Source: Chloroflexota bacterium (GTDB lineage: Bacteria > Chloroflexota > Dehalococcoidia > Lucifugimonadales > GCA-2719675). Taken from it: a stretch of DNA of 64,000 bases. Location of the stretch: NCBI GenBank assembly GCA_002719675.1, contig PBID01000003.1, positions 229,497-293,496 of the forward strand, written 5' to 3'. A program made the position numbers and the translations under genes. Positions 1 to 64,000 of this stretch are shown here, one piece after another. The first letter of the stretch is position 1. Every line of letters begins with the position of its first letter. A model generated the notes under the pieces. The model was not told the origin of the DNA. It was given only the letters and a program-made list of their open reading frames with translations, and did not search any database.

Positions 1-585
1 GCGGCTGTAGACCCAACAGTATGTGTGAGAATTAACCCTATAGATTTTGAAAGATATCCCATAGAAAAATATTATTCGGGAGGACATTGTGCTATTACAA
101 GTATTTTAAGTTATCCGAATGAATCTATTGATCCAAAAGTTAAAAATTATAGCAGGATGAATTTTAATTTAGCTGAATTAGAAGCTAACGATATTGATGA
201 AGGATCTTTTCCAATTTTAAAAGATCAATTTGGAAATATTACGGAAGGAATTGGTTATAATGTTTTTATTGTCACTGATGGTGTTTTAAGGACACCTTCG
301 GATAAGGCTATTTTGCAAGGTGTATCTAGATCAATGGTGTTTGATTTGGCAGAGCGACTGAATATAAAAGTATTACAAGAAGATTTACAGCCTTATGATG
401 TGTATACAGCAGATGAGGTGTTTATGACATCTACTCCATTTTGTGTTTTGCCAATAACTGTAGTGGATAACCGGAAAATAAAAGATGGAAACCCTGGTCC
501 GATTGCCAATCAACTTTTGGCAGCATGGAGTGAAGTTGTTGGTTTAGATATTGTAGATCAAGTAGCTAAATTTAGCCGAAAGTAA
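1..585 (+). CDS. Class IV aminotransferase (branched-chain aminotransferase-like), 5' truncated by window edge
   Basis: Frame is open to base 1 (AAVDPTVCVRINPIDFERYP...). Typical BCAT C-terminal half: GVSRSMVFDLAERLNIKVLQEDLQPYDVYTADEVFMTSTPFCVLPI...DGNPGPIANQLLAAW. Confidence 0.85.
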   Translation, partial: AAVDPTVCVRINPIDFERYPIEKYYSGGHCAITSILSYPNESIDPKVKNYSRMNFNLAELEANDIDEGSFPILKDQFGNITEGIGYNVFIVTDGVLRTPSDKAILQGVSRSMVFDLAERLNIKVLQEDLQPYDVYTADEVFMTSTPFCVLPITVVDNRKIKDGNPGPIANQLLAAWSEVVGLDIVDQVAKFSRK

Positions 586-593
586 ATTTGACA

Positions 594-938
594 TTAATTA
601 TTTAGCTGTTTAAATAGATCGTCAGTTTTTGCAGCCATTATGAAGTCATTTTTGTGTAATCCATTAATCTTATGAGTCCACCAAAGAACTTCAATGTTGC
701 TAAATTCTACGATAATTTTTGGATGATGACCTTCTTCTTCAGAAATTTCAAAAATTAAATTTGCAAAATTCATTGATTGTTTGAAATTTTTAGTCTTGAA
801 TTTTTTTGCTAAATACGTGGATTGTTCATGTTGTACATCCCAAGTAGGGATATTTACTATGAGTCCTGCTATTGATTTATCATCTAATGGTGGAATTCCT
901 CCTCTGCAGGGAACACATTTTTCGAATTTAATATCCAT
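594..938 (-). CDS. 4a-hydroxytetrahydrobiopterin dehydratase (pterin-4-alpha-carbinolamine dehydratase)
   Basis: EEEGHHPKIIVEFSNIEVLWWTHKINGLHKNDFIMAAKTDDL matches the PCD family signature (HHP...TH...GL..ND...A). Confidence 0.85.
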   Translation of the reverse strand: MDIKFEKCVPCRGGIPPLDDKSIAGLIVNIPTWDVQHEQSTYLAKKFKTKNFKQSMNFANLIFEISEEEGHHPKIIVEFSNIEVLWWTHKINGLHKNDFIMAAKTDDLFKQLNN

Positions 939-940
939 AA

Positions 941-1366
941 TTAAATAGTTTTTTCTCCACAGCTAGCACAAAAAATTGCTTCTTCATCAGCTTGGCTTTC
1001 TGTACCACAACTAGTGCAAAAACTTGAATTAGATGATGGTCTAGCATATAAATAAATGAGATAAATTGCTGGAATTATCAAAAAGGAAGCTATCAAAAGT
1101 AATTGCCACCAACCTGATTTGTTTATGTCGTGTAGCCGTCTTGCACCAACAGCTAAACCAGGTAATAGCAAACCAAGAGTTACTAAGCTTTGAATTATTC
1201 CTGTAGAACCTACTTCTTCTCCAAGTAAAATTATATCAGCTATTGATCCTACAGCGCCCATCAAAATATTGAATAAAAAGAACCACCAATATTCAGATCT
1301 AGAAGCTCTGCCACTAAAGTCGGCATATTTTTTTAAACACGTTTCAACTGATTGTACAAATGACAT
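941..1366 (-). CDS. DUF805 family membrane protein with C-terminal zinc-ribbon
   Basis: YADFSGRASRSEYWWFFLFNIL...ARRLHDINKSGWW is DUF805-like; C-terminal CTSCGTES...FCASCGEK zinc ribbon. Confidence 0.8.
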   Translation of the reverse strand: MSFVQSVETCLKKYADFSGRASRSEYWWFFLFNILMGAVGSIADIILLGEEVGSTGIIQSLVTLGLLLPGLAVGARRLHDINKSGWWQLLLIASFLIIPAIYLIYLYARPSSNSSFCTSCGTESQADEEAIFCASCGEKTI

Positions 1367-1550
1367 ACTAGAAACTCCTCAACATAGAATTGTTTTATCA
1401 AAGTATAGATGGAGCCAAAAAAGTTAGCAATTTGATTTAGGGTTTTAAATTTATAAATTATTAAGGCTATGTTTAAGAAAATGTATCAAATATAATGAAT
1501 ATTATGTAGATACTTTATAAAATTTTAAATCATTTTGGTTAGGTGACAAG

Positions 1551-2366
1551 ATGTCTATAAAAACTGCAGTTATTCCTGTTGCTGGATACGGGACACGATT
1601 TTTCCCAGCTTCTAGAGTAATTCCAAAAGCTTTATTGCCAATTTTTGATACTCCTGGGATTCAATTTATAGTAGAAGAGGCCGTAAATTCCGGCATTCAA
1701 AAGTTGATATTTGTGATTTCTAGTGATCAAGACTTAATTAGACAGTATTTTTCAGAATCCAATAAAATTGATGAGGTTTTAAAGAAAAAAGGAATGTCTG
1801 AAAAAGTAGAAAATTTTTCACATAGTTTTAAAAACCTAGAAATTAAATATGTTAATCAAGAAGAACAAAATGGGCTCGGCGATGCTATTTTGCAAGTGAA
1901 AAATATTGTAAATGAAGATTTTTTTACTGTTATGTTACCTGATGATATTATCTTTAACCCGAAGCCATTTTTAAAAGATATGATCAATTCATTTGAGGGA
2001 TCTACAGGTTGTTATATAGCGCTTAAAAAAGTTTCAGATCAAATGATACCTAATTTAGGGATTGTTGATGCAAAAAGGATAAAGTCTAATCTGTACTCTG
2101 TAAATTCTTTGATTGAGAAACCTTCTTTAGAACAAGCTCCATCTAATTTGTCGATAATGGGTAGATATATTTTGCCAAATGAAATTTTTCATAATTTAGA
2201 AAATATTGATTTTGGGGCTAATGGCGAAAAACAATTGACGGATGCTTTAAATTTGATTCTACCTAATTCTAATTTGTTTGGATTTGAATTTTTTGGTAAT
2301 CATTTTGATATTGGTACTCCTCAAGGTTTATTAGATGCATCAAATTATTATTTATTAAATCATTGA
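1551..2366 (+). CDS. galU: UTP--glucose-1-phosphate uridylyltransferase
   Basis: AVIPVAGYGTRFFPASRVIPKALLPIFDTPGIQFIVEEAVNSGI nucleotidyltransferase/GalU motif. Confidence 0.9.
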   Translation: MSIKTAVIPVAGYGTRFFPASRVIPKALLPIFDTPGIQFIVEEAVNSGIQKLIFVISSDQDLIRQYFSESNKIDEVLKKKGMSEKVENFSHSFKNLEIKYVNQEEQNGLGDAILQVKNIVNEDFFTVMLPDDIIFNPKPFLKDMINSFEGSTGCYIALKKVSDQMIPNLGIVDAKRIKSNLYSVNSLIEKPSLEQAPSNLSIMGRYILPNEIFHNLENIDFGANGEKQLTDALNLILPNSNLFGFEFFGNHFDIGTPQGLLDASNYYLLNH

Positions 2367-2428
2367 TTAGTTGGTGTTATATTTATTGCTAGTTAAGGTT
2401 GCTATAGTATTTGGTAGAAATTAGAATA

Positions 2429-2449
2429 AACCATAATTATGGTTATAAT
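2429..2449 (+). promoter_or_regulatory. Putative promoter -10 (TATAAT, 2444-2449) abutting a 16-bp perfect palindrome AACCATAATTATGGTT (2429-2444)
   Basis: Read directly from sequence, about 37 bp upstream of the gap start codon. Confidence 0.4.
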
Positions 2450-2485
2450 GTAAGTAATATTTTTAACAAACAGAAAGGTAAATAA

Positions 2486-3502
2486 ATGGTTGCACGAATA
2501 GGTATTAATGGTTTCGGAAGAATAGGTAGACAAGTACTCAGAGCCACTATTGAGAGGCACCCTGATGATTTACAGGTTGTTGCTGTAAATGATTTAGGTG
2601 ATACATCTACAAATGCCCATTTATTTAAATATGATAGTAATTATGGTATTTATCCAGGTGATGTTGAGGCGGGGGAAGATTCAGTCATAATTGATGGATC
2701 TCCTGTAAAGATATTGTCAGAAAGAGAACCTTCTAAAATCGATTGGGGACAGCATGGAGTAGATATTGTCGTTGAGTCAACAGGATTTTTCACAGATGGT
2801 TCAGCTGCTGCGGGACATATACAAGGAGGGGCAAAAAAAGTAATTATTTCAGCTCCTGCTAAAGGTGAAGACATTACTGTTGTGTTAGGAGTTAATGAAG
2901 GTTCATATATTGCAGATAAACATCATGTAGTGTCAAACGCATCATGTACAACAAACTGTATCGCAACTATGGCTAAGGTGATTCATGATGCATTTGAGGT
3001 TGAGGAAGGATTTATGACCACTATTCATTCTTATACTGGAGATCAACAGATTTTAGATAAAATTCATGAAGATCTTAGGCGTGCGAGAGCAGCAGCAACT
3101 AATATTATTCCAACTACAACAGGTGCCGCAAAAGCAGTTGGTTTAGTTCTGCCTGATTTGAATGGTAAAATTGATGGGATGTCGTTTAGAGTCCCTACAG
3201 CTACCGTTTCGGTCACTGACTTTGTAGCTAAGCTAAAGAAGTCCGCTTCAGTAGATGAAATTAATGATTCTTATAAAGAAGCTGCTAATAATAATCTTAA
3301 TGGAATTTTAGATTACACAGATATTCCATTAGTTAGTTCAGATTTCAGGAAAAATTATCACAGTAGTGTAATTGACGGCCAATCCACAATGGCAATAGGC
3401 AGTCAATTTGTGAAGGTTGTAGGATGGTATGATAACGAATGGGGTTATAGTTGCAGAACTTCTGATCTTGCTAGGTTCATATCAGAACAGGGATTAAGTT
3501 AA
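2486..3502 (+). CDS. gap: Glyceraldehyde-3-phosphate dehydrogenase, type I
   Basis: RIGINGFGRIGRQVLRA, active site SNASCTTNC, WYDNEWGYSCR. Confidence 0.97.
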   Translation: MVARIGINGFGRIGRQVLRATIERHPDDLQVVAVNDLGDTSTNAHLFKYDSNYGIYPGDVEAGEDSVIIDGSPVKILSEREPSKIDWGQHGVDIVVESTGFFTDGSAAAGHIQGGAKKVIISAPAKGEDITVVLGVNEGSYIADKHHVVSNASCTTNCIATMAKVIHDAFEVEEGFMTTIHSYTGDQQILDKIHEDLRRARAAATNIIPTTTGAAKAVGLVLPDLNGKIDGMSFRVPTATVSVTDFVAKLKKSASVDEINDSYKEAANNNLNGILDYTDIPLVSSDFRKNYHSSVIDGQSTMAIGSQFVKVVGWYDNEWGYSCRTSDLARFISEQGLS

Positions 3503-3517
3503 TATTACTTTAGGAAA

Positions 3518-4273
3518 ATGATGAAAATATTTGACGGTAAAATAGTATTTGTTACAGGTGGTTCTCGAGGGATTGGTAAAACTATAGCATTAGAGTTTGC
3601 AAATTTAGGCGCTGATATTGCATTTAATTATTTCAGGAGTGATAAATCAGCTTCAGAAACCCAAAATGAGATAGAAAAAAAAGGTGTTAGGTGTTTAAAA
3701 ATACGCTCAAATTTGTCAGAGACTACTAAAGTAAAGCAAATGTTTAAAGAAATAAAAAATTATTATGGTAAATTAGATGTTCTTATTAATAATGCTGCTT
3801 CAGGTATTCAGAAATCTGCTTCTGAATTAGAAGAAAAACATTGGGATTGGACAATGAACATCAATGCTAAAGCACCTTGGGTTTGCTCTATTGAAGCTTC
3901 AAAATTAATGGATAATGGGGGCAATATTGTTAACATAACCAGTGAAGGTTCAAGGCATGTTTTGCCGTACTATTTTTCTGTAGGCACCTCAAAGGCTGCA
4001 CTAGAGTCTGCAACAAGATATTTGGCTGTTGAATTATCTCAGAAAAATATTTCAGTGAACGCGGTTTCAGGTGGATATATTGAAACAGATGCTTTGGATT
4101 CTTTTCCAAATAAAGATTCAATGTTAGAATCTGGTCAAAAGACGTTGATTGATAGACCTGTAAGTAAAAAAGATGTTGCTGATGCAGTAGTTTTTTTATG
4201 CTCTAAACAGGGGAATGCTATTAGGGGTCAAGTTATAGTTGTTGATGGAGGAGCATCTCTAAAAGTTATTTGA
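3518..4273 (+). CDS. Short-chain dehydrogenase/reductase (FabL/enoyl-ACP reductase-like SDR)
   Basis: VTGGSRGIGKTIALEFANLGA Rossmann motif; GQVIVVDGGASL C-terminus. Confidence 0.85.
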   Translation: MMKIFDGKIVFVTGGSRGIGKTIALEFANLGADIAFNYFRSDKSASETQNEIEKKGVRCLKIRSNLSETTKVKQMFKEIKNYYGKLDVLINNAASGIQKSASELEEKHWDWTMNINAKAPWVCSIEASKLMDNGGNIVNITSEGSRHVLPYYFSVGTSKAALESATRYLAVELSQKNISVNAVSGGYIETDALDSFPNKDSMLESGQKTLIDRPVSKKDVADAVVFLCSKQGNAIRGQVIVVDGGASLKVI

Positions 4274-4300
4274 CAGATATTTGTGTGAATAATAGTAGTA

Positions 4301-4564
4301 TTATTTTAATTTAGATTTTAAGGCTGATCTCATTTCTTTAACTCTACCCAAGTCAGGATGTTTGTCATCTTCTTGGCTTTTATCGTAAATGACATCACCA
4401 TCAGCTATAACTTTTAAAACACCACTTTCACCAGGTGTTAATGTTAAAGCAATTCCATTACCACATTCAGCAAAAAATTCATTAGCCATCCAGGCTGCTT
4501 CAGCATGGTAGCTTCAGGGTACGCAATAGATTATTTCCACATGTAGTTTGTTTTCTAAGGACAT
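4301..4564 (-). CDS. SelW/Rdx-family selenoprotein with in-frame UGA (Sec); ORF track shows only the part after the UGA (4301-4489)
   Basis: Reading the minus strand from ATG at 4564: MSLENKLHVEIIYCVP-[TGA]-SYHAEAAWMANEFFAECGNGIALTLTPGESGVLKVIADGDVIYDKSQEDDKHPDLGRVKEMRSALKSKLK. The TGA (4516-4514) falls at the CxxC/CxxU position of the Rdx family; SD-like GGAG lies just upstream of the ATG. Confidence 0.82.
4484..4513 (-). promoter_or_regulatory. Putative bacterial SECIS element immediately 3' of the UGA codon
   Basis: AGCTACCA-TGC-TGAA-GCA-GCC-TGG-A-TGGCT folds by eye: 8-bp outer stem (one T.G wobble, one bulged A), then a 3-bp inner stem with loop UGAA containing G. Confidence 0.6.
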
Positions 4565-4708
4565 AATCAACTCCATTAATATTTGAGAGATTTAATTTGT
4601 AAAATGAGATTAGCATTGGTGGATATGTATGTCAATCAAATAAGTATTGTGAGATGTTTTGAAATTAGGTGTAAAATAGGGACAATGTGAAAAAAACATT
4701 TTAAAATT

Positions 4709-5347
4709 ATGGGTACACAAAATATGAAACAAGTAAAGATAGATATATTTGCTGATTATGCATGTCCGTTTGTTTTTAATGCTTATATGTGGTTGAGTAA
4801 AATTAAGAATCACTATGGAGACAATTTAAATATAAAATGGAAAAGTTTTTTGCTGGATACCAAAGATGTAAACTTTGATTGGAAGAATCCTGAAACCTTG
4901 AGTTCAAATAGATCTTTGATGTCTTTAATTGCAGCTAAAGCTGCAAAGAGGCAAGGAGAAGATTTGTTTCAAAGATATCATGATAAATTGTTGATCTCTC
5001 GCAATAGCCAAATAAAGAGGATTCGTTTAAATGACAAGCCAACTTTAATTAGATTAGCTAATGAATGTGATTTAGATTTAAATCAATTCGAAGTTGATTT
5101 AAACAGTGAACAAATAATTGATGAAGTTTCTAGTGATCATAATGAAGCCGTCAATAAATTTGGTATTTTTGGAACTCCAACTTTTGTATTTGAAAATGGA
5201 AATTCAATTTATTTAAAAACATTTATTCCTACAGAACAAAATGCCACAAAAAGCTTTGAACATTTTTTGTCTATTTCGAAAGACTGCTCATTTATAGGAG
5301 AGATGAAAAGACCTCAACCTCCTTGGCCAAGTGGTTATGATGTTTGA
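4709..5347 (+). CDS. DsbA/FrnE-family thioredoxin-fold oxidoreductase
   Basis: KIDIFADYACPFVFNAYMWLSKIK...FGIFGTPTFVFENG; CPFV in place of CxxC. Confidence 0.8.
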   Translation: MGTQNMKQVKIDIFADYACPFVFNAYMWLSKIKNHYGDNLNIKWKSFLLDTKDVNFDWKNPETLSSNRSLMSLIAAKAAKRQGEDLFQRYHDKLLISRNSQIKRIRLNDKPTLIRLANECDLDLNQFEVDLNSEQIIDEVSSDHNEAVNKFGIFGTPTFVFENGNSIYLKTFIPTEQNATKSFEHFLSISKDCSFIGEMKRPQPPWPSGYDV

Positions 5348-6068
5348 TTTAAAACGAATTAAGAAATTTCAAGATAGTTTTGGGATTCATTTTAATAATC
5401 AAGACTTGTTAATTACAGCGTTAACGCATTCATCATTTATTAATGATTTTTATCAAGGCAATGATGTTGATTTGGAATCTAATGAAACACTTGAATTTTT
5501 AGGCGATGCTGTAATTGGAATGATTGTTTCCAAACTTTTATATGATATGTTTCCAAAATGGAATGAAGGTTCTTTAACCAAAGCTAAGGCCTCAATTGTT
5601 AGTGGTTCTAATTTGGCGAAATTATCAAATCAATTTGAATTAGCTCAGTACATTTATATGGGAAAAGGGGAAGAAAATAGTGGAGGAAGGACACGAACCA
5701 GTAACCTGGCAAATGCTTTCGAATCTTTGATTGGGGCTTTGTTTATTGATAAAGGATATGATAGTTGTTTTGATGTTATTCAGAAGTCTATTAATGAAGA
5801 TATAAAATTGCTTAAAAATAATTCAGAATCCGATGAAATTTTCGGTAATTACAAAGGAACTTTGCAGGAAAAGTTGTTGTCTGAAAAATCAAATTTGCCT
5901 ATTTACAAAGTAGTAAGTATTCAAGGTCCGGATCATAATCCTTCTTTCACAGTGGAGGTTTATATTAACGGAAAGTGTTTAGGTTTAGGGGTAGAAAAAA
6001 CCAAGCTATTAGCTGAGCAACGGGCAGCATTCAATGCATTAAACAATCCAAAAACTTTTTCTAACTAG
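5340..6068 (+). CDS. rnc: Ribonuclease III
   Basis: NETLEFLGDAVIGMIVSKLLY RNase III signature plus C-terminal dsRBD (KGTLQEKLLSEKS...GLGVEKTKLLAEQRAAFNAL). ATG 5340 chosen over 5331. Confidence 0.95.
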   Translation: MFDLKRIKKFQDSFGIHFNNQDLLITALTHSSFINDFYQGNDVDLESNETLEFLGDAVIGMIVSKLLYDMFPKWNEGSLTKAKASIVSGSNLAKLSNQFELAQYIYMGKGEENSGGRTRTSNLANAFESLIGALFIDKGYDSCFDVIQKSINEDIKLLKNNSESDEIFGNYKGTLQEKLLSEKSNLPIYKVVSIQGPDHNPSFTVEVYINGKCLGLGVEKTKLLAEQRAAFNALNNPKTFSN

Positions 6069-7590
6069 ATAGGAAATAATCTTCAATATAATTTATATCT
6101 AATTCAGGGTATAGTGGAAATTGTTCTAATAACTTTGTGACATTAGATTTAGACTGGTTAAGTGAATCTTGATTTAGATTAAATCTTGCTTTTGATAATT
6201 CACCTGCCTTAGATCCTTTACTAATTGTCTCAGGGGTAGTATTTGCCAAGACAATTTTTAAAGTTTCAGCAATTGTTTTCATTTCTTGAGTACCCATTCC
6301 AAGAGAAGTAATTGCTGGAGTCCCCAATCTTAATCCACTTGTGTACCATGGACCATTTTTGTCGAAAGGAAGTGAATTTCTGTTCAGTGTAATTTTTGCA
6401 CTTCTTATTGCTGATTCAGCTTGTCGTCCAGTGAGGTTGAATTTTGACACATTGATTAAAAGTAGATGATTATCTGTGCCTCCAGTTAAGACATCTAGTC
6501 CTTCTTTTATACAGTTTTGAGCAAGTGAAGATGCATTTTTAATAACATTTTTTGTATAAATTTGGAATTCTTCAGATTGAGCTTCTTGAAATGCTAAAGC
6601 TTTAGATAACATGATTTGAGGCAGAGGACCTCCAATAACCATAGGGCATCCTTTGTTAACTTGGTCTGAAAATTCTGATGTAGATAAAATCATACCTCCC
6701 CTAGGGCCTCTTAATGTTTTATGGGTAGTAGATGTGATGATATCTGCAAATGGAACAGGATTAAAATCTCCGGAGAAAGCTTTCCCTGCAACTAAGCCAG
6801 AAAAATGAGCCATATCAACCATCAGTACGGCGCCAATTTCGTCAGCTATTTCTCTGAAAATTTTGAAGTTAATTTTTCTTGGATAAGCACTGTATCCAGC
6901 TAGCAAAATTAATGGTTGAAATTTTTTTGCTTTATCTCTAATGACATCGTAATCAATTAGCATAGTTTTTTTATCTACATCATAAGATTCAACATTGAAC
7001 ATTCTTGAAGATACATTATGTCTATAACCATGTGTTAAATGTCCACCTGAGTAGTAGTTCATGCCTAATAGTTTTTGTTCACCAAAAGATTTTCGTAATT
7101 CAGCCCATTCATTTTCTGATAGTTGAGAGACATCCTTTTTATCCATTTTAGATAAAAATGGATCTTGTACTTTCTGGTTTAGAATAGACCAAAAAGCAAT
7201 TAAGTTTGCATCTGCACCTGAGTGAGGTTGGACATAGGCATTTTCTGAATTAAAAAGTTGGCAAGCTGCTTGAACTGCCATATCTTCAATCTCATCAACA
7301 TTATCACACCCTGCGTAGAATCTATGATAAGGAAATCCTTCAGCATATTTATCGGTAAACAGGTTTCCCATAGCTAATTGCACAGCTAGAGAAGAAAAAT
7401 TTTCACTTGCTATCATTTTTAAGTTGTTTTTTTGATCTGAAAGTTCTTTAAGTATAGATTTAGCAATTTCTGGAGATACGGAATTGATATGATCTAGCAT
7501 TGCTAGATATGCTATTGCTCCAGAATTAATTTTTTGGTTTTTTGCAGAAGATTTTTCTAAATAATTTATGATTAAAGAATTTTGATTCAT
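6061..7590 (-). CDS. glyA: Serine hydroxymethyltransferase (long variant, 509 aa)
   Basis: LKMIASENFSS...NLFTDKYAEGFP, TSTTHKTLRGPRGGMIL PLP-lysine motif. Confidence 0.93.
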   Translation of the reverse strand: MNQNSLIINYLEKSSAKNQKINSGAIAYLAMLDHINSVSPEIAKSILKELSDQKNNLKMIASENFSSLAVQLAMGNLFTDKYAEGFPYHRFYAGCDNVDEIEDMAVQAACQLFNSENAYVQPHSGADANLIAFWSILNQKVQDPFLSKMDKKDVSQLSENEWAELRKSFGEQKLLGMNYYSGGHLTHGYRHNVSSRMFNVESYDVDKKTMLIDYDVIRDKAKKFQPLILLAGYSAYPRKINFKIFREIADEIGAVLMVDMAHFSGLVAGKAFSGDFNPVPFADIITSTTHKTLRGPRGGMILSTSEFSDQVNKGCPMVIGGPLPQIMLSKALAFQEAQSEEFQIYTKNVIKNASSLAQNCIKEGLDVLTGGTDNHLLLINVSKFNLTGRQAESAIRSAKITLNRNSLPFDKNGPWYTSGLRLGTPAITSLGMGTQEMKTIAETLKIVLANTTPETISKGSKAGELSKARFNLNQDSLNQSKSNVTKLLEQFPLYPELDINYIEDYFLSS

Positions 7591-7636
7591 AATTAATGTG
7601 ACATCAACTTTTTATAAAACAGTTTTGTGATTTTGC

Positions 7637-7713
7637 TACTTACTATTGTAAGTAATTAAATAAGATATGTAAGCAATTATGCATGGTTATATTCTAAATA
7701 TTGTAATATTTAG
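7637..7713. promoter_or_regulatory. Two inverted repeats in the divergent glyA/folE intergenic region
   Basis: TACTTAC-TATT-GTAAGTA (7637-7654) and CTAAATATT-GT-AATATTTAG (7694-7713), the latter directly upstream of TATAAT (7715-7720). Confidence 0.4.
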
Positions 7714-7738
7714 TTATAATTGATTTGTAGATTTAAAT

Positions 7739-8317
7739 TTGGAGATTCACCAATTGATTGATAAAGAAAAAATCAGGGAATCATTTAGAGAGATTATTAT
7801 TTCTATTGGCGAAAATCCAGATAGAGATGGGTTGTTAGATACTCCTAAAAGGCTAGCTGTTTTATATGAAGAATTATTTTCAGGATTAAAATTAAATCCT
7901 GATGATGTTTTAAGTCAATCTTTTCAAGAACCTAAAAATAGCGATATGATAGGCATTGTGGGGATTCCGTTTTATTCTGTATGTGAGCACCATTTTTTAC
8001 CATTTTGGGGGAATGTTGATGTAGCGTATATTCCTGTTGATAAAATCGTAGGAATTAGCAAAGTAGTTAAGGTTGTAGAAGTTTTATCTAAACGCCCACA
8101 GTTACAAGAAAGATTGGGGACTCAACTTGCTAATTGCATTTTAGATACTTTATCACCTTCAGGTGTAGGGGTTAGGATTGAGGCTGAACATATGTGTATG
8201 TCGATGCGTAATATCAAAAAACCTGGAACAAAAGTAATCACTTTCAATAAGTTAGGTTTGATTGATGAACAGGAATCTTCCCAATTAGAATTTTATGAAA
8301 TATTGAGGAAAAAATAG
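7739..8317 (+). CDS. folE: GTP cyclohydrolase I (true start may be TTG at 7754)
   Basis: GIPFYSVCEHHFLPFWGNVDVAYIP...RLGTQLANCI...VRIEAEHMCMSMR. Confidence 0.95.
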   Translation: MEIHQLIDKEKIRESFREIIISIGENPDRDGLLDTPKRLAVLYEELFSGLKLNPDDVLSQSFQEPKNSDMIGIVGIPFYSVCEHHFLPFWGNVDVAYIPVDKIVGISKVVKVVEVLSKRPQLQERLGTQLANCILDTLSPSGVGVRIEAEHMCMSMRNIKKPGTKVITFNKLGLIDEQESSQLEFYEILRKK

Positions 8318-8318
8318 T

Positions 8319-9284
8319 TTGAGAATTTCTGTTTTTGATCGTTTTGATTCTGTTTATAACGATTGGGAAAAATTAATTGAAAACTCACAGAGTTCACCAT
8401 TCATTTCTGCTTTTTGGCAAAATTTATGGTGGGATAACTTTGGCGAAGGCGACTTAGTCCTGATAAAGATTTTTGATGATCAAGAAGTTATTGGAATAGT
8501 TCCTCTATATTTAAATGGGGATATAGCTAGATTTATTGGTGGTACAGATCTTTTTGATTACCAGGATTTTATATTTAAAAAAGGTTTTGAAGAGAAAGCA
8601 ATTAAAACATTTTTAAGTCATGTAGTTTCATTAAATTGGAATGAAATTGAATTGTTATCAATTCCAGAAGATTCATTAAATATTGAATTACTGGAACGTT
8701 TAAGTAAGGATTATGGATTTTTATTTGAAATTTCTGTCATAGAAACTTCTCCGGTAAAATATTTGCCTGAAACTTGGGATGAATATATTGCCGGACTTTC
8801 AAAGAAAAACCGACATGAACTTAGGCGAAAATTTAAAAGAATACAAAATGAAGGATATGAATTTTATATTTGTGAAGAATCGGATTTGCAAAATTCTTTA
8901 TCTGATTTTTTTAGACTTCATAAATTGAGTAGTGTTGATAAATCAGATTTCATGAGTGCTGAAAGGGAGACATTTTTTACTGAGATCGCAATCAATCATA
9001 TGAAAAACAATCAACTAAGTCTTTCTTTTGTGGAGATGAATGGTGTCCGAGTTGCTTCAAGTTTTTGTTTTGATTATGGTGACTCTACATTTTTATATAA
9101 TAGTGGATATGATAAAGATTTTTCGTCATTTAGTGTTGGTTTTATATGTAACGCATTGGCGATTAAATCATCAATTGATAAAGGGAAAAAAACATTTGAT
9201 TTTTTAAGGGGAGATGAAAGATACAAGTATCATCTTGGCGGTATAGATAAATCTGTTTATAAAATTACTTTGTCTAAAAAATAA
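8319..9284 (+). CDS. GNAT/FemAB-like acetyltransferase (Acetyltransf_6 type)
   Basis: LSKKNRHELRRKFKRIQNEG...DKGKKTFDFLRGDERYKYHLGG typical of CelD/BcsL-like proteins. Confidence 0.75.
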   Translation: MRISVFDRFDSVYNDWEKLIENSQSSPFISAFWQNLWWDNFGEGDLVLIKIFDDQEVIGIVPLYLNGDIARFIGGTDLFDYQDFIFKKGFEEKAIKTFLSHVVSLNWNEIELLSIPEDSLNIELLERLSKDYGFLFEISVIETSPVKYLPETWDEYIAGLSKKNRHELRRKFKRIQNEGYEFYICEESDLQNSLSDFFRLHKLSSVDKSDFMSAERETFFTEIAINHMKNNQLSLSFVEMNGVRVASSFCFDYGDSTFLYNSGYDKDFSSFSVGFICNALAIKSSIDKGKKTFDFLRGDERYKYHLGGIDKSVYKITLSKK

Positions 9285-9286
9285 AG

Positions 9287-10501
9287 ATGAAAATGAAACG
9301 AGTTGCAATTATTAGCTTTCATTCTTGTCCATGCGGAAAACTTGGCGATAAGGATGTAGGAGGAATGAATGTATACGTTTTAATGCTTTCAAAATATCTT
9401 GGACATCTTGGATTTGATGTAGATATTTTTACTAGAAATCACGACGATTGTATTTATCCACAGATAGGTAATATTGAACCACGAGTTAGAGTAATTCATA
9501 TAGAAGTTGCCCACCCAAATACTAGCAAGATTGAGCTATATAATTACGTAGATCAATTTGTGTTAAACGTTAAAAATTTTTCTGATAACAATATGATTAG
9601 TTATAATTTAATTCATTCGCATTATTGGTTGTCAGGATGTGTTGGAGAAAAATTAAGCGATGCTTGGGGAATAAATCATTTATTAAATTTTCATACTACA
9701 TCAAAGGCTAAATCAGATGTAGATATTGTTGAAGAAAATGAAACAGTTAGAAATCTAATGGAAGAAAAACTTTTTTTCTCTTCAGATGCGATAGTTACGT
9801 CAACTTCACAAGAAATTAACGAGCTACAAGAATATTATAGAGGAAGTCCTAAAAAAAGTTATGTAATAATTCCTGGCGTGGATTTGTCAACTTTTTATCC
9901 TGTTGAAAAGTCTTTTGCAAAAAATCAGCTTTCTATAGAAGAAGATTTTGTTATTTTATTTGTAGGCAGATTGGATCCAATAAAGGGAATTGATTTATTG
10001 ATAGAATCTTTTTCTCAGATTCAACATCTCAAATTTTCAAGACTATTAATCGTAGGGGGTACCAAAAATGAAGATGATAATTCGTATTTTACAAAAATGA
10101 AGAATTTGACTAAACATTTTGGGATTGAAGAAAAAGTTAGTTTTGAAGGTAGTGTCAATCAGAATGATTTATATTTGTACTATAACGCTGCTGATGTTTG
10201 TGTTGTTACGTCTCATTACGAGAGTTTTGGGTTAACGATTTTAGAATCTATGGCGTGTAAAACACCAGTTATATCAACTCCGGTTGGAGCCTCCAAAAAC
10301 TTGATTGAAGATGGTGAAACTGGATTTTTGGTTAATGTGAGGTCTGCTAATGAGCTGTCAAAAAAAATTGAACATCTTCTGAAAGATTCAGTTTTAGGTT
10401 CGAAAATAGGGTTAAATTCGTATGGTTTGGTTAAGAAAATGAGTTGGTCAGAAATGGCATTAAAATTTTCAGAGGTGTATGAATCTTTTTTGAAGAAGTG
10501 A
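9287..10501 (+). CDS. GT4 glycosyltransferase, MshA-like
   Basis: RVAIISFHSCPCGKLGDKDVGGMNVYVLMLSKYLGHLGFDVDIFTR...LIHSHYWLSGCVGEKL...IPGVDLSTFYP...ESFGLTILESMACKTPV. Confidence 0.85.
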   Translation: MKMKRVAIISFHSCPCGKLGDKDVGGMNVYVLMLSKYLGHLGFDVDIFTRNHDDCIYPQIGNIEPRVRVIHIEVAHPNTSKIELYNYVDQFVLNVKNFSDNNMISYNLIHSHYWLSGCVGEKLSDAWGINHLLNFHTTSKAKSDVDIVEENETVRNLMEEKLFFSSDAIVTSTSQEINELQEYYRGSPKKSYVIIPGVDLSTFYPVEKSFAKNQLSIEEDFVILFVGRLDPIKGIDLLIESFSQIQHLKFSRLLIVGGTKNEDDNSYFTKMKNLTKHFGIEEKVSFEGSVNQNDLYLYYNAADVCVVTSHYESFGLTILESMACKTPVISTPVGASKNLIEDGETGFLVNVRSANELSKKIEHLLKDSVLGSKIGLNSYGLVKKMSWSEMALKFSEVYESFLKK

Positions 10502-10574
10502 TTTTCGGAAGAATTAAGGCAGTCTTATAAGTGCCATTATCTTAATATCTGTTAAATTTTTGAATGAAATATAT

Positions 10575-11720
10575 CTAAAGAAATTTAATACATATTGGTT
10601 TAGGGGTTTTAATCATTTCTCCTGTTTCAGTTAAATTGCCTGTAGTTTTATCTACTGAATACACAATTATTGAATTAGAATCTTGATTTGCAGCAAAGAG
10701 AAAATCATCATCTGGGGTTAAAGCAAAATTTCTTGGAATTTCGCCTTTAGTAGAAAATGTATTCATTCCTTCTATTGCTCCGGTTAATTGATCAATTTTT
10801 GCTAAGAAAATGCTATGATGTCCTCTATTTGAGCCATATAAAAATTTTCCATTTTTTTGAACATGAATATCAGCAGTTGTATTAATTCCTGAGAATGATG
10901 CCGGAACTGTAGAAATGGTATTAATTGGAGTTAAAGTACCATTTGATTTATAAGAAAGTGAGGTAATAGTCGAATTTAATTCATTAATGACATATGCAAA
11001 TTTATGGTTAGGGTGAAAATCAAAATGTCGTGGTCCTGCGCCAGGTTGTAGAGAAACAGATGATTTTGAAAGAAAAGAAATTTTGCCAGTTAGATGTTCT
11101 ATTTTATATACTAAAAGTTTATCAATGCCAAGGTCTGCTGCTATAGCATATTTGTTTTCTGGTGATATCGTGAAAGAATGTGCATGAGGACCTTTTTGTC
11201 TTTCAAGATTAATCCCTTGTCCTTGATGTTGAGCAAAATCTGTCATATTTCCTAAAGAACCATCAGAATCAAGAGTGAAGACGCAAACGCTTCCGCTATT
11301 ATAATTAGCTACGAAACAATGTTTTCCTGTTTGGTCGATGCTTATATGGCATGGAGATGAGCCATTAGTAGATTTAGTATTCATTGAAGTTAATTTTTTT
11401 GAGATAGGATCAATTTTAAATGAAGTAATAGTTCCATTGTCAATTTCATTGATTGAATATAAAGATTTTTTAGATGGATGTATTGTTAAAAATGAGGGAT
11501 TTATACCAGCACTAAAATCATTTATAAATTTTGTTGAATTTGTTTTTCTACTAAATTCAAATAATGTAATTCCGTTTTTTCTAGGTTCTACTGTAGTAAA
11601 TGAAGTAGATTCCGTATAACTTCCAACATAGAAATAGTAATTTTCTTTCATTAAATTTTCCTTTAAGTGGTTGTTTGGGGAAATAATAGATCCATTTTTT
11701 CTCTTAAAGTATTTTTTCAA
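10575..11720 (-). CDS. Lactonase family protein (6-phosphogluconolactonase/3-carboxymuconate cyclase-like beta-propeller)
   Basis: YVGSYTESTSF...GPHAHSFTISPENKYAIAADLGIDKL...GPRHFDFHPNHKFAYVINELNSTI. True start is probably the internal Met before KENYYFYVGSY. Confidence 0.85.
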   Translation of the reverse strand: MKKYFKRKNGSIISPNNHLKENLMKENYYFYVGSYTESTSFTTVEPRKNGITLFEFSRKTNSTKFINDFSAGINPSFLTIHPSKKSLYSINEIDNGTITSFKIDPISKKLTSMNTKSTNGSSPCHISIDQTGKHCFVANYNSGSVCVFTLDSDGSLGNMTDFAQHQGQGINLERQKGPHAHSFTISPENKYAIAADLGIDKLLVYKIEHLTGKISFLSKSSVSLQPGAGPRHFDFHPNHKFAYVINELNSTITSLSYKSNGTLTPINTISTVPASFSGINTTADIHVQKNGKFLYGSNRGHHSIFLAKIDQLTGAIEGMNTFSTKGEIPRNFALTPDDDFLFAANQDSNSIIVYSVDKTTGNLTETGEMIKTPKPICIKFL

Positions 11721-12609
11721 ACCAAATTGTAGAAAAATATTTTTTGAATTCTAAGGCAGTATAAAGTTTTATAGCACGGAGATTAGCTTCGTCAACTTCC
11801 AACGTAATTGTTTTAATCTTATTGGATTTAAGATAGTTCATTCCTGCTAATACTGTAATTTTACCTATCCCTAGATTTTGAAATTTTGGATGCACTCCTA
11901 TCATACCTATTTTGCCAATATTTTTATTGAATATTTGTGTCCAATTGAAGCTGATAAATTCATTATTTTTTTTAAGTATTACAATATCATTGAGGTTATG
12001 ATTCGATGAATAAATTGAATGGATAATTTCTTCTACTGTATTTGGACAAAATCCCCATTCTTTTTCGAATGATTTATTTAAAATATCAGTAAATTTTTTT
12101 TCATCACCTATTTGTAGTGATCCTAATTGGATACTATCGGGTATTTCAACAGATTGTAAAATTTTTGAATCATGGATTAAATTAGAGTATTTTCTTATTT
12201 TTTTAAATCCTAATTGAATTAATATTTTTTGTATTTGGGTATCAAATTCCTCGGTTTGAATATTCATAGTTTGAATATTCATTTTCTTTAAATAATTTAT
12301 GTTTGTCTGAATTAATTTAATTGAATCAGGTTTTGAAAATTGTTGTCTATCGATTCCAATGAATGTTACAGCCCTAGAAATTTTTTGCTCAATATTTGTT
12401 GCAGAAATTCCAGTTAAAGCATTGTTATTCTTCATTGAAAAGAATTTTTTTGGTCTTAAAGAACTAGTTTGATATAAGTTGTCTAAAATGGGATGGGGTA
12501 GTTTTTCAGGCCATTGAGATCTATAAAGATTTTTTAAAAAAGAATCCCAAATCTTTGGATTAATTGGGGCTAAGTTTGTAACTTCCAAATCATTTTTTTC
12601 GTTTGTCAT
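11704..12609 (-). CDS. GNAT family N-acetyltransferase
   Basis: KIGMIGVHPKFQNLGIGKITVLAGMNYLKSNKIKTITLEVDEANLRAIKLYTALEFKK acetyl-CoA binding motif. Confidence 0.85.
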   Translation of the reverse strand: MTNEKNDLEVTNLAPINPKIWDSFLKNLYRSQWPEKLPHPILDNLYQTSSLRPKKFFSMKNNNALTGISATNIEQKISRAVTFIGIDRQQFSKPDSIKLIQTNINYLKKMNIQTMNIQTEEFDTQIQKILIQLGFKKIRKYSNLIHDSKILQSVEIPDSIQLGSLQIGDEKKFTDILNKSFEKEWGFCPNTVEEIIHSIYSSNHNLNDIVILKKNNEFISFNWTQIFNKNIGKIGMIGVHPKFQNLGIGKITVLAGMNYLKSNKIKTITLEVDEANLRAIKLYTALEFKKYFSTIWFEKIL

Positions 12610-12625
12610 TAACTTTTACCTGAGG

Positions 12626-13039
12626 TTAAGCAATATTTTCGCCGAAGATAATTTTTGGAGTAATTTCAATTATAATGAAGTCTATCTTTTTAAGAGCTTC
12701 TTTTGAATATTGTTGGCCATCTTCTTTGCCTCTGTATGAGATAGACATTGTCTCAACAATTTCTTTAATATTTTGGGAATGTAATTTTGCAATACCGGAA
12801 ATTTGTACGTATTTGTGAGAAGAATCAGATTGACATACGCAGATTCCAACATTTGGATTTTGCTTAATGTTTTTGATTTTTACAGATGTTTTTTCTGATG
12901 CGACGATAATTTTATTTGAGTCATATAAATGCCAAACAGGAGTCATGTGAGTCGTGCCATCTGGCCTTATAGTAGTAATAATTGCTATTAGCGGTTTCTT
13001 AAGAAAGGAATCTATTTCTTTTTTAGTCATTTTGCTCAA
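12626..13039 (-). CDS. PPOX class F420-dependent/pyridoxamine 5'-phosphate oxidase-like protein
   Basis: FLKKPLIAIITTIRPDGTTHMTPVWHLYDSNKIIVASEKTSVKIKNIKQNPNVGICV. Confidence 0.8.
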   Translation of the reverse strand: MSKMTKKEIDSFLKKPLIAIITTIRPDGTTHMTPVWHLYDSNKIIVASEKTSVKIKNIKQNPNVGICVCQSDSSHKYVQISGIAKLHSQNIKEIVETMSISYRGKEDGQQYSKEALKKIDFIIIEITPKIIFGENIA

Positions 13040-13067
13040 TTGATTAAGTTCCTTTTTTAGTTTTCAA

Positions 13068-13736
13068 TTAAATATTTTTCAATTTTGATTCAATTGTTTC
13101 CCAAATTATTTTACTAATTTTTGTTTTGGTTAAATCTGCATTAATTATTTTCCATCTTTCAGGGTCATTTTTTGCCAGTTCAAGGTATCCGTTTCGGACT
13201 CTGTTAAGGAATTCATTTGATTCAGTTTCAAATCTTACTCCTTCTGTTTCCCTTTGATTGGACGATTCATTCAGGCTAAATTCCATTTGATAAGAGCCTA
13301 ATCTTTCAATTCCAGTGGAAGGATTGAAGTCTAGTAAAAATGTAATATCTGGCATAATATTTTGAGTTGCTAAATTGTTAATTAATTTTATTTTATTTAA
13401 ATCAAGCTGCCTACCATATCCTTGATAAGCTGTAGTTGAATCTACATATCTGTCACAAATAACAACTTTATTTGACTTCATTAGTTTTTGTAATTTGTTG
13501 GTTATCAAGTCTGCTCTAGCAGCAGAAAACATAAACAATTCAGTAATTTCAGATAAATGTTCAGAGTCATCTAAGCTGCCTTTTAAAAGTTTTCTGATTT
13601 TTAAGCCTAATTTTGTTGTGCCTGGTTCTTGTATAGACACAACATCAAAAGAATTTTTCTCTAGTGTGTTTTTTAATATTTCGATTTGAGTTGTTTTGCC
13701 AGTGCCTTCACAACCTTCAAAAGATATGAAAAACAA
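13068..13736 (-). CDS. tmk: Thymidylate kinase
   Basis: FISFEGCEGTGKTTQIEIL P-loop, VICDRYVDSTTAYQGYGR. Confidence 0.95.
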   Translation of the reverse strand: MFFISFEGCEGTGKTTQIEILKNTLEKNSFDVVSIQEPGTTKLGLKIRKLLKGSLDDSEHLSEITELFMFSAARADLITNKLQKLMKSNKVVICDRYVDSTTAYQGYGRQLDLNKIKLINNLATQNIMPDITFLLDFNPSTGIERLGSYQMEFSLNESSNQRETEGVRFETESNEFLNRVRNGYLELAKNDPERWKIINADLTKTKISKIIWETIESKLKNI

Positions 13737-13781
13737 ATTTTACTCCCAATCAGGTAATCTATATTATTTTTTATATAGGTA

Positions 13782-15347
13782 TTAAGGATTATATATTATT
13801 ACTTTTCTGTTAGGCTCGTTTCCAGCACTTGCCGATAATAATCCCTGTTTTTTTATTAGTTCGTGTTGTAATTTTCTGATATGTGATCCTTGGGGATTTA
13901 ATTCAACTTTTGAGAATCCGTTTTCTATTTTAGAGACGCCATTTTTAGCATCCGCCATTGCTATATTAGATTCGTGTTCGTGAGAATTTTGTTGAATATT
14001 TTTGTTTCTAAGAATAGCCGTGAGAAATTGTTGAATTTGTATCGCTGTATTTTTTCTTAAAACATATACTGGTTTTTCTTTTTTTTCTGCTTCTGAAAGA
14101 GCCTTAGTTCGTCTTTTATAGAAATGTTTTGTTGTTACAATTAAATCAGATTCTTCCATTGTGGAGACTATTTTGAAAGGGCCGTAAGAGTTTATTATGC
14201 ATTGTTCTAGTTTCCCTTTGTTAACCCCGTAGGGTAATATTTTTATATTTTTTAAGGCAAGACTTTCTGTTTCGGAAGTATTTGAAAGTTTAGGAAAAGA
14301 TTCATTTGATTTGGTGAGCATTTTTTGAGATGTTTCAACTTGGAGGGTGGGTTTTGTTGTTTGAATTTCTCCAGATTCGTTAATCTTTCGGACTTCAGGG
14401 GTATATTTATTTCCTCTGAGCAGGGTGTCTACTACATCTGATACATTTTCGTGGATTATTAATTCATTCCATCCTTGTATTTCAACTAGGATTTCAAAAG
14501 TTGGAGGAGAAGTGCGCTCTAATACTGTTTTTTGAGATCCACGCCTTCTAGCTTCTATATCTCCAAGGGTAACAGTTTCAATACCACCTATTAGGTCTGA
14601 TAATGTTGGGTTAAGTATTAGATTATGTAATGTATTTCCGTGAGCTGTTGCAACTAACTGAACTCCTCTTTCAGCAATTGTTCTTGAAGCTTCAGCTTCA
14701 AGTTCTGTTCCTATTTCGTCAATTACGATTACTTCTGGCATATGGTTTTCAACAGCTTCAATCATTACTGAATGTTGTTTTTCAGGTGTTTTAACTTGCA
14801 TCCTTCTAGATCTTCCAATAGATGGGTGAGGTATATCTCCATCTCCTGCTATTTCATTAGAGGTGTCAACTATCACTACTCTTTTATTTCCAGTATCAGA
14901 TAGGACGCGAGCAATTTCTCTTAACATGGTGGTTTTTCCAACGCCTGGAGGTCCTAACAAAAGTATACTTTTACCTGTCATTATCAAATCTTCGATGATG
15001 TTGATTGTTCCAAATACAGCTCGTCCAATTCTAATGGTTAGACCAACTATTTTTTCATTTCTATTTTTGATCGCAGAAATTCTATGAAGAGTTCTTTCTA
15101 TTCCTGCTCTATTGTCGTTGCCAAATTGACTGATATTTTCTATAACATGATCTATATCATTACTGGTAATTTCTTTTTCACCTAATTGATAACTTGAACC
15201 TAAAAATCGTGCTTCTGGAGGCCTTCCCAAGTCCATCACAATTTCTAAAAGTTCATCAATGTTTTCGTGTTTGGGTATTGAGCTGATTATCCAATCCGGA
15301 AGCCTTGTTTGTATTGCTTTTAAATCGTTAAATGTTTGCTTCTGCAT
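13782..15347 (-). CDS. AAA+ ATPase, Ycf45/SpoIIIAA-like with C-terminal single-stranded nucleic acid binding (R3H-type) region
   Basis: ILLLGPPGVGKTTMLREIARVL...VIVDTSNEIAGDGDIPHPSIGRSRRMQV...VIVIDEIGTELEAEASRTIAERGVQLVATAHGNTLHNLI. Confidence 0.85.
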   Translation of the reverse strand: MQKQTFNDLKAIQTRLPDWIISSIPKHENIDELLEIVMDLGRPPEARFLGSSYQLGEKEITSNDIDHVIENISQFGNDNRAGIERTLHRISAIKNRNEKIVGLTIRIGRAVFGTINIIEDLIMTGKSILLLGPPGVGKTTMLREIARVLSDTGNKRVVIVDTSNEIAGDGDIPHPSIGRSRRMQVKTPEKQHSVMIEAVENHMPEVIVIDEIGTELEAEASRTIAERGVQLVATAHGNTLHNLILNPTLSDLIGGIETVTLGDIEARRRGSQKTVLERTSPPTFEILVEIQGWNELIIHENVSDVVDTLLRGNKYTPEVRKINESGEIQTTKPTLQVETSQKMLTKSNESFPKLSNTSETESLALKNIKILPYGVNKGKLEQCIINSYGPFKIVSTMEESDLIVTTKHFYKRRTKALSEAEKKEKPVYVLRKNTAIQIQQFLTAILRNKNIQQNSHEHESNIAMADAKNGVSKIENGFSKVELNPQGSHIRKLQHELIKKQGLLSASAGNEPNRKVIIYNP

Positions 15348-15943
15348 TAGTTATTGTCGTTTGAAATTTGATTTTTGACCATTTTAATAAAATATTCGTG
15401 GATTCTGGTGTCAGGTGTTAATTCTGGATGAAATGAACTTGCGAGTAAGTTTTTTTCTCTTACTAGAACAGGGTTGTCATCATTAAGTTTACCTAAAACT
15501 TCTACACCTTCACCTATTTGAATAAACATGGGAGCCCTGATGAAGATTCCTCTGTATTTTGGATGACCTATTGCTTTGATTTCGATGTTTTCTTCAAAGC
15601 TGTCTATTTGCCTGCCAAAAGCATTTCGGCTTACAACAGTATTCATTAATTTTAACGGAGTAGGTCTTTTATCTGTGAGAGAATTTGCAAGCATAATCAT
15701 ACCGGCACAAGTGCCCCAGATTGGCATGCCAGATTTAGCTTTTGTAATGATAGAATTTTTGATATCAAAAATATTTAGTAATTGTGCGATAGTAGTAGAT
15801 TCACCGCCTGGTATTATTAAACCGTCAATGTCCTCTAACTGCTCAGGCAGTCTGATTTCAACTGCATCGATGTCGAGATTGGTTAACATTAGCTTATGTT
15901 CGGCAAAATCACCTTGAACAGCTAATATGCCAATTTTTAGCAA
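15347..15943 (-). CDS. pdxT: Pyridoxal 5'-phosphate synthase glutaminase subunit
   Basis: IGILAVQGDFAEHKLML...GLIIPGGESTTIAQLL...PIWGTCAGMIMLA. Confidence 0.96.
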   Translation of the reverse strand: MLKIGILAVQGDFAEHKLMLTNLDIDAVEIRLPEQLEDIDGLIIPGGESTTIAQLLNIFDIKNSIITKAKSGMPIWGTCAGMIMLANSLTDKRPTPLKLMNTVVSRNAFGRQIDSFEENIEIKAIGHPKYRGIFIRAPMFIQIGEGVEVLGKLNDDNPVLVREKNLLASSFHPELTPDTRIHEYFIKMVKNQISNDNN

Positions 15944-15947
15944 ATTA

Positions 15948-16841
15948 TTACCATCCTCTTACTGATAGCTGTTCTTCTTCTGGCATTGTTCTGACGTCTA
16001 AGCCTGGCATAGCATCTCCAAGTCCCTTTGAGATTTCTGCAATTATTTTTGGGTCATTGTAATGAGTTGTAGCTTTGACGATTGCATTTGCCATTTTCTG
16101 AGGATCTGATGATTTGAATATACCAGAACCTACGAATACACCTTCGACACCTATTTGCATCATTAAAGCAGCATCTGCAGGACTGGCTATTCCACCTGCT
16201 GCAAAATTGACAACTGGTAATTTTCCTGTTTCATGAACATTTTTTACTAATTCGAATGGTGTTTGCAAATCTCTTGCACAAGCCATTAATTCAACTTCAT
16301 CCATATTTTGGATTCTTTTGATTTCTCCTAAAACAGATCTAGCGTGTCTTACAGCTTCTACGATGTTTCCAGTTCCAGCTTCACCTTTGGTTCTAATCAT
16401 GGAAGCACCTTCGCCAATTCTTCTTAGTGCTTCTCCAAGGTTTCTGGCGCCACATACAAAAGGAACTTTGAAATCATTTTTGTTGACATGGTTGTTTTCG
16501 TCAGCAGGAGTTAATACTTCAGATTCATCTATATAATCTACACCCAATGATTCAAGTATTTGAGCTTCAACAAAATGACCTATGCGACATTTTGCCATAA
16601 CTGGTATAGTAACAGCTTCGGTGATTTCAACTATTTTTGTGGGATCTGACATTCTGGCAACGCCACCATCTTTTCTAATATCTGAAGGTACCCTTTCTAA
16701 AGCCATTACCGAACACGCTCCAGCGTCTTCAGCTATCTTTGCTTGGTCTGCCGTGACAACATCCATTATCACTCCGCCTTTTAGCATTTGAGCTAACCCA
16801 GACTTTACTTCCCACGTACCTTTAGAATTGTTATTAGCCAT
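15948..16841 (-). CDS. pdxS: Pyridoxal 5'-phosphate synthase lyase subunit
   Basis: [54 protein letters not shown]. Confidence 0.98.
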
Positions 16842-16906
16842 TTTTTCCTCCTAAGAAAACATTAGTGAACATCTTATTATATTTTTAGATTTAGTTAAAG
16901 TATATT

Positions 16907-17659
16907 TTAAATAGCTAAGCCACCATCCACACTTATTACTTGTCCGGTAATGTAATTAGAATCTTGGCCGGCAAGAAATCCAGCTAAAGTAGCAACATTT
17001 TCAACATCACCAAATTTGTTTTGAGGGATTCTTTCTAGCCAGAATTTTTTCATTTCAGGTGTAAGTATGGAAGTGGTTTCTGTTTCATAATATCCTGGGG
17101 TAATTACATTGGCGGTAATGTTTTTTGTTGCTACTTCTTTTGCCAGGGCCTTCGTGAAACCAATAACTGCAGCCTTAGATGCAGTGTAATTTGTTTGTGT
17201 AGGATTACCTCTTATACCTACGATGGAGCTGATATTGATTATTCTTCCCCATTTATTACTTATCATTTTACGTAAAACAGCTCTTGTGCAATAAAATGTA
17301 CCATTTAAGTTAGTGTTAATTACATTATGCCAAGAATCATCAGACATTCTGATTAAATGTTTGTCGTCTATAATTCCAGCATTGTTAACAAGGATATCAA
17401 TGCTGCCAAGTTTATTTTCTATTTCTTTTATCATAGAGGTAACAGATTGATTTTCAGAAACATCTGCTTGGAATGCTGATGATTGTGTACCTATTGAATT
17501 GATGTTTTTACAAACTTCTAATGCTTCTGCTTCTGAAGATTTATAATTTATAGCAACATTAACTCCTTTTCTTGCTAATTCTAAGGCGATTGCTTTGCCA
17601 ATTCCTTTGGCGGCTCCAGTCACTAAAGCTGTTTTCCCATGTATTGATGATTTGTTCAT
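16907..17659 (-). CDS. fabG: 3-oxoacyl-ACP reductase
   Basis: ALVTGAAKGIGKAIALELARKG...INISSIVGIRGNPTQTNYTASKAAVIGFTKALAKE...GQVISVDGGLAI. Confidence 0.92.
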   Translation of the reverse strand: MNKSSIHGKTALVTGAAKGIGKAIALELARKGVNVAINYKSSEAEALEVCKNINSIGTQSSAFQADVSENQSVTSMIKEIENKLGSIDILVNNAGIIDDKHLIRMSDDSWHNVINTNLNGTFYCTRAVLRKMISNKWGRIINISSIVGIRGNPTQTNYTASKAAVIGFTKALAKEVATKNITANVITPGYYETETTSILTPEMKKFWLERIPQNKFGDVENVATLAGFLAGQDSNYITGQVISVDGGLAI

Positions 17660-17678
17660 GTTACTCCTGTGTTTATAA

Positions 17679-18692
17679 TTACTCGTTTTTCAATGTATTA
17701 TGAATTTGTGAAAGCTCTTGATTAAGTTTTTCAATGTAGTTTATTTCTACAGTTTGTTTAGCAGATTTTATTGCATTAAAAACAGATTTGGAATTTCCGC
17801 GACCATGGCCTACTACACTAACTCCTTTGACGCCTAATATTGGCCCCCCTCCATTAACTTCCACTACATTATTTAATTCATATATTTGATTTTTTAAGTG
17901 GTTTAACTCTTCATCGGGTAATTTGCCTTTAAGGTTTTCAGACAAATATTCTGCAATTCTTTTTCCTAATCCTTCAGTTAGTTTCATAACTATATTTCCA
18001 ACAAATCCATCACATACGACAACATCAGCAATATTATTTGTCAAATCATTTGCTTCGATATTTCCTATAAAATTCAAAGGGCTGTCATTTAATAGATTTT
18101 TTGATTCTTGTATAAGTTTGTTGCCTTTATTTTCTTCTGCACCAACGCTGAGCAAGGCAATTCTTGGTTTTGATAAATTCCAAAATACTTTAGCGTAAAC
18201 ATGTCCTATGATGGCAAAACTTAATATTTGAGATGGTTTACAATCAATATTAGTTCCTACATCTATAATAGTTGTTTTCGGGGCTAAGCCTAATATAGGT
18301 CCTCCAAGAGAAGGTCTTTCTACATTTTCTATTACTCCAAGAATGACAGCTGCAGATGCCATAGCGGCACCAGTTGAGCCCATAGTGACTGATGCATTTG
18401 CAAGACCTTTTTTAACCAATGATGTTGCAACTAAAATTGATGCTTTTGGCTTTTGTCTTAAAGCTAATGCTGGCTTGTCACTTTCTAATATCACATCTTC
18501 TGATGGAATTATGCTTATTTTATCATTGGAGTAGGTATGTTTTTTTAGTTCAGTTATTAATTTTTCAGGATCTCCAACCAATAAGATTTCTACATCTAGT
18601 GTTGTTGAAGCTTCAACTGCTCCTGAAACTATTTCATGTGGAGCGTTATCTCCTCCCATTGCATCTACAGCAATTTTTATTTTAGAGTTCAT
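17679..18692 (-). CDS. plsX: Phosphate acyltransferase PlsX
   Basis: IAVDAMGGDNAPHEIVSGAVEA...MGSTGAAMASAAVILG...VNGGGPILGVKGVSVVGHGRG. Confidence 0.96.
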   Translation of the reverse strand: MNSKIKIAVDAMGGDNAPHEIVSGAVEASTTLDVEILLVGDPEKLITELKKHTYSNDKISIIPSEDVILESDKPALALRQKPKASILVATSLVKKGLANASVTMGSTGAAMASAAVILGVIENVERPSLGGPILGLAPKTTIIDVGTNIDCKPSQILSFAIIGHVYAKVFWNLSKPRIALLSVGAEENKGNKLIQESKNLLNDSPLNFIGNIEANDLTNNIADVVVCDGFVGNIVMKLTEGLGKRIAEYLSENLKGKLPDEELNHLKNQIYELNNVVEVNGGGPILGVKGVSVVGHGRGNSKSVFNAIKSAKQTVEINYIEKLNQELSQIHNTLKNE

Positions 18693-19074
18693 TTTTAACC
18701 TCGTTTTTTTTAGGGATTGATGCTTCTCCAGTTATTGCCACCTGATTATTATTTTTAGTTACTTTGACTGAAAAAGTGTTTAAGGAATTCTTTTTTAATT
18801 CTCCAGTTGTAGTAATTTGTTCCCCAGGGAACACGGGAGATTTGAATCGTATTTTTAAGTGCCCTTTAGAAATCCAATTAATTCCGAATTGAGCTGTTAA
18901 TGCTTCAGAAATTGATGCAGCAACCATCATTCCATGTGCAATACATTTCCCAAATTGTGTGGTTTTTGCAAAGCTTTCGTCAAGATGTATTGGATTAAAA
19001 TCTCCAGCTGCACTCGCATACTTTTCTATGTCAGTTTTATTAATTGTTTTGGATGTTGAAATTATTTTAGTCAT
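18682..19074 (-). CDS. MaoC-type (HadB-like) 3-hydroxyacyl-ACP dehydratase
   Basis: KYASAAGDFNPIHLDESFAKTTQFGKCIAHGMMVAASISEAL hydratase-2 motif. Confidence 0.85.
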   Translation of the reverse strand: MTKIISTSKTINKTDIEKYASAAGDFNPIHLDESFAKTTQFGKCIAHGMMVAASISEALTAQFGINWISKGHLKIRFKSPVFPGEQITTTGELKKNSLNTFSVKVTKNNNQVAITGEASIPKKNEVKNEL

Positions 19075-19510
19075 GATTTATTCCCTGATGATCTGGTGTT
19101 ATTACAGGCATTGTAATAGTACTCTTTGTAGTCATAACAATATTTTTTTCTGTGGTTTTTGAAATTATTTCAATAGTTACAAACCTCCAATTATTTCTTA
19201 CAGAGTTTGTAGCAATTGATGCTTCGTAATCTATCAATTCACCTATTATTAATGGAGATTCTATTACTAACTCTTGTCCCACATGGAGGGTTCCATGGGG
19301 AATTTTTAAATAATCTATAACTATTTGTAATCCGAATGCAGCAATTGCCATGGGTGGAATATATTCGTTCCCATCTAAATCAGATATCATTTCTGAAGAA
19401 TCTTGGGTAGATTCCAGATAATTTTTCACCAAGTTGGAATTGATTTCAATTGATTTTTTACAAAGTAATTGTCCAACAGATAGTTTTGAATAATCTATGA
19501 AGTTTTCCAT
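19067..19510 (-). CDS. MaoC N-terminal-like / HadA-like dehydratase partner
   Basis: YIPPMAIAAFGLQIVIDYLKIPHGTLHVGQELVIESPLIIGELIDYEASI; start overlaps the HadB-like gene. Confidence 0.7.
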   Translation of the reverse strand: MENFIDYSKLSVGQLLCKKSIEINSNLVKNYLESTQDSSEMISDLDGNEYIPPMAIAAFGLQIVIDYLKIPHGTLHVGQELVIESPLIIGELIDYEASIATNSVRNNWRFVTIEIISKTTEKNIVMTTKSTITMPVITPDHQGINHD

Positions 19511-19533
19511 TTTATTATTTATATCAATTTTAG

Positions 19534-21186
19534 TTAGAACCAGTAATTTGGAACGTTATTTTCTTCTTTGGTAATCATTTCTAGAACAGCTGGCTGCCCT
19601 TGATCATTTGCTTTAACTGCTAAATTAATGGCTTCAGAAATTTTATCCGGAGTTTCAATACGTTTGGCGAAGGCACCAAGACCCTCTGCAACTTTTGAAT
19701 AATTTCCAGAAAATCTATTCGACTCCCATTTTTCTGTAGCAACAGGCATATGATCTGAATAGTGAGTCATTACTCCATTATTAAGTATAACCGTTAAGGT
19801 TCCTACTTTGGACCTTGTAGCTGTTTCAATATCCATTCCGGCCATTCCAAAAGAAGCATCTCCCATTACATTGACAACATGTTTTTCAGGAGCTGCCATC
19901 TTTGCTCCGATTGCTAATCCTAATCCATAACCTAGTTGGGTTGATTTTCCCCAACCTATATAACCTCGGGGATTTGTGGCCTGCCAAAACGGAGACAACT
20001 GGTCTCTAGGGTATCCTGAGTCATGAGTGATAATAACATTTGAAGATCCTAAAGTTTTTGCCAATTCGTGAAATACTCTATAGGGACTCATAGGTAATTC
20101 ATTTGAAGTAAAATGAGGTAACCATTCGGCAATAAATTCATCTTTAAGCTTTCTAATTTTGTCTATTACATGATTGTTATCTTTTCTACCTTCAGGTCCG
20201 AGTTGTGATTTCACTTCTTCAATCATTTGTTTAATAACTAATTTAGAATCACCTATAGCTCCAAAATCTATTCTATAATCTTTATTTATATCGTCAGTAC
20301 AATTTGTAGATTGTGCGATTGGTACATTTGTTGGCATAGGAGCTTGAAAATTACTTTGAGTGAAACTTGTGCCTAGTCCTAGTATAAAATCAGTATTTTT
20401 CAAGAAATCGTCACACATTTTTGTTCCGGTTCTAGCTGCAGTACCTAATGATAGTGGATGATTTTCAGGGAAAGCACTTTTTCCTGCCAATGTGGTCATA
20501 ACTGGGATATTGGTCAATTCTGAAAATTCAATCAATTCTTTGGTTGCTTCTGCATATAAAATGCCTTGTCCGGCATTAATTACAGGATTTTTTGATTTTA
20601 TCAGAGCTTTAATTATATCTTTAATTGCATCAGGATCTGCACTAGAAAGGTGAGTTGATACCGGGGTGTATTTTGTTGAACCATTAAATTCTTGTAGTGC
20701 GACGTCTTGAGGAATTTCAAGCAAAACGGGTCCTGGCCTGCCATTTTTTAGCAAAGAAAAAGCTTTACCCATTAATTCAGGAATTCGTTCTACCATATTG
20801 ATATTTGCAGACCATTTTGTGATTCCCTTGAAATGTTCTACAGAATCAAATTCAGGAGATCTTTGAGTTTTAGTTCTTTCATGGCCTCCTGGAAGTAGTA
20901 GAATTGGGACTGCATCTGAAAAAGCTTGAGCTACACCTCCAAAAGCGTTTTCAGCTCCTGGTCCACGTTGCATTATGAAAACACCAATTTTGTTTCCATT
21001 GTTAATTCTGCTAAATCCATCTGCCATATTGACCCCAGCTCGTTCTTGTCTAGGAATTATGGGCTTGATATTTATTTTGGCAGCTTCATCAATTAATGAG
21101 TGATAAGGATATGCTCCTATCCAGTCTACATTTTCTTGTTTAAGTATTTGTGCGATTAATGCATCACCAATCATTTGAATCTCCAT
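19534..21186 (-). CDS. Thiamine pyrophosphate-requiring enzyme, acetolactate synthase-like
   Basis: VNMADGFSRINNGNKIGVFIMQRGPGAENAFGGVAQAFSDAVPILLLPGG...GWGKSTQLGYGLGLAIGAKMAAPEKHVVNVMGDASFGM (GDx TPP motif). Confidence 0.88.
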   Translation of the reverse strand: MEIQMIGDALIAQILKQENVDWIGAYPYHSLIDEAAKINIKPIIPRQERAGVNMADGFSRINNGNKIGVFIMQRGPGAENAFGGVAQAFSDAVPILLLPGGHERTKTQRSPEFDSVEHFKGITKWSANINMVERIPELMGKAFSLLKNGRPGPVLLEIPQDVALQEFNGSTKYTPVSTHLSSADPDAIKDIIKALIKSKNPVINAGQGILYAEATKELIEFSELTNIPVMTTLAGKSAFPENHPLSLGTAARTGTKMCDDFLKNTDFILGLGTSFTQSNFQAPMPTNVPIAQSTNCTDDINKDYRIDFGAIGDSKLVIKQMIEEVKSQLGPEGRKDNNHVIDKIRKLKDEFIAEWLPHFTSNELPMSPYRVFHELAKTLGSSNVIITHDSGYPRDQLSPFWQATNPRGYIGWGKSTQLGYGLGLAIGAKMAAPEKHVVNVMGDASFGMAGMDIETATRSKVGTLTVILNNGVMTHYSDHMPVATEKWESNRFSGNYSKVAEGLGAFAKRIETPDKISEAINLAVKANDQGQPAVLEMITKEENNVPNYWF

Positions 21187-21374
21187 TTATTTTTTGAAAT
21201 ATTTGTTTTTATTATGATTGATTTTTTGAATTAATAAATGTTTTTTATGTTGATACACACGATAAATTGATTAAATTAAGTTTCTTAGTTAAAAAAAATC
21301 AATTTTCATAAGTCATTTATAGATATAATTCTTAGGATTAATTAATTTTTCAAGGTGTAATTTATTGAAAATTA

Positions 21375-22238
21375 TTGTTAATTTTTAAGTTTCAGTATAG
21401 ATTTTTTGAGATGAGGAAAGTCATGTTAGATTTAGTTGGTAAAAGTGGCAAAGATGTTCTTGAGGTTGCGAAAGAGGTCGCCCTAGAGGCCGGAGATTTG
21501 TTAATGCGAAGATTTCGTTCTGTTTTAGAGATTAACTATAAAGGAAGAGGAAATATTGTTACAGATGTTGATAAAGAAGCTCAAGATTTAATCCAAAGAT
21601 CTTTGTTTGCGGAATTTCCAGAAATACGTTTTGTAGGAGAAGAATCTGAGAATCCCAATATTTCAAACGGACTTTGCTGGATAGTTGATCCTATAGATGG
21701 GACTAGGAACTTTGCTTCAGGAATTCCTATTTTTTCAATTGTTATTGGATTAATTTCTGATTCTAATACAATTGTTGGTGTTAATTATGATCCGATAAGA
21801 AATGATATGTTTGAAGCAAAATTAGGTTCAGGGACTCGTTTGAACGGAAAATTGATGCAAGTTTCTGCTCAAACCAAAATTTCTGAATGTATTATTGGAA
21901 TGGATATGAGCTACAGCAACCAAGGAGGCGCAAACTCATTGGATGTTGTGAAGTCTATATGGCCAGGAATGCAGACATTGAGAATTATGGGGTCCTCTGC
22001 CTTGGGATTGTCTTATGTTTCTTCTGGAATGATTGATTTATATTTTAATCACCAGCTTTCTGCCTGGGATCAGGTAGCAGGAATTTTGCTAGTTAATGAG
22101 GCAGGAGGTTATGTTATAGATCGTAACAATCAACAGGCACAGGTAAAGTCTGACGGTATAATAGCTTCTAATAGAGAGTTGTTATCAGAATTTATTGAGT
22201 TAACAAAAGGTATGAATTGGCGCAAACAAAGTAAGTAA
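21375..22238 (+). CDS. Inositol monophosphatase family protein
   Basis: FVGEESENPNISNGLCWIVDPIDGTRNFASGIPIFSIVIGL...SAWDQVAGILLVNEAGG. Start more likely at ATG around 21411-21423. Confidence 0.92.
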   Translation: MLIFKFQYRFFEMRKVMLDLVGKSGKDVLEVAKEVALEAGDLLMRRFRSVLEINYKGRGNIVTDVDKEAQDLIQRSLFAEFPEIRFVGEESENPNISNGLCWIVDPIDGTRNFASGIPIFSIVIGLISDSNTIVGVNYDPIRNDMFEAKLGSGTRLNGKLMQVSAQTKISECIIGMDMSYSNQGGANSLDVVKSIWPGMQTLRIMGSSALGLSYVSSGMIDLYFNHQLSAWDQVAGILLVNEAGGYVIDRNNQQAQVKSDGIIASNRELLSEFIELTKGMNWRKQSK

Positions 22239-22246
22239 AGTTACTT

Positions 22247-22339
22247 TTACCAATCTTTTCTTCTTTTTCCACAATTATCGCAGAATACATCTCTAGTGGG
22301 TGGGTTTGTGTGGTTACAGTGTTCACAATTCCAAGACAT
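22247..22339 (-). CDS. 30-aa zinc-finger microprotein (RanBP2-like/zinc ribbon), absent from ORF track
   Basis: MSWNCEHCNHTNPPTRDVFCDNCGKRRKDW*; two CxxC pairs and an AGAGG Shine-Dalgarno about 8 nt upstream of the ATG. Confidence 0.7.
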   Translation of the reverse strand: MSWNCEHCNHTNPPTRDVFCDNCGKRRKDW

Positions 22340-22468
22340 TATTCAATCCTCTTTGTTTTTTCAACAGGTTAACTTAGAGTTCATTTTGAGTCAATATCCT
22401 TAAAGTCTTTTAATTCGTTATATATAATACATATCCAATTGTAACGAATACACAGGAGTAAGATTTTT

Positions 22469-23119
22469 ATGAAAATAGGATTTATTGGAGGAACAGGTTC
22501 TGAAGGGATAGGCTTAGTAAGTAGATTTGCAATAAGAAATATGGAAGTTGGAATTGGGTCTCGAAATATTGAAAAAAGTTTTAATGCTGCAAAGGAAATT
22601 TCTGAAAACATTTCTAGCTCGGGGAAAATTTTTTCCGGATTAAATTCTGAAGTTGCTAGTGAGTCTGATATTGTTTTTGTGTGTGTACCTTATGGTGCTC
22701 AAAAAAATATAATGAAGGATTTAGTACAATTTTTAGTTGGTAAAATTGTAGTAACAGTTGTGGTACCAGTTGTGTTTAAAAAAGGAATGATAGAAGTTTC
22801 TAAAACACAAAGTAGTTCTGCTGCAATTGAATTACAAGATCTATTGATAGAATCAAGGGTGGTTTCAGCTTTTCAAACAATTAGTGCTAGAGATTTGAAA
22901 GCAATTAACAATCCTATTAATTCTGATGTTGTTGTTTGCTCAGATGATAAATCGGCTTTAAATGTTGTGATGGACTTAGCTGAAAATATTGATGGTATCA
23001 GGGCGATTAATGGAGGGAAATTATCAAATTCTGTCTATGTTGAAAATATTACACCCTTATTACTTAACATCAATATGATTTACAAAAAACACACTGCAAT
23101 AAGGATCACAGGAGTTTAA
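22469..23119 (+). CDS. npdG: NADPH-dependent F420 reductase
   Basis: KIGFIGGTGSEGIGLVSRFAIRNMEVGIGSRNIEKS; family-typical N-terminal NADP motif. Confidence 0.88.
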   Translation: MKIGFIGGTGSEGIGLVSRFAIRNMEVGIGSRNIEKSFNAAKEISENISSSGKIFSGLNSEVASESDIVFVCVPYGAQKNIMKDLVQFLVGKIVVTVVVPVVFKKGMIEVSKTQSSSAAIELQDLLIESRVVSAFQTISARDLKAINNPINSDVVVCSDDKSALNVVMDLAENIDGIRAINGGKLSNSVYVENITPLLLNINMIYKKHTAIRITGV

Positions 23120-24241
23120 TTGATTTTTTGCAATAAAATGTCTGTTTTAGCTAGGTATAACTTTTTGCTACTTTATTTGATGTTTTTTTTGTTTGTAACT
23201 TCTAGTTGCTTTTTTGTTGATGATGATAGAGATTCGCAAAATTTTGTCTCTAAATCTTCTGGGCATAAGAATTTTTTCCCTGAGAAACTGGTTATTTTCA
23301 ACTCATTTAATTCTGAAATTCCAATAGAAAAAATCAAGATATTTTATTCAATTTCTGGTTCTGAAGTTACTAATTACGGATACCCAGTTTTCACCCCTTC
23401 TACAGAGGTTGCAACGGAATATATTATCAATACATCGGGGAATGATTTTTTGCCTGCAGGAGTGGTGATAGATTATTATTACGAGATTACTGACATAGAA
23501 AATAATGTTATTGTTTCACAATCAAATGAACTGGAATATTTAGACGATGATTTTGACTGGAAAAGAGTTACCGGTAAAGGTTTGGAGATTGTCCATCATG
23601 GTTTGTCTCAGGATCAAGCAATTAATTTACATGATAAGGTGTCAAAAAGAATTTCTCCAATTAAGAAAACGTTTTTGGATGACCAAAATTCATTTGATAT
23701 TAAAGGAGTTCTCTTTGATAGTCGTAAAGAATCTAGTAAAGCATTTCAGTATTTAAGTGATAGCGCAACAAAAAATCATCTTTTTGGCGGATTTGCTTAC
23801 CCTGATTATGATCTTTTTTTGGTTAGCGGTTATAACCCAGATGTGATAGTTCATGAAATTACTCACTTAATTATAGGAGAAGCAATGGGTAGTAGGAGGG
23901 CAGTATTGCCTAAGTGGTTAAATGAAGGTTTAGCAATGTATTATCAGAATAATGGAAATAGTTGGAGTAAGGAGTCTAAGAATTTTGTCAAAAGAGCTAA
24001 AATCATGACTTTAAATAAAATGAATTCTTTACCAGGTAAAGCCTCTGATGTTGGTTTGTTTTATAGAAAATCTGAAAGTGTTGTAGGATATCTTATATCG
24101 AAATATGGAATTGAAAAGATAGGAGTTTTGATAAAATATTTGAAGACTCAGGGAGATTTCGACTCAAATTTTTATAAGACATATGGAATTACTATTGATG
24201 AATTGGAAAAAAACTGGTCAGAGTTAATTTTACTTGAATAG
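23120..24241 (+). CDS. Secreted/lipoprotein peptidase MA-like metalloprotease
   Basis: N-terminal hydrophobic segment with VTSSC lipobox-like site; VIVHEITHLIIGEA...LPKWLNEGLAMYYQ (HExxH...E). Confidence 0.8.
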   Translation: MIFCNKMSVLARYNFLLLYLMFFLFVTSSCFFVDDDRDSQNFVSKSSGHKNFFPEKLVIFNSFNSEIPIEKIKIFYSISGSEVTNYGYPVFTPSTEVATEYIINTSGNDFLPAGVVIDYYYEITDIENNVIVSQSNELEYLDDDFDWKRVTGKGLEIVHHGLSQDQAINLHDKVSKRISPIKKTFLDDQNSFDIKGVLFDSRKESSKAFQYLSDSATKNHLFGGFAYPDYDLFLVSGYNPDVIVHEITHLIIGEAMGSRRAVLPKWLNEGLAMYYQNNGNSWSKESKNFVKRAKIMTLNKMNSLPGKASDVGLFYRKSESVVGYLISKYGIEKIGVLIKYLKTQGDFDSNFYKTYGITIDELEKNWSELILLE

Positions 24242-24261
24242 ATTCTATTTTTGAGAGTTAG

Positions 24262-25122
24262 TTATATATCAATTGCCATTAATTCGTTTGATAAAATAAC
24301 TTCCCCGTCGTAAACTTTTTTGATGTCTTCTATAGCTTTTTTGTTTTCTGAATCTTTGGATAGATTTGGGCCAACGTGCACCAATGCTAACTTTTTTACG
24401 TTAGCAGCTTGAGCTAGTTTAGCTGCATCTAATGTTCCACATTGACCTCGGGCTTCATTATTTTTTTCTATTTCAGTTTGTTCATCCCAACACATACAGA
24501 ACATGATATCGGCATTTTTTGCTAGATTTTCTACGGATTCACACGGTTCTGTATCTCCAGTAAATACCATACTTCCGTCGGGGCCATCTATTCTATAAGC
24601 TAATGAGTCTAAATATGGTTGTGCGTGTACTGCTGTTGCAGCTGTGACCTTCCAGTTTTTTGTTGAGAATATTTCTCCTTCTCCTATATTTTTAGCTATA
24701 AATTTTGGACCTTTTCTTGGTAATTTACCACCTCTATTTACATAGACTTGTTTGCTACCTGAAAAATTCATTCTTGCTATCAAATCATGCTTAAATAAAC
24801 CGTCTTTTCCAATAATACCTTCGGTAAATTCTTCTGTTAATTTTGGTCCGAATATTTGTAAAACATTTTCTTTTCCTATGCTTTGGTCCCATCGAGTAAG
24901 AAGAAAACAAGGGAAGTCTACATCATGGTCAAAATGATGATGTGTAAAGAATACATAGTCAATTTTTGTTGGCCATAATCCTGCTTTAACTAATTTATAT
25001 GTTGCTGCTGGACCACAATCAACCATTATTTGATCACTTCCAATTTCTATAACAAAGGAAGAGCCAAATCTTGTAGGCGTTGGAGTAGGAGTACCCGCAC
25101 CAAGAATATGTATTCGTGTCAT
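24262..25122 (-). CDS. Metallo-beta-lactamase fold hydrolase (RNase Z-like)
   Basis: ILGAGTPTPTPTRFGSSFVIEIGSDQIMVDCGPAATYKL...FFTHHHFDHDVDFP...MVFTGDTEP. Confidence 0.88.
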   Translation of the reverse strand: MTRIHILGAGTPTPTPTRFGSSFVIEIGSDQIMVDCGPAATYKLVKAGLWPTKIDYVFFTHHHFDHDVDFPCFLLTRWDQSIGKENVLQIFGPKLTEEFTEGIIGKDGLFKHDLIARMNFSGSKQVYVNRGGKLPRKGPKFIAKNIGEGEIFSTKNWKVTAATAVHAQPYLDSLAYRIDGPDGSMVFTGDTEPCESVENLAKNADIMFCMCWDEQTEIEKNNEARGQCGTLDAAKLAQAANVKKLALVHVGPNLSKDSENKKAIEDIKKVYDGEVILSNELMAIDI

Positions 25123-25160
25123 AAGTTTTTACTCCCAAAGAGGTTTATATTTTTAAAATA

Positions 25161-25748
25161 TTAACTGAAGCGTTGTTCTTGCCAAGGGTCACCATGCATA
25201 TGATAGCCTCTACTTTCCCAGAATCCAGGTTTATTGTCATTAATTAATTCGATTTCTTTAATCCATTTTGCGCTTTTCCATCCATATCTTTTTGGAACTA
25301 CCAGACGCAAGGGACCTCCGTGGTCTTTGTGAAGGGGTTTATTATCATGCATATATGCTAGAATTACGTCATCATCCAACAGACATTTTGTAGAAAGATT
25401 TGTAGTGTAATCTCCAAAGCAATGAATTAACGCAAAATGTGCTTTAGGAAGTGGATTTGCTATTTTTAACAAATCATTTAGCGCAACACCTTCCCAGATG
25501 TTTTTCATTCGACTCCATTTTGTGACGCAATGAAATTCAGAAGTGACTTTGGATTTTGGAAGTTGTACGAATTGATCCCAATTAAGTTTGATTTTGTTTT
25601 TCACTAATCCAGATATTGTGAAGCTCCATTGACTTAATTCAATGTGCGGAGTTTCCCCAAAAGTGAGTACAGGGAATTTTTCAGTTACAATTTGACCTGG
25701 AGGATGATTTGTATTTTGTTTTTTTATGTTAATAAGTTTTTTAAACAT
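25161..25748 (-). CDS. Sulfite oxidase-like molybdopterin-dependent oxidoreductase
   Basis: VTSEFHCVTKWSRMKNIWEGVALNDLL...HKDHGGPLRLVVPKRYGWKSAKWIKEIEL. Confidence 0.88.
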   Translation of the reverse strand: MFKKLINIKKQNTNHPPGQIVTEKFPVLTFGETPHIELSQWSFTISGLVKNKIKLNWDQFVQLPKSKVTSEFHCVTKWSRMKNIWEGVALNDLLKIANPLPKAHFALIHCFGDYTTNLSTKCLLDDDVILAYMHDNKPLHKDHGGPLRLVVPKRYGWKSAKWIKEIELINDNKPGFWESRGYHMHGDPWQEQRFS

Positions 25749-25750
25749 AA

Positions 25751-26980
25751 TTAACTACTTGTAGGATTGATTTTAGATTTTTTATTTTTTAATTCTTCCA
25801 AAAAATCAGAATAACTCGATATTTGTGAAATTTCTTTAACAAAATCACCTGTTGTCGGAACTAGAGATCTAAATTCTCTAAGTTGTTCTCCTATAGGACT
25901 TACAGAGCCTGCGCTTTCAGCATATATTCCATAAAGTGCAAAATATGCCTGATTAATTTTTCTTAAATTGTAACCTGCTAAAGATAGTTCCCACCATCGT
26001 TTTTTCATATATTTTTCTGCTTCTTCAATATTATTATTTTTTAACATTTTTTCAACTTCTATTCTTGTTTCTCTCATATGTTTTGTGAATTGAGGATATT
26101 TCTTTGCAGTACTAGGATTTGATTTAACAGAGGTGTCAGATTTTATATTTAGATTAATGTAAGTTTGCAAACCTAATTCTCTGCCCGCAATGTCTGCTGC
26201 TGTTTCATTTAGTGTTCTCATTTCGTTTGATTTGAAAATGTTTTGACCAAATGGCCTGAAGAACCAATATAAATGTAACCATTCATGTGCCGTTGTAGAG
26301 AATATTTCCAGAGAATTATATTCATTTGAGATTAATGTTGGATATGTACTTAAGCCAGATAAGTTTGATATATAAGCTGATTTATTATTTTTTTGCAATA
26401 TTTCATTTTCTATAGAATTTTTTTTTGCATTTAATAAATCAGGAGATAAAAAAACAGATTTTTCAATCTGAATTTTGTCTCTTGGGGAAATTACTAATAT
26501 TAATGGAGGAGGTTCTAGGCTTATATCAACAGGCGGAAATATTGTATTTAATTTTGTTTTTATACCATTCAGTTTGATAGTTTTTGTCATAGCTCTTTCA
26601 CAAAGTTCTTCTACGATAGGTTTTAAATTTTGCATTTCATCAATTGTGATTTTTAAATTATTTTTCACAACATTTTTTTGAACTTGTGGTAAATTTTCAA
26701 GTTGCAATTGTTTTTGGTATAGATTTTTTTCTTTCGTAAGGGTCAAATATTTTTGTAATAGGTTTATTGTTTCCGAGGAATCAGTTTTGTCATTTTGAAT
26801 GTATTTTTTTGATATATATATCCATTTTGGGAAAATATTTTTTATTTCCCAGTTTATTAAAGAAAACGAGTGATCCAATGTAATTTTTTCTATTGGGTCT
26901 AATGGTAATTTTGAGGAAGGAATTAAAAAAAGTATTATTACCAAAGAAAACAAAAATATTTTTCGTAATGTTATTCCCAT
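25751..26980 (-). CDS. Membrane-anchored putative zinc metallopeptidase, otherwise uncharacterised
   Basis: N-terminal signal/TM LFSLVIILFLIPSS; TTAHEWLHLYWFFRPFG...LNETAADIAGRELG (HExxH plus downstream glutamate). Confidence 0.6.
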   Translation of the reverse strand: MGITLRKIFLFSLVIILFLIPSSKLPLDPIEKITLDHSFSLINWEIKNIFPKWIYISKKYIQNDKTDSSETINLLQKYLTLTKEKNLYQKQLQLENLPQVQKNVVKNNLKITIDEMQNLKPIVEELCERAMTKTIKLNGIKTKLNTIFPPVDISLEPPPLILVISPRDKIQIEKSVFLSPDLLNAKKNSIENEILQKNNKSAYISNLSGLSTYPTLISNEYNSLEIFSTTAHEWLHLYWFFRPFGQNIFKSNEMRTLNETAADIAGRELGLQTYINLNIKSDTSVKSNPSTAKKYPQFTKHMRETRIEVEKMLKNNNIEEAEKYMKKRWWELSLAGYNLRKINQAYFALYGIYAESAGSVSPIGEQLREFRSLVPTTGDFVKEISQISSYSDFLEELKNKKSKINPTSS

Positions 26981-27052
26981 TGTTTTGACATTACTCGTCT
27001 AGTGAAGTAAGTAGATGATGAAGTTTTTAGGTTTGAATTAAATTTTTAAATT

Positions 27053-28186
27053 CTACCATTGCACAAACATTGGCATTACTACATGTATATAATTTTCTTG
27101 CCCAAGAGGTTTGATTACACCAGGACTTGAAGGACTAGTTGTTTCTATAACAACTTTTTCTTCTTTAATAACGGAGAGTACATCAGTAAGATATTTACTG
27201 TTAAATGCAATCTTTGAATCTTCTCCTTCAACTTTTGCTTCTATTTGACTTTCGTTTTCACCCACTTCTTCTGACCTAGAAAGAATTGATAGTTTTTCAG
27301 GGTTTTCATTTCCGGGTGAATTAATATGTAGCCTCAATATACCGCTTCCATCTCTTGCAAATACCGATGCAGTTTTCGCAGCTCTCTGAAATTCTTCAAC
27401 AGGAACTTCGGTTCTTGTTTGAAATGATTCTGGGATCAACTGGGAATAATTTGGAAATGTTCCTTGAACTAATTGAGTGACTATTTCTACATTAGAAAGT
27501 TTAAACATTGCTTGATTTTTTGAGGGAGTTACAGAGAAAGTAATTGGTTCATCTTGGTCAACTATAATTCTATTGATTTCTTGAAGAGATCTTGAAGGCA
27601 AAATAAAATCATATTTTTCAGATATTTTTTCTAGTAGTTTTCCCTTGAATACAGCTAACCGAAATCCATCAGCACCAGCAAGAGTGAAATTATCTCCGTC
27701 TAGTTCCATTTTAATTCCAGTTAAAACAGGCCTGGATTCGTCTGTAGCTGCAGCCACAGATACCCGGGTAATAGCATCTTGAAAAACTTTACTATCAATA
27801 GTAGCTACTACATCAGCGTTGACAGTTGGTATGGGAGGAAAATCATCAGGATTTGTTCCATTAACTTGAGAGTTAAATTTATCGCAGTTGATTTCGATTC
27901 CAGTAGAATTATTAGAATTTGAAATACTTATTTGTTCAGAAGGCAAAGAACTAACCAGTTCGGATAATAATTTTGCAGGAACAGCAACTGATCCTCCGTC
28001 TTCAATTTGTGCACCTACCCAAGTACTTATTGCAATTTCTAGATTTGTAGTAACTAGTTTAATTTTTCCATTATCAGTAGTAATTAACACGTTTTGTGTG
28101 ACAGGCAGAGTTGTACGAGCTGGCACAGCTCTACTAACAATACTAAGACCTTTATTTAAATTTTCTTGAAGGCATAATAGTCTCAT
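27053..28186 (-). CDS. dnaN: DNA polymerase III beta subunit (sliding clamp)
   Basis: MRLLCLQENLNKGLSIVSRAVPARTTLPVTQNVLI...TGIKMELDGDNFTLAGADGFRLAV...YIHVVMPMFVQW. Confidence 0.96.
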   Translation of the reverse strand: MRLLCLQENLNKGLSIVSRAVPARTTLPVTQNVLITTDNGKIKLVTTNLEIAISTWVGAQIEDGGSVAVPAKLLSELVSSLPSEQISISNSNNSTGIEINCDKFNSQVNGTNPDDFPPIPTVNADVVATIDSKVFQDAITRVSVAAATDESRPVLTGIKMELDGDNFTLAGADGFRLAVFKGKLLEKISEKYDFILPSRSLQEINRIIVDQDEPITFSVTPSKNQAMFKLSNVEIVTQLVQGTFPNYSQLIPESFQTRTEVPVEEFQRAAKTASVFARDGSGILRLHINSPGNENPEKLSILSRSEEVGENESQIEAKVEGEDSKIAFNSKYLTDVLSVIKEEKVVIETTSPSSPGVIKPLGQENYIHVVMPMFVQW

Positions 28187-28332
28187 GAAAAAACCCTTTC
28201 AATATGTCTAAGGTAGTATAATTTGGTGCAGAAATGTCGTCAATAGTTAATGAGCGATGGTAAATCCACTAAACTGACAAGTTTTCATTTAGAAATGTTT
28301 GTTTCAATCTAATTACAATTATATATGATTTT

Positions 28333-29745
28333 TTAAGGGTGGTAAATTACCATTTTTAATTCTGTCATTTCTTCAACTGCATATTTTGGACCTTCTTTGC
28401 CCATTCCACTATCTTTAAGGCCTCCATATGGCATCATGTCAGCTCTCCATTGGGGCCCAGAATTTATCATCAAGTTTCCAGAATCTACTTGTTTAGCAAA
28501 TTTCATAGCGTTATCAATATTTTGAGTAAATATTGCAGCACTTAATCCATAATTACTGTCATTTGCCATTTTTATGGCGTCATCTAGATCTTCGAATGGA
28601 GTAACAGCTACAGCAGGACCGAAGAGTTCTTCACAAGAAATTCTCATTTCTGCTTTAACGTCAGCTAAAACTGTTGGTTGGTGCATTGCTCCCTCATATT
28701 CTCCTCCAACCAAATTTCTGGCACCCGAGTTAATTGCTTCTGTAATCCATTCGTTTACCCTTGTGGCATCATTATTTCTGACCATGGGACCCATTTTTAC
28801 AGATTCATCTAATGGATTACCTGTTTTAATTGCCTTAACTCCATCAGTCAAAGCATCAAGATAGTCGCCATATAAAGATTTATTTGCAATTATTCTTTGA
28901 GCTGAAATACAAACCTGTCCTGAATTTGAAAAACCACTACTGATAGTTGCTTGAACAACTTTGTCTATATCTGCATCCGGCATAATGATCAAAGGGGAAT
29001 TTGAACCCAACTCCATAGTGACCTTTTTTAACCCAGCTGCTTTGCATATTTGCTCTCCCACATCTTTACTTCCTGTGAATGTAACCTTCCTTACTCTAGG
29101 ATCTGAGACTATTCGGTTTCCAATTTCTCCACCTGGACCAGTTATACATTGTATTGCTTCTTCTGGGGCTCCTGCTTCAAGTAATATTTTTGTTAATTTA
29201 AGAGCTGAAAGTGGTGTGTCAGTTGCTGGTTTAATTATTACAGAATTTCCAGCAGCTAATGCTGGACCAACTTTATGACAAACAAGGTTTAGTGGAAAAT
29301 TAAACGGACTTATTGCTGCTACAACTCCACAGGGTACTCTCATTGTGAATCCAAATTGACCTGTCCAGTGTGGAGCACTGTCTAGAGGTATTGTTTCTCC
29401 ATACAACCTTTTTGCTTCTTCGGCTGAACTGGTCATTGTTTGAATTGCTCTTTCAACTTCTGCTTTAGCTTCTGTAATAACTTTTCCTTCTTCTAAAGTA
29501 ATAGTTTCTGCAAGATCTTTTAGATTTTTTTGCATCAAATTAGCTGTTTTTAGCAATATTTCATATCTTTTATAAGCTGGAATATTTTCCATTACTTTTG
29601 CACCATTGACAGAGCTGTTAATTGCATTTTCTACATCTTGTACATTTCCTTTTGGAACAGTATCTATAATGGTTCCGTCAAATGGATTAGTTACATTAAT
29701 TTTTTCATTACGGTCAACCCATTCACCTGAGATATAAAATTTCAT
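28333..29745 (-). CDS. Aldehyde dehydrogenase family protein
   Basis: VTFTGSKDVGEQICKAAG...VTMELGSNSPLIIMPDADID...GFSNSGQVCISAQRI. Confidence 0.94.
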   Translation of the reverse strand: MKFYISGEWVDRNEKINVTNPFDGTIIDTVPKGNVQDVENAINSSVNGAKVMENIPAYKRYEILLKTANLMQKNLKDLAETITLEEGKVITEAKAEVERAIQTMTSSAEEAKRLYGETIPLDSAPHWTGQFGFTMRVPCGVVAAISPFNFPLNLVCHKVGPALAAGNSVIIKPATDTPLSALKLTKILLEAGAPEEAIQCITGPGGEIGNRIVSDPRVRKVTFTGSKDVGEQICKAAGLKKVTMELGSNSPLIIMPDADIDKVVQATISSGFSNSGQVCISAQRIIANKSLYGDYLDALTDGVKAIKTGNPLDESVKMGPMVRNNDATRVNEWITEAINSGARNLVGGEYEGAMHQPTVLADVKAEMRISCEELFGPAVAVTPFEDLDDAIKMANDSNYGLSAAIFTQNIDNAMKFAKQVDSGNLMINSGPQWRADMMPYGGLKDSGMGKEGPKYAVEEMTELKMVIYHP

Positions 29746-30053
29746 AATTTTCCCTTTTTTAGTTTTCTATATTATTTTAAATAAATATTTTGAAGTAAGT
29801 CTAAACCATTTAATCAGATTACATGAAGTAAATTTCTTACAATAAGTTGGATTTTGTCGGAATATTTATTTTTCTTGATTTTTTACTTTGATTTGTACGG
29901 ATATTCAGTATTAGTAAAAAGTATTGTAAATTAATTAAAATAAGTTTGAATCAATTTTTAAAAAATGTTAAAATAATTCCTATAAAAAGTTTAGTAATTT
30001 ATTTAAATTATTACGATTTCGTATCTGAATTTTCATCACAGGAGTTAATCTAG

Positions 30054-32081
30054 ATGGCAACTTTGAAAAATCAAGAGCAGTCTTATTCAGCTAGTGATAT
30101 ACAGGTCCTTGAAGGTATGGAGGCTGTACGACGTCGCCCTGGAATGTATATTGGTTCCACTGATCAAAGGGGTATTCATCAGCTTATTTATGAAGCAGTG
30201 GACAACTCTGTGGATGAATTTATGGCGGGATATTGTACTAGTGTACAAGTAGATATTGATAGCGATGGAGTTGTTATTGTTGAAGATAATGGTAGAGGTA
30301 TTCCTGTTGATGTACATAAAAGAACCAAAGTATCAGGTGTAGAAACTGTTATGACAACTTTGCATGCTGGAGGTAAGTTTGACAGTAAAGCTTATCAGGT
30401 GTCCGGAGGTTTGCATGGTGTTGGAATTTCTGTTGTAAATGCACTTTCCTCATTTTTAAATGTTGATGTTTATCGAGATGCTAAACACTATGAGCAAAAA
30501 TTTTCCAGAGGTAAAACAACCTCAGATCTTTCTAGTGAAGATATTCCCAAAGAAGACAAAAAAGCTACAGGAACGAGAGTTTCGTTTAAGCCAGATGCAG
30601 AAATATTTCCAGATATAGATTATGATTTCTCAATTTTGTCTCAACGATTCAAAGAAATTGCTTACTTAAATAAGGGTTTAAAAATAAGTTTTAAGAGTGG
30701 TTGGGGAGTTAGTAATTTAACTGAAGATGAAATATTGGATGATGATGATGAAACTGAAGATCAGCAAATGGATTTATTTGCTGATCAAGAGCCCAAGAAA
30801 GGTGAAATTCGAGAAGTTGAATATTTCTTTGAGGGAGGTATTAGTCAATTCGTATCTGATATGAATTCTAGCAGAATAGCATTGCATGAAGATCCCATAT
30901 ATGTGGAAAAAGAAATTGAAGGTACAATCGTTGAAGTTGCATTACAGTATAATGATGGATTTTCTGAGTCTGTTTATGCATTTGCAAATTGCGTAAATAA
31001 TGCTGACGGAGGTACTCATGTCACTGGTTTTAGGGCTGCATTGACAAGGGTTATGAATGATTCTGGACGTAAATATGGTTTGCTTAAAGCAAGTGATCCT
31101 AATCTTTCTGGAGAAGATGTTAGAGAAGGTCTAGCTGCAGTGATTTCTGTGAAATTAACAGAACCTCAATTTGAAGGTCAAACTAAGAGAAAATTGGGGA
31201 ATCCTGAAGTAAGAGCTCAGGTGGAAGGTGTATTGGGAGAATCACTTCAAATATTTTTGGAAGATAATCCAATAGATGCTAAAAGGATTTTAGATAAGTG
31301 TTTGACTGCGCAACGCGCTAGAGATGCAGCTAGGAAAGCAAGAGAGCTAATCATTAGGAAAAATGCAATGGATGGCGGCGCTTTGCCTGGTAAATTAGCA
31401 GATTGCTCTGATAAAAATCCTGAAAATTGTGAAATATATATCGTTGAGGGTGATTCTGCTGGAGGAACAGCAAAAATGGGAAGAGAAAGGTCTAATCAAG
31501 CTATATTGCCTTTGCGGGGTAAAGTGTTAAATGTGGAAAAAGCTCGAGAAGATAAAATGCTTGCTCATCAGGAGATAAGGGCATTGATTATTGCATTGGG
31601 TGCTGGGTTAGGGGATGAATTTGATTGTTCAAAATTAAGATACAATAGGGTCATTATAATGACAGATGCTGATGTAGATGGATCTCATATCAGGACTTTA
31701 TTGTTAACTTTCTTTTTCCGTCATATGTATCCTCTTATTTCTGAAGGACATCTTTACATAGCACAACCTCCTTTGTATAGAATTGCAAAAGGCAGGAAAC
31801 AAGAATGGGCATATAGTGATTCTCATAAAGATGAATTGATTTCAAAATTTAATGATGATTCAAAAGTAAATGTTCAGAGATATAAGGGATTGGGTGAAAT
31901 GAGTGCTGAACAACTTTGGGAAACTACAATGAATCCTGCTGATAGATCTTTGTTACAAGTTAATCAAGAGGATGCTCTCGAAGCGGATAATGTTTTTTCT
32001 ATGCTTATGGGTGATGTAGTTGAACCTAGAAGGAATTTTATTCAGCAAAATGCTTTAGAAGTTAAAAATTTGGACGTATAA
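30054..32081 (+). CDS. gyrB: DNA gyrase subunit B
   Basis: VLEGMEAVRRRPGMYIGSTDQRGIHQLIYEAVDNSVDE...YIVEGDSAGGTAKMGRERSNQAILPLRGKVLNVEKA...MTDADVDGSHI. Confidence 0.98.
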   Translation: MATLKNQEQSYSASDIQVLEGMEAVRRRPGMYIGSTDQRGIHQLIYEAVDNSVDEFMAGYCTSVQVDIDSDGVVIVEDNGRGIPVDVHKRTKVSGVETVMTTLHAGGKFDSKAYQVSGGLHGVGISVVNALSSFLNVDVYRDAKHYEQKFSRGKTTSDLSSEDIPKEDKKATGTRVSFKPDAEIFPDIDYDFSILSQRFKEIAYLNKGLKISFKSGWGVSNLTEDEILDDDDETEDQQMDLFADQEPKKGEIREVEYFFEGGISQFVSDMNSSRIALHEDPIYVEKEIEGTIVEVALQYNDGFSESVYAFANCVNNADGGTHVTGFRAALTRVMNDSGRKYGLLKASDPNLSGEDVREGLAAVISVKLTEPQFEGQTKRKLGNPEVRAQVEGVLGESLQIFLEDNPIDAKRILDKCLTAQRARDAARKARELIIRKNAMDGGALPGKLADCSDKNPENCEIYIVEGDSAGGTAKMGRERSNQAILPLRGKVLNVEKAREDKMLAHQEIRALIIALGAGLGDEFDCSKLRYNRVIIMTDADVDGSHIRTLLLTFFFRHMYPLISEGHLYIAQPPLYRIAKGRKQEWAYSDSHKDELISKFNDDSKVNVQRYKGLGEMSAEQLWETTMNPADRSLLQVNQEDALEADNVFSMLMGDVVEPRRNFIQQNALEVKNLDV

Positions 32082-32082
32082 A

Positions 32083-33009
32083 TCATTCCCATATTCCGGT
32101 ACTAAAATATCTTTCTCCGATATCGTTCAATATAGTTACTACTCGGCTGTTATTTTGATGTTTTCTGCAAATCTCCATGGCAGCAGTGATATATGCTCCT
32201 GAAGATTGGCCTACAAATAAACCTTTTGATGCTAATAGTTTAGAAATCCTAGCTGCATTTTCGATATCAACATGGATTTCAGAATCAACAATATTTTGGT
32301 CAAAAGTATCAGGTATATAATGTCCTTCTCCTATAGATTTTAAGCCTTCAATACCTGGCCATTCATCAAAATTGATTAAAACAATTTCTATTTTGGAATT
32401 ATGTTGTTTTAGTTTTTTACCTATTCCTGAAATTGTTCCTCCGGTACCTACTCCAGCTACAAAATGAGTGATGCCGTTTACTTGATTTAAAAGTTCTTCT
32501 GCAGTAGTTTCAAAGTGAGCTAATGGATTCATTACGTTTGAATATTGATCGCACCAAAAATATTTTTCTGGGTCATTATTATATAATCTTTTTACTTCTC
32601 TGATAGTTTCGTCATATCCTAAAAGAGGATCAGTGAAAGTTAGCTTAGCTCCATGTGCAATCAAACGTTTTTTTCGTTCTTCGCTAGCATTTTCAGGCAT
32701 TACAAGTTCAACTTGACGGTTAAGTGTTGTTCCAATCATTGCGTAAGCAATTCCTGCATTACCTGAAGTAGCATCAAGAATAGTTTTATTTTTATCTAAT
32801 TTATTGTTTAAGATTGCATCAACTAACATTCTTAGAATAGGTCTGTCTTTTATCGATCCTCCGGGGTTTAGAAATTCATATTTTGCAAATAACTTAGATT
32901 GTCCCAGATTTAATTCTGGGAAATTAATTTCAGCTGTAGGGGTATTTCCAATTGTTGATAGAGTTGGATATTTTTCAATAAATTCTAGAATGTTTTTTGG
33001 GAAAGGCAA
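32083..33009 (-). CDS. PLP-dependent cysteine synthase family protein
   Basis: EFLNPGGSIKDRPILRMLVDAI...ATSGNAGIAYAMIG...HFVAGVGTGGTISGIGKKLKQ. Confidence 0.92.
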   Translation of the reverse strand: MPFPKNILEFIEKYPTLSTIGNTPTAEINFPELNLGQSKLFAKYEFLNPGGSIKDRPILRMLVDAILNNKLDKNKTILDATSGNAGIAYAMIGTTLNRQVELVMPENASEERKKRLIAHGAKLTFTDPLLGYDETIREVKRLYNNDPEKYFWCDQYSNVMNPLAHFETTAEELLNQVNGITHFVAGVGTGGTISGIGKKLKQHNSKIEIVLINFDEWPGIEGLKSIGEGHYIPDTFDQNIVDSEIHVDIENAARISKLLASKGLFVGQSSGAYITAAMEICRKHQNNSRVVTILNDIGERYFSTGIWE

Positions 33010-33200
33010 TGTTTTACTTCCTGTAAATATTAATAATTTGTATTAAAAATATTGTTTATTAAGTTTAAGACTGACAGTGATTTCTTGTCTAGTCAAGTAT
33101 ATCTAGAAATTTTCTTTTTTTCTATCTAATATGTATAGTGTGAATTAAGGATTTATTTTCAATGTAAATGTATTATTATTTGAAAAATCAGTAGATATTT

Positions 33201-35207
33201 ATGAAACTTAATGACATAGAACAAAAAATTAAATCTATAAGAGATCAAATCAATAGACATAATCATTTGTACTATATTTCAAATTCACCAGAAATTTCAG
33301 ATATTGAATATGACATTTTATTTAGATCACTTTTATCTCTGGAAGAAAAATTTCCGGAATTTATTACTTCTGATTCTCCTTCTCAAAGAATATCAAGTGC
33401 TGTAAGTTCAGAATTTAAACAATTTGAACATATGTCTCCTATGTATAGTTTGGCAAATTGTTTTAGTGAAAAAGAATTTTTAGATTGGTATAAGAGAACT
33501 TTAGATTTGTCAGGTTATGGTCAACTTGATTTGGTTTCTGAAGTCAAATTTGACGGTTTAGCTGTTTCAATGATTTATGAAAAAGGAATTTTTGTTAGAG
33601 GATCTACTCGTGGGAACGGAATAATAGGTGAAGACGTCACAAATAATTTACGTACGATTAAGACTATCCCCATGGTTTTGATGGGAAATGTTCCTGAAAC
33701 TTTAGAGGTTAGAGGGGAGGTAATTTTTCCTAAATCAAAATTTGATCAATTTAATGAATCTAGAAAAACTGAAGGTTTATCTTTATATTCAAATCCTAGA
33801 AATTTAGCTGCCGGATCATTGCGGCAATTAGATTCAAAAGTTACTGCTGAAAGAAGTTTGGACATCTTTGTTTATGGTGTAGGGTATTCAATTGGGAATG
33901 ATTTGAAGACACAATGGAATGTTTTGAATTATTTGAAATCTTTAGGATTTAAGGTGAGTAATTTATCTTCTTTGTTTGTTAAACCACAAGAGGTAATAGA
34001 TTTTTACAACACTCTGGTAGACAGTATTTCAAATGAAGATTTTTCAGCCGATGGTGTCGTTGTTAAAGTTAATAATTTAGAAGTGCAACAGCAGTTAGGT
34101 GTTGTGGGTAAAGATCCTAGATGGGCTATAGCTTACAAATTTCCTTCAATTAAGTCAGTTACAAAATTAAAAAATATTGAATTGAGTGTTGGTAGGACAG
34201 GAAGAATTAGCCCTGTTGCTATTCTTGAACCTGTGAATATCGGAGGAGCTATAGTTAGACAAGCTAGCTTACATAATTTCGATTATATAGTTAACAATGA
34301 TTTGAAGATTAATGATTTAGTAGTTGTTGAAAGGGCTGGTGATGTGATACCTAAGGTTGTTTCTTTTGTTCCTGAAGGTAGAAAAGGAGTGGAATTTGAA
34401 TGGATATTCCCTGAAGAATGCCCTTCTTGTGGAAGTAAGATAATCAGATTAGAGGGAGAGTCTGCACATCTATGTATCAGTTCATCTTGTCCAGCTCAAC
34501 TCAAAAGATTAATTGAACATTTCGTTAGTAAACCAGCTATGAATATTGAAGGAATAGGAATCAAACAAATTTCTATACTTATTGATAATCATATTATTTA
34601 TAATCAAGCAGATTTATTTGATTTAGATTCTAAGAAAGATGAAATAATTAATTTAAATGGTTTTGGAGAAAAAAGGTTTAATAATTGGCAAAAATCTATA
34701 GAAGAAAGTAAAAAGGTTGCATTTTCTAGAGTACTTGTAGCTTTAGGTATACCTCATGTTGGATTAGAAACCGCTGAAATAATTTCAAGAAATTTTAAAA
34801 GCATCAATAATTTAATTGCTGCCAGTGAGTTAGATTTAGTTTCTTTACCTTCTATTGGGCCAAAAGTTGCATATTCTATTCAAAATTATTTTTCTAATGA
34901 AGATAACAAATATTTAGTGAATCAATTAATTTCTACAGGCGTAAGATTTGATAATTCTACAGACAATATGGTTGTTGATAGTAAATTACATGGTCTGAAA
35001 TTTGCAATTACTGGGAGTTTTGATAATTATAACAGGGCAGATTTAGTTTCTATAATTAAGGATTTGGGAGGAATAGTGAGTAGTAGTGTTTCTAAGACAA
35101 CAAATTATCTTATTACAGGAGATAATCCTGGATCAAAATTGGATTTTGCAAAATCCAACGAGGTAAAGATTATAAGTATTAAAGAATTTATAGAATTGAC
35201 TTTATAA
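33201..35207 (+). CDS. ligA: NAD-dependent DNA ligase
   Basis: LVSEVKFDGLAVSMIYEKGIFVRGSTRGNGIIGEDVTNNLRTI; Cys4 zinc finger CPSCGSK...CISSSCPAQ; C-terminal BRCT. Confidence 0.97.
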   Translation: MKLNDIEQKIKSIRDQINRHNHLYYISNSPEISDIEYDILFRSLLSLEEKFPEFITSDSPSQRISSAVSSEFKQFEHMSPMYSLANCFSEKEFLDWYKRTLDLSGYGQLDLVSEVKFDGLAVSMIYEKGIFVRGSTRGNGIIGEDVTNNLRTIKTIPMVLMGNVPETLEVRGEVIFPKSKFDQFNESRKTEGLSLYSNPRNLAAGSLRQLDSKVTAERSLDIFVYGVGYSIGNDLKTQWNVLNYLKSLGFKVSNLSSLFVKPQEVIDFYNTLVDSISNEDFSADGVVVKVNNLEVQQQLGVVGKDPRWAIAYKFPSIKSVTKLKNIELSVGRTGRISPVAILEPVNIGGAIVRQASLHNFDYIVNNDLKINDLVVVERAGDVIPKVVSFVPEGRKGVEFEWIFPEECPSCGSKIIRLEGESAHLCISSSCPAQLKRLIEHFVSKPAMNIEGIGIKQISILIDNHIIYNQADLFDLDSKKDEIINLNGFGEKRFNNWQKSIEESKKVAFSRVLVALGIPHVGLETAEIISRNFKSINNLIAASELDLVSLPSIGPKVAYSIQNYFSNEDNKYLVNQLISTGVRFDNSTDNMVVDSKLHGLKFAITGSFDNYNRADLVSIIKDLGGIVSSSVSKTTNYLITGDNPGSKLDFAKSNEVKIISIKEFIELTL

Positions 35208-35232
35208 AATATAGAGCCACAAGGAGATAGAT

Positions 35233-36420
35233 ATATATCTTTCGCAAATTAACTTAATTAACGTACGAAATTATTCTCGTTTGAATATGGATCTGCCTGA
35301 GGGGATTGTTCTTATTAATGGAAATAACGGACATGGAAAAAGTAATTTACTGGAAGCTATCCATATTTTAGTGGCTGGCAAATCTCAGAGAGCTATAAAT
35401 GATTCAGAAATTGTTTTGAGGAGTGACAATATAGTTAAAGATCATGCACAAATTTCTGTCAATGTAGTAAGAAAAGATCAAAATATAAGCAAAGTCGAAA
35501 TGGATTTAATTAGTAAAAACATATCATCTTATAGTAATGAATTTGTTGATCGGGAAAATGAGAAACTAATTAAATTCAATAAAGTTTTTAAGGTGAATGG
35601 AAATATAATCAAGGTCTCTGATTTTATTGGAAGAATTAATGCAGTGATTTTTACAGCTAAAGATCTAGATTTAGTATATGGAGGACCAAATCTTCGCAGA
35701 AAATATTTAGATCTTTTTATATCTCAGATGGATAAAAAATATATTAAATGCTTACAAAATTTTAATAGGATTGTTTCTCAAAGAAATCATTTGCTTAAGG
35801 CTATTCGTTCAAAAAAATCATCAGAAGATCAACTGGAACAATGGGATGATTTTTTAGTAGATTCTGCTCAGTATTTGATTAGATCTAGAAGTAAAGTAAT
35901 TCAATCTTTAACGGAAAAAGCTAAACCTTTACATAGTGAACTTTCAAAAAATGATTCTGTTTTAGATATTAAATATCAACCAAGTATCAAAATTGACACA
36001 GATTCTTCAGTTGAAGAAAATTCTGATTTTATAAAAAATCTCTTTGCTTCTATTAGAAGCAAAGAGTTACATGAAGGAGTTACATTATTTGGCCCTCATA
36101 GGGATGATTTTTTGATGACATTAGATGAGGGAGGTATTGCAAGTTATTCTTCAAGGGGTCAAAGTAGAACTTTTTTGTTAGCTTTAAAACTTGCTGAAGC
36201 AGAATTATTGACAAAAATGTCAGGTGAAGAACCTATATTACTTTTAGATGATATCATGTCCGAATTAGATAAATTTAGACAGTCTTATATTATGGATAGG
36301 CTAACACATTATCAGCAGTGTATTGTTACTTCTGCTGAATCTGAGATTTTGAATCAAAATGTTCTGCCTATTATGAATAGTTTTAATGTAGAGAATGGTT
36401 CAATTACGAAAAAATTTTAA
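35233..36420 (+). CDS. recF: DNA replication/repair protein RecF, proposed ATA start (ORF track begins late at 35281)
   Basis: In-frame N-terminus upstream of the called TTG: (ATA)YLSQINLINVRNYSRLNMDLPEGIVLINGNNGHGKSNLLEAIHIL; AAGGAG (35221-35226) lies 6 nt before the ATA; in-frame stop TAG at 35212-35214 bounds the ORF. Confidence 0.9.
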   Translation: MYLSQINLINVRNYSRLNMDLPEGIVLINGNNGHGKSNLLEAIHILVAGKSQRAINDSEIVLRSDNIVKDHAQISVNVVRKDQNISKVEMDLISKNISSYSNEFVDRENEKLIKFNKVFKVNGNIIKVSDFIGRINAVIFTAKDLDLVYGGPNLRRKYLDLFISQMDKKYIKCLQNFNRIVSQRNHLLKAIRSKKSSEDQLEQWDDFLVDSAQYLIRSRSKVIQSLTEKAKPLHSELSKNDSVLDIKYQPSIKIDTDSSVEENSDFIKNLFASIRSKELHEGVTLFGPHRDDFLMTLDEGGIASYSSRGQSRTFLLALKLAEAELLTKMSGEEPILLLDDIMSELDKFRQSYIMDRLTHYQQCIVTSAESEILNQNVLPIMNSFNVENGSITKKF

Positions 36421-36435
36421 ATTAAGAGGTGTTCT

Positions 36436-36870
36436 ATGAAAAGTATTGATGAAAAAGCTATAGAAACATTTAGTAATTGGAACATTGCTTTTAATTCTAG
36501 AGATGTTGAGAAACAAATATTTTATATGCATTTCCCTCACCTAAGATTAGCTAATAATAAATTTGAGCTGTGGGAAAAGGCTAATGATTTTAGAGAATCT
36601 CACGAAGAAATGACTACAAAACTTATTTCAGAAAATTGGAGTTCTACAGAAACTATTTCAATTGAGCCTGTTCAATTTAATGAAGATAAAGTTCATTTAG
36701 CAATTACTCAAGCTAGGAAAAATATAGATGGCTTTAAATATAATGTTTTTGATACATTATGGATTTTTACAATTATAGATGGTGATTTGAAAGTTCAGTT
36801 TAGGTCTTCGTTTTTAAAAAATACGATTGCGAATGGAGTCGGAGGGATTGAGGTGTTTTCTAAACTTTGA
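36436..36870 (+). CDS. SnoaL/NTF2-like hypothetical protein
   Basis: AIETFSNWNIAFNSRDVEKQIFYMHFPHLRL...DTLWIFTIIDGDLKVQFRSSF; NTF2-like pattern. Confidence 0.6.
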   Translation: MKSIDEKAIETFSNWNIAFNSRDVEKQIFYMHFPHLRLANNKFELWEKANDFRESHEEMTTKLISENWSSTETISIEPVQFNEDKVHLAITQARKNIDGFKYNVFDTLWIFTIIDGDLKVQFRSSFLKNTIANGVGGIEVFSKL

Positions 36871-36894
36871 ATACATTTTTTCGTTGTTTTACTT

Positions 36895-38001
36895 TTAGTA
36901 TTTTAATGTAGCATGTTTATAAACTTGCAGGATTTTTTTAGTTACATTTTGCCATGAATATTCATTTGCAACTTTGAATGCGTTATTCGAAATTTTTGTT
37001 TTTAACTTTTTGTTATTTATCAAGATTTCTAAAGTATTTGCTATAGATTCAGGATTCTTAGGTTCAGTTAAAATTCCATTGTAGTTATCTTTGATTAAAC
37101 TGGAATAACCTTCAATATTTGATGCTACAATAGGTTTTTGAGCAGACATTGCTTCAAGTATCACATACCCAAAGCTTTCATTACCAATTGCAGGAGAACA
37201 AAATATATCAGCTGTGTGGAGATATCTAATTTTGTCTTTTTCTGATACTTCTCCGATAAAATGAATGTCTTTTAAATTTTGAGCGCTAATTATATCGTTG
37301 AATTGCGTACTATTGCTGACAGGGCCAACAATTAGTAAACGTAAATCAGTATATTTCCATTTAAGTTTTCCAAATGCGCTGATAATATACTTTAATCCTT
37401 TCCTTTTATCAGATCTTCCAATGAATAGTATATTTGTTTTAGAATCTTTAAATTTTGTGATTTGATGTTTGTGATTTTGATATAGATCGATATGAATTCC
37501 ATTAGGAATTATTTGATATTTTCCAGGGAAATATTTGCTGATAAATTCTTCAGCTGGTTTTGATACTGCTATTGAAGAATGAATTTTTTCAAAATATGGT
37601 TTAAAAAAATTTGCAAAACCGAATTTATAGATTGATGTACCTTCAAAAGAGTGAAAAGTTGCTATATTGATAGAATTAGAATTTTTTATTATTGAAGGTT
37701 GAATAATTCCAGCAAATGGTTCATGAAGATGAATAATTTCAAAATTTTCTTTTTCAATTTTCCTTTTTGTTTTTGAAATTTCAAAAGGATTTACAGAAAT
37801 ATGAGCAATTGAGCCTCCACTAGGTAATGGAAAAGGCTTGCCTGTTGATAAAAAATTATTTTCTTTAAAATTTTGGCTTGATGGTCCAATTATTTTGACT
37901 TGGTGTTTTAATTTCAGAAGTTCCTTAGCTAACCCAAGTATGTGGTTATTCACACCGCTTGGTCTAGAAAAATCGTATGGAGACGTTAGGGCTATTTTCA
38001 T
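36895..38001 (-). CDS. GT4 glycosyltransferase, PimA-like
   Basis: MKIALTSPYDFSRPSGVNNHILGLAKELLKLKHQVKIIGPSS...IIHLHEPFAGIIQPSI...IPNGIHIDLY...ESFGYVILEAMSAQKPI. Confidence 0.85.
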   Translation of the reverse strand: MKIALTSPYDFSRPSGVNNHILGLAKELLKLKHQVKIIGPSSQNFKENNFLSTGKPFPLPSGGSIAHISVNPFEISKTKRKIEKENFEIIHLHEPFAGIIQPSIIKNSNSINIATFHSFEGTSIYKFGFANFFKPYFEKIHSSIAVSKPAEEFISKYFPGKYQIIPNGIHIDLYQNHKHQITKFKDSKTNILFIGRSDKRKGLKYIISAFGKLKWKYTDLRLLIVGPVSNSTQFNDIISAQNLKDIHFIGEVSEKDKIRYLHTADIFCSPAIGNESFGYVILEAMSAQKPIVASNIEGYSSLIKDNYNGILTEPKNPESIANTLEILINNKKLKTKISNNAFKVANEYSWQNVTKKILQVYKHATLKY

Positions 38002-38046
38002 TATTAAGAACGAGATATATACTTAGTAGTTTTTAGAAATAGTTTT

Positions 38047-39129
38047 TTAACGTATGTCTTCTTTAATAAATTCTTCAAGCATTTTTTTTGCTTCAGCGTC
38101 AGTAAATTGTTTAGGGGGTGATTTCATGAAGTATGCTGAAGGAGCTAATACTGGACCACTTATGCCTCTATCTAAAGCAATTTTGATACATCTAATTGCA
38201 TCTATAACAACTCCAGCGGAATTAGCAGAATCCCACACCTCTAACTTAAGTTCTAGGTTTAAAGGCATATCCCCAAAACTTTTCCCTTCTATTCTTATAT
38301 ATGCCCATTTTCTATCTTCTAACCATGGAACATGATCACTGGGGCCTATATGAATATTTTCACCGCCAATATCATAATCAATTTGAGATGTAACAGAGCC
38401 AGTTTTAGAAATTTTCTTAGAAGTTAATCTATCTTGATCTAACATATTCAAAAAATCGGTATTTCCGCCAAAATTTAATTGATATGCTCTTTCTATATGC
38501 GCTCCTCTGTCTCTGAATAAACGTGTTAAAACTCTGTGAACAATGGTTGCTCCAACTTGAGATTTAATATCATCACCAATAATGGGGACACCAGCTTTTC
38601 TAAATTGATTTTGCCAATAATCTCCCTTGCCGCTAGCAATGAAAACAGGCATGCAATTGATAAAACCACATTTTGCTTTTAAAACTTGTTCAACATACCA
38701 TTTAGTAGCTTCTTCAGATCCTACAGGTAAATAATTTATGACCACATCAACTTTATTTTCTACTAAAATTTTTACAATATCAGAAGTACTGCCATCTGCT
38801 TTTTTAATGATTCCAGATGTAAATTTTCCTATTCCGTCGTGGGTCATTCCTCTTTGAACGATCACTCCAGTTTTTGGCACTTCAGCAAATTTTAATAGAT
38901 TATTGGGTTTCGCAAAGATTGCTTTTGATAAATCGAGACCAACTTTATTAGAATCAACGTCAAAAGCAGCCACTACTTTAATGTTAGAAATTCCATATTT
39001 GCCTAATACAGGATGCATTAATCCAGGTATGGAATCCTTATTAGTAGCATCTTTATATTTTTCAATTCCTTGAATCAATGCGGAGGCACAGTTACCTACA
39101 CCGATAATTGCAACGTTTATATTTTCCAA
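38047..39129 (-). CDS. ino1: Inositol-3-phosphate synthase (actinobacterial/archaeal type)
   Basis: [18 protein letters not shown]-like N-terminus; [24 protein letters not shown]...[13 protein letters not shown]. Confidence 0.92.
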
Positions 39130-39260
39130 TAGCGCACCCAGTTAAGTTATTATGTTTAAGTAAAATTTCAAAATTAATATAGCACAAATACAAATTTTAT
39201 CATTTCAGTGGATTTGTCTCAATGTTTTATTCTGATTGCTGAGTTTAAAGTTATTATAGG

Positions 39261-40127
39261 TTACTTCTGCAACCACCTATCTATATTGATTCCAGGAGCT
39301 TCAGATTTCATGTCTTTGGGTTTGTTGCCGCCAAAAAAATCACCTTTACGGATATTTTTATCCTTAAAAAGTTTTTTGATTTCATTTGGTAAATGTTCCA
39401 CTTTTTCATTAGGGAAATTGGGTACGTCTCGAACAGGCCCACCCCATGCAGGTCGATAAGCGATAGCCAACATTTCTCGTGTGTAATTTCCGGTATTTGG
39501 GAAATTTCCATGGAATGTTTTATGATTTAACAGAACTGCAGAACCGGCTTTGACTGGAACTTTTATTTCGTCTGGATGACTTTCATATCTGAGATATGGA
39601 TTTCCGTCGGAATGTAAACTTAAATGAGATTTAGGAACTACCCTGAATGGTGAAACATCTACTGTCAAATCTTCTAGGTAATTTAAAACTCTGATGAGTA
39701 CGGGAACACTTCCTTCATATCCAAAAATTTCAGAACCCCAAGGTTGGCCATCTGTGTGTAAAGAAATACCAGGATGTCCAGGTTCAGATCGAGCGTATGC
39801 GTAGCTCATAACAACTAATTCATCACCAAAAAGTTTTTCTAGAAAAGATATAGTTGGAGGATTAGCAATTAATTTAGTTGTTTCTCCTCCCAGGAAGGCA
39901 ATATCGCTGGATGTTCGTTGTTTTTCAGAATAATCAGCACCTTTCGTTTCTACTTTTGCAATTTCATCTTTTAAAGTCTGAATTTGAGACTCGTTTAATA
40001 CATTAGGTAAAACCACATATCCATCAACTTCAAGCATTTTTACTTGTTCGCCAAATGTTAATTTAGTCCAGTCTCGATCATCTACGGGAATATTTTTAGA
40101 ATTTGTTGTCATATATACAATCTCCAT
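39261..40127 (-). CDS. Phytanoyl-CoA dioxygenase (PhyH) family protein
   Basis: DGYVVLPNVLNESQIQTLKDEI...SLHTDGQPWGSEIFG...AVLLNHKTFHGNFPNTG. Confidence 0.85.
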   Translation of the reverse strand: MEIVYMTTNSKNIPVDDRDWTKLTFGEQVKMLEVDGYVVLPNVLNESQIQTLKDEIAKVETKGADYSEKQRTSSDIAFLGGETTKLIANPPTISFLEKLFGDELVVMSYAYARSEPGHPGISLHTDGQPWGSEIFGYEGSVPVLIRVLNYLEDLTVDVSPFRVVPKSHLSLHSDGNPYLRYESHPDEIKVPVKAGSAVLLNHKTFHGNFPNTGNYTREMLAIAYRPAWGGPVRDVPNFPNEKVEHLPNEIKKLFKDKNIRKGDFFGGNKPKDMKSEAPGINIDRWLQK

Positions 40128-40200
40128 AAAATTTTATTTATAAAGAATTTTAACATTTAAGTTGTTTCTACTCAATTAATATGTTTTAAGTTGAGAAGAC

Positions 40201-41235
40201 CTACCTGGCAGAATAAGGTTGCCATGTTTTCAAATTTGAATTTTCTAGAATTTGAGGATTTACACATCCAGTTGGCCATCTACCGGATAATACAAGTGAG
40301 ACCTCAACCCCCATTCTTCTTCGCCTTGCGGGGTCAAATCGACTAGATGCAGATGCGACATGAGGTGTTAAAATCACGTTTTCAAGATTAAGTAATGGAT
40401 TTTTTGGGTCAGGAGGTTCTTGCTCAAGAACGTCCAAAGCGGCTCCAGCAATCCATTTGTTTTTAATAGCTTCAATCAAATATTTTTCATCTACAGTTGA
40501 ACCTCTACCATTATTAACGAATAGAGAGGTGTTTTTCATTAATTCAAAATGTTTTTTTGTAATCATTTTGAATGTTTGCTGTCCTCCTGGAGCGTGCATA
40601 GATATTATATCTGATTGTGTAAGTAATTCTTCCAAAGATACTGGGGATACATCATGGTCAATCATCACTGTTTCAGAAACATAGGGATCGTAAGAGATTA
40701 TATTTACTCCAAAAGGTTTAGCTCTTTTAGCTACGGCTCTAGCCACATTGCCAAAAGAAATTAGGCCTAATGTTTGTCCTCTTAATCTAGGGAATTGATA
40801 CAAAAATTCTCTACCTTGGCTCCATTCATTTGATCTCGCCATTTTATCTAATTTGCAAATCCGTCTATAGCTAGCTAAAATCAGACAAATAGTATGCTCA
40901 GCAACTTCATCTATAAATGTATCTGGTATATTTGTTACAGGGATGCCATTTTTTGTTGCAGCACCTACATCCATTGTATCGGTACCAACACTTCCAAGGG
41001 CGATTATTTTACAATTTTCAAGAGAGTTAATGATTTTTGCGGTGAATTTTCCATTTCCGAAAATGGCATCTGCATCTTTCGCGATTGAAATAAATTCATC
41101 TTCTGAGTTATCAGGTGCGATGACGATTTCATGATTGAATTGAGAAATTGATTCCAATTCGATTTTAAAATTGTCAGCTATCGCATTACTTTTTTCTGCA
41201 GAAGATTGAGGGGTAACTATTTTAAATTTTTTCAA
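40201..41235 (-). CDS. D-isomer-specific 2-hydroxyacid dehydrogenase
   Basis: LRGQTLGLISFGNVARAVAKRAKPFGVNIISYDP...FVNNGRGSTVDEKYL...AALDVLEQEPPDP. Confidence 0.92.
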   Translation of the reverse strand: MKKFKIVTPQSSAEKSNAIADNFKIELESISQFNHEIVIAPDNSEDEFISIAKDADAIFGNGKFTAKIINSLENCKIIALGSVGTDTMDVGAATKNGIPVTNIPDTFIDEVAEHTICLILASYRRICKLDKMARSNEWSQGREFLYQFPRLRGQTLGLISFGNVARAVAKRAKPFGVNIISYDPYVSETVMIDHDVSPVSLEELLTQSDIISMHAPGGQQTFKMITKKHFELMKNTSLFVNNGRGSTVDEKYLIEAIKNKWIAGAALDVLEQEPPDPKNPLLNLENVILTPHVASASSRFDPARRRRMGVEVSLVLSGRWPTGCVNPQILENSNLKTWQPYSAR

Positions 41236-41366
41236 TGAACATCTCCAACAATTTAATTATATTGCTAAAGATATTAGCATATTTTGATAAATATATTGTT
41301 TTGATAACTGTGGTTTTGATGATATAAATATAATTTATCTATTAGTGAGGAGTGTTTTAATTTTTT

Positions 41367-42104
41367 ATGAGATCTGCATCTTTTGTTATATTGGCAGCTG
41401 GATTAGGAACCAGGATGAAGAACAACATTCCAAAGGTATTGACCCCGTTTTTTGGTAAAGAAATGATAATGCATATTTTTGAAATGGTTCAATTACTTGA
41501 TCCTAAGGAAATTATCCTTGTAGTTCCTGAAGAGCACCAAATGTTTAAATCGTTATTTGGAAGAGAAGTCAAATATTGTATTCAAAAAGAACCACTTGGA
41601 ACAGGGCATGCTGCTTGGCAAGCAACAAAAAATATCGATCATTCTAATGATATCTTTGTGATTAACGGGGATATGCCCAACATCAATGAATCTGTTATTA
41701 GATCTTTATATTTTGAACATACCCAGAAGTCAAATACATTAACTATTACAACTTCATTTGTTCAAAATCCATTTGGATATGGTAGGGTTTTGAGAAATTC
41801 CGAAGATGAAATTCAAGAAATTATTGAAGAATCTGATTTAGATGAAAAAAATTACCAAATAAATGAAATTAATGCGGGATTGTATGTATTTAATTGCGTT
41901 TGGTTAAAAAAGTATTTGCTGGAGTTGAATCAGCAAGATTTAGTGGAATATAAATTAACTGATTTGGTGAAATTAGCGCATAGTAATGGATTCCAAATTG
42001 GTAATATTGAAGCGAACGAAAAAATTATTTATGGTGTGAACACATTAAATCAGTTAAAAAAGTTAGAATATTTAATGTCTGATGATTTGGAAACAAAAAG
42101 TTAG
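41367..42104 (+). CDS. NTP transferase resembling the GlmU uridyltransferase domain only
   Basis: FVILAAGLGTRMKNNIPKVLTPFFGKEMIMHIFEM...PLGTGHAAWQATKNI; ends without hexapeptide-repeat acetyltransferase domain. Confidence 0.8.
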   Translation: MRSASFVILAAGLGTRMKNNIPKVLTPFFGKEMIMHIFEMVQLLDPKEIILVVPEEHQMFKSLFGREVKYCIQKEPLGTGHAAWQATKNIDHSNDIFVINGDMPNINESVIRSLYFEHTQKSNTLTITTSFVQNPFGYGRVLRNSEDEIQEIIEESDLDEKNYQINEINAGLYVFNCVWLKKYLLELNQQDLVEYKLTDLVKLAHSNGFQIGNIEANEKIIYGVNTLNQLKKLEYLMSDDLETKS

Positions 42105-42202
42105 TCTTTATATCTAATTTCAATAGTTCAAAATTTTTGTGGAAATTATTTGATTAAAATGTTATATAATTATAATTAGTTATTGTTTTTAAAAGGAATT
42201 AT

Positions 42203-43438
42203 ATGGAAATTGATAGTACGATTGCCTGGTTGGTGGTTATTTTATCATTGATTGGGCATTTATCACTCCTGTTAATTGGTAATAGTTTCACTTTTGCAGA
42301 TCCTGATTCTTTGGATCAATCCTCCTCTAAAGATTCTTTTGATTCTGGCTTATATGTTTCTGCATTTTTATTTTTCAGAGTTATATTAATATCTATTGCT
42401 GCATTTGTTTTGTTAAAAGGTTTCGAATCTCCAGTTTTTGGGAACGATTTTATAGCTATTTTAGTTCTTATAGTTTATATTTGGATTTCAAATTTACTTG
42501 TGGATATTATTTTAATTTTCAATGGAAATGTTATCGCTAAAAGGAGCTTTAGCTTCTCAAAATTTATATTAAATTTTTTCAATTTAACGGCTAATTTGAA
42601 CAGGTATATTTTGAAAAAAATTTTTAGGAATAAAAAATTCCTAAATGATGATAATTTAGATGATACTTTGAGCGAAGTAAGCGTTTCTGTTGATACTGAA
42701 GATAGTAGTATAGCTGAACATGAAATTGAAATGATTCGTGGTGTTGTTAGTTTAGATCGCATAATGGCTAGAGAAATAATGGTTCCTAGGGTTGATATGC
42801 AGGCTCTATCACTGGATACTCCATTAAAAGAAATTGCAAAAAAAATGGTTGAATTTGGGCATAGCAGAATTCCTGTTTTTGACCCTGACTTGGATCATGT
42901 TAAAGGTGTTGTTTATGCTAGAGATGTATTATTACAATTTAACAATGGAGATCAGATAGATAAAAAAATCAGTGAAAAAAATATTCGTCCAGCGCTTTTT
43001 ATTCCTGAAACTAAACCATTATCTGAGCTTTTATCTGAGTTTAAAGATTTGAGAGTTCATATTGCTATAGTTGTTGATGAATATGGAGGAGTTTCTGGTT
43101 TAGTGACAATTGATGATCTGTTAGAAGAAATTGTTGGTGATATACAGGACGAATTTGATTTAGATGATCCTGATTTTGAAGTGATAAGTAATAAAGAATT
43201 TTTTATAGATGCACAAATGACTTTAGAAAAATTAGAAGAGATTTCTGGAGTAGCAATAGATGGTGATGGTTTTGATACTGTGGCAGGGTTTGTATATTCT
43301 AAATTGGGTAGGATCCCTAGCGGGGGCGATTTTGTTGATTTAGACGGGATTACTGTTGAAGTTGTTGAAACTGTTGGAAGAAGAATTAAAAGATTAAAAC
43401 TCACAGGAAATTTCCCTCAAATCCGTACTAAGAAGTGA
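42203..43438 (+). CDS. Hemolysin/CorC family protein with CBS pair
   Basis: MAREIMVPRVDMQALSLDTPLKEIAKKMVEFGHSRIPVFD...IAIVVDEYGGVSGLVTIDDLLEEIVGDIQDEFD. Confidence 0.93.
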   Translation: MEIDSTIAWLVVILSLIGHLSLLLIGNSFTFADPDSLDQSSSKDSFDSGLYVSAFLFFRVILISIAAFVLLKGFESPVFGNDFIAILVLIVYIWISNLLVDIILIFNGNVIAKRSFSFSKFILNFFNLTANLNRYILKKIFRNKKFLNDDNLDDTLSEVSVSVDTEDSSIAEHEIEMIRGVVSLDRIMAREIMVPRVDMQALSLDTPLKEIAKKMVEFGHSRIPVFDPDLDHVKGVVYARDVLLQFNNGDQIDKKISEKNIRPALFIPETKPLSELLSEFKDLRVHIAIVVDEYGGVSGLVTIDDLLEEIVGDIQDEFDLDDPDFEVISNKEFFIDAQMTLEKLEEISGVAIDGDGFDTVAGFVYSKLGRIPSGGDFVDLDGITVEVVETVGRRIKRLKLTGNFPQIRTKK

Positions 43439-43475
43439 AATATTTAACTTCATTTTTGGAAATTGAGTATTATTA

Positions 43476-44192
43476 ATGGCAAACCTTCATGGTAAAGATA
43501 AGGCTAAGCACGTAGTAAGACTATTTCGACGTATTGCAAATAGTTATGATTTATTGAATACATTGATGTCAGGTGGAAGACATCGTGACTGGCGAAAACA
43601 AGCTATTCAAATGTTCAATTTGTCAAAGAATGGTATCGCTATAGATGTTGCTACTGGAACTGGTGATTTTTCTATTGAAATATCCCAATTTACCAATGTA
43701 GAAAAAGTATTTGGTGTTGATTTTGCAAAGGAAATGGTTGCTTTAGCTCAAAAAAAATCCTTGAATTTAAAGACAAATAATAAGATTTTTTATATAGAAG
43801 CAGATGCGTCATTTTTGCCTTTTAAGAATAGTATTTTTCAATATGCAACTATAGGATTTGGAATAAGAAATTTTTATGATTTATCTAAAGGATTAAGTGA
43901 AGTTCGAAGAGTTTTGAAAGAAAATGGTGAATTGATTATTTTGGAAATAGTTAGACATGAGAAAAACATTTTTTCGAAGATATTTTTTAGATGTTTTGAT
44001 TTAGTGGCACCTATTTTAGGTTATGTTTTTGCTCGAGATAGAGGTGCATATAAATATTTAACCAAATCTGCAGAGATGTTTTTTACTGCAGAAGAGCTTT
44101 CTAGTTTTTTGAAGGATCAAGGATTCAACATAGTTTCAAAAAAATCTATTGCCTTTGGAAATGTTTCGATTTTGTTGTGCAGTAAGAAATAG
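43476..44192 (+). CDS. ubiE: Demethylmenaquinone/ubiquinone methyltransferase UbiE/MenG family
   Basis: VVRLFRRIANSYDLLNTLMSGGRHRDWRKQAI...AIDVATGTGDFSIEI...ATIGFGIRNF. Confidence 0.92.
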   Translation: MANLHGKDKAKHVVRLFRRIANSYDLLNTLMSGGRHRDWRKQAIQMFNLSKNGIAIDVATGTGDFSIEISQFTNVEKVFGVDFAKEMVALAQKKSLNLKTNNKIFYIEADASFLPFKNSIFQYATIGFGIRNFYDLSKGLSEVRRVLKENGELIILEIVRHEKNIFSKIFFRCFDLVAPILGYVFARDRGAYKYLTKSAEMFFTAEELSSFLKDQGFNIVSKKSIAFGNVSILLCSKK

Positions 44193-44200
44193 ATTTTATA

Positions 44201-45670
44201 TTAAGATCTTAGTTGGGGAAAAAGGACTACTTCTCTGATTGATTTTTGATTTGTTAACAACATAACTAATCTATCAATCCCTAGACCTAATCCACCAGTT
44301 GGAGGCATTCCATATTCGATAGCTTGTAAGAAATCTTCATCTAGCCTATCAGCTTCTTCGTCGTTGAAATTGATTCTCATGGATTCTTGTTCTTCGAATC
44401 TTTCTCTTTGATCTATAGGATCATTAAGTTCTGAGAAAGCGTTACATATTTCCATTCCTGCCACAAATCCTTCAAATCTTTCAACTATTTTAGGATTATC
44501 TTCTTTCTTTTTAGCTAGAGGAGACATTTCAATTGGGTAATCTACAAGGAATGAAGGTTGGATTAGTTTTGGTTCGACAGAATCAGATAGTAATTTATCG
44601 ATTAACCCTCCAAATGTTGTTTGGTTACCTATTTCAAGATTTTTGGAGAGCATTTCATTTTTTAGAGAATCAATATTGGAGTGATTTAGAATATCAATTT
44701 TAGTTTGTTTGAATATTTCTTCAGGTAAATTAAGTTTTTTCCAGGGTGGAGTGAAATCAATTTTATGTTTTCCAAAATCTATTTGGTATGATCCAAGAAT
44801 TTCCATAGCTACTGTAGAAATTAAATTTTCAACCATAGTCATGATTTCTTGATAATCAGTGAAAGCGGAATAACTTTCCATCATCGTGAATTCTGGATTA
44901 TGGTAGTAATCTATTCCTTCATTTCTGAATACTCTTCCAATTTCAAAAACTTTGTCTAGTCCACCTACAATTAGTTTTTTTAAATATAATTCGGTAGCAA
45001 TTCTAAGATATAAGTCTCTATTTAATGAATTATGATGGGTTACAAAGGGTTTAGCCATGGCTCCTGCAGCAACTGGAACTAAAACAGGGGTTTCTACTTC
45101 TAAAAATCCATTATGTTCCATGTAGCGTCTGATTGCTGTAACAGTTTTGCTTCTTGTAACAGCAATTTTTTTGGAATCTTCATTTGAAATAAGATCTAGA
45201 TATCGTTGTCTATATCGCGTTTCTGTGTCAGTTAATCCATGCCATTTTTCTGGCAGGGTGTGCATTGATTTTGAAAGCAGTGATATTTCAGAGCATTCAC
45301 AAGTAATTTCTCCTGTACGTGTTTTGAACATTTCACCAGAGATCCCAGCCCAATCACCAATATCTAAGGTTTCAAGGATGTTGTATTTTTCATTTAGAAC
45401 ATTTTTTCGAAGAAGTGTTTGGAGTTTTCCAAAACCATCTTGTATGTCAATGAATGAAGCATTTCCCATTTTTCTAATTGCCATTATTCGTCCTGCAGTA
45501 GAAATTTTAGTGGTGCGATTGTGTTCTACATCGGGATTTTCTTTTTCTATTTTTTTGAATAAATCAATACATTCTAGTGTGTTATGGGATCTAATATATC
45601 TGGCAGGATAAGGATTGATTCCTTGTTGCTTAAGTAAATTTAATTTATCTAATCTGGGGTTATTATTCAT
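44201..45670 (-). CDS. lysS: Lysyl-tRNA synthetase, class II
   Basis: GRIMAIRKMGNASFIDIQDG...FRNEGIDYYHNPEFTMMESY...GGLGLGIDRLVMLLTNQKSIREVVLFPQLR. Confidence 0.97.
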   Translation of the reverse strand: MNNNPRLDKLNLLKQQGINPYPARYIRSHNTLECIDLFKKIEKENPDVEHNRTTKISTAGRIMAIRKMGNASFIDIQDGFGKLQTLLRKNVLNEKYNILETLDIGDWAGISGEMFKTRTGEITCECSEISLLSKSMHTLPEKWHGLTDTETRYRQRYLDLISNEDSKKIAVTRSKTVTAIRRYMEHNGFLEVETPVLVPVAAGAMAKPFVTHHNSLNRDLYLRIATELYLKKLIVGGLDKVFEIGRVFRNEGIDYYHNPEFTMMESYSAFTDYQEIMTMVENLISTVAMEILGSYQIDFGKHKIDFTPPWKKLNLPEEIFKQTKIDILNHSNIDSLKNEMLSKNLEIGNQTTFGGLIDKLLSDSVEPKLIQPSFLVDYPIEMSPLAKKKEDNPKIVERFEGFVAGMEICNAFSELNDPIDQRERFEEQESMRINFNDEEADRLDEDFLQAIEYGMPPTGGLGLGIDRLVMLLTNQKSIREVVLFPQLRS

Positions 45671-45676
45671 GTAGGA

Positions 45677-46171
45677 TTATGTTTGTTTAATTTTTACGAT
45701 GTTAAATTTTGATTCACCTGATGGTGTGTTTACAGTAATTTCATCTCCAACCATTTTACCCAAAGCAGCTTTCCCGACTGGTGATTCTACAGAAATTAAT
45801 CCTTGAGCAGGGTTAGCCTCTGCACTACTTACTAATTGATAGGTTTTACGTGAGTTTTTATTTGATTGAGGTTTTAAAGTAATTGTTGATCCAAATTCTA
45901 CACTTTTTCTATCTTTTTTATTTGATTGGTTTACAGGAACAGCTGAAAGGGTTGAAAGGATTTGTTTGATTTCAGAAATTCTTCCTTCTAGGAAAGATTG
46001 CTCATTTTTTGCAGATTCGTATTCTGCATTTTCTAATATTCCTCCAGTTTCACTAGCGTTACTTATTGCTTCAGCAACCATTTTTCGCATGTTGTTTTCT
46101 AAGAGAAACAATTCATCCTCTAGATTTTTTCGACCTTCTTGAGTCATATATTTGTTTGAATTATTTAACAA
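45677..46171 (-). CDS. greA: Transcription elongation factor GreA
   Basis: YMTQEGRKNLEDELFLLENN...GGILENAEYESAKNEQSFLEGRISEI...SPVGKAALGKMVGDEI. Confidence 0.95.
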   Translation of the reverse strand: MLNNSNKYMTQEGRKNLEDELFLLENNMRKMVAEAISNASETGGILENAEYESAKNEQSFLEGRISEIKQILSTLSAVPVNQSNKKDRKSVEFGSTITLKPQSNKNSRKTYQLVSSAEANPAQGLISVESPVGKAALGKMVGDEITVNTPSGESKFNIVKIKQT

Positions 46172-46408
46172 AAAATTCTCCGTAAAAAATTATTTAATTA
46201 TGATTTATGGTTTTGAAATCATATATATAAGTTTTATAGATTGCCAAATTTTATAGATTATTCTTACAGTTGTAAATTATGTTTATAGTAACTTTTTTAT
46301 AAATGTGACGATTTACTCCGTTTTTATAATATTTTTATAATTAGTTTAATTGTTTTTTTAAATTTTGAACAAAAACACCCTTCAACTTTATGATTTGACG
46401 TGCTACAT

Positions 46409-46424
46409 TCACAATCTGTTGTGA
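46409..46424. promoter_or_regulatory. Perfect inverted repeat TCACAA-N4-TTGTGA upstream of rsmD
   Basis: Read directly; lies just downstream of a possible extended -10 (TGCTACATT). Confidence 0.35.
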
Positions 46425-46459
46425 TTTGGAAATTGCAATTTTATTGATTTGGAAAATTT

Positions 46460-47017
46460 ATGAGCGTGAGATTAACAGGAGGAGAAAAGAAGGGATTTCG
46501 TCTGAGTATAGATAAAAAATCTTCTATCAGGCCTACTTCTGAGAAAGTTAGATCTGCTGTTTTTTCGGTGTTGGGTTCAAGTGTAATTGATGCTAAAGTT
46601 CTTGATTTATATGCAGGAACAGGTGCTTTTGGATTTGAATCTCTTAGCAGAGGTGCTAAGTTGGTTGATTTTGTTGAATTAGATGGTGCTAAGTGTTTTC
46701 AGATACGAAATTTTGCTGAAAAACTAGGATTTAAGGAAGTAACCAAAGTATACCGAGGAAAAGCAGAAAAAAGAATTAAAAATTTTGATCAATATCAATT
46801 AATTTTTGCTGACCCTCCGTATGATCATAATCCTTGGGGACAGTTAATGTTGACGATAGGTTCAAATTGTATAGTAAAAAAAGACGGAATAGTCGTTGCA
46901 GAACATTCTAAAATGACTACGATGCTAGATCAATATGGGATATTAAAGAAAAAAATCAGCAAGAAATATGGAGATACAATGATTTCTATATATCAAACAG
47001 GGTTGGAATTATGTTAA
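46460..47017 (+). CDS. rsmD: 16S rRNA (guanine(966)-N(2))-methyltransferase RsmD
   Basis: IRPTSEKVRSAVFSVLG...VLDLYAGTGAFGFESLSRGA...LIFADPPYD. Confidence 0.94.
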   Translation: MSVRLTGGEKKGFRLSIDKKSSIRPTSEKVRSAVFSVLGSSVIDAKVLDLYAGTGAFGFESLSRGAKLVDFVELDGAKCFQIRNFAEKLGFKEVTKVYRGKAEKRIKNFDQYQLIFADPPYDHNPWGQLMLTIGSNCIVKKDGIVVAEHSKMTTMLDQYGILKKKISKKYGDTMISIYQTGLELC

Positions 47018-47475
47018 CAGGTATTTATCCAGGGAGCTTTGATCCAGTTCATAATGGGCATTTGGATATAGCTTTAAGAGCGTCAAAATTATTTGATAAA
47101 TTGATAATTGGAGTTTACGACAAGCCTAATAAAAACAATAGGTTTACTGGTGCACAAAGAACTGAAATGTTTCGGGATGCAACTGGTCCTATAGACAATA
47201 TTGAAGTTGTACAGTTTTCAGGATTGGTAACTTCTTTCGCTAAAGAAATGGGTGCGAAAGTTGTTGTTAGAGGTTTGAGAGCCGGATTTGACTTTGAGAC
47301 GGAATTTGAAATGGCCTTAATGTGGAGAAATCTTGATCCTGAATTAGATATTATTTGTTTGATGAGTTCTTTAAAATATCAATTTATTTATTCCAGCAGA
47401 ATTAAAGAAGTTGCTGACTTGGGAGGAGATATTTCTAATTTAGTTCCTCAAAATGTTTTAAAATCTTTAAGCTAA
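47011..47475 (+). CDS. coaD: Phosphopantetheine adenylyltransferase
   Basis: TGIYPGSFDPVHNGHLDIALRASKLFDKLIIGVYDKPNK...VVVRGLRAGFDFETEFEMALMWRNL. Confidence 0.96.
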   Translation: MLTGIYPGSFDPVHNGHLDIALRASKLFDKLIIGVYDKPNKNNRFTGAQRTEMFRDATGPIDNIEVVQFSGLVTSFAKEMGAKVVVRGLRAGFDFETEFEMALMWRNLDPELDIICLMSSLKYQFIYSSRIKEVADLGGDISNLVPQNVLKSLS

Positions 47476-47515
47476 ACGTAATAGTGAAATAAATCAACAA
47501 AAATGGAGAAAGTTT

Positions 47516-48145
47516 ATGAATTCTGTAGAAATGATTGAACAATTGAAGGCTATGATAATGGGGACAACTCGTGTTCCAGGCCTTAAGAATCGTGGAATGA
47601 TTGATTTAGATTCTTTAATGGATTTAATTGACGAATTGCAAAACAATTTACCAATTGAAATACAGGAATCTAATGAAATTCTAAAACAGAAAGAAAGTAT
47701 TGTTAAAAGTGCTATGATGGAATCTTCTCGTATTAAAGATGAAGTTCAGAAAGAAATGAATTCTAAAAGAGAAGATGCTCAAAAAGTAGTAGATGAAATG
47801 ATGGATAAAGCTAATGAAGAATATGAGTTGAAAATTTCTCATTCTGAAGTTATGACTGAAGCTACAAAAAGAGCAGAAGAGTTAAAAGAAGAAGCACAAA
47901 ATGAAAGTAATAAATTAAAGCTTGATGCTGAAAGTGATGCTAAGAAAACTACTGAAGAAGCACAGAAAAAAGAGGATCAAATTTTAATGGCAGCAGAGAA
48001 ATCATCTAGAGAGAAGAAAGATGGAGCTGATCAGTATGCCAGAGAAGTATTATTTAATTTAGAAGAAAAACTTTCATCTCAGTTGAATCAAATTCGTTTA
48101 GGAATTGATTCATTAACTGAAGTCAAAGAAATGAAGATTTCTTAG
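47516..48145 (+). CDS. Coiled-coil protein (DivIVA/ATPase b-like), function unknown
   Basis: Long charged heptad-like helix: KREDAQKVVDEMMDKANEEYELKISHSEVMTEATKRAEELKEEAQNESNKLKLDAESDAKKTTEEAQ. Confidence 0.65.
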   Translation: MNSVEMIEQLKAMIMGTTRVPGLKNRGMIDLDSLMDLIDELQNNLPIEIQESNEILKQKESIVKSAMMESSRIKDEVQKEMNSKREDAQKVVDEMMDKANEEYELKISHSEVMTEATKRAEELKEEAQNESNKLKLDAESDAKKTTEEAQKKEDQILMAAEKSSREKKDGADQYAREVLFNLEEKLSSQLNQIRLGIDSLTEVKEMKIS

Positions 48146-48252
48146 TATAGATTTTCAATAACTTTTTTTGTTTCTAATCGTAGTTATATATAGGTGATTA
48201 TTTTATAGTTAAATTTATAAAATAACAATTTTTTATTTGGAGGTTTTTTATT

Positions 48253-49002
48253 TTGAGATTTTTAAATATATTTTTATTTTCGTTCATAACTTTTTTAGTT
48301 GTTTTTTGTACTTCGGGCAGTTCTGAAGTCAATTTTGTGGAGATACCAGTAGTTATATCTAATGGGAAAATAGACGCTGATATCTCTGTTTCACATAGAG
48401 ATAAAGTTAAGCTTATAGTGACTTCTGATCAAGATGGAGTTTTGCATATACATGGTTATGATATTGAAGTTGAAATATTTGAAAATAAATCTTCTTCTGT
48501 AGAGTTTGTTGCGGAAGCAACGGGTTTATTTAAATTAGCTCTACATACAATGTCTGATGGTGATCATAATCATAATCATGGAGATAAGAAATCACATGAT
48601 GACCATGGAGATAAGAAATCACATGGAGGAAATGATTATAATGAGCATGGATCTGTATTTAGTTCTAAAGTTTTAAATCCAAATGATAGCTTTTCTTTCA
48701 AAATTATTGAAAAATTTAAAGGATCTACAATACCTTTTCATGATCACATGCAGCATTCTGTAAAACCAGGCAAAATTATTGTGACGAATGATTCTGTTGA
48801 AGCTAGAAATGTCATAATTCAAATTAATGATGGTAGTTTTACTCCAAATGAAGTTATTGTTAACGTTGGAGAAATAGTAATTTGGGAAAATAATACAGGC
48901 AAAAAAGCTGCAATTACAAGTGGGTTGATGGGAGGATCTGACGAACATGAAGGTGATGAAAAAGAAGTTATAATTGGTAATATGAAAGTTTTACCAAAGT
49001 AA
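48253..49002 (+). CDS. Exported cupredoxin-like protein with His-rich insert
   Basis: Signal peptide/lipobox LVVFCTSG; cupredoxin-like segments VLHIHGYDIEVEIF, GSTIPFHDHMQHSVKPGKIIV, NDGSFTPNEVIVNVGEIVIWENN; His-rich HNHNHGDKKSHDDHGDKKSH. Confidence 0.7.
   Translation: MRFLNIFLFSFITFLVVFCTSGSSEVNFVEIPVVISNGKIDADISVSHRDKVKLIVTSDQDGVLHIHGYDIEVEIFENKSSSVEFVAEATGLFKLALHTMSDGDHNHNHGDKKSHDDHGDKKSHGGNDYNEHGSVFSSKVLNPNDSFSFKIIEKFKGSTIPFHDHMQHSVKPGKIIVTNDSVEARNVIIQINDGSFTPNEVIVNVGEIVIWENNTGKKAAITSGLMGGSDEHEGDEKEVIIGNMKVLPK
48577..48625 (+). repeat. 22-bp direct repeat CATGGAGATAAGAAATCACATG (2 copies, period 27 bp) encoding HGDKKSH
   Basis: Copies at 48577-48598 and 48604-48625, within the cupredoxin-like gene. 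Confidence 0.9.
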
Positions 49003-49009
49003 AAGTATT

Positions 49010-50491
49010 ATGAATAGGTTTGGAATAGCTATATTAATTCCTGTTTTCGCAACAGTTTTATTGTTCGAAGACTCTTATGCACATGGCTTTGGAGAGAGGT
49101 ATGATTTACCACTTCCTTTGTATATGTTTATTATTGGAGGATCTGTTGTAGTAGCTGTATCCTTTTTGTTGGTTTCATTTTTTATGAAATTTGAATCTTC
49201 AATAAATAGAAGCTTTACAATAACCTTTTTAGATTTATCTAGGCATAATATATTAAAATTTTTCATTTTTTTAGCAAAAATTTTAAGTGTTTTGACTTTT
49301 TGTTTAGTTATATTAACCGGTATTTTTGGTGTTCAAAAACCATTAGAAAATTTTTCTGTTGTTTTTGTTTGGATTATTTGGTGGGTAGGCTTGGGATATT
49401 TAGTAGCCTTTATTTTTAACATTTGGAATATTTTGAATCCTTGGGCGATAATTTTTGATTGGATTTTTAAGCCAATTTTAAATTTTTTAAATATGACTTC
49501 TACTGGATTTTACTCTTATGATTTTCGGCGATATGATGTTCTGCCTGCTTTATTAATGTTTATATTATTTTGTTGGGTTGAGAATGTATATCCTAATACA
49601 GATTCTCCATCTTTTATTGGATATTTAATTTTAGGATATTCTTTTGTGACTTTTTTGGGAATGTTTTTGTATGGTAAAGAAAATTGGTTAAATTTTGGAG
49701 AAATATTTTCAGTATTATTTGGATATTATTCAAGATTTTCACCTTTGGATATAGATGAAAGTATCTCAGGTAAACGAAGAGTGATTTTAAGACCATATGG
49801 ATTTGGTTTGATTGAATTTAAATCAAGATCTTTTTATACAACATTGCTGGTCATGTTTGTTTTATCGATGGTTACATTTGATGGTCTTTCTGAAACTCCA
49901 CTTTGGGTTGGAATATTAAATTTTTTCTATTCTTCTTTTTCGCCAGTTTTAGGAGAATATACAATTTTAACTTTAACTACAATTGGAATGTTTTTCGTCC
50001 CTTTTTTATTCATGTCGTTATACTATTTAACATGTTTTTTTATGGTAAAGTTTTCTGGAGTAAATGAAGTTAAATCTAGCAATTGGCATAGAAAAGACTT
50101 CATACAAATTGGTCAAATTTTTATATTTACTCTTATCCCTATAGCACTTGCTTATAATCTAGCTCATTATTTTTCATTTTTACTAATCCAGGGACAGTTG
50201 ATAATTCCGTTGATATCTGATCCTTTTGGATTTGGGTGGGATATTTTTTCAACCTCGAATTATAAAGTGAATATTGCTATTATAAATGCAAAATTTGCTT
50301 GGTTTCTTTCTTTATTTGCTATAGTAATAGGACATATTTTATCAATATTAATTGCGCATAAAGTAGCATTTAATCAACTAAAAAATATTAATTTAGTATT
50401 GAAAAGCCAGTATCCAATGTTAGTTTTGATGGTAATTTATACAGCTACTAGTTTGTGGATTATTGCTCAGCCTATAGTTGAAATATCATAG
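49010..50491 (+). CDS. Polytopic membrane protein resembling proteins annotated as FedB/fenitrothion hydrolase
   Basis: AHGFGERYDLPLPLYMFIIGGSVVVAVSFLLVSFFMKF N-terminal motif; multiple TM segments. Confidence 0.65.
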   Translation: MNRFGIAILIPVFATVLLFEDSYAHGFGERYDLPLPLYMFIIGGSVVVAVSFLLVSFFMKFESSINRSFTITFLDLSRHNILKFFIFLAKILSVLTFCLVILTGIFGVQKPLENFSVVFVWIIWWVGLGYLVAFIFNIWNILNPWAIIFDWIFKPILNFLNMTSTGFYSYDFRRYDVLPALLMFILFCWVENVYPNTDSPSFIGYLILGYSFVTFLGMFLYGKENWLNFGEIFSVLFGYYSRFSPLDIDESISGKRRVILRPYGFGLIEFKSRSFYTTLLVMFVLSMVTFDGLSETPLWVGILNFFYSSFSPVLGEYTILTLTTIGMFFVPFLFMSLYYLTCFFMVKFSGVNEVKSSNWHRKDFIQIGQIFIFTLIPIALAYNLAHYFSFLLIQGQLIIPLISDPFGFGWDIFSTSNYKVNIAIINAKFAWFLSLFAIVIGHILSILIAHKVAFNQLKNINLVLKSQYPMLVLMVIYTATSLWIIAQPIVEIS

Positions 50492-50553
50492 AGCAAACAT
50501 ATTATTACTTGTATGATATAGAATAAATTTGTATTCTATATTTACAAAGATAT

Positions 50554-51729
50554 TTGAGGACAGTGTTGAGCTATTTTTTACCTAGATTAATATTATTTTT
50601 ATCTTTTATAGATTTATTTTTTCATTTTACAACAATTGCAAGATTTGCAGAATTGTTAAAATCATCTTCATATATGATAGGTGTTATTGTAGCAATTTAT
50701 TCTATCTCAAATTTTGCTGGAAATTTAATATCAGGAATCATATTAGACCGTTGGGGTAGGATTTTACCAGTTAAATTCGGATTATTTTTATCCAGTGTTA
50801 CTGTGGGATCATACTATTTTGTTAATTCAGTTATGCAATTATTTATTCTTAGGTTATTACATGGTATTTCATCTTCTGTTTTGGTCCCTGGTGCTTATGC
50901 AATTATTGGGGATATCTTGAAAAATAAGAATCATGGATCGGTAATGGGAATTACGGGTGCAATAATTGCATTTTCTGCTATTTTGGGATCCTTGTCAGCA
51001 GGATTGATATCTGAATTCATCAGTGTTAGATTTGTATTTATTGTCGATGCATTGATGTTATTGTTAGGTTTTTGCTTTTTATTAATATATTCTCGTAACT
51101 TAGAGCAATATAATGTTTTAGCGTATGATAAGGAATCTTTTGCAAAATCTAGCAGCTCTTTATTTGATGCTTTAAAAAAGAAATTGATAATTAGTTATAT
51201 ATCGATTTTTTTAATGTCTATCGGTGTGGGTTTGTTAGTTGGTAGATTGCCGTTATTATTTGAAGATAACGATATGTACAGAGGCATTAGTTTTACTATA
51301 TATGCTATTGTAGCTTTATTTGTGATGATTTCACCAATAGTTAAGAAATTAAATAAAATCAATTTAATTGTTTTTGGTTTATTCTCCTTATCTTTAAGTT
51401 TTTTGATTATTGGTTTTAACACCAATGATTTTATATGGATTTTTATTGGAATGGTAATATTTGGGCTAGGATATGGTAGTTTGTTCCCTAGTGTAACCAG
51501 TATAGTCAGTGAAAATACTGATAAATTTATCAGAGGCAAAAGTTATGGAATATTATATGCTTGTTACTCTGGAGGCGTCGTAGTTGGGTCAAATTATCCT
51601 GCATTATTAGAATATTTATTTGGGAATAATTCTTTAAATATTGGTTTTGAGTTTTATTTAGCCTTTGCGATCCTTTTGTTTTCTGGCTTATTAATTTATC
51701 GTTTCTCAAAAACAAATAATTATGTATAA
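50554..51729 (+). CDS. MFS transporter
   Basis: GNLISGIILDRWGRILPVKFGLFLSSVTVGSYYF...LRLLHGISSSVLVPGAYAIIGDIL; about 12 hydrophobic segments. Confidence 0.88.
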   Translation: MRTVLSYFLPRLILFLSFIDLFFHFTTIARFAELLKSSSYMIGVIVAIYSISNFAGNLISGIILDRWGRILPVKFGLFLSSVTVGSYYFVNSVMQLFILRLLHGISSSVLVPGAYAIIGDILKNKNHGSVMGITGAIIAFSAILGSLSAGLISEFISVRFVFIVDALMLLLGFCFLLIYSRNLEQYNVLAYDKESFAKSSSSLFDALKKKLIISYISIFLMSIGVGLLVGRLPLLFEDNDMYRGISFTIYAIVALFVMISPIVKKLNKINLIVFGLFSLSLSFLIIGFNTNDFIWIFIGMVIFGLGYGSLFPSVTSIVSENTDKFIRGKSYGILYACYSGGVVVGSNYPALLEYLFGNNSLNIGFEFYLAFAILLFSGLLIYRFSKTNNYV

Positions 51730-51755
51730 TCTTGTTCATAGAGGTAATCTGATTT

Positions 51756-52499
51756 ATGCCTAATTCAAAAAGATCTATGGCTCCAAAATTTCAAGAAGTT
51801 GAAATAGTTGATAGAAAAGATATTACAGATGATTTAATGAAACTTTGGATTGAAAAACCTGATGGCTTTCAATTTAAACCTGGACAATACTGTACGATTG
51901 GGATGAATGGAATTGAAAGAGCTTATTCTATTGTTTCAGCTCCACATGAGGAAAATTTAGAACTTTTTCTTGAACTTGTTCATCCTCCAGAGGGTGTTTT
52001 TACTCCAATTATCTGGGGTGCTTCTGTTGGTGACAAGGTAACTTGTAGATTCAAACCCAAAGGTATTTTTCTTTTAAATGATAAAGTTTCGAATCATTTT
52101 TTAATTGCTACGGTTACTGGGATTGTTCCTTATGTAAGTATGATCAGAGATTATTTACATAAGGGTGAAGATAAAGATTTTAAATTTTTTGTAGCTCATG
52201 GTGCTAGCTACACTGACGAATTTGTTTATGATTCTGAACTTCGTAGTTATGCAGAAAAATATCCTGAAATTATTCGTTATTTTCCTACTATTAGTAGGCC
52301 AAGTGAATCAAAAAATCATAGTTGGGAAGGTATGAAGGGCAGGGTAAATGATTCCACGGAAGCAATGATTCGTGATTTGAATTTAAAAAATGATGATACT
52401 ATAGTTTACGTATGTGGTCATCCTGGAATGATTGAAGACGTTAAAGAAAAATTGAATCCACAGAATTTCGAAGTCATTGAAGAAAGATTTTGGAAATAA
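51756..52499 (+). CDS. Ferredoxin--NADP reductase family oxidoreductase
   Basis: FKPGQYCTIGMNGIERAYSIVSAP...VYVCGHPGMIEDVKEKL. Confidence 0.88.
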   Translation: MPNSKRSMAPKFQEVEIVDRKDITDDLMKLWIEKPDGFQFKPGQYCTIGMNGIERAYSIVSAPHEENLELFLELVHPPEGVFTPIIWGASVGDKVTCRFKPKGIFLLNDKVSNHFLIATVTGIVPYVSMIRDYLHKGEDKDFKFFVAHGASYTDEFVYDSELRSYAEKYPEIIRYFPTISRPSESKNHSWEGMKGRVNDSTEAMIRDLNLKNDDTIVYVCGHPGMIEDVKEKLNPQNFEVIEERFWK

Positions 52500-52504
52500 C
52501 ACTA

Positions 52505-53260
52505 TTAATTTTTAATTTTATTTATTGATTCTTTTTGTATAGAAAATAGTTGATTAATAGCTTCTGAGCTTTTATCAAGCATTGTATCTAATTCAGATTT
52601 TGAGAAAGCTGCTTTTTCAGCAGTACCTTGAAGTTCAACAAATTGAAAATCATCAGTCATTACTATGTTAAAATCTACATCAGCATTTGAATCCTCTTGA
52701 TAATTAAGATCTACAATGATTTCATGATCAATTATTCCAACGCTGGTAGCAGCAATTGCTTGTTTTAATGGGTTCTGTATTAAAGATTTTGATCTTATTT
52801 GTTTAATAATTGCTTCATATAGAGCTACATATGCTCCAGTAATCGATGCAGTTCGGGTTCCTCCGTCAGCTTGCAGTACATCACAATCTATAGTAATTGT
52901 TTTTTCTCCAATAATTGTTAAGTCTATAATTTGTCTTAATGATCTTCCTATTAATCTTTGAATTTCACTTGTCCTACCTTTAATTTTACCTAAACTTGAT
53001 TCTCTTGGGGTTCTTGTTGTAGTGGATCTAGGTAACATAGAATATTCAGCTGTTAGCCACCCTTGACCTGAATTTTTTAGAAATCTAGGTACTCCATTTT
53101 CAATTGTTGCAGTACATAAAACACGAGTTTTTCCAGTCTGAATTAATGCAGATCCTTCTGCAAATTGTTGGACACCAGATTCTATTGTAGTTTTTCTAAT
53201 TGTTGAATTATTTCTTCCTTCTGATCTAATCAAAGTATTAATTCCTTTCGATAATTCCAT
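52505..53260 (-). CDS. rph: Ribonuclease PH
   Basis: GSALIQTGKTRVLCTATIENGVPRFLKNSGQGWLTAEYSMLPRSTTTRTPRESS...DCDVLQADGGTRTASITGAYVAL. Confidence 0.97.
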   Translation of the reverse strand: MELSKGINTLIRSEGRNNSTIRKTTIESGVQQFAEGSALIQTGKTRVLCTATIENGVPRFLKNSGQGWLTAEYSMLPRSTTTRTPRESSLGKIKGRTSEIQRLIGRSLRQIIDLTIIGEKTITIDCDVLQADGGTRTASITGAYVALYEAIIKQIRSKSLIQNPLKQAIAATSVGIIDHEIIVDLNYQEDSNADVDFNIVMTDDFQFVELQGTAEKAAFSKSELDTMLDKSSEAINQLFSIQKESINKIKN

Positions 53261-53879
53261 TTAAAAATACAGTAAGTACTCCCTTGTTGGCAACGTTTCG
53301 GATTTCGCGTATAACTTCACCATCTTTGTTAAGTATGAAAGTTGTTGGTAATTGTAAAACATTATATGCTCTTGTTACTTTTCCCTCGGAATCTGAAGCT
53401 AAAATATATGAAACATTGGTATTTTCAGCAAAGTTTTTTGCAGAAGGTATTGGATCGGAAACGGATATTCCAATTACTGTAACATTTTTGTTTTTAAATT
53501 CTTGATGAATTTCTTCGAAGAATGGCATCTCCCATCTACATGGACCGCACCAAGATGCCCAAAAATTAAGTAGTACGAACGAATTTTCAAAATCACTGAT
53601 TTTAATCTTTCCTGAATTTAAAAGAGGTAGAGCTATATCATTAGCTTCACTACGTGAGCCAAGCAATCCAGATTTTTTTAATATTTTGAATTTATTCTCA
53701 TTGCTTTTTTGAGGTGAGGTTTTTAGTTTTTCAGGAGGGTTATTTTTGATTGGTAAAGAAATTTTTTCGCTTGGTATATTTGATTGATTAATCTTAGAGG
53801 AAGAATTACATGCAACGAAACCCATAGTAAAAAATATCGAAACTATTATAGTAAAATAAATATGATATTTTTGATTCAT
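53238..53879 (-). CDS. TlpA-like thiol-disulfide oxidoreductase (lipoprotein)
   Basis: FVLLNFWASWCGPCRWEMPFFEEIHQEF; N-terminal lipobox GFVAC. Confidence 0.93.
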   Translation of the reverse strand: MNQKYHIYFTIIVSIFFTMGFVACNSSSKINQSNIPSEKISLPIKNNPPEKLKTSPQKSNENKFKILKKSGLLGSRSEANDIALPLLNSGKIKISDFENSFVLLNFWASWCGPCRWEMPFFEEIHQEFKNKNVTVIGISVSDPIPSAKNFAENTNVSYILASDSEGKVTRAYNVLQLPTTFILNKDGEVIREIRNVANKGVLTVFLNGIIERN

Positions 53880-53898
53880 TTGAATACTTCAAAATAGG

Positions 53899-55038
53899 TT
53901 ATTTGTATTTTGAAAAAACTTCTTTCAATCTTTTAAGAATTATTTCCATTTCATGATCATCTACGTTAAATGGATCTATACCTGTTTCTTCAGGTCCTGC
54001 TAAGGCTCTGATATAAATTCTAGGATGTTTTTCAATTAAAATATCTTGTAACTCATCTCTATATGGACCTTTCCAGTCAGGCTGGAATTTAATGATTGCC
54101 ATAGGGTTTAGATAGTCAAATTCGTCTTCTTCTACGGTAACTTTAATGCCTGGAATGTCATGTAGTAGATCTACTACCATTTGTGACATTTTACGGAATC
54201 TGTCGAATTGGATTTTTTCATCTTCAGACACAAATATTTCTAATGCAGTTGTTAAACCTATGATTTCTTCTTTTGCAACTTTCATGCTTCTTCCAAGAAA
54301 TGGGTTAGGAGCAGCGTTTGCTGAACAGGATTGAATCAAATCTTTTCTTCCAACTAATATTCCAGTTCCTTGTGGTCCACGTATGCCTTTACCTCCGCTA
54401 ATGATAACAAGATCTGCTCCTAGATCACTAAATTTTTTCAAATTTGCTCTTGGCGGGACAGTTGTAGCTGCATCTACAATTACAGGCAAATTATTTTCGT
54501 GTGCAATTTTTTTTACTTGTTCAAATGTTAATGCAGTACGAGAATTATGAGCAGCTGATAAATATACTATAGCTACAGTTTGGTCGTTAATTGCTGCTTC
54601 TAGTTGCCAAGGAAGACAGGTTCTTGCATGTCCTACGGATATTAATTTTGCTCCTGCTAGAGTATAGGCTTGATCATAAGAAAATCGATGTGCCGTTTGA
54701 ATAATAATTTCATTCTTCATTCCTTCTGTGTTAGGAAGCTTAGACATTTTTTTCGGATCATCTCCAGCTATGCATGCAGCTGCTTGTAGAACCAATCCAG
54801 CGGCAGAACCTCCACAAACAAAACCTGCCTCTGAGTTAGTTGCTTTGGCTAAAATTTCTCCAGCTTTTTGATTTAGTTCAGCCATATCAACCATTACATT
54901 ACTAGCCTGATTCATAGCTTCCATAATTTCTGGCCGTAGTTTTGATCCCCCCCATTTAGTTGTGGTTCCAGATGCATTAATTATTGGTTCAATTCCAATT
55001 TTTTCATATACACTTGAAGTTTTATCCCTTTTAGGCAT
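53899..55038 (-). CDS. SelA-like/DgaE-like PLP-dependent enzyme (not canonical SelA)
   Basis: IGIEPIINASGTTTKWGGSKLRPEIMEAMNQAS...ADLVIISGGKGIRGPQGTGILVGRKDLI PLP-lysine context. Confidence 0.8.
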   Translation of the reverse strand: MPKRDKTSSVYEKIGIEPIINASGTTTKWGGSKLRPEIMEAMNQASNVMVDMAELNQKAGEILAKATNSEAGFVCGGSAAGLVLQAAACIAGDDPKKMSKLPNTEGMKNEIIIQTAHRFSYDQAYTLAGAKLISVGHARTCLPWQLEAAINDQTVAIVYLSAAHNSRTALTFEQVKKIAHENNLPVIVDAATTVPPRANLKKFSDLGADLVIISGGKGIRGPQGTGILVGRKDLIQSCSANAAPNPFLGRSMKVAKEEIIGLTTALEIFVSEDEKIQFDRFRKMSQMVVDLLHDIPGIKVTVEEDEFDYLNPMAIIKFQPDWKGPYRDELQDILIEKHPRIYIRALAGPEETGIDPFNVDDHEMEIILKRLKEVFSKYK

Positions 55039-55123
55039 TACTTATATTTCCTCATTGAATAATTATTAGTAATTAGTTTTTTGATTATATCATTTGGTTT
55101 AATTTTTTTGGGATTATATTTAA

Positions 55124-56152
55124 TTAAATAATTAACATTGAATCTCCGAAAGAATAAAATCTATAATTATTTTCAATTGCATTTTTGTAAGCAGATAAAA
55201 TATTTTCTTTTCCAGCCATTGCTGAAACCATCATTAATAATGTAGATTTGGGTAAATGAAAATTAGTAATTATTCCATCAACAACTTTGAATTTATATCC
55301 TGGTAGAATAAAATTTCTTGCGAGCCCATTTCCAGGCTCTAATATTTGTCCAGACTCCTGGATTGAATTTTCTAGTAATCTAGTTGTAGTCGTTCCAACA
55401 GCTATCACTCGTTGACCATTTTGCTTTGCAGTATTAATTTTGTTTGCAGCTGATTGATCTATTTGCCATCTTTCAGGATGCATTTGATGTTTGGTAGGAT
55501 TTCTTGAATATACAGGACGGAAAGTTCCTATACCAATATGAAGAGTTACAAAAGCAAATTTTACTCCAATAGAACTTATTTGTTTTAAAATGTTTTCAGT
55601 AAAATGTAATCCAGCAGTGGGTGCTGCTATGCTTCCATCATGTTTTGCATATATTGTTTGATATCTTTGTGGGTTTTCCAGATGTGTTTTAATGTACGGA
55701 GGGATCGGAACCTCACCAATTTCATTAAGATTTACTTCGTCAAAGAATTCAATTATTACAGATCCGTCTTGAAGTTTTTTTTTAATTTTCAAATCAATTG
55801 AAATCTTACCAGAATGGAGTACGATTTTTATTTCTGAGTTTTCAGGGATTTTTTTACTGTTTTTTATTAAACATTTCCAATTTTTAGAATCAATTTTTTC
55901 TGTTAGAAGAATTTCTATATTTTTTTTATTATTTGCGGAATAACCTTTTAATTTTGCTTGGATTACTTTACTATCGTTAAAAACTAATAAATCGTTCTTT
56001 TTGAGAAATTTTGTTATGTCGTTAAATTTTGAGTGTTGAATTTCCCCAGTACTTTTATTTAAAAGCATTAATCTGGAGCGATCTCTTTTTTCTAAAGGAT
56101 TTTGAGCTATTAATTCTTCTGGTAAATCGTAGTTAAAGTCTGAGGTTTGCAT
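55124..56152 (-). CDS. queA: S-adenosylmethionine:tRNA ribosyltransferase-isomerase
   Basis: FNYDLPEELIAQNPLEKRDRSRLMLLNKSTGEIQHSKF...GSIAAPTAGLHFT...TNFHLPKSTLLMMVSA. Confidence 0.97.
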   Translation of the reverse strand: MQTSDFNYDLPEELIAQNPLEKRDRSRLMLLNKSTGEIQHSKFNDITKFLKKNDLLVFNDSKVIQAKLKGYSANNKKNIEILLTEKIDSKNWKCLIKNSKKIPENSEIKIVLHSGKISIDLKIKKKLQDGSVIIEFFDEVNLNEIGEVPIPPYIKTHLENPQRYQTIYAKHDGSIAAPTAGLHFTENILKQISSIGVKFAFVTLHIGIGTFRPVYSRNPTKHQMHPERWQIDQSAANKINTAKQNGQRVIAVGTTTTRLLENSIQESGQILEPGNGLARNFILPGYKFKVVDGIITNFHLPKSTLLMMVSAMAGKENILSAYKNAIENNYRFYSFGDSMLII

Positions 56153-56190
56153 GTTAATCTTTTATCTTATTAAATCAATATAGGTTAAAG

Positions 56191-57156
56191 TTATGTTTTA
56201 CTACCGAAGTAAGAATTAATCAAATCGGGGTAGCCCATTAGGAATTCTTCTACTGATAAAACTTTTTTCCCTTCTAGTTGTATTTTTTTTAATTCAAGAA
56301 AATTGGTTGCAGTTGCTACGACAATTGATTGATTTGGCAATTGTAATATTGCTCCAGGAGTTGATTTTAAATTGACATTTTTTTGATACTCATTGCCGTC
56401 GTGAATGATAATCCTTTTGCCTTGCCAATATGTATAAGTCCCAGGCCACGGAGTAAAAGCTTTAATTTGATTTTTTATGTATTCAGATGTACTTGTCCAT
56501 TTTATTAAACCGTCAGTTTTTTTAATTTTTAGTGTTATAGTTGCTTCTTTGTCATTTTGTGGTGTGACTTGAATATTGCCGGAAGCATAATCAGGCAGGA
56601 TTTTTGCAAGAAGTTTACCCCCGAGTGAAAAAAGTATTTTTGTTAAATCGGATGTGTTATGTCTAGAATTAATCAAGAATTCTTCTTGTGCAATAATTGG
56701 TCCGGTATCCATTCCTGTATCTAGTTTCATTAAAGTTACTCCGGAATTGTCATCTCCGTTGAGTATAGTAGATGGTATTGGAGAAGGACCTCTGTATTTT
56801 GGTAGCATCGAAGGATGGATGTTGATGCATCCTAGTGGCGGAATTTCCAAAACTTTCTTAGGAAGAATGACACCGTATGATGCAATAATTATTACATCAG
56901 GTTTCATTTTAAAGACTTCTTCAAAAATTTTTTCATTATTATTTTTGGCAAATTGAAATATCGGAATATTTAATTTTTTGCAGTATTGCTTGATAGGGTT
57001 TTCTAGGACTATTTTATTTCTTTGAATTAACTTATCTGGTTCTGTAAATACTGATTGAACTAAGTGGTTAGAAGTTAATAGTTCTTTCAATATAGGTAAT
57101 GTGTATCCAGGGCTACCCATGAAAATTAATTTTAAAGCTTTAGGATTTATGTTCAT
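56191..57156 (-). CDS. fmt: Methionyl-tRNA formyltransferase
   Basis: LIFMGSPGYTLPILKELL...ASYGVILPKKVLEIPPLGCINIHPSMLPKYRGPSPIPSTILNGD. Confidence 0.96.
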   Translation of the reverse strand: MNINPKALKLIFMGSPGYTLPILKELLTSNHLVQSVFTEPDKLIQRNKIVLENPIKQYCKKLNIPIFQFAKNNNEKIFEEVFKMKPDVIIIASYGVILPKKVLEIPPLGCINIHPSMLPKYRGPSPIPSTILNGDDNSGVTLMKLDTGMDTGPIIAQEEFLINSRHNTSDLTKILFSLGGKLLAKILPDYASGNIQVTPQNDKEATITLKIKKTDGLIKWTSTSEYIKNQIKAFTPWPGTYTYWQGKRIIIHDGNEYQKNVNLKSTPGAILQLPNQSIVVATATNFLELKKIQLEGKKVLSVEEFLMGYPDLINSYFGSKT

Positions 57157-57353
57157 ATATAAATAATAATTGATTTATCTCAACTCTTCTATATTTAGAA
57201 ATCTTTATTATAGATTCTACGGAGATGAGTATGATGATCCTTTATTTTTTATTAATGGTTTCAGCATATTATAGAGGTATGTCTTGTAACTTGAGATTAT
57301 TATTGTTATACATGATAGAAATAATTTTTTTAAAAAACATGTGGAGGATATTC

Positions 57354-57746
57354 ATGCCTATTGTTATTCATTCCGAAGTTGAAGAAACTCCATGGAGAGA
57401 AGGTTATAGATGGTGGACTATAGCAAATTCTTCTAATTGCAAATCATCATATATGTCAATTAGTTTGATTGAGGAAAATTCTGGGACTCCGTTACATAGC
57501 CATGTCAGTGAAGAATTCATAATTGTTCTAGAAGGATGTGTTGAAGTTAATTTGAAAGGAAATAAAAGTTTAGTTTTTCAAGATCAAACTATTATTGTTC
57601 CTATAAATACTCCTCATAGTTTAAAGAATTTGAATTCTGAACCAGCTAAACTACTGACGTTTTTTCCAATATCAGATCCGTTTTCTCAGACTAAATATAT
57701 TGATGGACAATCTCCAAAGAATTTTTTATCTGAATTTCATCATTAG
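57354..57746 (+). CDS. Cupin domain protein (start corrected from 57225 to ATG 57354)
   Basis: GTPLHSHVSEEFIIVLEGCVEVNLKGNKSLVFQDQTIIVPINTPHSLKN; GGAGG Shine-Dalgarno before ATG 57354. Confidence 0.85.
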   Translation: MPIVIHSEVEETPWREGYRWWTIANSSNCKSSYMSISLIEENSGTPLHSHVSEEFIIVLEGCVEVNLKGNKSLVFQDQTIIVPINTPHSLKNLNSEPAKLLTFFPISDPFSQTKYIDGQSPKNFLSEFHH

Positions 57747-59012
57747 CTTTCTGCCTACTCTAATGATGTTCCCGCTTTTTATTGCGGAAGGTTTGAAGCC
57801 AGAATCTAAAGTCGATTCGTCTAATTTAACAGCATTTTGTGAGATTAGTCGTTTTGCTTCACTAGAACTATTAGACATTTTGATTTCTACTAAGAATTTT
57901 TGCAAAGATATTGATGAAATATTTTTTACATTAGATAAATCGTATACCTGAATATTATTGGGTATTATTCTATCTTGAACTATACTTTGAAAATTTTTCT
58001 CTGCAATTGTTGCTTGATTCTCATCATGGATTTCAGTAATGATTTTTTTTGCTAATAATTTTTTGATTTCTATAGGATTTATTGCTTTAGATTTAATTGA
58101 TCTATTAAATTCTAATAGGTCCTTTTGAGGGGTATCAGTTAATAATTCTAAATATAAGAGGATCATAGATTTTTGACCATCTATGTAGATGGAATCATTG
58201 TGGATTTCTCTTGTAGTATCTTTTTCTTCTTTGGCAAAATCAGGGATACGCATAATTTTTTTAAACATTTCTGTAGGAGTTTCAGATAATGCTATATGAT
58301 TATTTAGGCTTTTACTCATTTTTTTAATTCCGTCAGTTCCAGGTAATATAGGTACTAATAAACATTGCTGTTGTTTATAGCCCATCATTCCCTGAAGTTC
58401 TCTTCCAACTAAAAGATTGAATTTTTGATCAGTACCTCCAAATTCTATATCTGAATTAATTTCTACTGAGTCATAAGCTTGTAATAGAGGGTAAAGTAAT
58501 TCTGTAATTGCTATAGGTTGGTTTTCACTAAAACGTTTTGAAAAATCATCTCTTGCCAGAAACTGCGCTACTGTAAATTTGCTTGTCAATTTAATTACAT
58601 CTGCTAATGTAAATTTTCCAAACCAATCACTTTGTAGTCTAACTTCTGTTTGATCTTCATTAACTATTTTAAAAAATTGTGAAAGATATGTTTCTGCGTT
58701 ATTTTTTACTTGTTCTTCTGTTAGCATTGGTCTAGTAGCAGATCTTCCGCTAGGATCACCAATTTGAGCAGTCCAATCTCCTACAATTACGATGACTTTG
58801 TGTCCCATATTTTGTAGTTGCCTTAATTTTCTTAGACCTACAGCATGCCCTAGGTGTAAATCAGGGGCACTAGGATCGAAACCCATTTTGAGGCGTAAAG
58901 GCGCTTTATTTTTGTCTTCCAGTAATTGCAAGAATTCTTTTTTTACTATTACTTCGGCCACTCCTCGCTCTAAGAAGTTTTTCGTAGTTGTAATGTTTTT
59001 TTGATCTGCCAT
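57726..59012 (-). CDS. tyrS: Tyrosyl-tRNA synthetase
   Basis: LKMGFDPSAPDLHLGHAVGLRKLRQLQ; KMSKSLNN; C-terminal S4 domain. Confidence 0.97.
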   Translation of the reverse strand: MADQKNITTTKNFLERGVAEVIVKKEFLQLLEDKNKAPLRLKMGFDPSAPDLHLGHAVGLRKLRQLQNMGHKVIVIVGDWTAQIGDPSGRSATRPMLTEEQVKNNAETYLSQFFKIVNEDQTEVRLQSDWFGKFTLADVIKLTSKFTVAQFLARDDFSKRFSENQPIAITELLYPLLQAYDSVEINSDIEFGGTDQKFNLLVGRELQGMMGYKQQQCLLVPILPGTDGIKKMSKSLNNHIALSETPTEMFKKIMRIPDFAKEEKDTTREIHNDSIYIDGQKSMILLYLELLTDTPQKDLLEFNRSIKSKAINPIEIKKLLAKKIITEIHDENQATIAEKNFQSIVQDRIIPNNIQVYDLSNVKNISSISLQKFLVEIKMSNSSSEAKRLISQNAVKLDESTLDSGFKPSAIKSGNIIRVGRKLMMKFR

Positions 59013-59030
59013 TTCAATATTTTATCCCAG

Positions 59031-59984
59031 TTATCTAAGTATTTGTTTATTTAAAATATTTTTTGTTTTTTGAATATCCAATTGGATTTGATATTTTAGA
59101 GTTTCAATATTTTCAAATTTGATTTCATTTCTTAATTTTTCTATAAATTCTATAGTAATGTTTTGTGAATAAATACTTTTTTCAAAATCTATTATATATG
59201 TTTCAATTGAATATTTTTGTTCTTTGAAGGTAGGTGCTATTCCAATTGTAGTGGCAGAAAAGTATATTTTTTTGTTGATTGTTGTAAATGTTGCATATAT
59301 TCCATTACTAGGTTTAATAATGTTGGGTTCTATTTCAATATTTGCTGTTGGATAACCTAATTTTTTACCTCTTGAAAATCCTTTGATAACTTTCCCGGAA
59401 ATTTCGAAATTTCTACCCAATGATTTTGAAACATTATTAACTTCTCCGTTTAAAATCATTTTTTTAATCATAGATGTACTCACTATGGTATCTTTTTGTT
59501 TATAAGGAGGCACATTAGCTGTCAAAAAATTATATTTTGAACCGATGTTGACAATTTCATTTTTTGTGCCTTGTCGATCTTTGCCCATTGCGAAGTCATG
59601 TCCTAAGACTATGGTATGGATATTTATTTTCCTTTTTAGAATTTCAATGAATTCTACAGCAGTTAAACTAGCAATAGAGTTATTAAATGTAATTGGAATT
59701 ACAGAGTTTACATTCAAATCTTTTATCAATTGAATTTTTTTTTCTGCATTATAAAGATAACTTGGTAAAAAATTTGAAGTTAATATAGTGTTGGGGTGAT
59801 TGATGAAAGTTATTACCGTAGAATGCTTAGTAGTTTTAGAGGCAATATCATTTAATTTTTTGAATAAATGTTGGTGACCTTTGTGTACTCCATCAAACAC
59901 ACCAATTGTAAGTATAGTTTCTTGGTTATTAGTAAATTTTGATATTTGTTTTTCTAATTCTAGTGAAGAATATTTTGAAGTCAT
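59031..59984 (-). CDS. ribF: Bifunctional riboflavin kinase/FAD synthetase
   Basis: LTIGVFDGVHKGHQHLFKKL...VLGHDFAMGKDRQGT...GRGKKLGYPTANIE-like motif. Confidence 0.95.
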   Translation of the reverse strand: MTSKYSSLELEKQISKFTNNQETILTIGVFDGVHKGHQHLFKKLNDIASKTTKHSTVITFINHPNTILTSNFLPSYLYNAEKKIQLIKDLNVNSVIPITFNNSIASLTAVEFIEILKRKINIHTIVLGHDFAMGKDRQGTKNEIVNIGSKYNFLTANVPPYKQKDTIVSTSMIKKMILNGEVNNVSKSLGRNFEISGKVIKGFSRGKKLGYPTANIEIEPNIIKPSNGIYATFTTINKKIYFSATTIGIAPTFKEQKYSIETYIIDFEKSIYSQNITIEFIEKLRNEIKFENIETLKYQIQLDIQKTKNILNKQILR

Positions 59985-60151
59985 TTTATTGGAGGATTTG
60001 TTGGTTTTTAATAGTTAAGAAAACACCAAATAGCTATTTCTTTACAGTTTAACAGAATTTATAAGTGACAGTGAATTTTAATTATTTATTACAAAAATAT
60101 TTAACAAATGTATTTAACGAATGTATACTTGTAACCCAAAGGACTTTTGAT

Positions 60152-61015
60152 ATGCTAAATTTAAAGCAAATAGATTTTTATAATTTAAATGGATATTTGA
60201 GTATTGATAATGTTTATAGTGATTCTCAGATTAAGTTACTTTCTGATATCACAAATGAATTTGTTGAGAAATCTCGTTTAGTTACTGAAGAAAATGATAT
60301 GTTTTCATTTGAATCTGATCATTCAGCAAATAATCCTAGGTTAACCAGGATAAAATCTCCACACAAACTCCATACCATATATGAGCAGACTATGAGAGAT
60401 GAAAAAATGTTGGATATTTTGGAACAGTTAATTGGGAAAAACATTAGGCTACAGGGCAGCAAGCTTAATATGAAAATGCCTGGAGGTGGCAGGCAGGTAG
60501 AATGGCATACAGATTGGGGTCATTATCCTCACACTAATGACGATTTATTAGCAGTTGGAGTTCCTTTAGATGATTCAACTGAAGAAAATGGTTGCTTAAT
60601 GGTTATTCCCGGTTCTCACAAGTGGACTGCTACTAACCACCACGAAGATGGTTTTTTTGTTGGAGCTGTTGATATAGATAGTTTTGATATCAAAAAAGCT
60701 GCACATGTCACTTCAAATGTAGGAGGGGTTTCCATTCATCATGTAAGAACATTACATGGATCAGCTCCTAATATGTCAGATAAACCTAGAAGGCTCTTAC
60801 TATTAGAATTTTGCGCAGCTGATGCATTTCCATTAAAAGGTTTAAGTACTTCTTGGGATGAATGGAATAAACAAATGGTTAGAGGGGAACCAACTATCCA
60901 GCCAAGATTAGAAAAAGTTCCCGTGTTTTTCCCGCAACCTTTAAGAGTTGAACACGGAAGTATATTTGGAGTTCAGTCAAATTTGAAGAAATCACACTTT
61001 TCTAAATCCAAGTAG
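60152..61015 (+). CDS. Phytanoyl-CoA dioxygenase (PhyH) family protein (start corrected from 60065)
   Basis: IDFYNLNGYLSIDNVYSDSQIKLL...VEWHTDWGHYPHTNDDLLAVGVPLDDSTEENGCLMVIPGSHKW...HHVRTLHGSAPN. Confidence 0.88.
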   Translation: MLNLKQIDFYNLNGYLSIDNVYSDSQIKLLSDITNEFVEKSRLVTEENDMFSFESDHSANNPRLTRIKSPHKLHTIYEQTMRDEKMLDILEQLIGKNIRLQGSKLNMKMPGGGRQVEWHTDWGHYPHTNDDLLAVGVPLDDSTEENGCLMVIPGSHKWTATNHHEDGFFVGAVDIDSFDIKKAAHVTSNVGGVSIHHVRTLHGSAPNMSDKPRRLLLLEFCAADAFPLKGLSTSWDEWNKQMVRGEPTIQPRLEKVPVFFPQPLRVEHGSIFGVQSNLKKSHFSKSK

Positions 61016-61127
61016 CATACTTATCAGTTGAATTGATATTGATTGTATGTTTGTTTTCAAGAATATTATAATGGTAATAATTTAAATTAATATATTTTTA
61101 GAGTATTGATTGTTCTTGGAGCTTTGG

Positions 61128-62024
61128 ATGAGTAAAAAAATTGTTGTGAAAACACCAGCAACTTCAGCAAATTTAGGTTCAGGATTTGATTGTTTGGCCA
61201 TTGCATTGGATATTTTCAACACTGTTTCAGTTGAAATTGGAAATAAAAGTATTCGAGTGGTAGGCGAAGGTGAAAATGAATTACCCGTTGATGAAAACAA
61301 TTTAATTTATAAGATGATTAAATTAATAATGGATCAGCAGGGCTATAATGTTCCAGAATTAAATATTACATGTGATAATAATATTCCTATTTCTAGAGGC
61401 TTGGGAAGCAGTGCCGCTGCTATTGTAACTGGATTATTAATTGGGAATGAATTAAGTGGAAATCAACTTAGTACAAAAGATTTATTTGTTTTGGGATCAG
61501 AAATAGAAGGTCATTCTGATAATGTTGCAGCAGCTTTATTTGGAGGATGTCAAATAGTTGTGCAAGATAAAAACATTAATTCGAATGTTTCGATTCCAAA
61601 AAATCTGAACGTAGTTTTGTATATTCCTAAAGAATCTGTTTCAACTGATCAAGCTAGATCAGTGTTACCGAGTTCAATTGCATATTCTGATGCAACACAT
61701 AATCTTGGAAGAGTTGCTTTGTTAATAAATTCTCTAAATTCAGGTAATTTAAATTATTTAAAAATTTCAACAGAGGATAAGCTACATCAGCAATATAGAC
61801 AGAGTATTTTGCCTTTTATGCGAGTTATTATTAATTCTGCAATTAGTGCTGGTGCATATGGTGCATTTTTGTCAGGATCTGGTTCAACTATTTTAGCATT
61901 GTCCGCTGGAAAAGAAATGACTATAGCTTATGAAATGATGGATGCGGCTTCTAAAGCTGGTGTTGAAGGAGAAACATTAATTACTAAGCCGTCTTTTCAT
62001 GGTGCCGAAATTAACATATTATAA
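61128..62024 (+). CDS. thrB: Homoserine kinase (start ATG 61128 with upstream GGAG)
   Basis: KTPATSANLGSGFDCLAIALDIFN...IPISRGLGSSAAAIVTGLLIGNEL GHMP signature. Confidence 0.95.
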   Translation: MSKKIVVKTPATSANLGSGFDCLAIALDIFNTVSVEIGNKSIRVVGEGENELPVDENNLIYKMIKLIMDQQGYNVPELNITCDNNIPISRGLGSSAAAIVTGLLIGNELSGNQLSTKDLFVLGSEIEGHSDNVAAALFGGCQIVVQDKNINSNVSIPKNLNVVLYIPKESVSTDQARSVLPSSIAYSDATHNLGRVALLINSLNSGNLNYLKISTEDKLHQQYRQSILPFMRVIINSAISAGAYGAFLSGSGSTILALSAGKEMTIAYEMMDAASKAGVEGETLITKPSFHGAEINIL

Positions 62025-62044
62025 ATTTTTTTAGAGGTAGTTTT

Positions 62045-63271
62045 GTGTCTTTAATTGTTCAAAAATATGGTGGAAGTTCTTTGAAAACACCTAATGATAT
62101 TCAAAGAGTTGCCAATAGAATTTTAAAGAAAAAAAATGAAGGAAATGATCTAGTTGTCACAGTTTCAGCTATGGGTGACACTACAGATGATTTGTTGGAT
62201 TTAGCAAATAAAATTTCTCAACAGCCGAATCTTAGAGATTTAGATGTTTTGTTGTCTACAGGGGAATTGGTGAGTTGCTCTTTGCTATCGATAGCACTGA
62301 ATAATTTAGGTGTAGATGCTATTAGTTTGAGTGGTTTTCAGGCTGGAGTTATGACAGATGATACTCACGGAAGAGCACGAATTACCAATGTAGTATCTGA
62401 TAGGATTGAAAAAGAGATACACAAAGGCAGGGTAGTTGTAATAGCAGGATTTCAAGGTATCACTGAAAATTTTGATATTACAACTTTAGGTAGGCAGTCA
62501 TCTGATATCACAGCAGTTGCTATGGCAGCAAGTCTGAGAGCATCAGTTTGTGAAATTTATTCAGATGTTGATGGGATTTACACAGCTGATCCTAGACTTG
62601 TTTCTAGTGCTGTAAAATTGGATAATATAGGATACGATGAAATGCTTGAGTTGGCTAGCTATGGTGCAAAAATGGCTCCTAGATCTATAGAAATGGGAAT
62701 GAATCATGAGGTCAGCATAGTTGTTGCTTCTACATTTAATGAAAATAAAGGAACTTTGATAACAAAGGAATCTGAATTGGAAAATAATATAGGTGAAATT
62801 CAAAATAAAGTACGAGGAATTGCCTCTGATACTAACGTAGCCAAAGTTTCTGTTTTAGGTTTGCAACCTGGATTTACCACGTCAGCTGAACTTTTTGAGA
62901 AATTGGCAAATGCTGATATTAGTGTTGATGTTATTGTTCAAAATATTGGAAGTGCCGGCAAGTCAGATATAACTTTTACTGTGAAAAGGACAGATCTTTA
63001 CAAATCTTTGGATATTGTTAATCAACTTAAAGAAAGTATTGGTGCTGATAAAGTGCTTAGCTCTAGCAATGTGGCAAAAGTTACCATAGTTGGATCTGGA
63101 ATGCAGGATGCTCCAGGGTATGCTGCAAAAATGTTTAGAGCAATTTCTGATCAAGGAATTAATATTGAAACAATTACCACTTCTGAGATCAGGATTACCT
63201 GTATTATAGATGAAGCTAGATTAAAAGATGCTGTTCAATCTTTACATTCTGCATTTGAGTTAGAAAAATAG
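62045..63271 (+). CDS. lysC: Aspartate kinase
   Basis: IVQKYGGSSLKTPNDIQRVANRI...TLGRQSSDITAVAMAASL; C-terminal ACT domains. Confidence 0.97.
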   Translation: MSLIVQKYGGSSLKTPNDIQRVANRILKKKNEGNDLVVTVSAMGDTTDDLLDLANKISQQPNLRDLDVLLSTGELVSCSLLSIALNNLGVDAISLSGFQAGVMTDDTHGRARITNVVSDRIEKEIHKGRVVVIAGFQGITENFDITTLGRQSSDITAVAMAASLRASVCEIYSDVDGIYTADPRLVSSAVKLDNIGYDEMLELASYGAKMAPRSIEMGMNHEVSIVVASTFNENKGTLITKESELENNIGEIQNKVRGIASDTNVAKVSVLGLQPGFTTSAELFEKLANADISVDVIVQNIGSAGKSDITFTVKRTDLYKSLDIVNQLKESIGADKVLSSSNVAKVTIVGSGMQDAPGYAAKMFRAISDQGINIETITTSEIRITCIIDEARLKDAVQSLHSAFELEK

Positions 63272-63274
63272 TTT

Positions 63275-63985
63275 TCAGGGTATTTGTAATAGTCCAGAAC
63301 CTTTTCCTATAATCCAATAATGTATTAAGTATGCTCCAGCAAAGATCATTCCTAATTTGCCAATAATTTCTATGTATTTCATGAATTTATTGATTGAAGT
63401 AGAAATGGCTTTTTTAAAAAATATTGTTCCTAAGCTAGTTAGGATTAATACTACTCCCATCCCCATTCCGTAAAAAATGCATCCAATAACTGTTTCTATT
63501 ATTTTTCCTGAACTTAAAGATGTACCAGCTATTAACCCTACAGCAACTAAAAATAACGGTAGAGCACAGCTTAAAGATGCAATTCCATATCCAATGCCAA
63601 ATATGTACATATTCCATATACCTTGTGTATTTCCAAAATTGACTTTGCTTGCACCTTGAATTGAGATATTAGAATTTGTGAGGAGTAACCAAATTCCAAC
63701 TCCACTGATTAATAACCCAGTCATCAGGCCAAAAATTGGCAAGAATTTTCCGATGAAATATCCACCCGTAATCAATATTATTCCAACTAGTGAAAAAAGA
63801 GTTATAAATCCAAGAGTAGACAATAATCCAAAAGATATCCCATGGAATATCAAAGAAATCAAATTTTTACCAGATTGATATGTACCTAATTGGAAACCTA
63901 TATACGCTGGCAACATAGCTGCTCCACAAGGGTTAAAAGCAGCAGCTATTCCTGCGAAAAATGCAAATATTATGGGGATATCCAT
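63275..63985 (-). CDS. CcdA/DsbD-type cytochrome c biogenesis membrane protein
   Basis: FFAGIAAAFNPCGAAMLPAYIGFQLG...GIASLSCALPLFL conserved Cys pair in TM helices. Confidence 0.88.
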   Translation of the reverse strand: MDIPIIFAFFAGIAAAFNPCGAAMLPAYIGFQLGTYQSGKNLISLIFHGISFGLLSTLGFITLFSLVGIILITGGYFIGKFLPIFGLMTGLLISGVGIWLLLTNSNISIQGASKVNFGNTQGIWNMYIFGIGYGIASLSCALPLFLVAVGLIAGTSLSSGKIIETVIGCIFYGMGMGVVLILTSLGTIFFKKAISTSINKFMKYIEIIGKLGMIFAGAYLIHYWIIGKGSGLLQIP

Positions 63986-64000
63986 TTTTTTAAACCTATT

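Follow-up and report, generated by a model that had tools for sequence, protein, structure and literature searches.

The IF3 gene infC starts with AUU in Escherichia coli and with AUA in Staphylococcus aureus and is autoregulatory. Start triplets lacking a 3′-G are those that IF3 discriminates against (PMC4611024). An AUU start has also been ascribed to E. coli pcnB (Binns and Masters 2002, as cited in PMC13009471 and PMC1780047). For ccpN, cvfC1 and citZ of S. aureus, which start with AUA or AUU, output in poor medium is ~10% of that from AUG, rising to as much as 30% for ccpN in rich medium; those AUA/AUU starts that are conserved have extended Shine–Dalgarno (SD) sequences (PMC13009471). 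An E. coli cell contains ~18–50 molecules of RecF. Excess RecF is toxic through replisome destabilization, survival dropping by one log when the level is raised 14-fold; no such toxicity applies to RecO and RecR (PMC10287930, PMC6451095). Here we analyze a recF gene of the Dehalococcoidia with a probable AUA start, together with its counterparts in related genomes.

Results

The recF locus of the window

The window, that is, the whole 64,000-nt stretch of DNA that was analyzed, lies within contig C3 of genome G000 (G000:C3). Its recF region comprises the following features, all on the plus strand:

33201–35207: ligA (NAD-dependent DNA ligase, identified by sequence), upstream neighbor, ending 25 nt before the ATA
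35212–35214: TAG, in-frame stop bounding the recF frame upstream (read in the window and its translation)
35221–35226: AAGGAG, SD sequence 6 nt 5′ of the ATA (read in the window; same in G001)
35233–35235: ATA, probable start codon, at the initiator Met position of other RecF proteins
35233–36420: recF coding sequence, ATA to TAA, 395 aa (translation; TIGR00611; aligned from residue 1 with 5z67/5z68)
35281–35283: TTG, first canonical codon of the recF frame (open reading frame list), inside the conserved first strand region

The encoded protein is RecF, as a profile search with TIGR00611 scored 289.7 bits (cut-off, 172) and covered model positions 1–338 of 339. In a phmmer alignment, the residue encoded by ATA (residue 1) falls on the Met with which the solved RecF chains 5z67/5z68 begin, and the N-terminus is predicted to read (f)M-YLSQINLINVRNY. 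A sequence-only reading of this DNA had proposed that recF starts at this ATA. It had placed the TAG, AAGGAG, ATA and TTG in one frame and at the positions given above, correctly in each case. Our own reading of the window likewise found no ATG, GTG or TTG in the recF frame between the TAG and the conserved RecF N-terminus and the AAGGAG 6 nt before the ATA. TTG 35281, the start chosen by the canonical-start open reading frame list, had been said to cut into the conserved N-terminus; it would indeed cost the protein L7, N9 and R11 (counted from the residue after the start in alignment A1), which are invariant in 19 relatives.

Start codons of recF across relatives

Close relatives had been suggested as a check on whether the codon is truly ATG. 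The nearest one, G001, belongs to the same genus (70% RecF protein identity) and has the same arrangement, AAGGAGATAGAA-ATA-TAT, including the AAGGAG, and whole families carry ATT or ATC. Across 107 genomes of the order, which appears to comprise SAR202 and relatives within the class Dehalococcoidia, the recF start position is occupied by ATT (32), ATC (31), ATA (5), ATG (18), GTG (15), TTG (3) or another triplet (3), the last three cases having a canonical start one codon away. ATA, ATT or ATC (ATH) is, thus, present in 68 of 107 genomes, a proportion that is not an unbiased frequency because part of the sampling relied on pattern searches favoring certain motifs. Nineteen families have ATH in every genome sampled; the other 20 lack it and have ATG, GTG or TTG at the recF position or one codon off; no mixed family was sampled. 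The genomes are mostly metagenome assemblies, with closed chromosomes among the ATH carriers. The alternative that the ATA is an artifact of sequencing or assembly, or that an ATG has varied in this strain, would have the AT-rich GATATATAT context as its sole argument, set against ATA, ATT or ATC in independent genomes of many families, closed chromosomes included. We, therefore, reject this explanation as having next to no probability.

The 58 genomes sampled from other orders of the class contained TTG (24), GTG (15), ATG (12), ATA (4) or ATC (3) at the recF start. The ATA and ATC cases are sporadic (L139, L135, L136, L137, L144, L147 and L213) and, within family f59, ATH recF stands beside close relatives with TTG or ATG. 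This suggests that these cases may be separate gains from weak starts.

Together with the 68 genomes of the order, these seven amount to 75 ATH recF cases. No canonical codon was present in the upstream frame read in 54 of the 75, and for 50 of these 54 the frame is closed by a stop no more than 39 codons away. In the other 21, a canonical codon occurred somewhere upstream in frame and might be the start in individual cases. Downstream canonical starts offer no escape, since the first such codon lies at least 29 codons into the gene in at least 15 of the 75. A true start farther upstream, either joined to recF by a programmed frameshift or at another canonical codon, could appeal to those 21 cases and to the frameshifting indicated for prfB of the same genome (see below). 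Against it, the genes upstream of recF differ between families in identity, distance and frame, stops lie 2–9 codons upstream in many ATH cases and the SD is sited for the ATH codon. An upstream frameshift error joining recF to a canonical start had been raised as a way in which the ATA proposal might fail; we rejected such a fusion because upstream neighbors, frames, distances and stop positions vary, and any form of upstream start is very improbable.

Triplets, Shine–Dalgarno sequences and leaders

Three offset cases aside, the position holds only ATH and NTG triplets, which is the pattern of a start and unlike that of an internal hydrophobic residue. In a 69-row RecF tree, the distribution of ATH and NTG requires five changes (500 shuffles: mean 21), one of them within the order, compared with 12 or more among ATA, ATC and ATT; these counts are approximate, given the tree's numerous weak forks and occasional long branches. 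Within the order, ATH recF genes have longer SD matches than NTG recF genes (4.43 versus 3.56 bases, P = 0.0002, an optimistic value because same-family genomes are not independent). The match reaches at least 4 bases in 60 of the 68 ATH recF genes, with spacing peaking at 6–8 nt.

These data bear on a reading in which recF does start at AUH, yet without any regulatory function of that codon: the gene would be little needed, drift would have fixed a poor start and SD compensation would have restored an adequate yield. The stronger SD of ATH genes could be such compensation, and weak recF starts are common elsewhere in the class (TTG and GTG accounting for 24 and 15 of the 58 genomes). However, ATH is retained in all sampled members of 19 families through many third-base changes, few of them to G, although one mutation would suffice for a return to ATG. 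We regard this reading as unlikely; it accepts the AUH start, and its probability overlaps with that of the AUH start itself.

A small hairpin (GGAGAUA with UAUCUUU) at window positions 35223–35242 could mask both SD and start codon, and G001 has a similar sequence there. As a candidate control element, a leader hairpin over the SD was rejected: it is predicted, yet not significantly better than in shuffled sequences (z = −1.05). The ligA–recF gap of the window contained no promoter consensus match. In several families, for example, at L016, L019, L053 and L058, inspection by eye revealed a TGnTAnaAT-like box 20–45 nt before the ATH. This suggests that, in families without ligA close by, recF may have its own promoter and a short leader.

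Start codons of other genes in the same genomes

As a start-codon control, 224 kb of G000:C3 were compared with 200 kb of G001:C17, yielding 187 non-overlapping orthologous frames. Seven were flagged, of which five had a canonical codon at the end of a conserved leader and the remaining two were prfB and recF. Only recF, plus prfB, lacked a canonical start among the 187 pairs, and ATH starts as a general genome habit are, therefore, rejected within the 224 kb compared. The prfB gene (RF2; G000:C3:188719–189777), identified by sequence, is an open frame without a canonical start that appears in line with a classical +1 programmed frameshift (LWC site). In ATH genomes, recR has a canonical codon at the N-terminus in every readable case.

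The infC gene, invoked in the sequence-only reading as the precedent for a non-canonical start, is itself an ATH gene here. Its conserved start is ATH in 27 of 27 ATH-recF genomes (21 ATA, 5 ATC and 1 ATT, read by eye), with no canonical codon ahead in the frame read in 15 of them; in G000, the sequence is AGGAGAATACAG-ATC (G000:C18:12226–12735, minus strand). The gene was found in 54 of the 60 genomes searched, G000 included. Across infC loci L249–L275 and L286–L311, the start is ATA, ATC or ATT in almost every genome of the class that was read, exceptions being G042 (ATG) and G310 (GTG). Among relatives with a mostly canonical recF, 22 of the 24 with a readable infC start have ATH there too. 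The AUH of infC, therefore, seems to be ancient within the class, and that of recF would be a trait added to it.

An altered genetic code or initiator tRNA could make AUH an ordinary start, and the shared AUH of infC and recF might be taken in its favor. Internal ATA codons, however, align with 866 ATA, 438 ATT and 147 ATC versus 30 ATG codons, that is, AUA encodes Ile as in the standard code, and the tRNA-Met genes carry a CAT anticodon. The absence of a canonical start in only one of 187 pairs, prfB aside, also speaks against this explanation, which we reject as exceedingly improbable.

Wider distribution

Searching 84,980 species for a RecF N-terminal motif whose start position is an Ile codon returned 32 stretches. 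Twenty were Chloroflexi, Dehalococcoidia or SAR202 records matching the RecF N-terminus. Eight of the remaining 12 were not RecF by profile, and the four that were all have an upstream in-frame canonical codon, located 1–4 codons up in L090, L091 and L105 and 24 codons up in L096. No ATH recF start was found in 177 genomes from other classes of the phylum, where all 28 RecF-like matches (assessed by eye) had ATG or GTG. The strict motif pattern misses divergent recF genes, so rare ATH cases elsewhere are possible.

Discussion

Our data argue that AUH (AUA in the window; AUA, AUU or AUC in most sampled genomes of the order) is the recF start codon, a reading to which we assign a probability of roughly 87% from the comparative sequence evidence. 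Its position and conservation, the lack of alternatives, the SD, the CAU initiator tRNA, the standard code and the presence of an IF3 gene are direct observations. The sequence-only proposal is, thus, supported by ATA in a same-genus genome and by ATH across much of the sampled order. Beyond that proposal, the trait is clade-wide, spans ATA, ATT and ATC and is accompanied by ATH in infC of the same genomes.

We infer initiation at AUH, a low yield, IF3 discrimination and dosage as the underlying reason. The SD, at optimal spacing, would place the 30S subunit on AUA, where fMet-tRNA (anticodon CAU) would pair with the first two start bases and mismatch the third; the first RecF residue would be formyl-Met, not Ile. 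IF3 would be expected to reject most such recF initiation complexes, and little RecF would be made for that reason. A strong SD can partly offset a weak codon, so a low RecF yield is not certain. The recF gene would be a target of IF3 discrimination with attenuated initiation, like infC, pcnB and S. aureus ccpN. As infC of the same genomes is also AUH, the IF3-sensitive control familiar from the classical infC loop probably extends to recF.

Selection may keep the weak start because excess RecF destabilizes replisomes. The low abundance of RecF in E. coli and its toxicity when overproduced agree with selection for a limit on RecF synthesis and, by this analogy, we lean toward the weak start being such a limit on dosage. 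Sister families lack ATH, so ATH is not essential to RecF control. More tentatively, and in a reading that we hold to be less likely than not, recF and infC could form a small IF3-sensing regulon in which RecF synthesis would rise as the ratio of free IF3 to 30S subunits drops. Replication-gap repair would then be coupled to the translation state, and the weak start would be held by selection across the order.

Gene callers limited to ATG, GTG and TTG would truncate or mis-start RecF in these genomes. The system offers a testable case in which selection on start-codon quality would limit the amount of a protein toxic in excess, with the sister families carrying ATG, GTG or TTG recF as natural controls. 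Very few genes have a conserved AUH start, namely infC, pcnB and, recently, ccpN and cvfC1; a DNA-repair gene over a whole order would be added to them. We found no relevant report of recF with a non-canonical start or of SAR202 start codons in the open-access literature. The phenomenon is of a known kind, and recF as an AUH-start gene over at least 19 families appears to be new.

Compared to RecF proteins of the TIGR00611 family, the window protein is full-length with the same residue 1 and differs in starting with ATA instead of ATG, GTG or TTG. It resembles infC in having an AUH start with an SD, in the same genomes, at a codon type that IF3 discriminates against, but infC is autoregulatory whereas recF, as a repair gene, would be subject to the regulation rather than its source. 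With E. coli pcnB, as described in the papers citing the original work, recF would share a weak AUH start that limits a protein outside the translation machinery; it is a different gene, and the pcnB AUU is not known to be conserved over an order. S. aureus ccpN (AUA) and cvfC1 (AUU) likewise combine a conserved AUH start with a strengthened SD (PMC13009471). Those two starts were demonstrated by Ribo-Ret and reporters (PMC13009471), and that of recF is supported by comparative genomics over 19 families.
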